From contig CM037589.1 in assembly GCA_021018995.1 (NCBI GenBank), positions 60,462,101-60,526,100 on the forward strand: DNA of 64,000 bases, in the 5' to 3' direction. This document shows positions 1 to 64,000 of this stretch, one piece after another. The first letter of the stretch is position 1; every line of letters begins with the position of its first letter. The notes beneath the pieces were generated by a model. The model had not been told where the DNA came from and ran no database searches. It saw only the letters and a list, made by a program, of their open reading frames with translations. The DNA comes from Chloranthus sessilifolius. Taxonomy: Eukaryota; Streptophyta; Magnoliopsida; Chloranthales; Chloranthaceae. The translations under genes were made by a program, and so were the position numbers.

Positions 1-2
1 AA

Positions 3-644
3 TATAAATTATCTGTAGATGTTCACAGGCGTTCTAAAGAATTTAATGTGGGTGATTATGTGATGGTTCGGGTTAGGCCTGAGCGGTTCCCATCGGGATC
101 CGCAAAGAAGCTTCAATCTCAAGGCGTTGGGCCTTTTAGAATTTTGGCTAAGAGTGGTCCTAATGCATACGTGCTTGAGCTTCCTCCTGGTACGGGGGTT
201 AGTTCAACATTCAATGTGAAGGACTTGGTTCCTTACTTGGGTTTTACCCTACCTCCTGAAAACCCACAACAGCCACCTCCTAGTCCCAGCCCCAATCCAA
301 CCTTGCAACCTATATCTCTTCCTGCCCCAAGCAGACAGAGATCAGATGAGATAGAGAATATAATCAACGATCATGCTGTCTCTACACATGACGGGGGATT
401 CCAGAAGTACTTGGTTAAATGGGTCGGCAAACTGGAGTTCGAAGACACTTGGGTTCACGAAAATGAACTTCGTCGCTTGAACCCCGAGCGCGTTTCATCG
501 GTGATGAAACCTTTTTGGTCCAGGGGAATTGACGGGGACGCCACATACATGGACATTGGATTCGGACCACATCGTTTCTACCGGCGTCGAAAAAAGAGGA
601 GAGGGAGCCCGAGTCCGAGTACAACATGCGTGTTTCAACGGTGA
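3..644 (+). pseudogene. Chromovirus pol end: integrase C-terminus plus chromodomain (cut by window edge)
   Basis: The reading frame is open from base 3, so this is the tail of a longer polyprotein that begins outside the window. It shows the GPY/F-like integrase end (GPFRILAKSGPNAYVLELPP) and, after a proline-rich linker, a chromodomain with the aromatic-cage-type core YLVKWVGK and a following DTWVHENELRRL. Chromodomains of this Ty3/gypsy branch are known to steer integration to marked chromatin. The last codons run into the LTR that starts at 530, as also happens in the minus-strand relative at 2335-8934. Fossil element; whether the whole polyprotein is intact cannot be judged here. Confidence 0.85.
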
Positions 645-1539
645 TGAAACATTTTGAATGGAGGAGAATGACGGGGAACGTCAAGATCGAGAGCATTGAA
701 GTTGAACCGCAACAGAAGTTCAACTTCAGAAAAAAAAAAAAAAAAAATTTACTGTTCACGATGAACAGTGACGGACGTCCGTGATTTTGCCCCCCTTGCT
801 TTGTGGGTCACGAGCGTTAAGTGAACGCTCACGGACATCCGACATCCGTCGTGTGAACTTCTAATTTTGAGTTTTTGTTGCGAAAACTTTTCTTTTTAGT
901 ATTTTATTAGTATTAGGACTCTTTATTTCGAATTTTAATTATTGGTGGCCTATATATTGAGGCTTGTAAAGACTTTTTAATTAGTTGATTAAATATGTTG
1001 AATGCTTTTATGCTTGAATATTCTTCGCCTGAGATGGGTTTGGTGTGAGGCCAAGGGAGTGATTCCCGAAAGCCATTGTTATTTTCTCTATCATATTTGC
1101 TATCTAAATTTTTGCGTGCTTCTCTAAATCATAACCTAAATTCTTCCTTCGATTCTGAAACCCTAGATTTCAGAAACCCTAATCCACAAAAGCCAAAACC
1201 CTTTTCTAAACAATAAACCAAACCATAAGCCTATTACAAACCATACACCTATTTCCAAAGCCCTAGTTAGAGCCTGCGAATCTACGTCAGATCGAAGACG
1301 AATGCCCAAGCCTGGAAAAAGCTACAGTTCTATCTCTAGGCCGATCTCGCCTCAAATCTAATAGTACTTGCGCATCGGACTGGACCGTAACTAGATCTCG
1401 CGTGATCTACCAACCTGAATTCTCTGAATCCTAAGCTATTTAAGATAGTTTTGAGATTAAGCTTGATTTAATTTTATTTAATTTCGGCAAATTCGCATAA
1501 AATGATAATCACGAATTTTAGGGTTCCCGTCTTGCGTCA
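530..1539 (+). repeat. 3' LTR of the first chromovirus
   Basis: Starts TGACGGGGACGCC directly after a purine tract (about 521-529) and ends GCGTCA at 1539. Both ends and much of the middle match the LTRs of the minus-strand chromovirus: the RRK-coding start, the block around 1030-1070 with TGGTGTGAGGCCAAGGGAGT, and the end with TTTTAGGGTTCC. About 1010 bp. A block at roughly 627-672 resembles 489-535, so the purine-tract region seems to be repeated inside the LTR. A poly-A stretch lies at 729-747. Confidence 0.75.
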
Positions 1540-2334
1540 GATCACCTCTTTTGAAGTATTGTTAGAATCACGTTTGAGTGTTGTATAACCCGTGTTGATA
1601 GTGTATTATCAGCTTTGTTCAGTGGTTTGTCTCCTCAAGAGGAGATTTTTGGTCTGGCAGAATTGAAAGAGAAGATGTTCAACATCACCGTGGGAAATCA
1701 AGAGTTTAATGCAAATATGGTATTGCCATCCCATTCCTGTGTAGCTGAAACAGGTATTGTAGGATCGGTTCGTGCCTTTATTTCTCCTCAGTCCTCCTAG
1801 ATCATTTATTCCGGCCCAACTGATCACATGATTGGTATATCATCTTTGAGTCCATTCCTTAGCTTCCTTGCCTCCACTGTATAGTGTCTGTGTAACTGAT
1901 GGATCTCTAGTTCTTTTCGGTGGTAGAGGGACTACTAATTTTGGTCTATTGTCCCTAGACTCTATCTTACATGTTCCAATGATGCCAATAAATTTCCTTT
2001 CTGATAGTGGATCACTAAACATCTCAATTGCTATGTAACCATTTTTACCTTGCATCTGTGGTCGAAAGGTAAGAGGATTATCCTTGTTTGAAGATAATCA
2101 GATTTGGGGATCGATAGCTGATGCTACTTTGTCCACTGAGGATGTTATTCTTCTTGGGCGTCTTCCCTTATAGTGTTTACATCTATTGTTCCCAGCAAAA
2201 TTTCATTCCTATGATGGGTTCAACTTTCAATGTGAAATATGTCAGATGACAAAATATCGTTGAGCATCCTACCATTTTAGTGGTAACTGTAGCACTTCTC
2301 TATTTCACATTGTACACTGATGTTTGAGGGTCAT
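1540..2334 (+). pseudogene. Ty1/copia fossil, upstream half (protease to GAG-pre-integrase)
   Basis: Short translated stretches recall copia pol: TDHMIGISSLSPF near 1815 (protease-adjacent DSGATDHM motif), then a CEICQMTKYR stretch near 2240 and a LFHIVHSDV stretch near 2310 (GAG-pre-integrase to integrase start). The matching integrase continues at 8935 on the far side of the minus-strand chromovirus. The element is old and broken many times. Its own upstream part and LTR are not seen; the first chromovirus 3' LTR abuts it. Confidence 0.6.
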
Positions 2335-3266
2335 TGACGCGGGATGCGAACCCTAAATGCGTGAATAATGCTTTAATAGAGTTTTGCCGAAATTAAAAAG
2401 ATTAAAACAACCTTAATCGCAAAATTATCTCAATACCTTAGGGTTATGAGAAATTTGATAAGCAGATAACGCAATATCCGGCTAGGGTCTAGTCCGATGC
2501 GCAAGTCCCGTTAGCTTTACGGGAAGATTCAGGCCTAGAGATAGTACTCTAGCTTTTTTCAGGCATCGGCGTTCGTCTTTAATCCGATGTAAAGTTGCTA
2601 GTTCTCACTAGGGTTGTGGAATTGGGTAGATTTAAGGGTTCGGATGAAAACTAGGCTTTTGAATGAATTAGGGTTTCAGAAAAGGGGATTAATATAGGTA
2701 AAGGCTAAAGACAAAATAGAGATAGAGAATAATAAAGATAAGCAAATAGGTAACGAAAGATAAACGGGAATCACTCCCTTGGCCTCACACCAAACCCATC
2801 ACGGGGAAGAAGAAGAATCTCTCTCCATTCAAGCAAAAAGCCATTCAATATATTCAAAACTAAAAAAACTGTGTTTACAAGCCTCTTTAAATAGGCAACC
2901 ACTAATTAATTCAAATTAAAAGAGTCCTGAAATATTAAAAGACTAAAAATGAAAATTTTCGCAGAAAATAAGAATTTCTGTCGCTGGGCGGAGATCTCCA
3001 CAGATATCCGTCCTGGAGCTCACAGACGTCCGTCACCAGCATCATGGACGTCTGTGAGGGTCACGGATGTCCGTGCTCGAAAAGCAGTGGTATCCTTTAT
3101 TTGCGGACGTCCGTCCAAAACCTACAGACGTCTGTCACCTGATGACTGTTTTTGCTTCCTTTTCTCCCTTGAAGCTGTAATACTTGGGCTTTCTCCTCGT
3201 TTCTTTCGACGCTGGTAGATGTGATGTGGTCCAAAGCCGACGTCCACGTATTTGGCGTTCCCGTGA
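2335..3266 (-). repeat. 3' LTR of the minus-strand chromovirus
   Basis: About 932 bp, homologous along its length to 8016-8934. It contains a TATA-like CTATTTAAAG (read on the minus strand, near 2890) and upstream of it, in U3, a cluster of GACGTC palindromes. The integrase-chromodomain frame ends inside it. Confidence 0.85.
2985..3140 (-). promoter_or_regulatory. U3 cluster of GACGTC palindromes in the LTR
   Basis: Exact GACGTC cores lie at 3025, 3048, 3106 and 3127, with CpG-decayed forms (GATGTC, GATATC) between them. The cluster is 100-250 bp upstream of the LTR TATA-like box. The sister LTR keeps the array at about 8655-8800 with more CpG loss, and the first chromovirus LTR has a copy at 774. 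GACGTC is a known bZIP core, so an enhancer role is an inference. Confidence 0.45.
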
Positions 3267-6200
3267 ATTCCCTCGAACCAAATAGGTTTCATCACTGATG
3301 AAACGAGTTCGTGGTAGCTATCGAGCAAGTCGGGGTCCAATCGGCGAACCTCAATCTCATGGATCCATGTGTTTTCAGACTCCGTTTTTTCGACCCATTT
3401 AACTAAGTATTTCAGAAATCCTCCATCACGTGTGGATACGGCATGATCATTTAATATATCCTTAATCACATCTTATCTTTTTTTGCTTGGAGAAGGGAGA
3501 GGTACCGGTTGTAAGGTTTGGGTGGGGTTGGGGCTATGAGAGGGCTGGAAAGGGTTTTCAGGAGGTGGGGTTGATCTCAAGTAAGGAACTAGGTCTTCCA
3601 CATTGAATGTTGAACTAACTCCCGTACCTGGAGGAAGCTCTAGGACATATGCATTAGGATAACTCCTTGCCAAAACTCTAAAGGGGCTAGCACCTCGAGG
3701 TTGGAGCTTCTTTGCGGATCCTGATGGGAACCGTTCAGGCTTAATTCAGACCATTCCTTGATCACCCACCTGATATTCCTTGAAACGCCTGTGAGTATCA
3801 ACAGATAATTTGTATTGATTGTTGCTTTAATTAAACTTCTGTTGAATTTCGGCATGCAAGTTATGAATGTATTGTGCAAATGCATCGACAGATTCAGATA
3901 CTCTATGACATTGACATGAGGATCAAATCTAATGGTGTCCTAGGTTTATGACCATGTATAACTTCAAAGGGGCTCATGCCTATGGACCTATTGACAGAAT
4001 TATTATAGGCAAACTCAGCTATGGATAAAATGATATCCAAGGTCCTAACATGATCACCGATAAGACTGCGAAGGAGATTTCCTAAACTCCTATTGGTACT
4101 CTCAGTTTGGCCATCCGTTTGGGAGGTGATAGGCCAACGGAAATGGGAGCAGTGTTCCTATTCTGTGTCAAAGGGTCTTCTAAAAATAGCTAGTGAACTT
4201 GACGTCCCTATCAGAAATGATGGTTTTGGGCAACTCATGAAGGCACACTACCTCCGCGAAAAACAATTTACCAATGTGGGAAGCATCGGAGGCTTTGGAA
4301 CATGGTATGAAGTGGGCCATTTTGGAAAATCGGTCAACTACAACAAAGATGGAATCGTGCTTCCTTGGGGTTTTGGAAAGTCCGAGCACGAAATCCGTTG
4401 AGAGGTCTTGCCACGGTGTGTATGGCACGGGTAACGGGGTGTACAAGCCAATATTTTACTTACTCTGTTTCGACACTTGGCAAGTACAACAATGTTTGAC
4501 AACCCGGGCGACATCTCTCATTAGGCTAGGTCAAAGGAACCTATCCTCTATGAGCGCAACGGTCTTATTAAGCACGAAATGCTCGGCTAACCCTCCGGCA
4601 TGTAACTCCCAAATGAGGAAGCCACGCAATGAAGTGCGAGCGATGCAAAAGTGAGTGTCTTTAAATAACTACCCATCCTGGATGGTGTACGCGGAGCGTG
4701 TGCTAGTCGGGTTACTAAGGACAGCAGTGTACTCTACTCCAAAATCTGGGCACTCGGGGTACTTTTCCTTTAATCGTTCGAACCCGACGACCTCGGTGCT
4801 TATAGAGTGCAAAGTCGTCACTCGACGATTAAGCGCATCAGCAACCCTGCTTTCAACACCGGCCATGTGCTTCAACACGAAGGTGAACCCTTGGAGGTAT
4901 TCAACCCATTTCGCGTGCCTCAGATTTAGCTTCTTCTGAGAAGCTAAGAAGCGTAGGGCTTCATGGTCGGGGAACATCACAAATTCTTGCGATCTAAGGT
5001 AATGTTTCTAATACCATAAGGAACGAACGACCACATAGAACTCCTTGTCATAGGTGGAGTATTTTTGCTTCGCCTCATTAAGCTTTTCACTAAAATAGGC
5101 CATTGGGTGACCCTCTTGGCTAAGCATTCCTCCTATACCCACACCCAACGCATCTCATTCAACTTCAAAGACTTTTGAAAAGTCCGGCAAGCGCATGACG
5201 GGTGCACTACTCATATCCTTTGTTTGATATCGGCAAAGGCTTTTGTCGCAGCTTTGCCCCATTGGAAATCCCTCTTTTTCATGCAATTAGTGATTGGGGT
5301 CATGATGGTACTAAAATTTCTGATGAAGAGACAATAGAAAGTAGCCAAACCATGGAAGTTGCGGACATCGTATATGTTCTTGGTTTTAACCTTTTCGGGG
5401 TCCGCAACTATTCCATCGATCAAGGTAATGAATCCCAAGAAGACAATGGAACGTTGCATGAAGGTGTGCTTTTTGAGATTCACAAACAACTTCTCACCCT
5501 TTAGGGTTTCGCAAACCAACCTAAGGTGGTTCAAGTGTTGTTCCTTGTCATGATTATAAATCAATATGTCATCGAAATACGCAACAAGGAATTTGCCTAA
5601 AAAGGGTCTCAACACTTGGGTCATGAGCCTCATGAAAATACTCAGGGCGTTAGAAAGCCCAAAAGGCATGACCGTCCACTCATAAAGACCATCCTTGGTC
5701 TTAAAGGCGGTTTTTCACTCATCACCGGTGCGGATTCAGACTTTGATGGTAACCACTCTTGAGGTCTATCTTAGAAAAGATAGTGGCATCAACCATCATA
5801 TCTAGCATGTCGTCAAGCCTCGGTGTGAGAAACCGATACTTGACCATAATTTTGTTAATCGTCCGACTATCTACACACATTCACCAACTTCCATCCTTCT
5901 TAGGTGTGAGTAGCGCAGATATGACACAAAGGCTCAGACTCTCTTGAATGAGCCTTTTTTAAGGAGATCATTAATTTGTCACGTTAACTCGGCATGTTCT
6001 ATCAGATTCAACCTGTAGTGGGGCAGGTTCAGTAAGGTGGATTCGGGAACTTAGTCTATGGTGTGTTGGATGTCACGCATTGGAGGGAGTTTGTTCGGTA
6101 AGTCTTCGGGGAAGACATCTGTAAAATCTTTTAAAATCGGTTCAACCTCCTTGGGGTGTTCACCTATAGACTTGAGAGCTTTCTCGACAGTGACGACAAC

Positions 6201-6660
6201 GTAGACCATGTTCTCATCCAAAGAAGCCTTTTCAAACTCCGAAGGGCTCATAATATTGATGGATTTAGATGTTTTGCCCTTGTTCTCGACTTTGTTGGTC
6301 AATGGTGTTTTGGGAGGCAAAGGGTGTAAAATGATCTTTTTGCCCTTATGCATAAACGTACATATGTTTGATCGACCAAAAAGGGTCATGTCCATGTCGT
6401 AGAGCCACTGCCTACTCAAAATGATATGACCCACATCCATCGGTACTACATCACACCATAAGGTGTCTGAGTAAGAACCCAATTGAATCAACACATGACA
6501 TTTTTTCGACACGGGAATGGATGAAGAGTCAACCCACGCAACTTTATAAGGTCTTAGGTGTGCTTCGGGTGTAAGCCTTAAGCGGCTTATGGTGTGAGTT
6601 GACACTACATTGGTGCAACTACCGCTGTCTACGATGACCTTACAACTCTTTTCCCCCAAT
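3267..6660 (-). pseudogene. Chromovirus pol (protease, RT, RNase H, integrase, chromodomain), broken
   Basis: Read from high to low coordinate: aspartic protease at about 6.66-6.4 kb (VIVDSGSCTNVVS), reverse transcriptase at about 5.95-5.2 kb ([18 protein letters not shown]), RNase H at about 4.98-4.7 kb (HEALRFLASQKKLNLRHAKW), integrase core at about 4.45-4.18 kb ([36 protein letters not shown]), integrase C-terminus at about 3.67-3.5 kb and chromodomain at about 3.47-3.3 kb (YLVKWVEKTESENTW). This order defines Ty3/gypsy, and the chromodomain places it among chromoviruses. I do not assign a clade firmly; the integrase looks Reina-like. Fossil with several disruptions. Confidence 0.9.
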
Positions 6661-6689
6661 CTGACAAAGGTGTGGAAGATATTCTCCCT

Positions 6690-7891
6690 TCACCAGTCTT
6701 GCTTTTCATCCCGTTGAGGTTGTGCAAGGGCACACCTCACAACTAAAGCACGACCACTATCATCACCCTCCTCATCGCTGGGTGTGACATCTGGCTCAAA
6801 CACTTCTTCTTCAACCACTATCTCACCTTCATCCTCCTCTCCCTCAATGAAGGGATTCCTATGGGGGTCCCTCGTTGGACATTGGGCGGCAAAGTGTCCC
6901 ATCCCATGACACTTATAAGATTTAACTTGAGAGCTATCCTTAGAGGATTCTCTGACTACACCTTTTCCCCTTCCAACCTCGTATTGGTAAGGACAGGTTG
7001 TGTAAGTTTGGGAGGCGGATTTCCAACATTAAATCGTCCCTCTCCGGAGCGACAAACAGTGTATTGTGGCTCGCTTCGCCTCACCACCGATGGTTTCAAA
7101 TACCGTTCATGGTCTTGCACAACGGCGAACATCTTTCAAGTGTTTCCATGGGGTGAGAAATAAACTATTTTTGCAATTCAAATCGCAACCCAGTGCTGAA
7201 TCTAGAGAGTGAGTTTAGGGTCTTCCGATACCTAGGCCCTCATCATGAACTCTTCGAACTTGCCAATGTATTCGGTCACGGGCATGCCACCTTGGCGTAA
7301 GTTTTGCTACTGGTCGAGGAGGCGCTGGTGGTATGATAAAAGAACATACTTCTCAGGAAGTTTTTCCTTCATGTTGTCCCAACAGGTAATGGGAGGACAA
7401 CCCGCATTCACCCTTATCCACTCGACATTGATCCAGAAAAGTCGTGCTTGACCAATCAATTTCATTTTAGTGAGCCTGACACAATGGTCATCATTTATAC
7501 CATACCAATCAAAATGTTGGTTCATGTCGGAAAGCCAATCGAGAAAGACTGTAGGGTTCATTCTTCCATCGAAGGTTGGAATGTCAACTCGGAAATTCTT
7601 GAGGAGTTGCACTTTGGGGTCGTAGTCATTTCTACGATGATTTCTACGGTTCCAGTTCCGATCATCTTGGCGACCATTGTGTTTAAGGCATGGACCTTCA
7701 CGCTCTCGACGCTGATCACCGTGCTCATCAAACCCATCTAACTGGTTGATTCGGTCACACAGCCTACCATTAGAAACCCCTAATGCTGCCTGAGTTTGCT
7801 CTATGGTATTCGATCGCTCATTAATTGCACCCAACTCTTCTCGCATTCCTCTGAGAGTATCGAGAATCTCACATGAGTCCATGGTGATCAC
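6690..7891 (-). pseudogene. Chromovirus gag with zinc-knuckle remnant, broken
   Basis: The capsid-type segment at about 7.89-7.31 kb contains FRVDIPTFDGRMNPTVFLDW and the following FWINVEW, the usual plant gypsy gag signature. A zinc-knuckle end (HGMGHFAAQCP) lies near 6.9 kb, followed by an acidic linker. It begins about 125 bp inside the 5' LTR end, which fits a normal leader. Confidence 0.8.
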
Positions 7892-7998
7892 AAATGTCTA
7901 TTAGGGTTCTAATATGGAATGCAGTATGGATTCATAATAGGAAAGAATGCAACAGAATGAAATATGACAAGCAATTATGCCCTAACCTAGAAACCTAG

Positions 7999-8011
7999 GG
8001 CTCTGATACCA
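7999..8011 (-). other. Primer-binding site (initiator Met tRNA) of the chromovirus
   Basis: On the minus strand this reads TGGTATCAGAGCC, the standard plant iMet primer site, separated from the 5' LTR end (8016) by four bases. Confidence 0.85.
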
Positions 8012-8015
8012 AAAC

Positions 8016-8934
8016 TGATGTAGGATAGGAACCCTAAAATGCGCGAATAATGGTTTAATGGGGTTTGCCGAAATTAAAAAGATTAAAACAACCTTAATCG
8101 CAAAATTATCTCAATACCTTAGGGTTCTAAGAAATTTGATAGGCAGATCACGTGAGATTCCGCTAGGGTCCAATCCGATGAGCAAGTCCCGTTAGCTTTA
8201 CGGTAAGATCCATGCCTAGAGATAGTGCTCTAGCTTTTCCAGGCTTGGGAGTTCGTCTTTAATCCGATGTAAAGTTGCTAGTTCTCACTAGGGCTGTTGG
8301 GTTGGGTGGATTTAAGGGTTCGGATGAAAACTAGGGTTTTGAATGAATTAGGGTTTTAGAATAGGGGATCAATATAGGTAAAACAGAGATAGAGAATAGC
8401 AATGATAAGAAAATAGGTAACGAAAAATAAACAAGAATTACTCCCTTGGCCTCACACCATATCCATCACGGGGAAGAAGAAGAATCTCTCTCCATTCAGG
8501 CTATAAGTCATTCAATATATTCAAAACTGAAAAAACTGTGTTTACAAGCCTCTTTAAATAGGCAACTACTAATTAACTCGAATTAAAAGAATCCTAAAAT
8601 ATTAAAAGGCTAAAAAGGAAAATTTTCGCAAAAAATAAGAACTTCCGTCGCTGGGTGGAGATCTCCATGAACGCCTGTCCTGGAGCTCACAGACGTCCGT
8701 CACCAGCATCACGGACATCCGTGACGGTCACGGATGTCAGTGCTCAAAAAAACAGTGGTATCCTTTATTTGCGGATGTCCGTCCAAAACCTACGAACGTT
8801 CATCGCCTGATGACGGTTTTTGCCTCATTTTCTCCCTTGAAGCTGTAGTATTCGGGCTTTCTCTTTGTTTCTTTAGATGCCGGTAGAAGCGATGTGGTCC
8901 AAAAGCGATGTCCACGTATTCGGCGTCCCCGTCA
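8016..8934 (-). repeat. 5' LTR of the minus-strand chromovirus
   Basis: About 919 bp, TG...CA bounded, homologous to 2335-3266. Its GACGTC array is more decayed than in the sister LTR, mostly by C-to-T and G-to-A changes at CpG. Confidence 0.85.
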
Positions 8935-11050
8935 GCCATAGTTGCTTCTTGTGGTTATTGATAGATTGTTTCATTCATCGATGGTTGCACCCGTTTTACT
9001 GTGATCTATTTGTTGAAATCTAATGATGAAATTGCCTTTATTATTCCTATTTTTCATAAGTTGGTCCAAAACTCAATAACATGCCCTCATGAAGGTTTTT
9101 AGATCTGATAATGGTGGAGAATATGCCTCCCACCATCTTTAGTTTTACCTCCAGACCGGATTGAGTGGCAAACCACATGCCCCTACACTCCCCAACGAAA
9201 TGAAATGCTGAAAGAAGTTGCAACTTTGACTTGAAGTTGGCAACTTCTGCTTGAAGTTGCTCATGCTCTGCTAATTGGTATGCATGTTTCAAAGCATTTA
9301 TGGGGATGTCGTTCTCACCGCCAAAATAGGATGCTTATTCCCATAATTAAGGGTAAGTCTCCCTACAAGTTGTGCCCTCAAAATCGCCTCTTTCTCATTC
9401 CATCTAATGTGTTTGGGTATGTATGTTTTACCCATATCCCATCATATCATCATGAAAAATTATCTCACAAAGTTGCCAAGTGCATCTTCTTCGCTCATCC
9501 TCCTACTCAAAAGAGAATATGAATGTCTGTCCCATCTCTGGGAGAGTGTATATTACCGTGGATGTCACCTCTTTTGAATCCATCTCCTTTTATCCTCTTC
9601 CACAGTGCCATCTTCAGGGGTAGTCTAAGGAAGAGACACTATGTCTGTATTATCTTTCGTTGATGAATTTGCAAATGATAGGACCTCAAAGGAACAAGAT
9701 ACTGCAATGGAACAGGAATATTTGATAAGTTTGGCAAAGGCAAAATTTTCTCCGAGGTGAAGCCTTTAAGATGAAAAGAATAGACTTTTCCACAGGCTAT
9801 AGATCAAGTACCCTCAATGGAAGCAAGTCCAGATCGAGTGTTTTCACATGTAGCAAGTTCACCAAATGGTGTTCTCTCTCCACGAAATGAATTGGACCTT
9901 GCTATTTACCTAAGAAAAGCCTCCAGGTTGTTCACCCGCCATCCCGTTAGTAGGTTTGTGTCATCAATTTTTTTTTTGCATGGCTCATCTTTCATCCCTT
10001 CATTAGATTCCATTTCTACACCTTCTAGTGTCTTTGATGCCCTATCACAACCACAGTGGAAGGAAGCTATGGTATAATAAATGAAAGCTCTGGACCATGG
10101 CGAGACTTGGGATGTTGTGGAGTTTCTTGTAGAAAAAGAATAATTGGATGTAAGTTGGTCAACACCGTAAAGTATAGGCCAGATAGCTCTAAAGAAGGGT
10201 CCAAAGCAAGGCTGCTTACAGGGCGTTAACTTAGACACCCGACATTGATTACCATGATACATTTGCCTTTCTATCCCTTGTGGCTTGCAGCGATTGGCCG
10301 TTATACCAACGGGATGTCAACAATGCATTCTTACATGGTCACCTGAAGGAAGAGGCTTATATGAGCCTTCCTTTTTAACTTTTTATGGGAGAAAGGCAAG
10401 GCTTGTAGGTTGAAAAAGGCAATTTATGACCTAAAACAATCTCCTCAGGCTTGGATTGGAAAATTCAGTGATGCAATGTTGAGGTTCGGGTACGGAAGGT
10501 GTCATTATGATCATACATTGTTTATAAAAGGGGAGCTCACTTCATTGTGCTGGTTGTTTATGTGAATGACATCATTGTTGGAGGAGATGACAGTGAAGAA
10601 ATTATAAAGTTGAAGCATTGTCAGAATAAAGTATTTGATATTAAGGACTTCGGTCCACTCAAATGCTTTCTGGGTGTCCAAGTGACAAGGTCCAAGAAAA
10701 GGATTGTATTATCCCAACAAAAGTACACTCTTGACATGCTAGTGAAGATTGGGATGTTAGGATGTATCAGCGGTTACACCTATGGATGGTGGCGAACTCC
10801 TCAAGGACGTCAGAATGTGCCAGCGATTCGTAGGGAAGTGGATATACTTGACTATGACGCCTCCCAGACATTGCTTACAAAGTCAGTGTTGTTAATAAGC
10901 ATATGCATTCACCCAGAACCAAAGGAGAAACTGGAAGATGGAACATACCTTCACATGTAATCCTCCACAAGAATAGAGAGAGCACCAGACTTGGTAAACA
11001 AGAGTTGTAACTATGCTCTGGAATTCCTAAAAGTGAAATCTCAATTTCAA
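8935..11050 (+). pseudogene. Ty1/copia fossil, downstream half (integrase, RT)
   Basis: This continues the copia pol started at 1540. Integrase core pieces lie at about 8.97-9.2 kb (FRSDNGGEYAS), an integrase-end stretch at 9.36-9.52 kb (FGYVCFTHIPSY), reverse transcriptase from about 10.03 kb (ALSQPQWKEAM, QQKYTLDMLVKIGML), and a trace of the RT-RNase H spacer to about 10.95 kb. Domain order is copia-type (integrase before RT). It is broken many times, and I see no LTR at its right end. Confidence 0.75.
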
Positions 11051-11430
11051 AAATTATGAGTCTGTATCATGGTTATGCGGGCCCTAGGCAGCTGACCTCC
11101 TGGAGTGGAGCTGAGCGGGGCTAAGCGGTGAGGCCCAGTGATGTTGCAATTTTTTTAGTCCTTATTACAGTAGATTGTAAAAGATCAACAATAAAAGACC
11201 GTGGTTTAAGTCTCTTTTGACCTTGCAAAAACAAGCAAACAGCAGACGAGCGGACATGGATTGGCTACCCAACTGACCACATGGGCTAGACTAACAACAA
11301 CTGCATGGTTCCAATAGTCAATGGAGATTCTAGCGAATGACGCAAATTGAATGGCTTGTGTGAGTAGTTGGCACTTTGACTTCTAGTGTTCAAGTTCAAA
11401 GTCCCAATCTGAGAGGACACTTGGGATGCA
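11050..11430. other. No recognisable feature
   Basis: Mixed low-complexity intergenic sequence between the copia remnant and the LINE remnant. I see no coding signature. Confidence 0.5.
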
Positions 11431-12655
11431 AAAGCGTATTTCTCTTGCGGAAGAAGGATACTCTTGGTTGTGGAAAGGAATTATGGGCGTGAGAAATACA
11501 ATCAAGGAAAATGTTTGAACCATTATCAGATATGGGAAGAATACCAACTTGTGGATAGACCTATGGCTTGGAAACTATTCCTTAATTGCTAAGTATGGAA
11601 GAATAATAGTATGCCATTTGGGTATTGAAGAAAACGCAATGGTGGTGGATATCACAAATAATAAATGGAGGCTACCAGAACCGTCTACCTTGATGATGGA
11701 AAGGGTGTGGGAGGAAATTAAAGCAAACCCTACGCCATCTGATTGCTGTGAGGACAAGTTTGTTTGGACTGATACGACTGATGGGGAATTTTCTCTTAAG
11801 TCAGCTTGGAATCATATTAGAGAAGAAAACCTGGCTGTCAACTCCCCTAAATTGATCTGCAACTCAACAAACATCCTGAGGCACTCGGTGTGTGCTTGGC
11901 TGGCAGTTAATCGATGAAAAAGCTAGCTAGAAGAGGGATGCTGATACCTTCGAGATGTGTTCTCTGCTTGTCGGAACGCGAAGCGAATAATCACCTTTTT
12001 ATGGGTGCAGTTATACGAAATGGATCTGGAAGTCACTGCTTTCAAGGCTCCTGATCAGAAGGACTAATATTGGGACTATCGAAGATGAGTCGCAATTGTG
12101 TGTGGATAGATCTAACGGTAATAACTGCAAATTTAGAATTGTCTCCATTGGATTCACAGCTACCATATGGCATGTGTGGGCTGAGTGAAATAAAAGAAAT
12201 TTGGTGGGCATGCAAGTAAACAAGAAGGAACTCTTAAGAAGATTTGATGAGGATATTACGATTCGAATGGAGGCTTCAGAGTGTTCTGATGTGAAGATTG
12301 ATGATCAACAACTTTTATCACAATGGAGAATACAACACTAGCTGATCAATTGTACTCCTAAGATGTGCAGGTGGCTTCCACCTGCTAGGGGAAGTGTCAA
12401 AGTGCATACGGATGGGTCATTGTCCAATATGGCTGCTGGTATGGGAGGAGGCCTGATCAGAGACTTTGAAGGGAAGATCCAAGGTGGGTTTGCCAGACCT
12501 GTGGAGAATTCTGATATCCTTGATATTGAGCTTCCGATGATTAAGGAAGGATTGAGTATGGCAATTGATTTTGGATTAAAGAGAATTGATATTGAATTGG
12601 ATAATCAGATTGGAGTAGATTGTGTTAATAGCAAATGCAAGGTTCCGTGGAGGAA
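11430..12655 (+). pseudogene. L1-type LINE ORF2, 3' portion with zinc-finger and RNase H domains
   Basis: The downstream third of a plant non-LTR retrotransposon. First comes the post-RT region (TNLWIDLWLGN near 11.55 kb; FVWTDTTDGEFSLKSAWNHI near 11.76 kb), then the zf-RVT pattern with CVLC and NNHLFFGCSYTKW-like residues near 11.96 kb. An RNase H domain follows from about 12.36 kb (RGSVKVHTDGSL, GLIRDFEGKIQGGFA), with the first catalytic Asp in HTDG. The RNase H end is cut off at about 12.65 kb by the left side of a MITE. There are several frame breaks and stops upstream of 11549 and between 11.9 and 12.36 kb. The RT core is missing, so this is a 5'-truncated or eroded copy. No poly-A tail is left. 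Confidence 0.75.
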
Positions 12656-13022
12656 TCAGCAAGGGTGTAAGTTGGGAAAATTTGGCAAAAATCAGTCAAA
12701 GTTGGAAAAAATTGAGGAAATAAAAAAAAGTTAAAAGTATATCATAATATTATTTCAAGTTAAAATAATAGTTTTAATGAACAAAATAGTACAAAATAGG
12801 CAAACTTTAAAGGTTTTTTATGAAAGAATACAAAGTGTACGTGTTTTTCCCCCTTTTAACTATAAGTGGAAAAAAAGAAAAAAAAACGGACCACGTCTCA
12901 AACATCGCCAATTAATCGGCCGAGTCGCGACTTGGCTGATTAATCGGTGATAAAGTTGGGATGACTGCAAGTCGCCGACTTTTTCTGATTTTTTGAAAAA
13001 ATCGGAGACTTTTGTGACTATG
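12656..13022 (+). mobile_element. Hairpin MITE family, copy A (left end lost)
   Basis: Shares with copy B (51348-51700) and, inverted, copy C (53328-53713) the order TAAGTYGGGAAAA, an AT-rich middle with AAAATAGTACAAAATAGGC, and then a stem-loop at 12906-12948 built on GATTAATCGGCCGAGTC. It keeps the right TIR, GACTTTTGTGACTATG, ending at 13022. The left TIR is missing at the junction with the LINE RNase H, so either the MITE was truncated or the junction is a deletion. Confidence 0.7.
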
Positions 13023-13510
13023 GTTAGTACATACCATAAGGAAAATAAGCAATTTAATAGTTACAAATTCTCTCATGATGGTGAGAGGTGATCAAATGTG
13101 TTGATTGGCTCGCGAACCATGGAGGAAACATAGACACGTTAAAAATTTCTTCTGTCCGTAGAATTATTCCTCCCATTCTTCATAATCTCTCCAAAGAAGA
13201 GATGAATACTTTTTAGTGTTTATACTCCTACGTAACTTCTCTTATTGATTTAATAATAAGGGTTAGGACCCACCAACGTCGCGTGCCTACAAAAAAAAGG
13301 TTATTTAAAAAAAAAAAAAATCATTTTATCTAAGCAAGAGGTGGAAGTGGGTTCGTGTGGTACGATGGTGGGTGTTCCACACCTCCTAGAGTTGAGTCTT
13401 TCGCTACTGGTGTATCCATTTCCCAATAATGTGTGTTCTTTGTTTTGTAGCAGAGATGGCACTTCATCTACATTGTGCATTTGCTAGATGGGTTTGAATT
13501 TTTTGTTGGA
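13023..13510. other. No gene; probable body of a decayed LTR
   Basis: No coding signal. A phrase near 13280 (CGTCGCGTGCC) recalls the LTR of the 26394-31820 family, so part of this may be LTR sequence belonging to the element whose gag lies at 13976-14332, but the left boundary cannot be placed. Confidence 0.35.
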
Positions 13511-13693
13511 ATGCAGCGTGGCGTGGTCAGCTATAGGGCCTCTCGTCTATCCTAGTGTCGGGGGCACGTGATGTGGTGCCATGTGGTCATCGACACTGTG
13601 ATGTCGCGTGCCCACATGGCACCACATCACGTGCCCCCGGCACTAGGATAGACGAGAGGCCCTACGGCTGGCCAGGCCACGCCACGCTGCATG
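13511..13693. repeat. 183-bp near-perfect palindrome in an LTR end
   Basis: The left arm 13511-13586 and right arm 13612-13693 are reverse complements with few mismatches and one small length difference, around a 25-nt loop. The arms include ATGCAGCGTGGCGTGG and its complement, and GGGCACGTGATGTGGTGCC and its complement. It sits in the final part of a minus-strand LTR that ends at 13704 just before a purine tract. RNA read from either strand would fold into a long hairpin. Confidence 0.85.
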
Positions 13694-14384
13694 CCCTCGT
13701 CACACCCTCCACTCAAAACTGTCAATGCCCTCGTTGACGAAAAGGCACTATTCTGCTACTGTCCCTCAGGCCCGACCTTCACCCCTCTGCTTCGCAAGCA
13801 TCTCGATACCTCAGTCGTGCCTTCACAAGTAGCCAAAACTATGCACTGCTATATTGTTCATTGGCGCCCTCGCCTCGCCTCAAGTAGCAAAACTGTACAT
13901 TGTTGGTGTGTGAGTCTTCCCACGGCCCACGCCAACATGGCTGCGGTGTATAACCCCCTCTCAATAATTCAATAATCAAAGCGATCCTATCCTCAAAACT
14001 ATCTCCTCATCATCAGCTTTCTTCTCCTTACCTTTTACCTGCTCTATGGCTAGCGCATTCAGGGCAGCGCGCTGGGGACATTCGGGCACCAGGTGTGGTC
14101 CACCACACAAAAAGCAACCCTGCGTTGGTGGTCGGTTCTCTCTCTTCCTCTTGTATCCGCTTCTCTCTTGACTGAGGCGCTCACGTCCACTGTCATATGA
14201 CTTACTCCTTTGCTTATCAGTGCCGTCTCTGGGTGTCTGGTCCACCTTTCTCTCTCGTTTTTGGCGGAATTTGGTTAGCCGCTCGGCCGCAACTAACGTC
14301 TCATCCAGATTATCTAGGCCTCTACGGCTCAACTTGTTCTTTGCCGACAGTATTGCTCCGGAGTGTAGATTATGCTAGCCTGGG
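13694..14384 (-). mobile_element. Gag-bearing LTR element fragment, minus strand
   Basis: The LTR ends TCACA at 13704. It is followed by a purine tract (read GAGTGGAGGG on the minus strand, 13705-13714) and a short internal stretch with TGCCCTCGTTGACGA that matches the equivalent position of the 26394-31820 element (27990-28004). Gag lies at 13976-14332. Gag directly followed by the purine tract implies that pol was lost before the insertion, so this is a non-autonomous member. The right end is cut by a microsatellite. Confidence 0.55.
13976..14332 (-). pseudogene. Ty3/gypsy-type gag, C-terminal half with zinc knuckle
   Basis: 118 codons, open. An RGLDNLDETLVAAERLTKF helix is typical of plant gypsy gag ends. 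Then comes a basic linker (RERLSQERSGYKRKRE) and a CCHC knuckle CFLCGGPHLVPEC followed by PQRAALNALA. The knuckle binds RNA during packaging. The N-terminal capsid part is absent from this window. Confidence 0.75.
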
Positions 14385-14430
14385 TTGTTGAATAACTGAT
14401 AAATTGCCTTTATACAATTATTTTTGAAGG

Positions 14431-14433
<3 letters not shown>

Positions 14434-14515
<82 letters not shown>

Positions 14516-14610
14516 CGCGCGTGTGGTGCGTGCGTGTGTGTGTCTCGGTCTCGGTATGTTGGTGTGTGGGTGGGCGGGCGGGCGGCGTGGTGTGTGTGTG
14601 TGTGCCCGCG
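14434..14610. repeat. Compound (AT)n-(GT)n microsatellite with GT/GC-rich tail
   Basis: About 21 AT units (14434-14476) run straight into about 18 GT units (to about 14513), then a degenerate GTGTG/GGGCG tail to about 14610. Open frames over it encode only IYIY or VCVC and are not genes. Confidence 0.9.
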
Positions 14611-14617
14611 CCATTTG

Positions 14618-14926
14618 GTGGATTGACGAGCCAACATTACTATTTGAGAAGCCGAGCACCTTGCAATCACCAGTCCTAAGGCTAATAGTCAAGGTTATGA
14701 AAGACACCTACGTCAATCACAGTTGTTACACCCATGGCGTACCAAGCCCACGCGAGTGCGGGGAACCACTAAACAAGGCTGCAAGGAAACTATTTGAGCC
14801 AGAAAACTTTGACCCTCTACAACTGGATAAAAGGTCCAGGAAAAGGGCAATTGCTTTCTATGTAGCAACCATTATCATAGGAATGGCTCTTGCAGAATCA
14901 GTGACTTTAAACGGGATCATGTGGAC
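14618..14926 (+). other. Unassigned open stretch of about 103 codons
   Basis: After the microsatellite one frame stays open with normal-looking composition: ALAESVTLNGIM near the end, KAARKLFEPENFDPLQLDKR before it, and a hydrophobic FYVATIIIGMALA segment. I do not recognise a family. The start is lost in the microsatellite. It may be a transposon or host fragment; coding status is uncertain. Confidence 0.2.
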
Positions 14927-15039
14927 ATAACTACTTTGTGGCGTGTATAGCAGCGGGGGGTTCATTAGTGAGACAGCTTTCGAGTTGGCTTGCGGAATGG
15001 AGCTAAGATAGGGGAGTTTCCTAAATGAAAAAGAAGACA

Positions 15040-15250
15040 GAGTCGGAGGTTGGGTTGGACCACGTTGGTAGATCTCGGGGTTAGTGCGTCCATGGGGTCC
15101 TTGAAAAATCGAGTGCTTGGATAGACAGTTGAGAAGAAAACTCAAGCCTGGGCTAAGACTTATTAAGCGGGAAGTGAAGTACTCATCCCAGCCATGCTCC
15201 AATCCATTCCCACCTTCACCATGGCCTGCTTGAAACTACCCCAGCCAAGG
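15040..15250 (+). pseudogene. LINE reverse-transcriptase scrap
   Basis: The stretch LQSIPTFTMACLKLP (15197-15241) is the hallmark of the plant L1 RT thumb (usual form VLQAIPTYAMSCFKLP). A GREV-like turn and degraded upstream sequence correspond to the linker of the same domain. Only about 200 bp survive. Confidence 0.5.
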
Positions 15251-15299
15251 CCTCCCTTAGGGAAACTGTCTGGTGGGTTGGTTGATTGGAAGACTCTTA

Positions 15300-15304
<5 letters not shown>

Positions 15305-15330
<26 letters not shown>
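15305..15330. repeat. (GT)n microsatellite
   Basis: About 13 uninterrupted GT units. Confidence 0.95.
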
Positions 15331-15473
15331 GCGGGGATATGCACCCAAATACAGCCCAAAAACATTGTTTCTGGGTGCTAGACTACATGCCGCATGGCAT
15401 GATCATCCCAAAACGACACCTGTTTTGGGGTGATGAGCCACATGGCAAGTAATTTTAGCAAAACCATGTTTTT

Positions 15474-16035
15474 AGGACTTTTTTCCCTTCACTTGATGGG
15501 TCAAAGATAGGGCACACAACCTGGTGCATTGAATTTGAGCAACTTTGACCACATTTTCAACGGTGTTTATGCATCGGATCATGCCCCAATTTTTTGGGTC
15601 GTACCTGATCGATTTTGTCTAAGTTGTGTGGCACCTGATCGTCATGATGGTTGCTACAGGATGTCCAGCTGGTCTGGATGCAACCTTAAGGGCTGCGACC
15701 GAGCGCATAGTCCCAGCCTTCTTGGCCTCTATTAATCGGACAATCCATTCGAATGGATGACGTGAACCATGCATTCTAATGCTAGATCATGTGGCATGTG
15801 ATTGCGAGTTACACCACATCTCTAATGGTTCTGCCACTCCCCTAGGTTCTTAGAATTTTGTTTGGACTTTTTCCCCTTCACATCTCATGTCAAATTTTTT
15901 GGTTCACCGCTTGAAGATTGTGCATTAGAAATTTTGTGCCTTTGGCCAAATATTCAACGCTGGAAAAATGCCTGTTTAATTTTTTTAGAGGGTACCTGAT
16001 CGACCTTGGGCAAGTTTCCATGGCACTCGATCGTT
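15474..16035. repeat. Diverged direct duplication
   Basis: Segments 15474-15645 and 15866-16035 share an ordered series of words: GGACTTTTTTCCCTTCAC near the start, TGTGCATT/GGTGCATTGAATT, TTCAACG, GGTACCTGATCGA and TGGCACYTGATCGT. The copies are about 390 bp apart. No coding signal. 15331-15473 and 15646-15865 hold nothing I recognise. Confidence 0.5.
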
Positions 16036-16331
16036 GGTATATACTCCTGCAATATTATGGGTTTGCGTATGAAATGTAATAGAAATGCTGGAAAAATAGT
16101 TGTATTCTATAATATTTTGTTAAATTTAAGGTTAACTTCTGCAGACCTCCTTTACTATTTACCATTTATAAAATCCTTATTCATCCTCATTTCTGCTTCA
16201 TTTTATTGCCAAATGCAGAAAAAAAAGAAGTTAAATTCATAGATTAGAGTGTAAATTTATCGTTAATTTTTGCAGACATCTTTTACAAGTTATATTGTTA
16301 ACAAAATGTTCTCGTATGGTGCTCTTGACAG

Positions 16332-16808
16332 GCGAACACTGTAGATGAGCTGCCTGAGAGGCTTATTAGTGCAGTTCGTGTCTCACATGTGGAGCTCTCA
16401 TCAGCAATAGTGCCGATTCTTGATGCCCATAATTGAACCGTTGATGTTAGTTCATTTGTACACAATTCTTTCCCTTCTCCGCCTTCTTATCTCCTGAGTG
16501 CAGATCCCAGATCTTGTGCTCTGTATTGAATGATTTGTTCCGATATATATAAGCAAATTGGAGGTGGAATGCCTCCCTACTTCACTTCAGATGTACGTTT
16601 GATGAAGATTTAATGATGTTTATAGGCATTCTTTTTAAATTGATAACACCGAGGCTCCGAGAGAAAAATATTGTATCTGATTTTTTTTCTTTTGTAGTTT
16701 CGAAAGTGAAATAAGCTGTTCCCCTAGACCCCACTCACCTGGTTTTCCTGTCATATGTATACGAAATACTTTCATTTTATTACGTCCGAGTTATGGCTTT
16801 GTTACCGT

Positions 16809-16870
<62 letters not shown>

Positions 16871-17322
16871 CACTATATAAAATCAATCTGAGAACTGTGT
16901 TGGCATGACCTTTTTTAGGACGTCCAGCGCTTTCTCTTAACCTTTTTTCTGAGAGGTTCAGGAAAGCCATAATGGATATACATGTTTATGTTCAGCGGCA
17001 AGTAATTCTTTTTCATGGAGAGGCGGGGCCTATGAGGCTATCATACTTGTCAACAACTCCTGTGGTCTTTTCGTGCTGCTTTCACATAAAACGCACTATC
17101 AGGGCCCGTTCTCTGGCCCAAGGCGCCTATTGCCACAGCTGTAGATATAGATGTTTTGAGAATACGCTCTAAATTATTGATAGAGCTTCCCTGATTGCTG
17201 AGTCACGTGCTAAAATAAAGGACATGATACTGTCGACCACTTGCAAAGCTAACCACAAATATATACTACCGGATGATGGCCATGTGTCGCACTGTCAGCA
17301 CATGTATGTGCTACTATTTCAG
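16332..17322 (+). pseudogene. Possible decayed exons of an unidentified host gene
   Basis: Three short stretches look exon-like. (1) 16332-16436, after CTCTTGACAG, reads ANTVDELPERLISAVRVSHV and goes on to a stop. (2) 16919-17001, between a TTTTTTAG acceptor and a GTAATT donor, reads RPALSLNLFSERFRKAIMDI and on. (3) About 17175-17322, ending at a GTACCT donor, includes ESRAKIKDMILSTTCKANHK. The order, AG/GT borders and amino-acid composition suggest real exons, but a stop ends the first piece and another precedes the third. A (TA)n run lies between the first two. I cannot name the protein. It could be a pseudogene or the remains of a captured gene. Confidence 0.3.
16813..16869. repeat. (TA)n microsatellite
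   Basis: About 28 TA units. Confidence 0.95.
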
Positions 17323-18560
17323 GTACCTTGATTAAGGGTTTCTCTCTAATCGTTTTCTTTATCAGTTCTGGCGAGTTGCACAGTGGACTGAAGTTCAATG
17401 GAAATCTTCTAAAATTAAAGCGATGGAACCATCTTGAAATATCATGAAACCTTCTTGAAATATCATGAAACCCATGAAAACGCTACCTTTCCTGCTACTA
17501 GTTTTATTATTTGGACTAAGTCCAAAAAGTGCCAATTGCCCGAGTTAGTCTGTACATGACATACGAAGCGGTATGAAGTGGCTGCTCCCCGTGTTCGAAC
17601 TCACACCTTGCGCTTGCCATCCCAACCCATTTACCATCGTTCCAATCAATGGGCCCTATTTTGGCTCAGCCGAGCAAGCCAATTCACATGTTACTTAGAA
17701 GATTTGCCTCAGGAAGTGGGAGACTTGAGATTAAAAGCCCACCCTTGGCCACCCTAGGGATTTTAATCTTCAGCTGACCCAACATATGCCAACTCAAGAG
17801 GTGCATGTGTCCCTAAGATTAGTCGAGTGGTCTAAAAGGCTGGGACGCCCAAGTTATCCAAAAAATAAATAGATAAATAAAAATTGAAAACTGTTTAATA
17901 ATGTGTATCACAAAACCCTCGTACCAAAGAAAATAACTGAATCAAAATTGAAATGGAAATCTCTTTGCTAACAATCATTTTGAGAAAATATTGATTTCAC
18001 ACTGAACATATCTCAAAACAAGAGACCAAAGATACCTTGTTGTGGTACACCATCACTTGCCTCGAAAGAATCTTCGGTTGCAAAAGAATGGTATGCTTTT
18101 GTAAAATTGCCCCCACCAAAGTCTCATTAATTGAAATGTACATGCCAATTGTTTAAAATATCAGTTGCTACTGATTTATACGGCCAGTACACTTACGGTA
18201 GTCGCCAGCCTGGGGCCAGCCAAAACAATCCTCATCAAAAATGTTCGTTTGTACGCCCGAACCAACTATGTGCCCGTGCCACTTAGAACATCTAGGCCGT
18301 CTGATTTTAAGGAGACGATGTAAAGAACTTTGGAACAAGAAACAAAATGTTTTGCCTCATCCAAGGTAGATCTTTACATAGTGGCCTTCAAATTAGATGG
18401 CTTAAACGATATTTTATGGGGCACATGTTCCAAAAAAAATAGTCTTTCTTTTTAATTTATATGCAATGAGGCAAATCTCATGTGCAAGTAGCCACTCCCA
18501 TAATCATTAAGGTACCTCTATTCACACCTCGAGAATTATTGAAAGCACCTAATAAACTAA
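17323..18560. other. No gene recognised
   Basis: AT-rich intergenic DNA. A small tandem duplication near 17430-17475 repeats TTCTTGAAATATCATGAAAC. Otherwise I see no structure. Confidence 0.5.
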
Positions 18561-18574
18561 TTGATGGCTTCGAA

Positions 18575-18640
18575 TCATACAATGGAGATCATTTTTTAAC
18601 ACTAATCTTCCACACAATAGATTTTGATACCAAAAGATAG
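18575..18640 (+). mobile_element. Half copy of the long-TIR Mutator-like family
   Basis: ATGGAGATCATTTTTTAAC, then an AATCTTCCACACAATAGATTTTG-like run, matches the left arm of the foldback elements at 59052 and 43535. The other arm is not recognised here. Confidence 0.35.
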
Positions 18641-18659
18641 TATGTGTCGTGATCAACTC

Positions 18660-19570
18660 TTTTGATATTAGCAGGAAGGTGTGTGGGCTTTGGAACTAGC
18701 GGGTTGGCTAGCATGACTACATTAGCCTTGGAGTAGATGTGTGACGCTCGAGCGTGAAAGTGTATAGGCTTTGCGTTGCATCGCGTGCTCTCTTATGTGT
18801 GGCGAATATGATTAATCGAGCTAGGTAGTGTGCTAGTGTGACAATTAGATGCACGTGATCGTGGACAGTTGACTTGTATGTATTGGTGTTGCATGGCTTG
18901 TGTGCTATGGATAATATATCAATCCAATACGTTTGAGGTATTTATGTTATTTGGCTAGATGTGACAATTAGATCATATATATGGGAGGGAAGCTGCAAAG
19001 CTATTCTCATATACATGGGGCCTTATTGCATTGAAGGGTACACAGTGATTTCCTAGGTCTGTAAGAGTGGGCTTAGAACGTTGCTTCGAAAATGTCATGT
19101 ATCATCCGAGAGAGGTTGCTATGTCGCGAGCTATGCATCACGGTGCACATAGGCTAGTTATGAGGGAAGCACTCGTGGGTCATGTGGGATACTGTGGAGA
19201 GCGTTATCATGAGAGTTGGATGCTTATGATGTGTGCTGATTGCGAGAGTCACAAACAATGGTGGACTTATTTCAGCATGACAACGAGACATGTTGGAATG
19301 AGACGACATTAGGAGTTACATGCTACTGTTGCACGCGACGTACTAGGCATGACACAAGGTGAAGCTAGAGCAGACCAAGTGAGACACAGAGGTGTGGGCA
19401 TGCATGTCACAAGGGGCATAATGCGTTCGTATGATAGGCCTAAGTCAAGAAAGTAATCATATAGGAGAATTTCCGTCCTCTGGGTGAGTGGTATCAAAGC
19501 TGATATTGGGTTAGACTGACCTCATCGTTGTGAGATCGAGGTGCCACATGAGTGTGACAGATGTGTGTCG
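18660..19570 (+). repeat. LTR-like block related to the 25.5-31.8 kb family, plus orientation
   Basis: The end of this block (19340-19570) tracks 26190-26390: GTGAAGCTAGAGCAGACCAAG, CACAAGGGGCATAATGC, CCGTCCTC and then TGGTATCAAAGCTGAT, followed by a GAGATCGAGGTGCCACAT phrase that mirrors the 26394-31820 LTR start in reverse. It is old and diverged. Left boundary uncertain. Confidence 0.45.
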
Positions 19571-19574
19571 GGTT

Positions 19575-19835
19575 GTGCCATGTGACAGTATACCATTTGA
19601 TGGTTTATTTTTCATTTCACGTCACACATATCCCACAAAAGAGGCTATAAAATCACATGACTCATCACGCTCAAATATAATTTCTGATAATAAGATCATA
19701 ATTCATTATGTGAAAGATTGGGGTAAAAAATAATATCCATCCATTGATTCCAAGTAGTTAACAGGTTTATATGAGTTTCGTACATAAGTGCTTTCGGGAA
19801 TCCTCTAAGGGCGAACAAAGGTACCCTATCCATTA
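19575..19835. mobile_element. Long-TIR Mutator-like family, right-half copy
   Basis: Contains AAATCACATGACTCATCACG then CTCAAATATAA, and GAAAGATTGGGGTAAAAAAT, which match the middle and right arm of the 43535 and 61310 elements. No left arm. Confidence 0.4.
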
Positions 19836-20433
19836 TACCCATATTTATACCAGCCTTATCGTTGATACTAGGTAAGTTGTACATCTCCAACTGTATGGTT
19901 TAAGATCTGTACTGGTAGAAGATAGGCCGAAAACTCATACGACAGAAATGTGTTTTTATTAAATATGTAAGTCTCTTGATGTCAAATCACATGGCAGAAT
20001 TGATAAAGTGTAAAATCATATTACACCTGTCCAACAAAGGGATCCATGAACCAATTAACTGGTATACTGACCAAGTGGTTTTAGGAATAAATATCCTTGG
20101 GAAAGGTTAAAAAAAAGTGGCTGAGTCAGAAAAAAGGTGAAAATTTTGAGAAAATAAAAAATTAAAATAACATATTAAAGTTATAAAAAGAAAATATTTT
20201 ACATATTTAAATATTTATTCGATATTTTTAATAGTTATTAAATAATTAAAACAATAAAAATATTGTGTGACCCAACAATTTCCCTTAAATAGAAGGACTT
20301 CTGATAAGATGATAGTTAGATGTCGCTTGAAGTGACTATATAAGAGGAAACCGAGAATGACATAAAAGGAAAAGTTATTAAATGTCGCTTGAAGGGATAT
20401 GTAAATGGTCAGTGGAGGTCATAAGCAAACACT
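19836..20433. other. No gene recognised
   Basis: AT-rich intergenic sequence with a poly-A-rich stretch at 20100-20270. Confidence 0.5.
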
Positions 20434-20640
20434 TTGGCCTCGTTTGGCAAATGAGTTTTTCGGATTTGAATTTTTTCCATTGTTTGGGAACACTATAGGT
20501 CCCACTTGTTTGGGGAAAACAATAGAAATTGTCCGGATAAAAGTTTCAGGAAAAATTTTCCTGAAATTTTTGTTAGCCCATATTGTGGGAAAAAACTTAG
20601 ACACTCCTTCCTTGCATCAACTGAAAAATTAGTTTATGCA
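20434..20640. mobile_element. TIR-element-like remnant (GGCCTCGTTTGGC start)
   Basis: GGCCTCGTTTGGCAAATGAG resembles the left end of common plant PIF/hAT-type MITEs. The following sequence repeats ATTGTTTGGG/CTTGTTTGGGG-type words and has a self-complementary GAAAAATTTTCCTG. No matching right end is seen. Confidence 0.3.
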
Positions 20641-20654
20641 GCTTGAGGTTTGCA

Positions 20655-20835
20655 TCATTAAAAGCGTTGATTGTCTTGATATAAATGACAAAGATCATTT
20701 TTCATCCCCTCTTTAATGCAATAAATCTAGAGATCATGACCAACCTATCAGACGACTACATGTGAATTCCACGTGGCACACATCCCCAAAAGTGACAGTG
20801 AGCATGATATAGCATGTTTCGACAACTATTTCGTG
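20655..20835. mobile_element. Long-TIR Mutator-like family, left-half copy
   Basis: GACAAAGATCATTTTTCATC, then AGAGATCATGACCAACCTATCAGA and CACGTGGCACACATCCCCAA as separate words, match the left arm and centre of 59052-59463. Confidence 0.45.
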
Positions 20836-21394
20836 TACATGTGAAGTTGGCCCTTGCACATAATTTAAAAGAAAGAATTAGCATGTAAAACTTGTGCCAT
20901 GTTAGGACTCCATCTAAATCATGTGATTTGAAGCTTATGATCTAAAGATCTTAAGTGAAAAAGATTGACACCAAACATTATTTTCATCACATTATTTGAT
21001 ACATTCAAAAATCATTATTTAATTCAACAGTTGATTGTGTCGAAAAGTATTGACACCAAACATTAGATCATGACCTTCAAATCAAACGATTTAACTGTAA
21101 CCCAACCATCTAAGCCACTTAATTTGAAGGACATTATCTAAAGATCATAAGTGATAAGATTAGCGCCAAGCAAAATCTTTATCATATGACTTAATGCACT
21201 CCAAAGCCACTATCCGATTCAATAGTTTGATTGTATCGAATCATATGATAGAGATCGAGTTTCGCACCAGTCTTTTGCATCGTAAATATGTGGATCGTGG
21301 TCTTTATATCAGATGGCTTAGATATAAAATCACCTCATAATCGTACCATTTATTTGCACTGTAAAATCTTAACCTTACTCCATCTCCTCCGACC
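20836..21394. other. No gene; short internal direct repeats
   Basis: Words such as ATTGACACCAAACATTA recur at 20966 and 21048, and ATCTAAAGATCWTAAGTGA at about 20939 and 21130. This suggests an old local duplication. Nothing coding. Confidence 0.4.
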
Positions 21395-21540
21395 GACATG
21401 CATTGACAAAGGAGATTATTTTTTATCCCAATCTTCCACATGATGCATCTTGAGATCATGGGTATATCAATAGACGATTTTTTTATTTCGTGTGGCACCC
21501 ATTCCAAAAAATGACATGTGATTTGTATTAGAGCTTGATG
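21395..21540. mobile_element. Long-TIR Mutator-like family, left-half copy
   Basis: AAGGAGATTATTTTTTATCC, CAATCTTCCACATGATGCAT and GAGATCATGGGTATATCAAT match the family's left arm. Confidence 0.4.
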
Positions 21541-22785
21541 TATGTCTCACGAGTTTAGAATTACTGTTTGAGATGTGTATCACGTAGAATAAAAAACTAA
21601 CAATCTGAGGGTATGCTCATAATCTCAAGGCCCATCTTGTACAACGTTAGGACAAAAAATAATTTTTATGTTCTAATTCAAAGAGATGAACGAATTTTGG
21701 CCCGAGGAAATTACCTAAGGTTATAAGTTCATATGGTGTGAATAATGATACCTTAGGAAAATAATTTTATATACTATAGCCAAACACTTGAAAAAAAATA
21801 AAACCAAATCATTGTAAAATTTAAAAATAGTACTTCGAATGAGTTCTTTTATTTACAAGCTTATGGAAAGTGAAACAAAAAAGCCTTTTCCATGAGTTTT
21901 GTCAACCTAAGGCCTTTACAAAAAATTGAGCACTACAAACACGAGCAAATAAGTAGAAGGTTTTATCAAGGGTGAGAAGTTTAAAATTTTGAAAGCTCTA
22001 GTGGCTTATCTCTTTCAACAATCCAAGTCATCAAAATAATTATTTACATACCAAACTAAAGCAAAATATTGGAGAGCCTAAAGTCTAAACCCTCCAACTA
22101 TGAATGATTCTTCATATTTCTTTTAACGTGGTGAGCCTAAGAGTGTCAATGGGCCCATCGTGCAATAGGCCAAATATGGGCTAAGAGGGTAAGCCCATTC
22201 CAGCCCAATTAGTTAGTCGGGCCGACTATCCCAGCCCGATTAGCAATCGGCTCATATATGGGCTAGCTCTAGGAGGCTAATTATAATGGCCCGTTTAAGG
22301 CATCACCGGACAGGCATTGAGACCCTATGCGAGCTCTAGACAGTGTGGGTGCTATGTGGAGTAGTGCCACGTGGCACCTAACAAGTGGAAACAAATACAA
22401 GTCTCCTTTATTCATCAATAGACGGTTTTATATAGTGTATAATGTGGAACACGATTCGCTGCACACACAGTAGAGCCCAAGCACTGTAGCTAATTATGCC
22501 TTGTCACATAAGCTGTCTGCAAAATTGTCTATTTTTTATAATTTTCTTTCATTAATCACATGGTAGCACATTCTGTAATCCGACGCGGTGCCAATGTGAA
22601 TCGATGGCCCGGTTATAGCTGTTTGTGACCGGGTTTGTCACATGGCTCTTCTTTCCCTATATCGGTGCCGGCACGAACAAATGGCTATTCGCTCTTTTGC
22701 TTGCTCTCTGACACCGTACAAAACAGCCAAGCAAAACTCTCCACGCGGGAAACGCGATTCCATAAATATTGCAGGAAAAACATAA
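21541..22785. other. No gene recognised
   Basis: Intergenic, AT-rich. At 22135-22300 a GC-rich patch repeats CCCATTCCAGCCC / TATCCCAGCCCGATTAG words and may be a decayed hAT-type MITE. The rest shows nothing. Confidence 0.4.
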
Positions 22786-23264
22786 GGGAGCCATTACTTC
22801 ATTACTTGTATACGTGTTATAAGTGATTGATCCGAATTATTCAATTACTCGCACACTCTTTGTAAGTGATTGCACCAGATTTAAAAGAAAACCTTACAAG
22901 TTTAGCAACCTTTATTATGTGAAAATATCATATCTAAGCCGTTTGATTTTAAGGGTTTATTTTATTTATCTTTTTTTGATGAATTTGAATGTTATATTAA
23001 TTGCAAAAGATTAAAATAAAATATAATTTTTATTATTTAAATAAATAGAGTCAAAGGTTATTATATAATTCAACAATTGACTATAATAGATCATATGACA
23101 AATATCGTGTTTTGCTCTAATTTTTTATACCAGAGATCTATTGCTCATGAACTTCAAATCAGACGAACCAAATTGTATTTTTACATATCATGTCTCTAAA
23201 ATATCAAATTTTTCTTTAAATTCGATGTAATCACTTGAAAAATGTGTGCAATTAATGGCTCTCT
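22786..23264. mobile_element. Non-autonomous Mutator-like element sharing TIRs with the Pack-MULE
   Basis: The left end GGGAGCCATTACTTCATTAC continues with an AAGTGATTG word. The right end, read outward, gives GAGAGCCATTAATTGCACAC then TTTTTCAAGTGATTACA. These are the same terminal words as at 34613 and 35888. The flanking 9-mers AAAACATAA (22777) and AAATCAAAA (23265) agree at 7 of 9. About 480 bp, AT-rich inside, no captured gene recognised. An extra AAGTGATTGCACC word at 22863 suggests a nested or duplicated TIR. Confidence 0.55.
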
Positions 23265-23415
23265 AAATCAAAATTTATCCTTACACATGTTTTATGTAAT
23301 TTTTTTTTTAATAACATGCTTCATGTAGTTGCAGCAACAAATAAAACGAAATTGCACTTTCAAAGCTGGCCAAGTCTCTCTGTACAATCTTTTCAAAAAA
23401 CATAGTCACTCTGGA

Positions 23416-23830
23416 TAGGGCTGCAACCGAGCTGAGCCCGAGATCGGGTCAACTCTAGCTCGACTCTATCTTATACAAGCCGAGTTGGAAGTCGGCTCTA
23501 GTCTCTTTGAGCTCAAAAATTTCAAGTTCTAGCTCGGCTCTCTGAGCTCATGCTTCAAACAAAATATATTATATTATAAAAAAAATTCTTCTAATATTTT
23601 TTTAAGCTTCTATTCAATTATTTTGAAGGGAAAAATAGACCTCTCAAAATTAATTACTTATTAAATATATAAACCGAGCCATAGAGTAGAAACGGGTTGA
23701 GTCGGCCTTAGCTAGAGTTCGGCTCTGTTCATTCGAGCTACAAACTGTCTAACTCTAAAGAGAAAAACTCTTATTTTTTGGATCGAGCCGAACCGAGTTG
23801 TCGAGTTGGCTTGGCTCTCTTGCAGCCCTA
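23416..23830. mobile_element. hAT-like MITE, TIR TAGGGCTGCAA
   Basis: Begins TAGGGCTGCAACCGAG at 23416 and ends TTGCAGCCCTA at 23830, an 11-bp perfect TIR of a type common in plant hAT MITEs. The body carries GAGCTCGGCTC-like words in both orientations. The flanking 8-mers match only 5 of 8, so the target duplication is weak. Confidence 0.65.
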
Positions 23831-23837
23831 TCTTTGT

Positions 23838-24010
23838 ACGAGTCTCTCTCTCTACCAGTCTGTCTCTACCGTTCTCTTTCTCTACCTTTCTTTCTCTCTC
23901 TAACGCCTCTCTCTTTCTCCCCCAACAATTCTCTCTTTACCATTCTCTCTCTCCAATGCCTCTCTCAGTCCCTCGGTCTCTCCTCCTCCTCTCTCTACCG
24001 TACATTTTTC
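23838..24010. repeat. Pyrimidine-rich CTCTCT stretch
   Basis: Degenerate (TCTC)n with TACC interruptions. The open frames over it are compositional. Confidence 0.7.
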
Positions 24011-24099
24011 TCTATTTTATCTTACTCTAGAATTGGCAAGAGTTCTTCAAGAAAAACTAGGGAAGGTCGTGGAATCTATAGATTTTTAGCCACATTTTT

Positions 24100-24262
24100 T
24101 CTAGGGAAATTTACACTTTCGGCCCTATACGTTTGCGTATTTGCAGAAACGGCCCTATAGTTTCAATCCTTGCATAAATGGCCAGCTCCAAGCCTAGCCG
24201 ACTCCACGTCAAATATATATATGCTTCTCTATGCAAGGATTAAAACTATAGTTCTAGATGAT
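24100..24262. repeat. Short foldback
   Basis: CTATAGTTTCAATCCTTGCATA near 24158 is mirrored by TATGCAAGGATTAAAACTATAG near 24231, about 50 bp apart (each word written without its full extent). Likely a MITE remnant or siRNA-type hairpin. Confidence 0.45.
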
Positions 24263-25499
24263 CCATAGTTGCATGAATTTGACATTATTTTCTGAACTCT
24301 TAGACTATTTTATGCTCAATTTATCTCCCGACTTATAAATCACTAAAAATATATAAAATATATTAAATAACTTTCATCGGGTGGCTAAGTATAGGTTTTA
24401 GGGTGTGAAATATGATCATATTTCACACCTCATCAAATTCAACAAGGATGGCTACACAAGACAATATAATAAAATCATTGCTTTGACTGATTCGGTCCAT
24501 AAGTTACAGATTGAAGTTGATAAATTTACATAAAGGGAATTGCCTTAAAACTATCAACAAAGGCATAAAAAAATTGTGAATCAATGTTTGTCTACTATTA
24601 TTTGATGTTCGAGGGAGAGACGCATTAAAGTTGTCGTTACTCGTACGATCGAGGTGGAGGCACCTGTTCTAGAAAAAACCTTGATGCATTCTTCTCATCC
24701 TGGGAACGATATGTCAAGAAGATGATCCGATTTTAAATTTCATGGTCGATTAAAAAAGTAAAAACAAAAAATGGAAAGTTCCATGATGTTACCAAAGAAT
24801 AAACACACTATCAAGCTCCATTACTAATTCCAGTGGATTTTATTCAGTTTGGGTCACTATCTAACAACTTTATTGGAGTCACGAAATGTTCCCAATGGTA
24901 TAAGTTTTGGATGTCATATCACTACAATGTGTTGGAGCATTTTGTTCAAAAACCAGACACACCCACCAATAGCATGCTATGGAGCTTCGTACCAGTTGCA
25001 GAATTTGTGATATGTTAGGGAATTTGTTGGAAAGAAATGAAAGATGTTCAATGGCAAGAGGTGGTTGGTTAAAGTGTCAATAGAACATATTAATGGGAAG
25101 GTCATCAAATGGGTGCTGGCAATAAATGAAAATATGTGGCTATAATTTTTTATCAGCAAATAGTGTAATTTAGTACGTAGTTAATATAGTATACTTCATA
25201 GCGTAGCAATACTAAATGCAACTTTATAGGTGCTGAGGAGTGACCGAGTGACAGTATATAAAATATTATACTTAGTAAATAATAGTTAGTATCCTACATG
25301 GCTATAGTGTATGCATATATTATACAATGGTGTTTAGTGCTTACATACACACACACCCAACAACATTTCAAAAAGTTAGAGCTCCTAAAACACAATTGAA
25401 CCTATTTTCACTTGGGCATGACGTAATAGTGCCTCATGGAATTTCTGAAAGTACATATATTAGGCCATAGAAACTATGAGCCCATCACCAAAGTGGATG
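24263..25499. other. No gene recognised; possible decayed transposon coding near 24.7-25.1 kb
   Basis: A 61-codon open stretch (24833-25018) and its surroundings have some coding-like texture (WCLKCQ-type words are absent; no catalytic motif is visible). I cannot assign a family. The rest is AT-rich intergenic DNA. Confidence 0.25.
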
Positions 25500-26393
25500 C
25501 ACTTGAATTTCATGAGTAGGGTATGACGGGGTCAATACTCGAGCTTGCAAAATAGGGTTTTGGAGAACGCGATGTAGTGCCAAGAGGACACAAGACATCT
25601 TGGTGCCGGGACGGCTCGACATGTGGTGCCAGAAGGACACGCGACATGGGGCCAGGAGGGCCTTGCAACGTGGTCGTGTTGCGGTGGTCGCGACATGGTC
25701 GCATAGGAAGATGATAGGGGTTGTGACATGAGCGCGACATGACCAGGTGGGTTACCGATCCAAGGCGTTGTGGTGTGAACGGTAAAGTATGTCAAACTAA
25801 GGGGTTTGAGGTTCTCAGGTTGTTTACCCATAGATGATGTTTGGACCATTTATGTGGGAGAGGTATTGGATGAATGTCTTTCACTCACTGGGGCCTTGTG
25901 TCGCCATAGGGGGCGCAAGTGTCTCCTATGCTTGAAAGGGTGGGCCTAGGATGTCGACGCAATGATGTCGTGTAGCACCCAAGGCGAGGTTGAAGTATGA
26001 CCCCGGACTACGTGTCGTGGTGCATACAGTTGGGCAACTTCGCGAGGACACTTGAGGGCTGCATTAGACTCAGTGGAGCATGGCAGCATGAGGGTTGGGT
26101 ATGGACGTGTGTTAGTAATTTGGAATGCACACGAGGTTGGCCTGGGTCGGTATTTTGGCAGGACATGTTGGTATGAGATGACATGTAGCGCGACATGCCA
26201 TTCTGTTGCGAAGCGAAGTACTTGTGTATGGCACATAAGAGTGAAGCTTGAGCAGACCAAGCATGACACAAAAGTGCAATTTGACGTGTCGTAAGGGGCA
26301 CGATGCATCGAAATAGTAGGCCTTAAAAGAAGGTAATCATGGATAAGGAGTTCCTGTCCTCTCGATGGGTGGTATCAAAGTTGATAGAGAGAA
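25500..26393 (+). repeat. LTR-like block of the 26-32 kb family, plus orientation
   Basis: Its end (26340-26390) reads GGAGTTCCTGTCCTCTCGAT and then TGGTATCAAAGTTGATAG. This is the reverse complement, with changes, of the LTR phrase at 26548-26580 (CTCTGATACCACCC...GAGGACGGGAACTCC). Words such as ACGCGACATGGGGCC and TGTGGTGCCAGAAGGACACG mirror the GTGCC/CTTGGCACC tandem arrays of the neighbouring LTR. It therefore abuts the minus-strand element head to head at 26393/26394. Confidence 0.5.
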
Positions 26394-27965
26394 TGGTCAC
26401 GGGTAACTTGACACTCGGCGCGCCGCCATGCCGAGGCCAATTAACTCGATACCGCTTGTCACAAGGCATAACCTAACATTGGTTATCACGCCCGTGCCAC
26501 ATCTCGCTGCCGCGCACAGCGAGACCTCATATCCAACCATCACTCTGATACCACCCGCCTAGAGGACGGGAACTCCCGCGTCGTGGTTGCCTTCACTCGA
26601 GGCGAACCCACTGAATGCATCGTGTCTACTCGCGACACACATGCCAGCACCTCAGTGCCACTTGGCTTGTCCAGCTTCACCCTATGCAATACACTAGTTC
26701 CTCGCTTAAGACAAAGGCATGCCTCACTTCATGCCATCTAAGCCAATCAACGGACGACCAAGACAAGTGTGCGCTACTACGTCCCACATAGCCCTTGAGA
26801 GCCCCAGTGAGGCCACCGACCCATGTGCACTGCGACGCCGGCACGGGGCCACATGGTAGCCTCACCCCATGTGACACATGGCATCACCGCAGCGTCGCAT
26901 TGCTGCAGCGATGTTCTAGGCCCACCCCTAACCTAGAAAGCACATGCGCTCGTCCCGCAACGCAAGGCCCCATGTGTGGGAGAATAGCTCCACAGCTCCC
27001 TTCCCCTTATATATGGTCCAAAGACCAACTTAGGCAAAGTAGCAAAAAACCCTCAAACCTATTGGTTTGTCATACCCCCATGGCACACGATCTCCTGCTC
27101 GTGGCACACACCTACAAAGGTGGTGTCTCGCCATTAAACATGGCGCGTGGCACCCAGTGCCATCCTCCAAGCCCACATGGCTTGCGAGGTCACGCATCAG
27201 CGTCTCTTGCGACCGTGTCGCGTCCGCATCACGACTACGTCACGAGGCCCTCATGGCCTCATGCCCAACATCGCACTGAGTCGCGACCATGTCGCGTCCG
27301 TGTCGCCACCATGTCACAAGGCCCTCATGTCGCGTGCCCTCATGGCACCACATCACGTCTAAGTCGTGACTGTGTCTCGCGTTAACTCAACACCATATCG
27401 GGTCCGTCATTGCACCCAGATGCCGCGTGCCCTCTTAGCACCGCATCGCTTGTCATACAAGCTAGATGTCGCGTGTCCTCTTGACACCACATCGCGTGCC
27501 ACCATGGCACCGCTTCATGTGCCTTAGCACTTGGACGTCGCGTGCCCTCTTGGCACCACGTCGCGTGCCCCAACCCGGAGCACCACACTACGTGCCTAAT
27601 GGCACCAAGACGTCGCGTGCCCTCTTGGCACCACGTCGCGTGCTCATACGCGGAGCACCGCATCACGTGCCTTATGGCACCAGGACGTCGCGTGCCCTCT
27701 TGGCACCACGTCGCGTGCTCCACCGCGGAGCACCGCTTTCTAAGCCTTCACGCGTCTAGTCACCATACTAGATCGCAGCTTAGTTCGGGTCACCGTCGCA
27801 TCATGCATCAGGGACTCATGCACGCATCGCAGGGCCACGTGCCTCTGCGCCCACGCATGCTATACGGCTAGCTTACAAGGTCCGCTTGCCTTCTTGCTAT
27901 CTATGTGCCCAGTTCCAAGGTCGTCATGCCTTCATGCTGGCGCACAGATTAATGAGGCCATCACA
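26394..27965 (-). repeat. 3' LTR of the LARD-like element
   Basis: 1572 bp, starting TGGTCACGGGTAAC and ending ATCACA on the plus strand, with the purine tract next to it. It contains a tandem array at about 27400-27740 and a second PBS-like CTCTGATACCA at 26548. Confidence 0.75.
27400..27745. repeat. About 75-bp tandem array inside the LTR
   Basis: At least four units built on GTCGCGTGCCCTCTTGGCAC, followed by CACGTCGCGTGC and a variable spacer. Open frames on both strands arise from the repeat (for example HATWCQEGTRRPGAIRHV recurring every 25 codons) and are not genes. The same array is in the other LTR. Confidence 0.85.
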
Positions 27966-28079
27966 TCCTCCCCGGCTCAATAAGGTCAACGTCCTCGTTG
28001 ACGCAGTATCTCAAGGAAATGGACCATGCCACATCCACCAATCTGGTTGTGTCAACATTTTTATTGACAGTAAGACTCG

Positions 28080-29260
28080 CATCAGTTCCTCGACCTATGT
28101 CTTCACCCCATGAGAAGCCTATCCAGAGTCACTTTTCTCGTAGTGTACTCCTGTGCTACACTTAGCGTCCCATGCTAAATCAGCCTATCTTAGCTCGTGT
28201 GTGGCCCTCGTCACCAACACACATAGTATTTGGACCCTCTGGCCCACATACCCTACTGAGTCTCACATCGCATTCTCTTGCAGACGTGTTCCACCAATAT
28301 CTAGCCCCGAGGTTTCTCACCTCCTCGATGGATCAATTTGGTCATATCCACATGGTTCCGCACCATGCTATCCGTCACTATGCCATGTACTGAGCATTAG
28401 TGATTACAGCTCACTCTAGTACCTCGACACCACGTGTCTTCACCCAAGAGTTCGCTTAGAAAATTTTGAATTTGAAGCATTTTAGTGCTTCGGTCTATGC
28501 AATAGGGGTGTGATTTTGGTCACATTTCTCTCCCCCACTCGATGCGTTGACGTCCTCGTCAGCATCCGAGCTCCTACGTCAGTTCCTCAACACATAATCT
28601 GGTCTTCACCGAAGCACACTTGGATCTGAATCGCATTTAGTGCACTTCACTGCATGGATTCACAATTCTGTGCTAGTACTTCAACCATGTTCAGTGTTTT
28701 CACCCCACGTAGTGTTCTAGCCTACTTGGTCCGGACAGTATTTCACCCAGGTATCTTTATATACCAGTTCCTCATACAATCGGAAGCAAGACAATCGTTA
28801 GCAACCAAGCTTTCGCAACTCATTGCCCCTCGTAGCTCTCTAAGTTTTCAACAGTCCATCTTCACCCAGGAGTCTACCTTTCATTCGCACTGCCGTCTAG
28901 CACCTCAATACATCTGTGTCTTCACCCAAGAGTTTGACCTGCGTGTGATTCGTAGAACTTCAGTACCTCGATGTATGTTTCCAACCATGAGACTGCCACC
29001 CAAGCAAATTTTGCAGCTCTAGTGCCTCGATGTAGGCTTATCTCCTTCGATCGTAGCAACCGATGGAACCCAACTTTGTTGGACCTTTAGACTTGATCAC
29101 CACACAAGCCCTCAACGATCCTGCAGCGCTCTAGTACCTCAACACCTCTGTGTTTTCACCCAAGAGCCTGTCATGAGCACCTTGCTCAATCTATGAAGCT
29201 CATTGCTTCTCACACTATAGTACCTCGACCTCTGTCTTCACCCAATAGTGTGGCTCGAGT
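28080..29260. repeat. Degenerate dispersed repeat in the LARD interior
   Basis: The word pair 'AGTACCTCGACAC...' and 'TGTCTTCACCCAAGAGT' recurs at least eight times (near 28087, 28420, 28575, 28678, 28890, 28960, 29133 and 29219), at irregular spacing of roughly 60-330 bp. No coding potential. It looks like an expanded internal repeat of the element. Confidence 0.6.
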
Positions 29261-29314
29261 CAGCTCTAGCAACCCGGCTTACGGTCCTTCGCGTAGACCA
29301 AATATTTTAACGAT

Positions 29315-29460
29315 CACCTGGGACTCACTTCCTCTGAAGATACCCATCTGGTTCTCGTATTTGCTTCCTCTGAAGTTATACTGAATCACCTGGGACTCGC
29401 TTCCTCTGAAGGTACCCATCTGGTTCATCCAGTGGCTTTCCTCTGAAGCCACGCTAGATC
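29315..29460. repeat. About 70-bp tandem repeat
   Basis: ATCACCTGGGACTCRCTTCC followed by TCTGAAGRTACCCATCTGG occurs at 29315 and 29384. Three further CTTCCTCTGAAG words lie inside. Confidence 0.75.
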
Positions 29461-29691
29461 TTAGTCCAGCCATCCGTCACTCGCGGACATTGTGCCTTAT
29501 CGTCACACAAGGCAACGAGCCCGACCCTACTCGTTCAAATTTAGCTCAAATCAGTGATAGCTCACTTAATCAGTCATCGATCCTGGGCCCTCGCAACATA
29601 TTGATCCTTACATTGCCGCATACCAGCGGTCCGGACCCTCATGTCATATGCCAGCGACCGATTTCAAAATCTCAGCTTCTCAAGTGAGATT

Positions 29692-30158
29692 GGAGCATCC
29701 AACCTGCTCCTTGCCATTCATGACAACAGTGCTGTTAGCACCAACGTGATCCAACGTCTCATGTTGGAGATCACTAGCGTTCATCCCCCTCGGACCGACC
29801 CGCTACTTCAACGTGTGGCACTTGCAGCCAACAAGTTGTTAAATGTAAATGGAGCATCCCACTTGCTCCTTGCCATCCATGGCAATGGTGCTCTAAGCAC
29901 CAACGTGACCCGACGTCTCATGTTAGAGATCACTAGCGTTCATCCATCTTGGACCGACCCGCTATCGCAACGTATAGCCCTTATAGGCAACAACCATCAC
30001 GAAATTTGAACGGAGCATCGCCCGTGCTCCATGCCTACATGGCAACGGTGCTCTCAGCACCTGTGTGACTCAACGTCTCATGTTAGAGATCACTAGCGTT
30101 CATCCATCCTGGACCGACCCGCTAACTCAACGCGTGGCTCACATGGCCAACCAACATC
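29692..30158. repeat. Three tandem units of about 160 bp
   Basis: Units start GGAGCATC at 29692, 29851 and 30013. Each contains GTGCTCTCAGCACC-like, CAACGTCTCATGTTAGAGAT and TCACTAGCGTTCATCC words and ends near a GACCGACCCGCTA word. Confidence 0.9.
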
Positions 30159-30331
30159 GAGTACCATTTTCGCGACAAGTGACCCAGCAGTACCGTCCCT
30201 CTGCGTGCGACTCATTCGAGTCTCAATCGCAGATGTGCAACTCTACTGCACCCAAGTAACTCTGGTTGTCACAAAATTAGAGCGCACCTCATCGCTCTAG
30301 CTTGCCAAAGTAGTCCCAATCGGAACGATCT

Positions 30332-30344
30332 GGCTCTGATACCA
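30332..30344 (-). other. Primer-binding site (initiator Met tRNA) of the LARD-like element
   Basis: Reads TGGTATCAGAGCC on the minus strand, two bases from the LTR end TGTCACAGG at 30347. Confidence 0.85.
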
Positions 30345-30346
30345 AC

Positions 30347-31820
30347 TGTCACAGGATAACTTTTTTCGACACCCGTGCGGCGCCTCGCTGCCGCTACAGC
30401 GAGGCCAGCCTAACTCAGATATCAGTTTGTCACAAGGCATAACCTAACATTGGTTATCATGCCCGTGCCACATCTCGCTGCCGCGCACAACGAGACCTCA
30501 TATCCAAACATCACTCTGATACCACCCGCCTAGAGGACGGGAACTCCCGCGTCGTGGTTGCCTTCACTCGAGGCGAACCCACTGAATGCATCGTGTTTAC
30601 TCACGACGGTGCCACTTGGCTTGTCGACTTCACCTGCGAAGGCACTAGTTCCTCGCTTAAGACAAAGGCATGCCTCACTTCATGCCATCCAAGCCAACCA
30701 ACGTGTGAGGCCAGCACGATCAGCACACATCTGCTCTAGGCCCTAAGCTAGTGTGCGCTACTGTGTCCCACATAGCCCTTGAGAGCCCCAGTGAGGCCAC
30801 CGACCCATGTGCACCGCGACGCCGGCACGGGGCCACATGGTAGCCTCACCCCAGGTGACACATGGCATCGCCATCATACGCATTACTCTGTGATGTTCTA
30901 GGCCCACCCCTAACCTAGAAAGCATATGCGCTCGTCATAGCATAAGGCCCCATGTGTGGAGAATAGCTCCAGCTCCTTCCCTATATATGGTCCAAAGACC
31001 AACTTAGGCAAAGTAGCAGAAAACCCTCAAACCTATTGGTTTGTCATACCCCCATGGCACACGATCTCCTGCTCGTGGCACACACCTACAAAGGTGGTGT
31101 CTCGCCATTAAACATGGCACACGATCCTCTGACCATGGCATCCAGTGCCATCCTCCAAGCCCACATGGCTTGGTGTCGCATCGCGACCACGCCATCGCCA
31201 CGAGGCCCTCATGGCCTCATGTCCAACATCGCACTGAGTCGCGACCATGTCGCGTCCATGTCACCACCATGTCACAAGACCCTCATGGCCTCATATCGCG
31301 TGCCCTCATGGCACCACATGGCGTACCCTCATGGCCCCGCATCACGTCTAAGTCGTGACTGTGTCTCGCGTTAACTCGACACCATATCGGGTCCGTCATT
31401 GCACCCAGATGCCGCGTGCCCTCTTAGCGCCGCATCGCGTGCACTCTTGGCACCGCATCGCTTGCCATACAAGCTAGATGTCGCGTGTCCTCTTGACACC
31501 ACATCGCGTGCCACCATGGCACCGCTTCATGTGCCTTAGCACTTGGACGTCGCGTTCCCTCTTGGCACCACGTCGCGTGCCCCAACCCGGAGCACCGCAC
31601 TACGTGCCTAATGGCACCAAGACGTCGCGTGCCCTCTTTGCACCACGTCGCGTGCTCATACGCGAAGCACCGCATCACGTGCCTTATGGCACCAGGACGT
31701 CGCGTGCCCTCTTGGCACCATGTCGCGTGCTCCACCGCGGAGCACCGCTTTCTAAGCCTTCACGCGTTTAGTCACCATACTAGATCGCAACTTAGTTCGG
31801 GTCACCGTCGCATCATGCAT
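30347..31820 (-). repeat. 5' LTR of the LARD-like element (outer end missing)
   Basis: Homologous to 26394-27820, including the tandem array (about 31400-31755). It ends in the word CATCATGCAT, after which the two LTRs diverge completely. Confidence 0.75.
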
Positions 31821-32640
31821 ATAATTAAATGCTCATATCTAAAAAGTGCAACAATTCTTAAATTTGGTGGGTCACGACCATCGATCACAAAGTGCAAGTG
31901 CTTAATGTGCACTAAGTTTGGTCGTGCAAATGTGAAATTATAGTGTAAATCGGGTTGTCTGTTCGAACACAAATCGACCGATCAATTTTTTAATCGATCT
32001 ATCGGTATATAATCTATAAATATTCAATTCGGGTTAGAATCGATCGACCGTTGTTAGAGTGGATGAATCGAGTCTGAAGTTAGGTTCTATCATACATGTG
32101 TATTATAATATAATTTTATATTAATAACATATTATAGTATAAGAGTGTAATGATTATATAGTAAAAGTTATATAATATATCATTAAACCCATGACATAGG
32201 TTAAAAGAATTGAGAACACCCCGTATTTTAAATATAATATTATAACCCCACTTTAATATATAATATTATATAATCATTAGTCTTTACTATAATATAATAT
32301 TATTTACTTACCTAATGTATGCCCTCATTTTAAAATAATATTACATAATACCAATTTTCATTTTAATATAGTATTTATATAATAGTAGCCTTCATTTATT
32401 ATAGAATATAACCCCTCAAGGTCGATTGAGTGTGAGGCCTTATTCAAATAAAAGACAGAACTCAAGTTCACTCATTAGGTCGATGGATCGAATATAAGGG
32501 TCGATGTATCGAAGCACATACATGGCGTCAAACTACACATAGCACTTGCCTAAGCAGAACTTATTTAATAAAATAATATTATCTGAGTGTGTAATATAGT
32601 AACTTATATTACTTATAACAAAGGAATACTTAAGTACCTC

Positions 32641-32687
<47 letters not shown>

Positions 32688-34258
32688 ATATAGTAATATA
32701 ATATAATACTATTATATAATATGTTGTACTATATATGATTATAATATAATATAATTTTATATGTGTGGTGAGAGCCCAATCGCCTGAGACCCTTTTATAT
32801 AATATATATATTAAAAATAAAAACTCTTCAGTTCACTTTAAATCCAATATAATAAGGTGTAATCATCGCACATGCTAGCAAATTGAAGAAATAGATGGAT
32901 TTAGCAGTGGTTTGATGGATCAAGCATAAGGATCGATCCATCGAAATTAAAATGCTAGAATTAGTTATTAAGAGGTTATGCAGTTTGAATTATTAAATCC
33001 GATTGCCCAGAATCAATGGAGCACAAACGCCGATCGATCCAGCAAAAAAAGAAACAAATGAAACCAAGATGTCGTATAACGCAGATACTATTAATACAAT
33101 TACTATTGTTGGTAAGAAGGGTTTTATAAAATATAATAATAGCAAGTGGTTGAGTGAGATGATGTGCACAAAAATATAATAGTGGCTATATAAGAAAAAG
33201 TGTTTAATATTTTAGTACTTAAAGAAATAGTAAAGGATGTAATGATGAGCTTTTGAGGGAGATGGGGATAAACATGAATATATTAATGATTATATATAAG
33301 GAAGGTATATAATATTTTATTTATTAAAAGATTTGTAAGAAGTGTAATAATGAGCACTTGAGTGCTTTGTCCAATGTAAAGTAATTATATATTATATAGT
33401 ATAATATACGTGGGTACAATTCCATAGCAATTAATATAATATACTATATTTTAACTCTAGCAAATTTTTCATGCCACCATTACCTATAATAAAATATGAC
33501 ATAAATCATTCAAGATTTCCAAACCGAGGAGCATGGCTCGATGGATCGGACAGAGTAGTCGATCGATCGACTATCAAAATTTCATAACAAAATAGGGTTT
33601 CGAAATAAACCCAAAATACAATAGAAAAAAAAAATAATATAATAATAAAATAGAAATTAACCATATTTTCAATCCTAAAATAATATTATATATAAAATAA
33701 ATCTATGGTTCGTTTTAGTCTGTCGATACGTGGTTGAATCGTATCCTATGCGACGGAATCTGAGAAGAATGAGATGGATAGATGAGTACCCACCTCTTGA
33801 AGTGTGATAGCAAATCAACGACGATTAGGACGAAGAGATCAGCATTCATACGATGGCCCGTCCACGATATCGCCTTCTTCCACCATAATCTTGATGGAGG
33901 AGATAACCCACGGTATTCTTTATGGAGGAAAATACCATGGATTTATAGAAGAGATTAGAGGGTTTTAAAAAGGGGGTGGGTGGAGGAGTTGTGACAGCTA
34001 GGGTTTTTAAGAAAAGAAAAGATTAGGGAGCGGAGACGGCTAGGGTTTTTAAGAAGAAAAAAAGAGTATAAGAGATATTAAAAGATGAAGAGAATAGAGA
34101 AGAAATTAGGGTACAGCTAGGTTTTCTTAAAAGAATAAAATGAGAAAGAGATTTTAAATAGGTTTTCTAAAGCAAGGTTGGTTCCGATGTGAAGCGCTAA
34201 CACTAAACAAAGTACAAAACATCATCTAATACAAGTAAAAAAAATCTGGGTTGTTACA
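31821..34258 (-). repeat. AT-rich block; possible long LTR ending at 34258
   Basis: Very AT-rich with many TAATATAATATTAT words and repeated CGATCGATGGATCGA-like words (31985-32050, 32480, 32905, 33545). The minus strand from 34258 reads TGTAACAACCCAGATTTTTT, which resembles the TGTAACACCCCG-type start of some long plant gypsy LTRs. 33700-34200 has a GC-richer patch with TTAGGGTTTTT words. The other end and any partner LTR are not visible. No gene seen. Confidence 0.3.
32646..32682. repeat. (TA)n microsatellite
   Basis: About 18 TA units. Confidence 0.95.
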
Positions 34259-34612
34259 TAAAATACTCTATTTTTTTTTTATAAATATGTGTTGTTATGT
34301 AAAAAATATAAAACGAATAAGATTAGAAATAGAAGAGAGGCTGCACGAGAGGGTATATTGTGAAAACTTTAATGTGATCTCATTAATCTTTTGGTCTATT
34401 TTTAAACATAAAATGAAGATAAGCATAATCCCTAGGAATCCTATTCTTAACAAACTTATCTACTAATCTTAAACTTTGGTTACACGTAACTCTCTAAACA
34501 ACCTTATAGATTCTCTATTAGGTTCTTTATTCTTTCCCTTACTTGATTTGTTATTTATATTTTTCGTTTGTTTCTTTTCTATTGTTGGTGCTTTGTTCTT
34601 TTTATTTGTTTA

Positions 34613-35888
34613 GGGAGTCATTACTTGCACACGCTTTTCAAGTGATTGCACAGAATTAGTAAAAAAGTTGGTATATTTTTATTTTTGTTAATGACTACAT
34701 TACCCTACTGATTGGACCTTAGGTATAAAGGGTAAATGTTTCAAAATGTCACTATTCTCTCTCCTGGCCAAGAGATAGTAACACAAGAGAGAGAGAGAGA
34801 GAGATGGCCTCAATAGATATCAAATATTGTTACTTCGTTGGAGGATTGGCTTGGGCCACTTTTGATAGATCACTTGAGAAAACTTTTAATTCTTTCAGTG
34901 AAGTTGTCGAATCCAAAATCATAGGCGAGCGAGAGATGGGTAGATTCAGGGATTTTAGATTCGTGACTCTCAACAACAAACAGCGGATGAGGGATTGATA
35001 GAACCTTGATGAGAGAAGCATCATTGTCAATAAGGCGCAGTCTAGAGGTGGAGGCTTCTGCGATTATGGCGAAGGTGGTGGTAGTGGCTATGTTGGTGGT
35101 GTGGTGGTGAGTGACGCATTGTATCTTGAGGTTGGTGACGACTGACTAGGCTATGCTCCAATGAATTTTCGAAGATCAAATTGGCTCCGAGAAAGGGTAT
35201 TCTTCCTTTATTGGCCCGAGTCTCCAAAAGTTTTATTGCAAATCGAGATTGGTTTTATATATCGGCACATCTCAACTCGAGATGGGCTCTAATGGTGTTG
35301 CAAAAAGAGAGATATAAAGGTTTTTTAAAGTGAGAAAGGAAGAGAGATTTTAGTATGCCATTTGAATATGTGAAAAACAGAGTTGTCCTTTGGGTATAGT
35401 TTACGGGAAAACCCATTTATGGCGTGAGTCCTAAATTCCTTTAAAGACGTGTTTTCTGAGAGTTGGCCATTACCAAAATATTTTGAAATGTGATAGGTTG
35501 TGTTTCATGGGATTGAAGATGAAATTTTTGGGAAGATGATGAAAAGTTTGATCTTACTTTGAAGAGGAGAAAGAAAAGAAAGAATCAGAGGGAAGAGTCC
35601 TTGACGTTGAGAGGTTTTGAAGTTTGAATTTCTTGATCATATATGAGAACTCATAAATCAAATATTTTTGGGTGGTTACTGGCACATTTCTGGTGGGTAG
35701 TGAACACAATTTTTTAGTGAGAGAATTTTTGTAGAGAGGGAACGGTGGAGAGAGAAAAAAAGGGAGCTAATCTAATTAAGGTGCAATTTTTTTAAAATTT
35801 TAGGTGCAATCACATAAAACGTGTGTAATGACAAATTTTGATTAATTCGGTGCAATCACTTAAAATGCATGTGCAAGTAACGGCTCCC
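34613..35888 (+). mobile_element. Pack-MULE-like element carrying an RNA-binding-protein gene copy
   Basis: The terminal inverted repeats start GGGAGTCATTACTTGCACAC at 34613 and, read inward from 35888, GGGAGCCGTTACTTGCACAT. They continue with AAGTGATTGCAC on both sides, about 40 of the first 46 bases alike. The element is flanked by a perfect 9-bp direct repeat ATTTGTTTA (34604-34612 and 35889-35897). A 9-bp target duplication and long TIRs starting with G are known marks of Mutator-like elements. No transposase is inside. The cargo at 34804-35145 is a host gene copy, which makes this a Pack-MULE. The source of the remaining 35150-35800 cargo is unknown. Confidence 0.85.
34804..35145 (+). 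pseudogene. Captured glycine-rich RNA-binding protein (GRP7/GR-RBP type) copy, decayed
   Basis: From the ATG the frame reads an RRM start with the RNP2-like YFVGGLAW (usual CFVGGLAW), KIIGEREMGRFRDFRFVTL over RNP1 (usual GFGFVTF) and MRD. Two adjacent in-frame stops at 34996-35001 follow, in place of about six residues, and then the same frame resumes with NLDERSIIVNKAQSRGGG and a glycine-rich tail to a stop at 35143. Plant GR-RBPs bind RNA in nucleus and cytoplasm, for example in cold and clock responses. The RNP1 glycines are replaced, so function is unlikely. There is no intron within the RRM, although GRP7-type genes are known to carry one there, so a processed (cDNA-derived) copy may have been captured. 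A (GA)n tract (34786-34803) stands at the 5'UTR position. Confidence 0.85.
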
Positions 35889-36190
35889 ATTTGTTTATTC
35901 TAATAGATTGTTTCATCTTTATGAATTCTATGGAGAGTAAGGAGGTCTAAGCTCCCAGCTGAAGCGCAATGCTCTTGGGAGAGTGTTTGGTAATCGCCTA
36001 GGGAGCGGGCGGATGCAATGGATATTATTTAGTTAAGGCTTCTGATTTCTTTTCTTTTTCTTATTTCTTTTGTTTCGATGCATTTATTTAATTTGGTTTC
36101 TTGATTTTGAACCTGAGAGGGTGACATGATTATACTTAGGTCTTCTCTACTGTTCTTTAAATCGCATTAAGTTGATGTTCATGTCCTCTA
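35889..36190. other. No gene recognised
   Basis: Unique-looking intergenic sequence between the Pack-MULE and the copia element. Confidence 0.5.
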
Positions 36191-36911
36191 TGTTGGTGGA
36201 TTGCACAAATATTGACGAAAAATAGACCGGAAAATGCTTCAAGGCGTGATTAGATTACTGTCTTTAAGACAATATTTGCCCCCTATATGCAACGGGATAA
36301 CGGCAAATTCACCTCCAGGATACAATGAAGCCTCAGTGAAGCACCGATCTGTCACACACTATGTTGCACTGTAGTGTGCGACCCAACGAAACGAAACACA
36401 GAAATTGCTCTAGTAGGCACACGAATATCGATGACACAGACGTAAGATTTGAGATTTGCAAGTGATTCAAATCCCTCCTCTGGCCTCTATTTATAGCTTT
36501 TAAAAGGTCGTACGAAGTGCAAAGTGCACCTTAAAAGCGTCAATTGCGTCATTCACACATCTCACATGCGCTCGCGAATGACAAATCGCCGCTATGAGCT
36601 CTTTACCTCTTTTCAAATTAAACAATATGAAAGGTAATCTTCTATATATATGACATGGATTTTTCTTATAAAATAGTGAGGTGAGACAACTTTTAGAACA
36701 CTTTAAATTTGTGATGGGAATATTTTCCCTCTAATATTATTCAAAATTCAAATCATTTTAACTTGAAGGTTAAGTGATCAAGTGTTGTCAAAAATATCTT
36801 TTTCACATAGAACCAATAATTTTAAGGAACCATTTAAAGATTTAGCAAAATTAATAAATAAATATTATTAAATTAATAATAAATAAATATTTATTTAGTA
36901 AATATCCAACA
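36191..36911 (-). repeat. 3' LTR of the copia element
   Basis: 721 bp, with ends TGTTGG and CCAACA forming a 6-bp terminal inverted repeat. Confidence 0.9.
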
Positions 36912-37839
36912 TTCCTCCTTTATTTACAAAATAAATATCCATCCTCCCCTATTTTATCAAATATCGAAAATAAAGAAACTGAGAGTCATTCTTAAATCTG
37001 ATAACCAACAATTGTATATATATACCAAAGAAATTTAAACACTTCTTGACTACTGTATGCATAAATGAAGGTGTCCTAAGGAATTAAACCTTCACTTAGT
37101 GATAATACATCAAAGTTGATAAAGAACTTTAGTGATCTAAATTCTTGAATTAAATTTTTGTATAATCAGTCGGATATATCACACACATAAATAATCTACG
37201 TTTCATTTCATTCTTACAGTCCTCACTGTTATGGCCTTGTGCTTATACCCCAGTATTCATGAGTTGTATTCAAGAAAAACCTTTATCGATCTTCGAAGCG
37301 GCCACACTCTATAACTCATATAGGTCAGTTATATCATAAATGCCCTTGCAATTTAGACATTTCAACATTTTATGTTATAAACTGATTAAGAGAATTATCT
37401 TAACCTCTTTCTTACGTTACAAGTACCACATTATTATCTTAACCTCACACTTTTTAAGAATGTGCAATCACTACATATGATTTATTTTTCTCATTGAACC
37501 TTTAGTTTATGGACTTCAGAAAATAGGTTGGGTTACCATCATAGGTGATGTAATCTATTAGGCTTTAAACTCATCCCTTCTGATGTTTTAATAATCACAT
37601 CTCTTGTAAGACCTTTTGTAAATGGATCTGCTAAATTTGTAAAGGTTCGTATTGAATTGATAGTAATTACTCCTTCACGAAGTAATTAACTAACATAACT
37701 GTGTCTTAGACTTATATGTTTAGACTTTCCATTATAAATTTTACTATAAGCTTTAGATAGTGTAACGATACTATCACAGAATAAAGAGATTGGTGGCATA
37801 GGTTTAGGCTAAATAGTAAATTCCTTAATCACTCTTCTT

Positions 37840-40800
37840 CCTTGCTCCCTGTCGTAAGAGTAATAAATTATGATTCCATAGTTGCATGTGTTATACATGT
37901 TTATTTCTTTTATTCCCAAGAAACTGCGGTACCTCTAAGAGTAAATACTCATCCACTAGTAGACCTTGATTCATCTATATCATTGTTCCAACTGGCGTCT
38001 GTGTATCCTTCAAGTACAGTAGGATAACCAATATAATGTAATGCATAATTCTTAGTTTTATTAAGATAACTTAATACTCTACTAATTGCGTTCCAATGTT
38101 CATGACTAAGATTACTAGTATATCTACTTAATTTCTCTACTGTATAAGCAATATTGGGTCTAGCGCAATGAGTAGCATACATCAAATTATCAATTACTTT
38201 AGAATAGTCTAATTGAGATATACTTCTGCTATCGTTGGATTTTAATTTTACACTTGGATCAAAAGGTATTGGTGCTGATTTTTTATTATATTTAAATTTC
38301 TTTAGCATTTTTTTCTATATAATGTGACTGAGATAAAATAATATTATTATCTTCCTTAAATAATTTTATTCCAATAATTACATCGGCTTTACCCATATCT
38401 TTCATATTAAATTTTGAAGCCAAATTTTTTTTTGTATTTTGAATACTTTCTAAGTCTGTACCAAAAAGTAAGAGGTCATCTATATATAGACAAATTATTA
38501 CACCTTTATCGTTTAATATTTTACTATAAATACATTTATCTGATTCATTAATCTTGAATCCATATGATAAAATAATATTATCAAAATTTTCATGCCACTA
38601 TTTAGGAGCCTGTTTTAGACCATATAGGGACCTAATAAGTTTACAAACTTTATTTTCATGTCCCTACATGATAATACTCTCTGGTTGATCCATATATATT
38701 TCCTCTTCAAGTTCACCATTTAAAAAAGGTTGTCTTAACATTCATTTGATGAACTTGAAGTTTATATATAAAAGCAAGAGCAAATAAAATGTGTATATTA
38801 ATAAAATCTATTAATAGAATATCCCACAAAATACATCCAATGGCTTCAGTACCTAATTTTGTAGTGTAATTTTAGAGGTTTGTTCTTCCAAATTTCATAT
38901 GAAGTTTTAGAAGACTTTTTAAAAGGTATCCAATTTAAAATATAACATGCAGTAAGCAATGCTTCTCCCTATAAATTTGAATTTAAACAAGAATTTGTTA
39001 ACATAAAATTTACCATTTTTATTAGAGTCCGATTTTTTCTTTCAACAATTTCATTTGATTGAGGAGAATATGGAGCGGTGACTTCATGAATAATTTTATA
39101 TTTGTCACAAAAATCTGAAAATTCATGTGACATGTATTCACCTCCACTATCCGATCGTAATGCCTTAATTTAAAAATCTAATTGATTTTCTACTAAAACT
39201 TTATAAGAGATAAATTTACTAAATATTTTCTCTTTTAATTGAAGAAGGAAAATATATGTAAATCGAGAATAATCATTAATGAAAGTTATGAAATATCTTT
39301 TCCCTCCTCTAGTAGTAATGTTATTCAAACTACACAAATTAGTATGAATTAAATCTAATAGTTTAGATTGTCTTTCAACACTTTTAAATGGCTTCTTAGT
39401 CATTTTAGATTGGACACATATACTACATCCATCTTTACCATAATCTCTATATATTTTAGGAAGAAGTTATAATTTAATCATATTATCCATAGAACTTAAA
39501 TTTAAATGCTCTAATCTATTATACCATAAATAAATTGAGTCACACATATAAATCGAAGAACCAGATTTCTCATTTATATTAAACTTAAACATTCTACAAG
39601 AGGCATACCCCTTACCTATAAACATCTCTTTCTTAGAAAGTACAATGGTATCAGATTCAATCACATTTTTGAATTCATGTTTGTTCATAATATAAGCCGA
39701 TACAGGATTTTTTCGGATTTTAGGGACATGAAGCACATCATTCAGGTTAACAGATTTTTATGAATAGAACAACTTTGCTTTGGCCTACCACTTTAACAGT
39801 AGTAGAATTTTTCATGAGCAATTCATGTCCATCATGAGTCTCCTCATAGGATATAAAATTATTCCTATCAGAGGTCATATGCCTAGTAGCCCTAGAATCG
39901 AGCCACCATTCATTTTCACCATCTACCATGTTGACTTCGTAGATCACCGCAACGAGATCTTCTTCACCCACAATGTTTGCCTGATTTTTATTCTTGAAGA
40001 ATTCTCGGTAATCACGCTTGAAATAGTCGAGTTTCTTGCAATAAAAATAAGTACCCTTCTTTGCCTTTTCCTTGTACTGTCCTTTCTTGAAATCCTTCGT
40101 ATTCGGCTTCAGTTTGAAGTTCTTCCCTTTGTTCTTCTTCTTCGATGTGGATGCATCTTCAACAATGTGAGCATTGGAGACGAGTTCAATTTTTTCCTCC
40201 TCCTTGTCATGTAGATGAGCCTCTTCTTTTATGCGAAGATGAGTTAAGAGTTCCTAGTACGATCTTCCTTCGTATGTTTCAAACTCTTACGGTAATCTTT
40301 CCATCTCAATGATAACTTTGCAATAACCGCAGAGACTTGAAAATTTTCGTCTATTGTGCTTCCTTCTGTCACAAGATTATTGAAGATAATTCTTATCTGG
40401 TGCACTTGCTCCAAAATAGGCTTAGAATCATACATCTTAAAATTAAATAACTCACTTACTAAGTATGTGCGCATGCCAGCTTCTTCTACTTTGTACTTCC
40501 GTTCAAAAGCCTCCTATATCTCCTTTGCAGTCTTGTAAATTTGATAGACATAAAAAAGAGAATCGACAAGAGCGCTGAGAATGTGTAATTGTCGCTTTGT
40601 CATTTCTTACGGATTCTACATTCTTCAAGCAGTTCATCTTCATGCTCTGATTGTAGTGAGTCCATAATGAGAACGTATGCGACTTTCAAGGTTGTGAGTA
40701 GGAAATGTACTTTTGATTGCCATCGTTTGAAATTGGTGTCATTAAAGCACTCGAGTTTCGTGATCTTCGTGTTGGAGAGTTCTATCATCTCTCGTGACAT
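37840..40800 (-). pseudogene. Ty1/copia gag-pol remains
   Basis: Gag start MSREMIELSNTKITKLECFN (from 40800) with the typical FKRWQSKVHFLLTTLKVAYV. A second gag part is near 40.47-40.24 kb. Protease DSRATRHMTSDRNN is near 39.9 kb, GAG-pre-integrase WYNRLEHLNLSSMDNM near 39.49 kb, and integrase LIHTNLCSLNNITTRGGKRY near 39.35 kb. RT has a YIDDLLLFGTD region near 38.5 kb, and the RT-RNase H junction with YATHCARPNIAYTVEKLSRY and a GYTDASW RNase H motif lies at 38.2-37.98 kb. Broken at several points. The gag ATG lies only 24 bp from the 5' LTR. Confidence 0.85.
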
Positions 40801-40824
40801 GAAAAAAAAATATTATCTTAAAAT

Positions 40825-41557
40825 TATTGGTGGATTGCACAAATATTGACAAAAAATAGATCAAAAAATGCTTCAAAGCTCGATTAGATCGTTGTATTTA
40901 AGACAATATTTGCCTTCTATATGCGACGGGATAACGGCAAATTCGCCTCCAGGATACAATGAAGTCTCGGTAAAGCATCAATCGGTCATACACTACGTTG
41001 CATTATAGTGTGCCACCCAACGAAACGAAACACAGAGATTGCTCTAGTAGGCACATGAATATCGAGGATACAAATATAAAATTCGAGATTTGTAAATGAT
41101 TCGAATCCCTCCTCTGGCCTCATTTATAGCTTTCGAAAGTTGTGCGAAGTGCAAAGGGCGTCTTAAAAGCGCCAATTGCGCCATTCGCACGTGCGCGCGC
41201 GGCAGCGAATTGCTGTTATGAGCTCTTTATCTCTTTTCAAATCAAACAATATAGAAGGTTACCTTTCATATATATGACATTGATTTTCTTATAAAATAGT
41301 GAGGTGAGACAAAACCTTTGCAACACTTTAAATTTGTGGCGGGAATATTTTCCCTCAAATATTATTCAAAATCCAAATCATTTTCACTTGAAGTTTAAAT
41401 AATCAAGTATTGTCAAAAATATCTTTTTCACATGGAACCAACAATTTTAAAGAACCATTTAAAGATTTAACAAAACTAATAAATAAATATTATTAAATTA
41501 ATAATAATAAATATTATTAAAGTAATAAATAAATATTTTTTTAGTAAATATCCAACA
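40825..41557 (-). repeat. 5' LTR of the copia element
   Basis: 733 bp, homologous to 36191-36911, followed by the target duplication CTCTA. Confidence 0.9.
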
Positions 41558-41786
41558 CTCTATATAACACTTGTGCCGATATATATACATTCATCGGGAT
41601 CATAGAATGCAAAGTTGGTAGATCGATTTGATGCCGCCCTAGAGATTTGTATCCCATGCTGCTCCGACACATGCTAACTTAGGGTGCGCACATGCCCGTG
41701 GGATTAGTCGGAAAAACCCATGTTATTAAAAAAAGTGAAGATAAAATTGCGATTCACTTAAACCAAGGCAGTGATCAATAATCTAG

Positions 41787-42370
41787 ATGGAAACACTGAT
41801 TCAAGACATTGGTCGATTGATCGATAATATAGGCTCACAGAGGACCAACATGGCATCAATCGCTGAGATCCCATGTGGCAGTGTGGCATTCGCGGCAAGT
41901 TTCCATAGCTCTACAGATAAAAGATTCCCGATCATGACCCAGTCCTTTTGGATCAAATGGGTGTACAGATCTTTCACCGTCGCAACTTCCTTTTGTCCTT
42001 GTGGGGTCTCTCGGCCATCGAATTAGCACCCGATCTGGATCCATGCTCTCTTCCTTTTATCTCCTGCACTTTTTCATTTATTTTATTGATAATTTCGTAT
42101 TATTTTCCTAATTAAAATTTTGTATGATTTTTATTTTAGTCCAATAGAGGACTAAGTTTGCAGCACGAATTAAAGAAAAGAAATTAATTAGTAACTAAAT
42201 AAAGGAGTGTAGAAGATGAAGGAGCAGAGACTGAGTCTACCCGAAAGGGAAACTGGCTGCCGTGGCGCTGAACGCTGTGTACGCCTATTTGGTCATCACC
42301 ATCAATCTCTAATCTGTCGAGAGCCCACCAAAACTTTTGCCAACGCCATATTGATGTTTAAATGTCAATG
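41787..42370 (+). pseudogene. Duplicated low-copy segment, copy 1 (parts A1 and B1)
   Basis: Part A1 (about 41800-42110) matches 42640-42830 plus 43318-43470. Part B1 (about 42140-42370) matches 46980-47290. In A, one plus-strand frame in the better-kept parts reads TNMASIAEI and then a hydrophobic stretch. In B1 a frame reads PKGKLAAVALNAVYAYLVIT before a stop, and B2 keeps AAYAYWVLEDLIIAMTNLYS in the corresponding place. Conservation of a hydrophobic peptide in B suggests the 3' exon of a small membrane-protein gene, but I do not recognise it. Confidence 0.35.
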
Positions 42371-42639
42371 AGGAGCCATTTTTTCCCTATAATTTTTCAC
42401 ACTAGCTTCTCATTTCTACCCACACACTAAAGTCTTGAAGCTTTGCCGGGCAATGTGTAAGACCTTTCAAATTGTCGGGCAGCGTGGTTCATGAACTGCC
42501 TTTTCTGTTAATCGTTGATCTGGACAAAGCTCAAGATGCCTTTTTGAAAGCAAGATCTATATGCATGGAGGTATCTCGATCAAATAGATGAGATAAGATT
42601 GTGATGATGATGATGATGATAAACATCAACCTGACTCGT
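42371..42639. other. Intervening sequence, no gene
   Basis: Unique-looking. A short (GAT)n lies at 42600-42620. Confidence 0.4.
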
Positions 42640-43470
42640 AAATCTTTGTTGGCAACATAGGCAACTTTCAAGACATTGGCCAACTGTCGGCTTACAGAAG
42701 ACCAACATGGGTTTGATCCATGAGATTTCCGGTGTCAGTGTCAGTGGCATTGGCATTGGCACTTATTTTTGATGGCTCCGTAGACCAAAGATTCATGGTG
42801 ACGATCAGTCCTCTGGTAGGGATTCGGAAATAAATCGGCTAGGGAAAATTCCGAAAAGAAAAAATATATTAAGTAGAAGGGCACTTTAGAAAATAATGCT
42901 TCAAAAATAAACTTTTTAGCAAAAAAGATTCGACCTCAAACGTTTTAAAAAATCCATGCTTTCGCGGATTTTTGAACTTCAGAAAACTGTGAAAGCACCA
43001 TTATTAAAAAAACAGTGCTTTCACGATTTTCTGAAGTTCTAAAATCCATAAAAGCACCGTTTTTCTAAAACATTTGAGGTCGGGTGTTTTTTGCTAAAAA
43101 GTTTGGTTTTGAAGCATGTTTCTCTAATTATCTCTAAGTGTAGAAAGTAAATAAATAATAAAATCGAGCAAAATTCTGAAAATATTTGGGAAATTTGCGA
43201 AATTCACGAATGATTCTTAAAATTTAAGATTTTTTGAAAAAGTCACGACTCACTCACGAGTGATTTATTTGTTATTTTTTTCTTCAAAAAATATGAATCA
43301 TTCGCATTTTTCGAAAACTATGTCCAGGACCAAATGGGTGTATACAATTTTCACCGTTGCAACTACCTTTTGTCCTTGTGGGTCTCCTGGCCATAGATTA
43401 GCATCCGATCTGGATTCATGCTCTCTTTCTTTATGTCTTGCAATCCTTTAGTTACTTCATTGAATTTAGT
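42640..43470 (+). pseudogene. Duplicated low-copy segment, copy 2 part A2, split by a foldback element
   Basis: 42640-42830 carries ACATTGGCCAACTGTCGGC and GACCAACATGGGTTTGATCC. 43318-43470 carries ACCAAATGGGTGTATACA, CAACTACCTTTTGTCCTTGT and GCATCCGATCTGGATTCATG. Both halves are in the same order as contiguous A1. The roughly 490 bp between them is inserted DNA. Confidence 0.5.
42880..43145. mobile_element. Foldback element of about 265 bp
   Basis: The arms of about 130 bp are inverted copies: ACTTTTTAGCAAAAAAGA / TTGCTAAAAAGTTTGG, CGACCTCAAACGTTTTA / AAAACATTTGAGGTCG, and GAACTTCAGAAAA / TTTTCTGAAGTTC at the centre. It interrupts part A2 of the duplicated segment, so it inserted after the duplication. 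Confidence 0.7.
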
Positions 43471-43534
43471 TTTTGTTATATTCCTAATTATGATTGGGGC
43501 TACATGTTTATTGAAAGCGTCTGCGTTGAAATCT

Positions 43535-43875
43535 ACTCAAACTCATTGACTTGTTGGAATCAGAAAATGGATATCGTTTTTTACTCTAATCTTTCACAGA
43601 GTGGATTTCGAGACTATGAGTGTTCCATCAGACGATGAGTTTTCGATTCCATGGCACAGATCTCAAAAGGTGGTCTTAAAATCATATGACATACATTACG
43701 CTCAAATATGATTTTAGGGTCATGTTTTTGAGATCTGTGCAACATGGAATCAAAACTCACCCTCTACTGGTAAGCTCATGGTGTCAAAATCCATTGTGTG
43801 AAATATTTGAGTAAAAAATAATCTCCATAATCTAATTCAAGCCCGTCAATGAGTTTCAATAACCTGCAGGAGTGA
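43535..43875. mobile_element. Long-TIR Mutator-like MITE (foldback)
   Basis: AACTCATTGACTTGTTGGAATCAG at the left is mirrored by the right end ATTCAAGCCCGTCAATGAGTT (each quoted in part). GATTCCATGGCACAGATCTC and GAGATCTGTGCAACATGGAATC pair near the centre. The core AATCATATGACATACATTACG matches other members at 19640 and 61475. Confidence 0.65.
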
Positions 43876-44020
43876 ACAGTGGCACTTTCATAGGCACTTT
43901 CCTTCTACCTATATTGACGAATTTGGTTTTCACAATATTTCGGTTGGGTGTCATTTCGGTTCATTTCAAATAAATTTCGGCAAAAATTCAAAAACTTTTC
44001 AGTGAAAATTGGAAAGTACA

Positions 44021-44026
<6 letters not shown>

Positions 44027-44095
<69 letters not shown>
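44027..44095. repeat. (TA)n microsatellite
   Basis: About 34 AT units. Confidence 0.95.
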
Positions 44096-44097
<2 letters not shown>

Positions 44098-44860
44098 CAT
44101 ATAATCTTATTTATTATTCAAAAATGACTGAAATTGAAAAAAGAATCATTAGTTTTGACAAAATTTTGTTATTTTTGCCAAAATTAATAAAATTTCGAAA
44201 ATTTTAGAGAAATCACTAAAATTTTGTTGAAAGTTTTGTCCAACCCCTGTTTTAGTGAATTTTAGAAAAATTTGTCACTATACTTCTACCTCATGTTTGG
44301 TCAAATATGCTCTCAGGCGTTGGGCGAGGTGCAAATGGGTCGGGTCGGGTGTTTGCTATCTGAAAAAATGCTACCTTGAATCTTCTCGTTCATGAACTTT
44401 TCTTTAATTCCTCATAGAATATTTTGCTCATCACATGGTAGTAGAGATGCAAAGCCGAGTTCGAGATGGGTTTAAGGTTAACCTGAACCTGACCTATTAA
44501 CCAGTTCCTTTAAATTGAACCTGACCCCCCATCTGTTAAAAAATACCCTGATCTTGATCTGACATGTACCTGACGTGTTAAGCTCTAAATCTTGACCTGA
44601 ACCTACCTGATCTTGACCAAATCTGTACCCGACCTGCAAGTTGGACCTGGACCTAGACCAATACCTATGCACCAACCTGAGCCTGATTGCATTATCAGGT
44701 TTAGAGCCGATCTCTTAACCACTTTTGGACCTGACTAAAACCTATGAAAAAATCTAATGAATATATGTATCTTATAGCAAACAGGCATCAGGTTGGGTTT
44801 GGGCTTTACTTGAGCCTGTTTTGTTTATGTAACGAGTCAAGATTTTTGACCGGACCTGAT

Positions 44861-44985
44861 TTGATCGGCCGTTTAGAGCTTATCAGGTTTGAAAATAAAC
44901 ATCCACAAATCTAACTTGATCGGCCTTTTAGAGCTTATCAGGTTTGAAAATAAACATCCACAAATCTAACTTGATCGGCCTTTTC
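44861..44985. repeat. 55-bp tandem repeat, about 2.3 copies, beside the LINE insertion
   Basis: Units start TTGATCGGCC at 44861, 44916 and 44971, are nearly identical, and end where the LINE starts. Confidence 0.9.
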
Positions 44986-46754
44986 AAGGAAGACGATGAA
45001 GTGGAAAGACTCCCGTATTTTTGGTTGCAGGACTGGTAGCCTCCCTTTTAGCTACCTGGGTCTCCCTATAGGTCCTAGCTGCCCAAGAAAAAACTTGTGG
45101 ATTCTTATTATTGAAAGGGCGAAAAGAAATTTAGAAAGCTGGAAAGGAAAGATGCTCTCTGTTGCCGGTAAAATTACCCTTATTAAATCTACTCTGTCGA
45201 CGCTCCCGATTTACTTTATGTCCCTATTTCAATGACAAGCTTGGATTATTCAAAAGCTGGAAAGAATACAACGTGACTTCCTTTGGGCCGGAGTTGATGA
45301 CAAAGCAAAGATTCACGCCGTCGATTGGCGGCACCTACGCAAAAGTAAAGAGGATGGCGGAGCTGGCATTCTCAGCCTTAGGCCTTTTAACGAGGCTCTT
45401 CTAGTTAAATGATTCTGGCGGATAGAGACTGAAAAGAATTCCTTGTGGAGAAGAGTCTTCCTAGATATATATGGCTCAGGTGGCAGTCTATGGAATGTTG
45501 ATGAGGACACTAGTCATGGCTTGGAGTTTTGGAAATTTGTGCGTAAGTTTCAAGATTCGTTCAGATCATGCAATAAGATCAGCATTGGTAACAGACGCAA
45601 CACTTCCTTTTGGCACAATTCTTGGATTTGCAATTGTCCGCTTAAGCTCATCTTCCCTAACATATACCATTTAGCCTCCAATCAATCGGCAACAGTCCTC
45701 GAAGCAGCAGAAATAATGGAGAGGAGGCGGATCCAATGGAATCTCATTCTCTCTAGAAGGCTTTACGATGGCGAGATTTCTCAGGTCTCCAAACTTCTTT
45801 CAATCCTCAACTCGTTCTCCGCGTTTATGCCCCTTTCTTCCGATTACCCTTTGTGGGTTGACCATCCATCTGATGGTTTCAAGGTGAACGCCCTACATCG
45901 GAAATTAGCTGGAGCAGTGACCCCAAACCTTCTGTGGTTGTGGATTCGACAAGCTAAAGCCCCTTTCAGAGTTATAGTTTTCACTTGACAAGTCGCGATC
46001 GATAAAATTCTCACAGTGGACAATTTAAAGGCTAGGGGCTTTTCCTTGGCTAATCGTTGCGTGTTATGAAGAAAGAGGAGTTTGTTGATCATCTATTGAT
46101 CCATTGCTCTTTCACTGTCTTTATTTGGAGTTTCGTCTTGCGTGTTGGTTCAACATTGGTTGAGTCATGTCCGAAAGTTGTGGTGTTTTAATCGGCTCTT
46201 GGAAATTGGGTATAGGAGGTTCCAGACGAAAGGAAACTTGGGGTCGTACTCTCTTAACACTCTTCTGAGTGGTGTGGGAAAAAAAAAACAAAAGAATTCT
46301 CGAAGGAAAAGAAATTGATAGCAGAAGGTTGGCCGATAAGGTGCAGATTAAAATCTTACAATGGGCGTAAGCTAAGAAGGTGCTAGCTCCGTATTCGATT
46401 CAAGATTGTGTCCAGAATATAGAGGAGGTGGACTCTAGCAGAGTTCTTTTGTTACAAGAGTAGTTGTTGGGTTTCTAGATCGGTAGTAGGTTTTTCGCGG
46501 TTGCATAGTGTTGGTATTTCTGTTTTTCTTTTAGTCCCATGTTGCCTTTGCAGGCTTCCTGTTGAGTCTCTTGCTCAACGGTTACCCTGACTTTTGGTGG
46601 TTCTTTTCGAGTTTGGTGTCCTTAGCTTAGGGGGTGATGGCATTGCCGAAGTCCCCTTTAAGGATGTCGCTTTTGTACTTTCCTTTTGGTTTTTTAATGA
46701 TAGGGTGAGGTCCCTTAATCCTCAAATTCTTTATCAAAAAAAAAAAAAAAAAAT
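44985..46754 (+). pseudogene. 5'-truncated L1-type LINE with poly-A tail
   Basis: Starts in the RT palm/thumb (SLPFSYLGLPIGPSCPRKNL, then GKMLSVAGKITLIKSTLSTL with LPIYFMSLF), continues with RIQRDFLWAG, DWRHLRKSKEDGGAGILSLR, a long open part at 45443-45988 (NTSFWHNSWIC, PLWVDHPSDGFKVNAL) and a zf-RVT trace near 46.08 kb. It ends in a 3'UTR and an A-tail of about 18 (46737-46754). About 1.77 kb. The endonuclease and the RT active site are missing, as expected from 5' truncation during target-primed copying. There are stops at 45233 and 45986 and a few frame shifts. No clear target duplication; TCGGCCT / TCGACCT at the two ends is suggestive only. Confidence 0.8.
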
Positions 46755-46949
46755 CGACCTAAGAGGTCGGGTTTTTAAATCTAAACCCGAGTTGTAACAC
46801 TTGGGTCTGCAAAACCTATCAGGTTGACCTGACCCGTTTGCACCCCTATATGGTTAGCAGGAAAGTAAATCAAAACATCGCTTAGAGGACATCTCTGTAT
46901 CCCTCACATTACTTTTCATCATTTCTCTCTCCCCATGAATCTTCAATCT

Positions 46950-47330
46950 CTCTGTCTATGGGCAGAAGCATTTATAATAGTTGCACCTGTCAACTTTAAT
47001 CTTTCTCCTGCTGCAAACTTAGTGTTGTATTGGACTGAAAGGGAAAAACCATAAACAATCATAATTGAGAAAACTTTTAGAAATTAATTGGTAAATTAAA
47101 TAAGAAAGTGTAGGTGATGGAGGAAGAGGGACTGTGTCCACATCGAGTGCTAATAAGTCGCCACGAAACCCAAACAGGCAAATGGCGGCTGCAGCAGCGA
47201 ACGCTGCTGCGTATGCCTATTGGGTCTTGGAGGATCTGATTATCGCCATGACCAATCTCTACTCTGTAAAGGAAAGCTTTCCTAGTAAAACTTCAAATAT
47301 ACCCGAAAAAGAATACACACATCTCAACCA
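46950..47330 (+). pseudogene. Duplicated low-copy segment, copy 2 part B2
   Basis: Aligns with 42100-42370: TTAATTGGTAAATTAAATAA versus TTAATTAGTAACTAAATAAA, then GTGTAGGTGATGGAGG and ACGCTGCTGCGTATGCCTAT versus ACGCTGTGTACGCCTATT. It reads QMAAAAANAAAYAYWVLEDL and on in one frame. It abuts the 3' end of the minus-strand coiled-coil gene in convergent orientation. Whether it is still part of a live gene is unclear. Confidence 0.4.
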
Positions 47331-47333
47331 AGT

Positions 47334-48046
47334 CTACAAAATATTAGGTATATGAGATGCCACTCTCAGCTCCAAATCCTTCATCTTTGAGCAGAGCTCT
47401 ATTTTCTGTTCCTTATAGCTTTTCACCAAAAAATCCTTTCCTTCAATGACTTCCTTTAGCTCCCCAACTTCCCTCTTTAGCATTTCAACCCTCTCTACAT
47501 CTCCTCCTCTCCCCTCCCCCACATCAACTCCCTCCGACTCAAATTTTCTTTCCCCGTTACAGTACCCGTTTCTTCCCACTCCAGTGGACCCCACCATGGC
47601 TCCAACGCAGTGATCGGCAATCGCCTTTCTCAGCCATTGGATCTCCCGTTCCAAATCAAACAAGTCTCCGTTTGCGGAATCAAGCTGATCCTGCAAATGA
47701 GTTGAGTGGGCTAGCTGAGAGCTCAGTGAATCCCGAAGGTCAGCGATCTGATCCTGCATCTCGAGGATCATATCGTCCCTTCTCTTCAACTGCTGCCTCA
47801 ATTTGTGTATCACTTCCCTTTTGCTAAAAATGTCGGAGCCGGATTCTGACACGGAGAGAGAGTCGGAGCTGTTTGAGTGGTGGAAAGGTTTTTGGGGGAG
47901 GCTAAGGCGCTCAGGTGAAGTTGCCCATATCGAGTTGTTGGTGGATCCCGGTGCTGGAATTTTCACTAAAGGGAGGATTAGTTCCGGTTCTTTGGACATT
48001 GAGCTGATGGATGGCCGCTTAATTTCACCCATGCCTTCCATAACCC
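47334..48046 (-). other. Exon 3 of the coiled-coil gene
   Basis: Begins after TTCTTGAAACAG and codes residues 107-343 and the stop. A downstream ATG at 48041 could be mistaken for the gene start. Confidence 0.88.
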
Positions 48047-51000
48047 CTGTTTCAAGAAGAATAAAAGTTTCAGACTGGTTTTAAAAGGGATAATGGCTCC
48101 TGACAGACATTTAAAAACCAAAATGGTGTTTAAATGATCTTACACCATTAAATTAGAGCTTTTCATGCCACACCATTGAAGTGTGGTTTTTTATTATGCC
48201 ATGTGGCATACATTTGAGCTCAATCTGAATTGTCCAAGTGGCAATCCATCATTAGAACATGTTTTACCCAAAGAGTCATACCTGTAAGTGGAATGTGCAC
48301 CATCTGATTGGAAAACTTTAATATCATCCATTAAAACTAAGAACAACAGCTAGTATTAGTGGTGTATGATCATTTAAACACCGTCTTGGTGTTTAAATGA
48401 TGGTCAGGAGAGTCGGTCCCATTTTAAAATCACATATGAAGTGTTCTCAGTATTGGTTAGAATAATTTGAATGGTTGATTTTTGGGAAATTTTGCACAGA
48501 TAACATATTTCTACTTTTGTATTGTAACAATGAGGAACAGAGAGACAGAAATATCTACATAAGGGGGGAGATGGCCCGAGCTTGGGTTGAATGTTTTAGT
48601 GATTTCCCATTCGGCCTGACCCAAGCCCAACCCATTTATAAGACGTTTCTCTGGCCCAAGCCAGGCCAATCCCATTGCTAGCCCCATGTTTCTTCGGTAT
48701 CCATGACCATAGAGGCCACCTCTTGGGTATTGGTATCAATGATATGTATCGGGCATTGTCGATACAAGAAGATTTTTTACCTTTTATTTATGAAAAATAT
48801 GAGAAAATACTAAGAAAAGGAGTGACTGAGCACTGTGATGAAATAATGTGTCACTAATCAAGAATTCATTAATGAATGATATACATTTTTTTGATTTTTA
48901 TATTTGTAATGATAGCATACAACATACAATGATATATTACTACAACTCTTTCCTTTTCAAACTTGAATCTTAGTAAAGAATTTGTTATCTAATCAATCTA
49001 AAGATCACTAAATTTATGAACCTAAATGAACAGAAAAAAGCAAATACATCAAACATGTACTAGTTAATATTTGAAACCTTGAGATGTTTTATTTTAAAAA
49101 ATTACAAGTGAAGTTTTAAGATTTTAAAATTAAGGTTATCATACCATTACAAATTCTAATATGGAGGCCCAAGTACCATAAATAGCTTTAATATCAATTA
49201 ACAAAAAAATAAAAAAATTATGTTGACATGTACTAGCCGATAGCTAAGGGATGCTAATACACGTGTAATAGTATCACCTTGGCTAAAAATCTGTATCAGC
49301 TTTGTAAACCATGTTCAGAAGTCATGACCACCAATAATTTTCCCCGTCTTTAGGTCCCAAAGAAGACAATGAGTACAGAAAAAAGGATGGCAGAAATTCT
49401 ATTTTATTTTTTATATAATTTATTTTATATTAATAGGACCCGCAAAGCTGACCCAAAATAGATTGAAAAAGGCGATGTTGATGAGTTCAAATTAACAGGA
49501 TTGAAGAAAGTGAAGCAGAACTTGCTAGATTCACGTCCTCACCAATTGCATCTTCATCTTCGAGTCTTGCGAAAGACAAAGTAGGATAGGTGGTTATTTT
49601 GGTATTCATATTTTTTGTGAGACTATTACAAACATCGAGTAGGAACTCATACTATGAGTGTTAGGAACTAACATACTAGATGGTTCCTTTTCTAAAGATG
49701 GAAGTAAGTGAGCTAGCATCATGTTGATCTTTTCTAAATAGGTGTGATATTTAGTTACGGCAAAGAAAATATTGACCACACTGGCTGTGTCATTTTCCCT
49801 TGAGTAAATGACACGAGGACTACGAGAAGTATGAGAAATGTCAGATCTAAGACTGTAAAACAAGGTATCAAAACTCAGCTGATCCCGATACATATCGGTT
49901 TCGTATAATATGCATATTTCACGTATTAAACGCATTTTTCGCGTATTAAACGTTTAACAAAAAAAAAAACTTTTTAAAACATATAAATATTATCTCTTTT
50001 TTTCCCCCGATTTTTCCGGGTTTTTTTTGTCTTCTGTATATTACAGTTTTTTTACCTACCGATTTTTTCCAGTATTTGGCCTTTTTTCCGACTTTCTCGC
50101 TCACCGTATTAAACCCATACCCGTAGTCTGTGTTCCATCCAATTTTTTCTGAAATTAATGTTTAGATTCTAATGTGGGGGAGGTTTGAGCTCTGATCAAA
50201 GAAGCTTAGAATACTTGGTTCTTTACTTTCCAATGTGCCTTTTGACTCTTTGAATGCAATCAAGTGGGCATACGGAAAGGCTTCCAACCAGTAACAGTTC
50301 ACCGTCCTTGTTAACGAGTTTTTGTCGATTGGTTGGTTCATGCATCTTTCAAACAAGTTCATAGGAAATCCGACAACATGGTGGATAAGTTTTCTAGAGA
50401 AAGGGTGGGGAAAATATCAAAAGAGACTTCGTAGAGGCAGTAGCCTTCAATTTTCAGATCTTCATATGAATGCTAGTGGGGATAAATTGCATATTGTGGG
50501 GACTTCTTCTTGTTTTGTGATTCCTTTCTTACTCCTTACATAGATTCATTATGTATCAAAAACATAATAATATAGATAGAAATGAAATACATAAAAAATA
50601 TTCAATTAAAGAGTGCACAGTAGTTGCAAGCAAGAAAAAAGATAAAATAATAGTCCCATATACATGTCTGGCATGTCTCCGGACCATGTTTGAAAGGTAA
50701 ATTTTAAGGACGGCAGTTAGGTGCCCAACGGGGCATGATGAGCTAGCCCCAATGGTCTACGTGGAGCTCCACATGGCACCCAAAACACTGTTTTTGTGCC
50801 ATATGGAGCAATGTTGTTTTATTTAGATTATCTTTTACAAAACAAATTTCAAAAACTCGCCTCCACCTTGTATTTTTTGAGCCTTGAAATTTACACCATT
50901 AAAATAGTCAAAGTTTGAGTTTTGTCTTAAAACAATTTTTTTTTGAAATTGTTTTTTATAGAATTGAACAACACAATGCATCCAGACTCCACGTGGCACC

Positions 51001-51975
51001 AAAATAGTGTTTTGAGTGCCACGTGGAGCTCCACATAGACCATTGGGCACGCAACCCTTTACCTTTTAAGAAATAACCCTTGTTATATGATTTGTATAGG
51101 AAACTTGATTATTACATAACCAAGCAGTGCACAAAGATGTTGAGGAGCCTTGAGAGAGAAATTTTGCTTGATTCATGTTCTCGTAAAAATCTAGTACAAT
51201 GAATGAGTTACCTGAGAAACAATGGTAACAGCCATCTTTATCCTGTGTAACACCATATGTGTTTGAATGCCATGGACAATCTTCTGACCCCCTTTTCGCA
51301 GTAGATTTTACATTTTCTGAGTTAGAAACAAATTTGAATGTATGCATCATAGTCACAAAGTCAGAACTCGGCAAGGGTCTAAGTCGGGAAAAATCGGTCA
51401 ATCAATTATCAAAGTAAGAAAAAATTGGGGAAATAAAAAAAAAAATTTAATTATAAAAAAATATATATCATAATATATTTCAAGTTAAAATAGTACAAAA
51501 ATAGGCGAAACCTAAAAGTTTTTTATCAACAAATAGTACAAAACCTCAAGGTTTCTTGCCCTTAAGTGAAAAAAAGAAAAAGAAAAAGATCGGACATCAT
51601 AAACATCACCGATTAATCGGCCGAGTCGTGACTTGGCCGATTAATCAGCGATAAAGTCAGGTTGACTGTAAGTCGCCGTTTTTCGATTTTTTGAATGGTT
51701 AAAATTCTAACATACAAGGAGAATACCAATTGATGTATGATTAGATTATCCAATACATTACTTGAATTATCTGAGTGCTTTGTCTCAAGAGCTTGCTTTA
51801 GCTTATATCCAAGCCTAATTGATAGTGTACTTAACAAGGCACCACCTGCAATAAGGACCCAATTTGTCCCGTCTCCACGAATTTGCTTCCGATTTTGAGA
51901 TCTGGGTACGGTCCTATCTGCTTTTGCTTTCATTTTAAGAGTATGATGGATTTTGGAAGGAGCACGTTGAAGCAT
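47334..51975 (-). CDS. Three-exon gene for a plant membrane/coiled-coil protein, 343 aa
   Basis: Exons 51762-51975, 51212-51316 and 47334-48046 join with GT-AG borders and matching phase (214+105+713 nt = 343 codons plus stop). The start is fixed by a stop codon directly before the ATG. Residues 1-36 are basic (PRSQNRKQIRGDG) and 39-57 hydrophobic (WVLIAGGALLSTLSIRLGY), a likely single membrane span or signal anchor. Residues 85-104 hold C-x2-H and C-x-H-C (DGCYHC). Residues 160-181 are Ser-rich (FHHSNSSDSLSVSESGSDIF), and 182-253 and about 288-343 are coiled coil (KREVIHKLRQQLKRRDDMIL), ending SHIPNIL. From memory this architecture matches an uncharacterised land-plant family; I give no symbol. 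Both introns carry MITEs, yet the splice sites are intact. Function unknown; a tethering or scaffold role is only a guess. Confidence 0.88.
48087..48420. mobile_element. Mutator-like MITE in intron 2, beside the 3' splice site
   Basis: TIRs of about 60 bp: left GGGATAATGGCTCCTGACAG, right (inward) GGGACCGACTCTCCTGACCA, both continuing into GGTGTTTAAATGATC. The flanking 9-mers GTTTTAAAA (48078-48086) and ATTTTAAAA (48421-48429) match at 8 of 9, the Mutator-type duplication length. Its left edge is 40 nt from the exon 3 acceptor, so the branch point and pyrimidine tract must lie in that 40 nt or in the MITE. Confidence 0.8.
48421..50689. other. Interior of intron 2, no further gene
   Basis: AT-rich. 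49900-50150 has AT-rich words (TCGCGTATTAAACG repeats). 50160-50545 has short open stretches on both strands without a recognised domain. Confidence 0.5.
50690..51072. mobile_element. Palindromic MITE in intron 2
   Basis: GTGCCCAA...TGGTCTACGTGGAGCTCCAC at the left is mirrored by GTGGAGCTCCACATAGACCA then TTGGGCAC at the right. CACCCAAAACACTGTTTTTGTGCC pairs with GGCACCAAAATAGTGTTTTGAGTGCC (quoted in part). The left arm has a 22-bp insertion. It lies about 140 bp from the exon 2 donor. Confidence 0.65.
51212..51316 (-). other. Exon 2 of the coiled-coil gene
   Basis: 105 nt between the acceptor TTTCTAACTCAG and the donor GTAACTC. It codes the Cys/His segment, residues 72-106. Confidence 0.88.
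51348..51700 (+). mobile_element. Hairpin MITE family, copy B (fills intron 1)
   Basis: Left TIR CATAGTCACAAAGTC at 51348; AAGTCGGGAAAAATCGG; AT-rich middle; stem-loop 51608-51651 with GATTAATCGGCCGAGT paired to ACTTGGCCGATTAATC; then GTCGCCG. The right TIR is lost near 51700. It occupies about 350 of the 445 bases of intron 1. Confidence 0.75.
51762..51975 (-). other. Exon 1 of the coiled-coil gene
   Basis: Codes residues 1-71 and the first base of codon 72. It ends AATTCAA before the donor GTAATG. Confidence 0.82.
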
Positions 51976-52740
51976 TCAAATATGACCTAAAATAAAACAA
52001 AATAGAAATTTGAAAAGTGATGTTTAATCTCCAAATGCATAATTTCATTGTCCTTTCTAGAATATATATGCATTATTTATTTACCTTTTTTTGAGGATTT
52101 AAAATTTATAAAAAGAAGATGACTCGGCATGATATAGCAAATAGTCAAAACACATAAGGAATCAAGTACTAAGGACAACATAAGCAAGAAACTAGAACAA
52201 ATGGGAACCATGGCCTGTCATAAGAGAACAACTAAGCAACTTGAGTGGACCTGGGCCAGCTCCTAGACTTCATTGTACCCAGGCATCCATGCCACCACTA
52301 GCTCTCTAATTCCGAAAGTATGACCTCCAAGGTTATTAAAATCATTTTTCTTTCTACTGGAGACTTTGTATTAATATTTGTTCTATTTAGTAGTTTTTAA
52401 TGGTTTATAAATTGTAATTTTCTCACTACTAATGGATCATACAGGCAGTCAGGCACTTGCATCAGCAGAACAATGGCAGTGGTTTATAATTTTCAATTCT
52501 CATGGTGATCATTTTGTTTTAAGATTCAGTGCATGTTTAGTAGTTTACTTAAAAGCTCATATTCGGTTCTTTAGAGTTTAGAGGGGAATTTAAATGTTTT
52601 AGTTTTAGTCTACATAAAGTTATTATATGGTTCGTCTTTCTTCAATTTTCTGCAAACATGGTTCAAAACACAGCTTTCTTTTGCAACTAGAAGAGGAGTA
52701 GAAAGAACTAAAAGAGACATAATAAGCTCAAAGAAAAAAA
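51976..52740. other. Upstream region of the coiled-coil gene
   Basis: Should hold its promoter and 5'UTR. I see no convincing TATA box or other feature. Confidence 0.4.
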
Positions 52741-52749
52741 AAATTATTG

Positions 52750-53327
52750 TTTTGGCTAATCGGCAAAGAGGTAACTTCATTAAGAAAATAAAACTACATA
52801 TGGATCATGTTGAGCAAGAAACTTGCAAAAAAAGAAAAACAAGCCACAACAATCAACAAAGCAAGAGCTCCAATGTCGCCATCACCCTTGAGGGGAAAAA
52901 AAAATTCCTTGAGAAAGGAAGATCGCCAGGAAAAGGAAAAAAAAAAGACCCAAAACCAATGCAAGGGGAATTAAGCACTGCAGATCAGTTGGTTGGAGAC
53001 ATCTTGGTCAGACCAGTCCCTAACTTTCTAGAAAGATTTGCCCAAAGAAAGTTGCCTTTAATTGAGTCAATAACAACAGTAATCGGTTGACGTTTGTCAT
53101 TGAAAATACAAGCATTTCTCACAGACCAGTACACCAAAAGATAGCCGAGGAAGCAAATTGATGAGGCAATTGATTCTGCTATCCATGCCAGAGTACGAAG
53201 AGTCAAACAAAATGTTGCAATGGTTCGGAAGGCAGCCCATGAGATTAGAGACTCGCTTGAAAAAGGATCCTAGAAGCAAAGGTGCAATGAATCATCATAT
53301 GAACGACCGATTCAACCGTGTTGAGGC
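52750..53327 (-). pseudogene. LINE 3' end, minus strand
   Basis: Minus-strand words HMMIHCTFASRIL (zf-RVT His/Cys part, near 53.3 kb) and VYWSVRNACIFNDKRQPITV with SIKGNFLWANLSRKL (near 53.1 kb) are the typical C-terminus of plant L1 ORF2. The 3' end reaches an oligo-T on the minus strand near 52.74 kb. It is frame-broken. Its upstream side is cut by hairpin MITE copy C at 53328. The plus-strand 112-codon frame 52752-53090 is antisense noise. Confidence 0.65.
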
Positions 53328-53713
53328 CACAGTCACAGAAGTCTTCGACTTTTTAAAAAAATAAAAAAAAGTCGGCAACTTGCAGTCATCCCGACTTTAT
53401 CGCCGATTAATCGGCCAAGTCGGGACTCGACCGATTAATTGGCTATGTTTGGGATGTGGTTTGATTTTTTTCTTCTTCTTTTTTCACTTATAATTAAGGT
53501 TTTGCAGTCATCCCGACTTTAGGTTTTGTACTATTTTGTTCAATACAACCTTTAGATTTTGCCTATTTTGTACTATTTTGTTCATTCAAATCATTATTTT
53601 TAACGTGAAATATATTATGATATACTTTTCATATTTATTTATTTTTTCTATATTCCCCGATTTTTTTGACTTTGACTAATTTTTGTGATTTTTCCCGACT
53701 TAGACGCTTGCCA
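53328..53713 (-). mobile_element. Hairpin MITE family, copy C
   Basis: Inverted relative to copies A and B. Starts CCACAGTCACAGAAGTC, then GTCGGCAACTTGCAGTCATC, stem-loop 53401-53445, and ends GACTTAGACGCTTGCC, where the expected outer TIR is missing. Confidence 0.7.
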
Positions 53714-53719
53714 ATTTAT

Positions 53720-54165
53720 TGTCGACACCCCAGTGGTACTTGGACACGTGGCATGGGTGCCAAGTGTCAAGGTGCAAATAGATGTTTGGCACGCCAATCT
53801 CTAAAAATTCAAATATGGCGGCATGGCCATAAGAAAATAAAATAAATAAATAAAACATATATAGAAAAAAATTGTAGGGATATCTTAGAGAACCAATTTA
53901 GATATATAATGAAAAGATTCATAATATGTGTCGTGAACCTAATAAATATATATTATAATATAAAATCATTTTCAACAACCCAAACCTTTGTTTCAGTAGT
54001 TACTAAACTTTACACATTTTTCTTTTGAAACAAAGTCCATTCTATCGTTGTCAAATTGATGAGCATTTTAATAGTGATATGAGGTTTTTCATATATGTCT
54101 AGAAGTTTCGTGTTGTTTGAGGTGTGTCCAATTGTCAGCACAGGTGCCAAGTGCCACCAAGTGTC
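53720..54165. mobile_element. Possible foldback element abutting copy C
   Basis: GTCGACACCCCAGTGGTACTTGG at 53721 and CACCAAGTGTCGGCAC near 54150 are imperfect inverted copies. The boundary coincides with the truncated end of copy C. Confidence 0.35.
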
Positions 54166-54239
54166 GGCACGGCAAAAATCCCAAAAGTAGAAGTGGTTGA
54201 GGCACGTCACATAGTAGTTGGGAATGTTCATTCCTCTCC

Positions 54240-54317
54240 TTATTAGGTTGTCAACAGTAAGGAGCAACCTCACGGTCGCAAGTTTGAGTCCAGCTTACCG
54301 ATCAAAAAAAAAAAATT
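54240..54317 (+). mobile_element. Short retroposon tail (SINE- or LINE-like)
   Basis: AAGTTTGAGTCC resembles a Pol III B box. The stretch ends TTACCGATC plus an A-tail of 12 (54305-54316), the usual end of plant LINE/SINE copies. No A box is recognised. Confidence 0.35.
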
Positions 54318-54809
54318 GCCCCAAGCAACAGACCAAAAAAAGAGCTGAATTCTAAGCAGAGCCTTTACTTTCTATAACATCATCAACTCCTAGGTGATGA
54401 GGGGTGATGAAGAAGTATAAGGATTTGACCATGAAAAAGCCTTTTCTTTAAGATACCATGCCATTATGGTGAGGCGTCGTTGCGAGAATATCAAAGAATT
54501 CAGCAAGCATGGCATTTTCGAACCATGAAGGTTACTCCTAAAGTTGATAGACTAGGAGGGGATATCGTCTACCAACATAGAGCATTGATTGAAGGTGGCA
54601 AATTTCTCTGAACGAACAAGTAGAGTTTTGGGAGCATAACGACCAGAGGCTAGGAAGAAGTCCAGGTGTTATGCCAGAAGAGGATTACATCACCTCGCCT
54701 AATTTGAATCTTGTTCCTCAATAGAAAAGGGATAAATCCTTACAAACACCTTTCCACCAATTAGAAGCGCGAGAAAGCTTGAATTGGCCAATTTTCCATT
54801 AGTCAAAAT
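54318..54809. other. No gene recognised
   Basis: Intergenic, no coding signature. Confidence 0.5.
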
Positions 54810-55117
54810 CATGGTCACAAAGTCGGGATATGGCAACTTTGAAAGGGATCAATTTGGGAAAATTTACAAACTTAGGTAAAATTCAGGACAAAATAATAAA
54901 AGAATAATAATATAACAAAGTATATCAATATATATGTTTTTAATAAACAAAAGAAGCTATAAAGTGTTCGATGAACAACACACATTTATAATTACATAAT
55001 CCATGTAACCATATAAATGCATATGCATTATTCATCTTAACTAAATTCGATTAAATTCGAGAAATTTTCGTAAAATATAGTAAAAAATCACAAAATTTCC
55101 GATTAATCAGCGACTTC
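54810..55117 (+). mobile_element. Hairpin MITE family, copy D (diverged)
   Basis: Left TIR CATGGTCACAAAGTCGGG, then AT-rich. It ends CCGATTAATCAGCGACTT, half of the family stem. Confidence 0.5.
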
Positions 55118-55254
55118 CCAAATCAGTACAGCAGATCAAAGTAGTAGAGGTAAAACCTACAAACATAGGATAGCTAGTACAATGTCATAAGCATACCAAT
55201 GAAAAGTATATACAAACAAATCAATTCATCTTCAAATATTAAAGTTTGTTAGGC

Positions 55255-55390
55255 AATACCACCCTCCTTGGCAAAGCCATGTGCAATTGAATTGGCATTG
55301 CGACGAATACGGTAGTGCTAAAGCTCAAAACCTTCAAGTCGGTTCATCACTTCCTCAAACAATGTTTAGGGGGCACCAAAAGAAAATCAA
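55255..55390 (-). pseudogene. LINE RNase H scrap, minus strand
   Basis: Minus-strand frame with HYRIRRNANSIAHGFAKEGG, the C-terminal RNase H signature (usual H-x-R-E-x-N-x-x-A-D-x-L-A-K) of plant LINE ORF2. Confidence 0.55.
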
Positions 55391-55399
55391 ATTGTTCAA

Positions 55400-57020
55400 T
55401 ACTTTCTCGACTCCCTGTCTTCTTCATACAAAGTAGAAAGCTTTTTAAAAAAACGTCAGCAAAGGTCTCTCCATCTAATTGCTAACATGCAACATCTTTA
55501 AATTTCATACTTCGAAAAATTATTTACTCACTATCTCCCTCCTAGTATTTTTTGGTCTTCCCCTTCTCCTGCATAGGCTTATAAATTTAAATATTTTGTA
55601 CAAAGGTTGTTTTTGGCCTCCGATGTCCATGCCCACATAATCTCAAGTGAAATTCCTTAATTTTCTCTGTTATTGGGGCGACCCTTAAACTTACTTTTAT
55701 TTGTTCATTCCTAATCTCATCCTTGCTACTTCGTGAAGCCACCTTAGAATACATATCTCAATCACATGTACACCGTCTTCTAGTCGCTTCTTCATACCAC
55801 TCTACATCACATAATAATACAAGTTTTATTGACACTTTTTTTAAAGATAAAGTAGCCTTGTCTCCCCCCACCCAACAAAAGGAAAAAAAATTGATCACAT
55901 GACACACCACTCGCTTGCCTCCACTTGGCCCACCTTGCAATAATCTTGATTGAGAACCGTCCTCAAACCCCCTATCCAATTGTTTATAGAGTTCAATTAC
56001 CAAGATCTGTAGTACTGCGGCAACATAGGGGTTTCTATTTTGACCAGATTATCCTCCCTGCTCTCTTGCTCACTAAACTTGCACTGCATGTATCCCATAT
56101 TCATTTTGCTAATCTTCAAACACCTTACTTTAAAAGGCTTTCTTCATAGTTTCAACTTATTTTTTACTTGTTTTTCTTATAAGAAATAAATAAGAATCTT
56201 CTGGAATTATCGTATCGTGTATCGTAAGATACACTTATATTTCATGAATAAAAAGATAAAAATATAAATATATATACAAAAAAATCTACAAATTAGTAAA
56301 TGAAAAATATAACAGTTTATGATCATTTCCTTGAGATATTTAGTGTCAAAGACATCCATTCCAATATTCTATCATATGTAACATTGGAAATTAGATTTAA
56401 ATCAAATAAATTGAATAAAATAGGACACGTATTGATTCATAAAGTGTTGAGAAAAATCCATAGTCAAATAAAGTCATAAACTATTCGAAATTTCCACTAT
56501 CAAAAAGAAGCGCTATAGTTGTACAAGTGAGGTATAAGTGTATATTGTATACTCGTAGTCTATGTTTGCATATGTGTCTTTCAAGTTCCAACTTCTACTA
56601 TCAAAAGGAAATCTTGTACTTGTACAGGTATATATGTATATACTTGTTTCTTAACATTGTAAGTTTGTAACAACCAAATTTTTTTAAGAAATATATTAAA
56701 AAAAACACATGAATCTTCATTCTTAATCCCCATCCCCAATATCAACATCATCATCTTCATTATCAATTAAATCATCACCATTTTTTTCTTCTCCTCTCTC
56801 TTCCTACTTGTGTACTTTTTCTCTTCTTTCTCTTCGCTTCATTCTTTCGTTTCCTTTTTCTTGATTCATTTGATAGATACGGAGCGGTTACTTAAGGTTA
56901 GGGGTAAACAAATAATATAATCTTTTTATAATAACAAGTAAAGTTACAATCAAAAGCATATGTATCGTTTATATTGTGTCATACATATCATATCCTGTAT
57001 TGTATACACATCATATATAT

Positions 57021-57058
<38 letters not shown>

Positions 57059-57560
57059 AGGGTCTGTTCTCCAGTAACCATGTCTCATGGTTTTAGCCTT
57101 TTAGGAAATAGGTACAAGTTGTGAAATGGTATGGTTTTAGGGAATAGGTACAAGTTATGAAATGTTAAGAGTTTGAATTTGTTCGTAAAAATGGCCATGC
57201 TCAGTAGGGCCTATTAAAATCAATATTCTTAGGGAGTTAAGACTCGGGACTTGAATACTCCATATGAAATTGGTCAGTTTTGTGACCATGATTGGTGTAA
57301 AAAATGATTAACAGCCAGTACCAACTCCTGATTTATCATTTGTTCAAAATTTTCTTCATTCAGCCACTTAACTAGACATGTAACATGTTTTTACTTTGTC
57401 CAGAAAAATCCCCACCACAAAGCCTTCAAAAAACAGTAATTTCAAAATACACAAGTTTACAATATAAAATGTTTAAATAAAGGGCTATAATCTCAGAGTA
57501 GTCCTTGGGGTGAAAATTGTATACATAAATGGGATTCCTACAATGGGATTCCAAGAAAAG
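55400..57560. other. No gene recognised
   Basis: AT-rich intergenic DNA with pyrimidine-rich patches (55540-55570, 56780-56860). Short open stretches lack domains. Confidence 0.5.
57025..57056. repeat. (TA)n microsatellite
   Basis: About 15 TA units. Confidence 0.95.
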
Positions 57561-57649
57561 CTTGATTTCAAAGTCTCCCAGCTTGGATCGATTCCAAACA
57601 GGGACTTGTGGAGTCAAATGGGTACTTTTATGCTTTTTAGCTTTGTTCG

Positions 57650-58105
57650 GGAGAAGCTTTGCATGGATAATTGCAAAGAGGAGCTGATTTGGGTTTGTTC
57701 AATGGTTTCAGGGAGGGGACCGAAAGCTTTGCGATAACTCACCTTCAGTACGGTGATGATACAATTATATTTTGTGGTGTTGATCCCTCGGAGATCCAGG
57801 CAGTCACCAATATCATTTCTGTGTATGAAGCGGTCTGGGGTCAGAGGATAAATTTCCATAAATCTAGGTTGGCGGGGGTCAATATTACGCCTGATTTCTT
57901 ATCCAGCTTCGCGGAGGATTTAGGGTGTCTCCATGATAAAGTGCCCATTAGTTACCTGGGGCTACCTCTAGGGGTGGGCAAAATTAGAGCCTGCCAACGG
58001 GATCCCATTGATTCTAAGTTTTAAAAGAGGCTTGTGATTTGGAAAAGAAAAATGCTCAACTGTCGAGGTAGATTAACCCTCATAAAATTCACTTTTGTGG
58101 CGATA
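57650..58105 (+). pseudogene. L1-type LINE RT fragment with YGDD
   Basis: ITHLQYGDDTIIFCGV contains the RT catalytic box (usual YADD). Then come INFHKSRLAGVN, SYLGLPLGVGK and KRKMLNCRGRLTLIKFTFVA of the thumb. Upstream the frame is shifted near 57.7 kb and there is a stop at 58022. It ends abruptly at 58105; the downstream end of the same ORF type appears at about 58540. Confidence 0.75.
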
Positions 58106-58540
58106 TATATATATATATCCGGTGGAAAGCGGTCTCGAAAAAGCACAACATGGAAAACAGTGGATGGAATATCAAGTACACATAATGTAATGTCACCGAC
58201 ACTGAGGTGCCGTCAACAGGTAGCCTACCGAGGTGTCGTCGATGCTGGTGTTGGTAGCTGTTGTCATGAGAGAGAGAGAGAGAGAGAGAAGAGGGCTTTA
58301 TAACTTATATTAACTTTTATAACTTATTAGTTATAAAAAATTATACTTACAACTCAACAATTTTATAATATCAAAAGTATAATCCCAAAAAATCAAATAG
58401 CGGGATTAGCGATGCCATAGCGCTATCCCGCCATGGCGACGCTATAGTGTCGCTATTTAGCTATCATCATTATTTGGTTGTATATAGCGTTTCCTATCGT
58501 CATTCGTCATCACGACGTCATGGCGAGGCTATAGTGCTGC
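58106..58540. mobile_element. Insertion in the LINE, with nested TAGCG-rich hAT-type remnant
   Basis: Begins with a short (AT)n and includes (GA)n at 58267-58290. A block near 58400-58460 with GGGATTAGCGATGCCATAGC and GACGCTATAGTGTCGCTATT resembles a widespread plant hAT MITE family with self-complementary GCTATAGC words. Confidence 0.4.
58267..58290. repeat. (GA)n microsatellite
   Basis: About 11 GA units. Confidence 0.9.
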
Positions 58541-58990
58541 CTTATCAACCATGAGTGGGATAGGGTAAGTTTTGATGGAGGCAAGGAGATGTGGAACAGC
58601 ACTGCGTATGCCGTTATCTGGGCTATCAGTTTGGAAAGAAACTCTAGGGTCTTTAGAAAAATTGGTAAGCAGTGCCTTTTGGTTGTGAAGTCAGCTAGAG
58701 AATTCATTCTCAGTTGGTTCTTGATTGGTGATCGTACTCAGGGGAACTGGGAACTTCTGGCTACTACGGTTTGGGAGGAGCTGCATCTCGAGTCTTCTGT
58801 CTCCCTGCCGCGCTTATTGTGTCCTTTGCGTCTCTGGTTGACAATGTTTTCCCCTTTGGGTTTGTGAGTGCTTTATGAGTCTTTTGGGTTTTTTGCTGCT
58901 TCCTTTCGAGTAGTCTCTTGCTACCTGCCAAGTTATGGTTCTTTTCTTGTACTACCCTTTTTATGTCTTTAATATATTCTTTTATTAGAT
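58540..58990 (+). pseudogene. L1-type LINE ORF2 C-terminus and 3'UTR
   Basis: AYAVIWAISLERNSRVFRKI, preceded by an EWDRV word, is the conserved end of plant L1 ORF2 (usual ALIWTIWLERNRRIF). Open to 58866. The 3'UTR ends near TCTTTTATTAGATC without an A-tail. Probably the same insertion as the RT fragment at 57650. Confidence 0.65.
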
Positions 58991-59051
58991 CCCACAGTGA
59001 AAGCCCAAAACCCAATTTATGCCCGAATTTATTCATTAGGAAAACTACAAT

Positions 59052-59463
59052 GGGTACGGCTATTCTCACCCTTTTTCAGAGTAAGGATCACACAATTTTC
59101 CACAGACAAAAACCATTGACTGATTTGAAACAGACGATGGAGATTTTTTGTCTCAATCTTCCAAAAAACAGATCTTAAGATCATGTTGCACCTATCAAAC
59201 AGCTAGATGTTGAATCCACATAGCACACATCCCCAAAAGTGACCCAGATCATGGACAAAGTAGTTGACCTTCACTTTTAGGGACGTGTGCCATGTGGAAT
59301 CAACATCTGACCATCTGATAGGCGCGCCGTGATCTTAAGTTCTATCTTGGGAAAGATTGGAACAAAAACAATCTCCATCATCTGATTCAAATCAGTCAAT
59401 GGTTTTCGTCCCGGAAAAACTGCGTGGTCCTTACTCCGAAAAGGGGTGAGAATAGCCTTACCC
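59052..59463. mobile_element. Mutator-like MITE with about 200-bp TIRs and 9-bp target duplication
   Basis: Left arm GGGTACGGCTATTCTCACCC; right arm read inward GGGTAAGGCTATTCTCACCC. Pairing continues through ACCATTGACTGATTTGAA, GATGGAGATT and CTTAAGATCA nearly to the centre. The flanks AACTACAAT (59043-59051) and AAGTACAAT (59464-59472) match at 8 of 9. About 412 bp, no coding content. It is the best copy of the family also seen at 43535 and 61310 and as half copies at 18-21 kb. Confidence 0.85.
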
Positions 59464-59472
59464 AAGTACAAT

Positions 59473-60357
59473 TTCGATATATGATAATGAAACTAACACA
59501 TCTTGTTTCCGGCGTAGACAACATCTTATTTGATTAACTTTCATTGCCACATTAAAAACAATAAATAATTAAACGGAATAAACCAAACATAATAATAATA
59601 ATAATAATATGGGTTTTTTAAATTCCTCACTTATAGTACAGAAAATAATAAAGAACACCAATAGAAACAAAAGGCACACTTGGTAATATCATCAACACAA
59701 GAATTAAAACATAGTAATACCTTCAAATATCAAAATCCAATAAAAACAAATTTAAATTAAAAAAAAATGTAAATAAGCATAACATCATGGCACATAATGT
59801 AAGTATGTTTAAAAAACCAACCTCATTCAAGCGATTTTTAGGGCCTATGGTTTTGATCTGTCCCCAGTTATAATCATGAAACAGAGAGAAGAGAAATTTT
59901 CCTCTGCCGTAAATGTTCGTATAAAAAAACCTCACTACTATATGGCTTAGGCAAAGAATTCGAAAACTGTCAACGGTCACGTGTTGCAGCAGTGAGGTGT
60001 GCCCTAGAAACCCAGTTCGTTATTCGCGCAAATTTGGGGATAAACATAACTAAATGTCGTATATAACGGGCTGGGCCATTCGCCTTAGTCATATCCAAGC
60101 CCGGCCCTAAAGGTCAAAGGTTGATCCTTACTAGACTCACACGTGGTAGGCCCTAAATTGGCCCAAGCACTAGCCGGCTCAAAATTAGCTCCTTCACGGC
60201 AAAGAACAGCTCTTTTGTTCTCGCAGAAAACTACTTTTTATGTTTGATAACACAGCTCCCTATCCTATTTGTCTAGTGAGGAACTATTTTAAGTGATAAA
60301 ACTACTCGTTGTCTATGAAAGTTGCTTATGCTCTTATAAGAGCTAACCCAAACACAA
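59473..60357. other. No gene recognised
   Basis: AT-rich, with a short (AAT)n at 59590-59610. Nothing else. Confidence 0.5.
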
Positions 60358-60530
60358 CCTACAATGGGTGTCCACTCATGATGAGTGGACATTGCAGCCC
60401 ACATGTCCTTGTGATTGAGTGACTTCCGTGCCACGAACTTTCTATGCATGAAAATCCGTATAAGTCACTCAGTCATAAGGACATGTGAACTACAATGTTT
60501 ACTCATGATGAGTGAATAACTCTTTAAAAA
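60358..60530. mobile_element. Foldback MITE, CTACAATGGGTGTCCACTCA family
   Basis: ACATGTCCTTGTGATTGAGT and ACTCAGTCATAAGGACATGT pair around a 37-nt centre. The outer ends CTACAATG...ACTCATGATGAGTG occur on both sides. A relative lies at 62358-62500. Confidence 0.65.
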
Positions 60531-60759
60531 AGTAAAAAAACTACAATATCACCCCTTTCATTCTGAGGTGGTGGATTGATCGTACCATTTAAGCCTTTTT
60601 TTTAAGAGTTAGTCTAGACAGGGCCGGCCCTAAACTAAGGTCAGCAAAGCAAGAGCCTTGGGCCTCCAAATGCTATTTGCCCATTAAAAAATAGGGTTTA
60701 AAAAAAAAAAAAAAATTTAATTCTATATAAAGCTAAAAGGCCTCCAATTTGATTCCCTT

Positions 60760-60771
<12 letters not shown>

Positions 60772-60808
<37 letters not shown>
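60772..60808. repeat. (CT)n microsatellite
   Basis: About 18 CT units. Confidence 0.95.
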
Positions 60809-60809
<1 letters not shown>

Positions 60810-61309
60810 CAGCTCCACAATCCAGCACCTCTCTGACTCTCTCTAGACGTGAGATTTGAGAAGAAGTTGATGGGGGTGGTGGGTTACCTTATTGGACATA
60901 CACCCACATCCACAGTTAGTAATATATTTTTATATTCTTATATAATTGTATCTATTTCTGTAATCAAGGCCCAAGAGGCGGCTACCTCTTGGATCCCCAA
61001 ATTAGGTACAGTTGCTTAATATAATTTATAATTTATAATGTATAATAAAATTATATTCATCTAATTGTGTTCGAGTGGGTTGTGGGTTCAACTCTTCTCG
61101 AGTCCCATATTTATATTTTTTTTAATGAGTCATGGATCGGGTCTCAATCGGGTCGGTGCAGGTCATTGGCCGAGTCACTAGCTTCATTAGGGCAAGCCGA
61201 CCATATGTATTGACCCAGTAGATTCTCTGATACAATTTTGACTGAATCAGATTTGTTTGACCAAATCCTTTATATATAGAGAACCTCTAAACACGTCTAT
61301 GCATTCTCC

Positions 61310-61660
61310 GAAAGTGCCCACCTCCCAGACCCTTTGAAAATCATTGATTCCTTTGAATGAGATGATGGAAATGATTTTTCATACTTATCTCTCACAAAAT
61401 GGATCTTCAAATCATGGCCCACCTATCAAATGGTCAATTTTTTTCATGTGTCACAAATCTCCAAAAAATGCCCTTGAATCATATGGCACACTTCACGCTC
61501 AAATGTGATTTTATGGCAATTTTTTGGAATCTATGACAGGTTGAATCACAAACCAACAGTTTGAGAGGTGCACCATGATCTCAAGATCTATTGAGCGAAA
61601 GATATGGGTGAAAAATGATCTCCTTCATATGATTAGAATGATTCAACGATTTGATTTAAG
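61310..61660. mobile_element. Long-TIR Mutator-like MITE (foldback)
   Basis: GATCTTCAAATCATGGCCCACC and GGTGCACCATGATCTCAAGATC (quoted in part), GTGTCACAAATCTCCAAAAA and GGAATCTATGACA, face each other around ATCATATGGCACACTTCACG. Nested in the hAT-like element. Confidence 0.6.
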
Positions 61661-61770
61661 TCATTCCCTTATGCTCCCCATTGCACCCAAATAGTGTTTT
61701 GGAAGTCACATTGATTTCCACGAGATCTTGAAGGATGCTTGAGCATCCTTCATGGAGGACGGAACCAGCT

Positions 61771-61773
<3 letters not shown>

Positions 61774-61842
<69 letters not shown>

Positions 61843-61851
61843 AACACACAC
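61774..61851. repeat. Compound (TA)n-(CA)n microsatellite
   Basis: About 28 TA units, then CACA/CAAACA units. Confidence 0.95.
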
Positions 61852-62357
61852 ATTTTTATTATTAAATGATCATAACTTAAAATAGCGATTTCAGACTTGT
61901 TAGAGTTTTATTTTTTTCAAATGACCTATCAATTTTGATCTATTCGACGAGACTTATCCAATGAACCTATTTTTAAAACTTTTTGAGATTGTTAAAATAC
62001 TAAAAAATGGCAGTGAAAGATTCAATGACAGTTAAAATAATAAAAATTGTTAAAATATTATTGGTTGGGTTACTCGAACCGTCAAGTACGTTCTACCTTT
62101 TTTTTTTCTCGTTTTGGTGTTGCATTTTCTTTAATGTATACTTTCGTTAATTTGTTACTTGGATTTTCAAATTATAAACAATATAATGAAAATTTGAGAT
62201 ATTTGTAATCTAAAAGCCACTATCTAAAAGCATCGAGTATCATTTTATTTGTAAAAAAAAATATATTGTGACAATTTTTTAAAAAAAATTAATATATAAG
62301 AGGGGCCTCATTTTAAAAACTCGCTTTGGGCTCCTAAAATTTCAGGGTCAGCCCTAA

Positions 62358-62500
62358 GTTTACAATGGATGCCCACTCATCATGTGCATTAAAGCAATCC
62401 ACACATTTGTATGACTCCATATAATGTTTGTACCGACGTCTAGGAGTCTTTTGCATGTCATGCAGCCATACATAAGTTTGGACCATTGGACACTCATTGT
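62358..62500. mobile_element. Foldback MITE related to 60358
   Basis: TTTACAATGGATGCCCACTC at the left; GGACACTCATTGTAAAAC at the right, inverted. It abuts the right end of the hAT-like element. Confidence 0.5.
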
Positions 62501-62584
62501 AAAACTCTTTTTTAATGATTTTCTCAAAAAAGAATTATTTACTATAAAAAAATATAAATACTAAATTAAGTATTGTTTTATTTA

Positions 62585-62587
<3 letters not shown>

Positions 62588-62654
<67 letters not shown>
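62588..62654. repeat. (TA)n microsatellite
   Basis: About 33 TA units. Confidence 0.95.
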
Positions 62655-62659
<5 letters not shown>

Positions 62660-63700
62660 TAATTGCGAGAAGAGGACTTGCGTATGGTGAGTCCTACGGA
62701 CGGAGGGAATAATCTTTTTTAAAATGACACAAATACTCATGTTACACTCCACCATTAAAATCTCACCCATAATTGTAAAAGCTCTTTTTAAATTATGACT
62801 TTCTGTTTTTTCTTTTGTTGTTTATAAAAATCGCACCCCAAAAGGTAGCGGTTGGGTTGGGTCTTCACACAGAATTGAAAGATTTTTTTTACCGTAAAAG
62901 GTCAAAGACAATACTAAGCTTTTTATAATTTCGCAATCTTGCAAGTATGTTCTCAGAACTGTTTCTTTTTAATCCTTATTGGCCTTCTTCTTCTCCTATT
63001 TTCTTATACTTTTAATATTTTTCTTCGTACATTGTTTGCTTCAGATCTGCAATGGACATGTCCAAACTGCTGTGACATTCATAATTTTTTTTCTTTATAA
63101 GTGGTACCCTCAAATTTCCTCTTTTATGTGTGTTGTTGATTTTATCTTTTCTTGTTACTCCACACACTCACTCTGCTTAACAAATTTATCTCAACTTCAT
63201 GCACATGCTTTTCTAGTCACTTTTTTGTTGCCCAATATTTTACGTAATATAATATTATTTTGTGATTTTTTAACCAATTTGTGAGCTCCTTAATAGTTGT
63301 GGACTTTGTAAAATTTGATCATTTTGAAATGAGATTGACCCCCTCGATGCCCTAGGTGCACAACTTTGGTATCTAAGATCAACTGGAGAGAGACAAACAT
63401 TTACGAAAGCATGATAAATGTCCACTAAATTAGTCAAACTTTGGCAGATGCACAATTATATATGAGCATGCAAATTAGTGAAATTAGAAGCTTCACCTGC
63501 TAATTTGATAGTACACTGGTTTAATTCCAGCTTAACTTTAACAAAGGCAAAAATATAAAACAAAAAAAAAACCAACCTCTCATGAGGAAGTTTAGTGTAG
63601 GACTTAGTCGGGTGCTCTAAGAAACCAAATACCCCATTAGAAAAAATAAAAAATTATTTCCTGAAATTACCTTCTATGCATCAAGCTGGACTTGTAGCCA
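62660..63700. other. No gene recognised
   Basis: AT-rich. The 101-codon frame at 62979-63284 is phenylalanine/serine-rich from T-rich DNA and lacks a domain. Confidence 0.5.
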
Positions 63701-63987
63701 CGAAAAGCACCAACATTTTGAAAAATTGCGGTTAAATCCTGAACTTTTGAAATCTTTAATTACTCACAAATTTTCAAGAAGTCTTGACTATTTGAAAAAG
63801 TGGCGAAAATCATGACTAATTCTCAAATATTTTAATGAATAGGGATTTCTAAATATTTCTTTCAATATATTTATATTTTCGTACCTTTTAATTTTTATTC
63901 TTCTCAAATTTGTTCCGAACTTTCTGATTTTTTAATTTCTTTGAATGTACCGACTTATTTCGCGAACCTCAACTTGTGGTGACTATG
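63700..63987 (-). mobile_element. Possible hairpin MITE family copy E
   Basis: Ends CTTGTGGTGACTATGG, like the outer TIR of copy A (CTTTTGTGACTATGG). The interior resembles copy D inverted. Left boundary unclear. Confidence 0.3.
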
Positions 63988-64000
63988 GTTATGTTAAAGT

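Follow-up and report, generated by a model that had tools for sequence, protein, structure and literature searches.

How a transposon came to carry an intron-free copy of a gene that itself has an intron is the question raised by an element in the window, the 64,000-nucleotide stretch of Chloranthus sessilifolius DNA that was analysed as a whole. Pack-MULE-type transposons are known for taking up ordinary gene DNA, which makes such a cargo unusual. The Pack-MULEs of rice were reportedly described by Jiang et al. in 2004. The element considered here (34613–35888) is a non-autonomous hybrid Mutator-like element (MULE), a Pack-MULE whose dead cargo most likely derives from a spliced copy of a GRP7-type gene (GRP, glycine-rich RNA-binding protein).

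Structure and spread of the element

The element is bounded by a 9-bp target site duplication (TSD), ATTTGTTTA, whose left (34604–34612) and right (35889–35897) copies are sequence features without strand and are identical at all nine positions. A perfect 9-bp duplication at 34604 and 35889 had been named in a preliminary description of this DNA and was recovered on both sides. The outward bases differ between the two sides, so the TSD is not a piece of a longer local repeat. Directly inside lie the 5′ terminal inverted repeat (TIR; 34613–34665, plus strand) and the 3′ TIR (35836–35888, minus strand), which pair over 53 nt at 85% complementarity. These values agree with the long TIRs and the 9- to 11-bp TSDs of TIR-type MULEs; the available text of PMC3310237 gives a filter of TIRs of at least 50 bp. 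Together with related insertions elsewhere, they bear out the earlier reading of a MULE with long TIRs. A TIR-like repeat inside the 3′ end (35789–35826, minus strand) is 71% complementary and weaker than the terminal pair. On the plus strand, the element is composed of a 5′ arm that ends in a (GA)n run (arm B; 34613–34803), an intron-free GRP fragment, now a pseudogene, that begins with the start codon and extends into the glycine-rich tail (34804–35122), and a MULE body with its 3′ arm (35123–35888). Arm B is also found on copies lacking the RNA recognition motif (RRM), such as L053, and the body and 3′ arm are common to elements without the RRM. The longest open reading frame (ORF) among those listed for 34500–36000 is 66 aa. 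A host gene fragment is aboard and transposase is absent (ORFs of at most 66 aa, with Pfam applied to the cargo frame only), which is the make-up of a Pack-MULE. Rfam at gathering thresholds gave no matches in the window.

Other elements with the same TIR, for which the preliminary description had suggested a search, were found in the genome (2.17 Gb in 32 contigs). A 39-bp TIR pattern allowing up to three mismatches gave 4,511 matches (2,265 + 2,246), compared with none for its reversed control. A script scan identified a TIR pair with a perfect 9-bp duplication at 10 of 38 fetched loci (L001, L004, L005, L008, L014, L015, L018, L028, L060, and L061), and the sequence of the duplication was different at each. 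The cargo fragment has spread to at least seven places; of the seven known, six have TIRs. These six TIR-bearing RRM copies occupy different sites, as would result from transposition as a unit after capture. Perfect TSDs were seen in three of the six, differing from one another, with that of L005 being A-rich; the TSD of L006 has two mismatches, and no TSD was recognisable at L002 (seven mismatches) or L003 (five mismatches). A search for the empty site with the left flank (34200–34612) gave matches outside the window that reach base 323 of 413 at most (40 of 226 candidates scored), and the best of these stop ~80 bp short of the TSD. Left of the element, positions 34297–34522 hold a repeat of ~220 bp that is 69–81% alike among the other places listed.

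Other features of the window were noted alongside the element. A smaller stretch (22786–23263) lies between two TIRs of the same family (four and two mismatches in the first 20 bases), and its flanks have no 9-bp duplication. A lone TIR of the family, with two mismatches, has its right end at 18499. An open frame at 48–644 encodes Tf2-1-like SH3 and chromo domains and is probably the tail of a retrotransposon integrase. On the minus strand, a 235-aa open frame (47334–48041) with coiled-coil-like Pfam matches below curated cut-offs is possibly a host gene.

The cargo and its missing intron

The cargo frame matched PF00076 (RRM) in Pfam with E = 7.5e-6. The best solved chain against it was 2mpu 'RBP1' (E = 1.4e-20), followed by 4c7q 'RNA-binding glycine-rich protein' (E = 1.5e-19), both of which we take to be plant proteins. 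The RRM plus glycine-rich frame recognised earlier is therefore real, and the translation contains YFVGGLAW and KAQSRGGG. The cargo begins at the ATG and ends within the glycine tail; the frame from 34804 passes through the RRM and the start of the glycine-rich tail and is then stopped by TGA TAG at 34996–35001 (plus strand), a feature absent from the preliminary description. These stops adjoin a shared deletion, in which 18 host bases are missing from all seven copies alike (21 in L007). Six of the seven copies have both stops after the deletion, L003 has TTA TAG, and stop codons occur in every copy. Identity between the cargo copies and the host gene is 69–82%. A majority sequence built from the copies shows 37 differences from the host gene in 234 sites (10, 11, and 16 at the three codon positions, 78 sites each), and the copies differ from this majority sequence at 71 of 1,490 sites (26, 16, and 29); this substitution pattern fits a pseudogene and gives no date. 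A coding function was ruled out by the stops and the shared deletion, and, judged by its sequence, the cargo is a passenger without coding function. With regard to a possible silencing effect on the host gene, all runs shared by the window copy and the spliced host sequence are shorter than 17 bases; the longest shared by other copies are 27 (L006), 23 (L004), and 19 (L007) bases.

A genome search with the cargo protein (56 of 56 candidates scored) returned RRM matches at the seven same-family places, at weak RRM relatives, and in a single intact gene, which has two exons and lies near 210.6 kb on C1. In this closest intact gene, GAATCTAAG is followed by an 82-bp GT-AG intron and then by ATCATAAGC; the intron sits after codon 38, inside the RRM. 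The search for a parental gene proposed in the preliminary description thus yielded a two-exon gene whose exon structure differs from that of the copies by the 82-bp intron, in agreement with its statements that GRP7-type genes normally have an intron inside the RRM and that the copy is free of it. The exon–exon junction of the window copy, AAA|ATC, is at 34915–34920 (plus strand), the site of the host intron. All five copies that can be read there (L001, L002, L004, L006, and L007) are joined exactly at the splice sites (AAA|AT), as processed pseudogenes are, and none of these five spanning copies retains intron bases at the join. L006 has lost one base directly after the join, and L003 and L005 were left out of the count due to deletions over the junction. 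The join at the splice sites suggests that the sequence once passed through RNA.

When the host protein was used as the query (150 of 229 candidates scored), more GRP-type loci came to light, and four of them were fetched. The loci at C8:4.24 Mb and C4:156.16 Mb share the intron position of the host gene, to the codon, and have both donor and acceptor. Those at C1:97.77 Mb and C1:8.38 Mb showed exon 2 alone, preceded by an acceptor; in the latter, L070 (C1:8377261–8377482), the exon is interrupted by a stop, and the retained acceptor indicates that a DNA-level duplicate of such a gene exists too. Downstream of the host GRP gene, L052 (C1:209739) contains a TIR-like 20-mer with three mismatches; no longer match to the fetched elements was found there.

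Two intron-free copies without TIRs were considered as sources of the cargo. L007 contains the RRM and body and lacks TIRs; a piece of arm B, also without TIR, is located 2.9 kb upstream (element bases 117–201 counted from 34604, 87.5%). From L007:2513 on, where the MULE homology ends, the sequence is a high-copy repeat (39 of 40 listed matches at other places; 6,053 first-look candidates). The arm-B remnant and the adjoining repeat rule out L007 as a host donor locus, and it appears to be an element disrupted by subsequent insertions. The other copy came from the five stop-bearing weak matches of the host-protein search, of which four were fetched and C7:44937334 was left out. This copy, L075 (C14:785718–786030), runs uninterrupted across the exon junction apart from small indels, has several stops, and is 73% identical to host CDS bases 1–313. 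Its sequence TTCATCCCGATGGCC, compared with TTCGACCCGATGGCC in the host, extends the match just upstream of the ATG, into the last bases of the host 5′ UTR. In the 2.7 kb around L075, the GRP block is all that matches the element; TIRs (up to five mismatches allowed) and A or T runs of at least 10 bases are absent. L075 lacks the shared 18-bp deletion and is 61–72% identical to the cargo copies; it was rejected as the cargo donor, having neither the deletion nor a closer relation to the cargo than the host gene has. On these comparisons, L075 either arose independently of the cargo or is an early sister to it. A free-standing, intron-free copy of this kind shows that processed copies of the GRP gene form in this genome, and contradicts the idea that free-standing processed copies are absent from it. 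After the RRM, L007 and L075 agree in GGGAAACAC, at which the host gene reads differently, a hint of a common source for the two. The remaining fetched loci, L076, L077, and L078, are weaker RRM relatives with 36–46% protein identity.

Two MULE lineages in one element

Elements without the RRM were compared with the cargo-bearing copies. L014, L015, L018, and L020 have the same body and 3′ arm and a different 5′ arm. In L008, L012, and L013, TTTGATTATGAC runs into the body from TTATGAC, and in L017, TTTAATTATGAC does so; none of these four has the RRM. L006 and L007 run from GGTGGTTATGAC into the same body, also from TTATGAC. L004 has an altered form of this cargo–body join, and in the window copy, L002, L003, and L005, a further stretch has been lost before CTTGAGG. 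A search with the 5′ arm carried by the RRM copies (34613–34785; 40 of 177 candidates scored) gave at least 41 matches in the genome; among those listed, 7 are the cargo places and 34 lie elsewhere. Of the latter, 22 pass base 100 of 173, and the others span the TIR and no more than 94 bases. L053 has arm B with its (GA)n run, a different interior, and no RRM. The two ends of the element thus belong to different, related elements, as in hybrid Pack-type transposons, and on this comparison of copies the element combines two MULE lineages, with the GRP fragment between them. A donor locus with two neighbouring, partly deleted MULEs was not among the RRM loci examined, and that locus may have decayed. 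The body (35123–35888) was also considered as a 3′ UTR of the GRP gene and rejected: it runs into TIRs in RRM-less elements, and the 8 kb surrounding the host gene contain nothing that matches it strongly.

A tree of the body (20 rows, midpoint root, 6 of 17 inner branches open) placed the six TIR-bearing RRM copies in one group (98/95). These six form a clade (99/98) with L007 and with L009, L010, L011, L022, and L023, and L008, L013, and six other RRM-less elements fall outside it. The RRM label needs two changes on this tree, and a single change sufficed in 3% of 200 bootstrap trees; one gain, plus one loss in the L009 type, would explain the two changes. The five loci of that type are fragments that retain the glycine tail along with some of the body, and they are situated inside another repeated sequence that is 88–94% alike between copies over its main stretches. 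The captured piece has thus also entered a second kind of repeat.

Routes of capture

The cargo probably originated as a chromosomal processed copy that was trapped between two related MULE parts and then amplified. Spliced RNA of the GRP gene, or of a close lost paralogue, would have been reverse-transcribed into a chromosome, and two related MULEs, one without its right part and one without its 5′ arm, would have come to flank the processed copy. The outer ends could then have worked as a single element, and transposase made elsewhere would have moved the hybrid. The exchanged 5′ arm left of the cargo fits the two-neighbour scheme in the available text of PMC13317346, which is given there for CACTA. 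The finding of L075 somewhat raised our confidence in the capture of a chromosomal processed copy. The preliminary description had offered a processed template or intron loss as alternatives; the processed template is favoured, and a later loss is less so. The 37 differences from the host gene in 234 sites, together with GGGAAACAC in L007 and L075, suggest that a lost paralogue may have been the source. Neither a donor copy with the cargo's deletion nor a pair of flanking source MULEs was found. By eye, the poly(A) and the separate TSD that would be expected of a processed pseudogene were not seen at the cargo ends, and both joins lead into MULE sequence. Points against this explanation are also the extent of the cargo, from the ATG into the glycine tail, and the need for two changes of the RRM label on the midpoint-rooted body tree.

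A different template is invoked if the gene was captured at the DNA level together with its intron and the ancestral element lost that intron later by an exact deletion. This is unlikely, even though the intron is merely 82 bp, deletions are numerous in the copies, and the AG that ends both exon 1 and the intron could have guided such a deletion. With breakpoints placed up to 20 bp from the splice sites, 3 of the 1,681 possible pairs yield the observed join, and none of the five copies keeps intron bases. L070 demonstrates that a DNA-level fragment with an acceptor exists elsewhere; L075 reduced the standing of a later deletion slightly. Direct capture of spliced RNA or cDNA, with a break or gap inside a MULE repaired from GRP cDNA and no chromosomal retrocopy, we consider quite unlikely. 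It agrees with the failure to find a chromosomal donor that has the shared deletion, with the seven loci of the cargo lineage all being MULE-borne or broken MULEs, with the absence of poly(A) and a retrocopy TSD at the joins, and with a possible short overlap at the right join, where TTATG occurs in RRM-less copies and in the host glycine repeats. By itself, however, repair from cDNA leaves the exchanged 5′ arm unexplained, and no such event appears in the titles and abstract openings of the literature searched. Its probability was lowered further by L075, which shows that chromosomal processed copies form. If true, it would mean that gene uptake by MULEs can be RNA-templated and not solely from chromosomal DNA.

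The least likely of the readings weighed is that a lost, intronless paralogue of the GRP gene was captured as plain genomic DNA. The 37 differences in 234 sites between the copies and the host would allow for such a gene, as would GGGAAACAC, which is common to L007 and L075, unlike the host, and could come from a shared lost source; L075 improved its prospects a little. Against it, the intron is retained in both additional GRP-type genes whose two exons were seen, two exon-2 loci retain the acceptor, and the codon-position counts reveal no phase of coding constraint; an earlier RNA-mediated loss of the intron would still be required.

Relation to known gene-capturing transposons

The Pack-MULEs of rice and other plants, as presented in the available text of PMC3310237 and PMC2528002, are likewise non-autonomous MULEs with long TIRs, a 9-bp TSD, a host gene fragment, and several copies. 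The present cargo differs from theirs in lacking an intron that the host gene has; a grapevine Mutator family treated in the same available text carries both intronic and exonic sequence of its gene. The Arabidopsis hybrid Pack-CACTA is similar in having host DNA between two related outer ends, according to the portion of PMC13317346 at hand, which relays the model of Catoni et al. that two adjacent related elements with deleted inner ends become one. That portion presents this as one capture route for Pack-CACTA and leaves room for another. The element described here differs in being a MULE, in being an old product and not an event, and in that its neighbouring source elements were not found. 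The human ARF6-MER20 Pack-TIR also has a retrogene copy within a TIR transposon (PMC8277862). It is from an animal, ARF6 is itself called a retrogene, and recurrent retroposition is named as possible in the available text. Processed pseudogenes such as L075 have likewise lost the intron at the splice sites; the cargo differs from them in that no poly(A) or retrocopy TSD was seen and in that it lies between MULE parts, which L075 does not. The animal survey in PMC8277862, as far as its available text goes, discarded intronless cases as a control for retroduplicates, and such filters may hide examples of this kind.

In the titles and abstract openings searched, no plant Pack-MULE was reported to carry an intron-free version of a gene that has introns. 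The consequence for the plant is modest, as the cargo is dead and no effect on the host gene is in evidence. The available text of PMC3310237 describes the mechanism of gene capture by MULEs as yet to be understood. An intronless cargo limits what the template can have been, and the exchanged arm limits how the event can have taken place.
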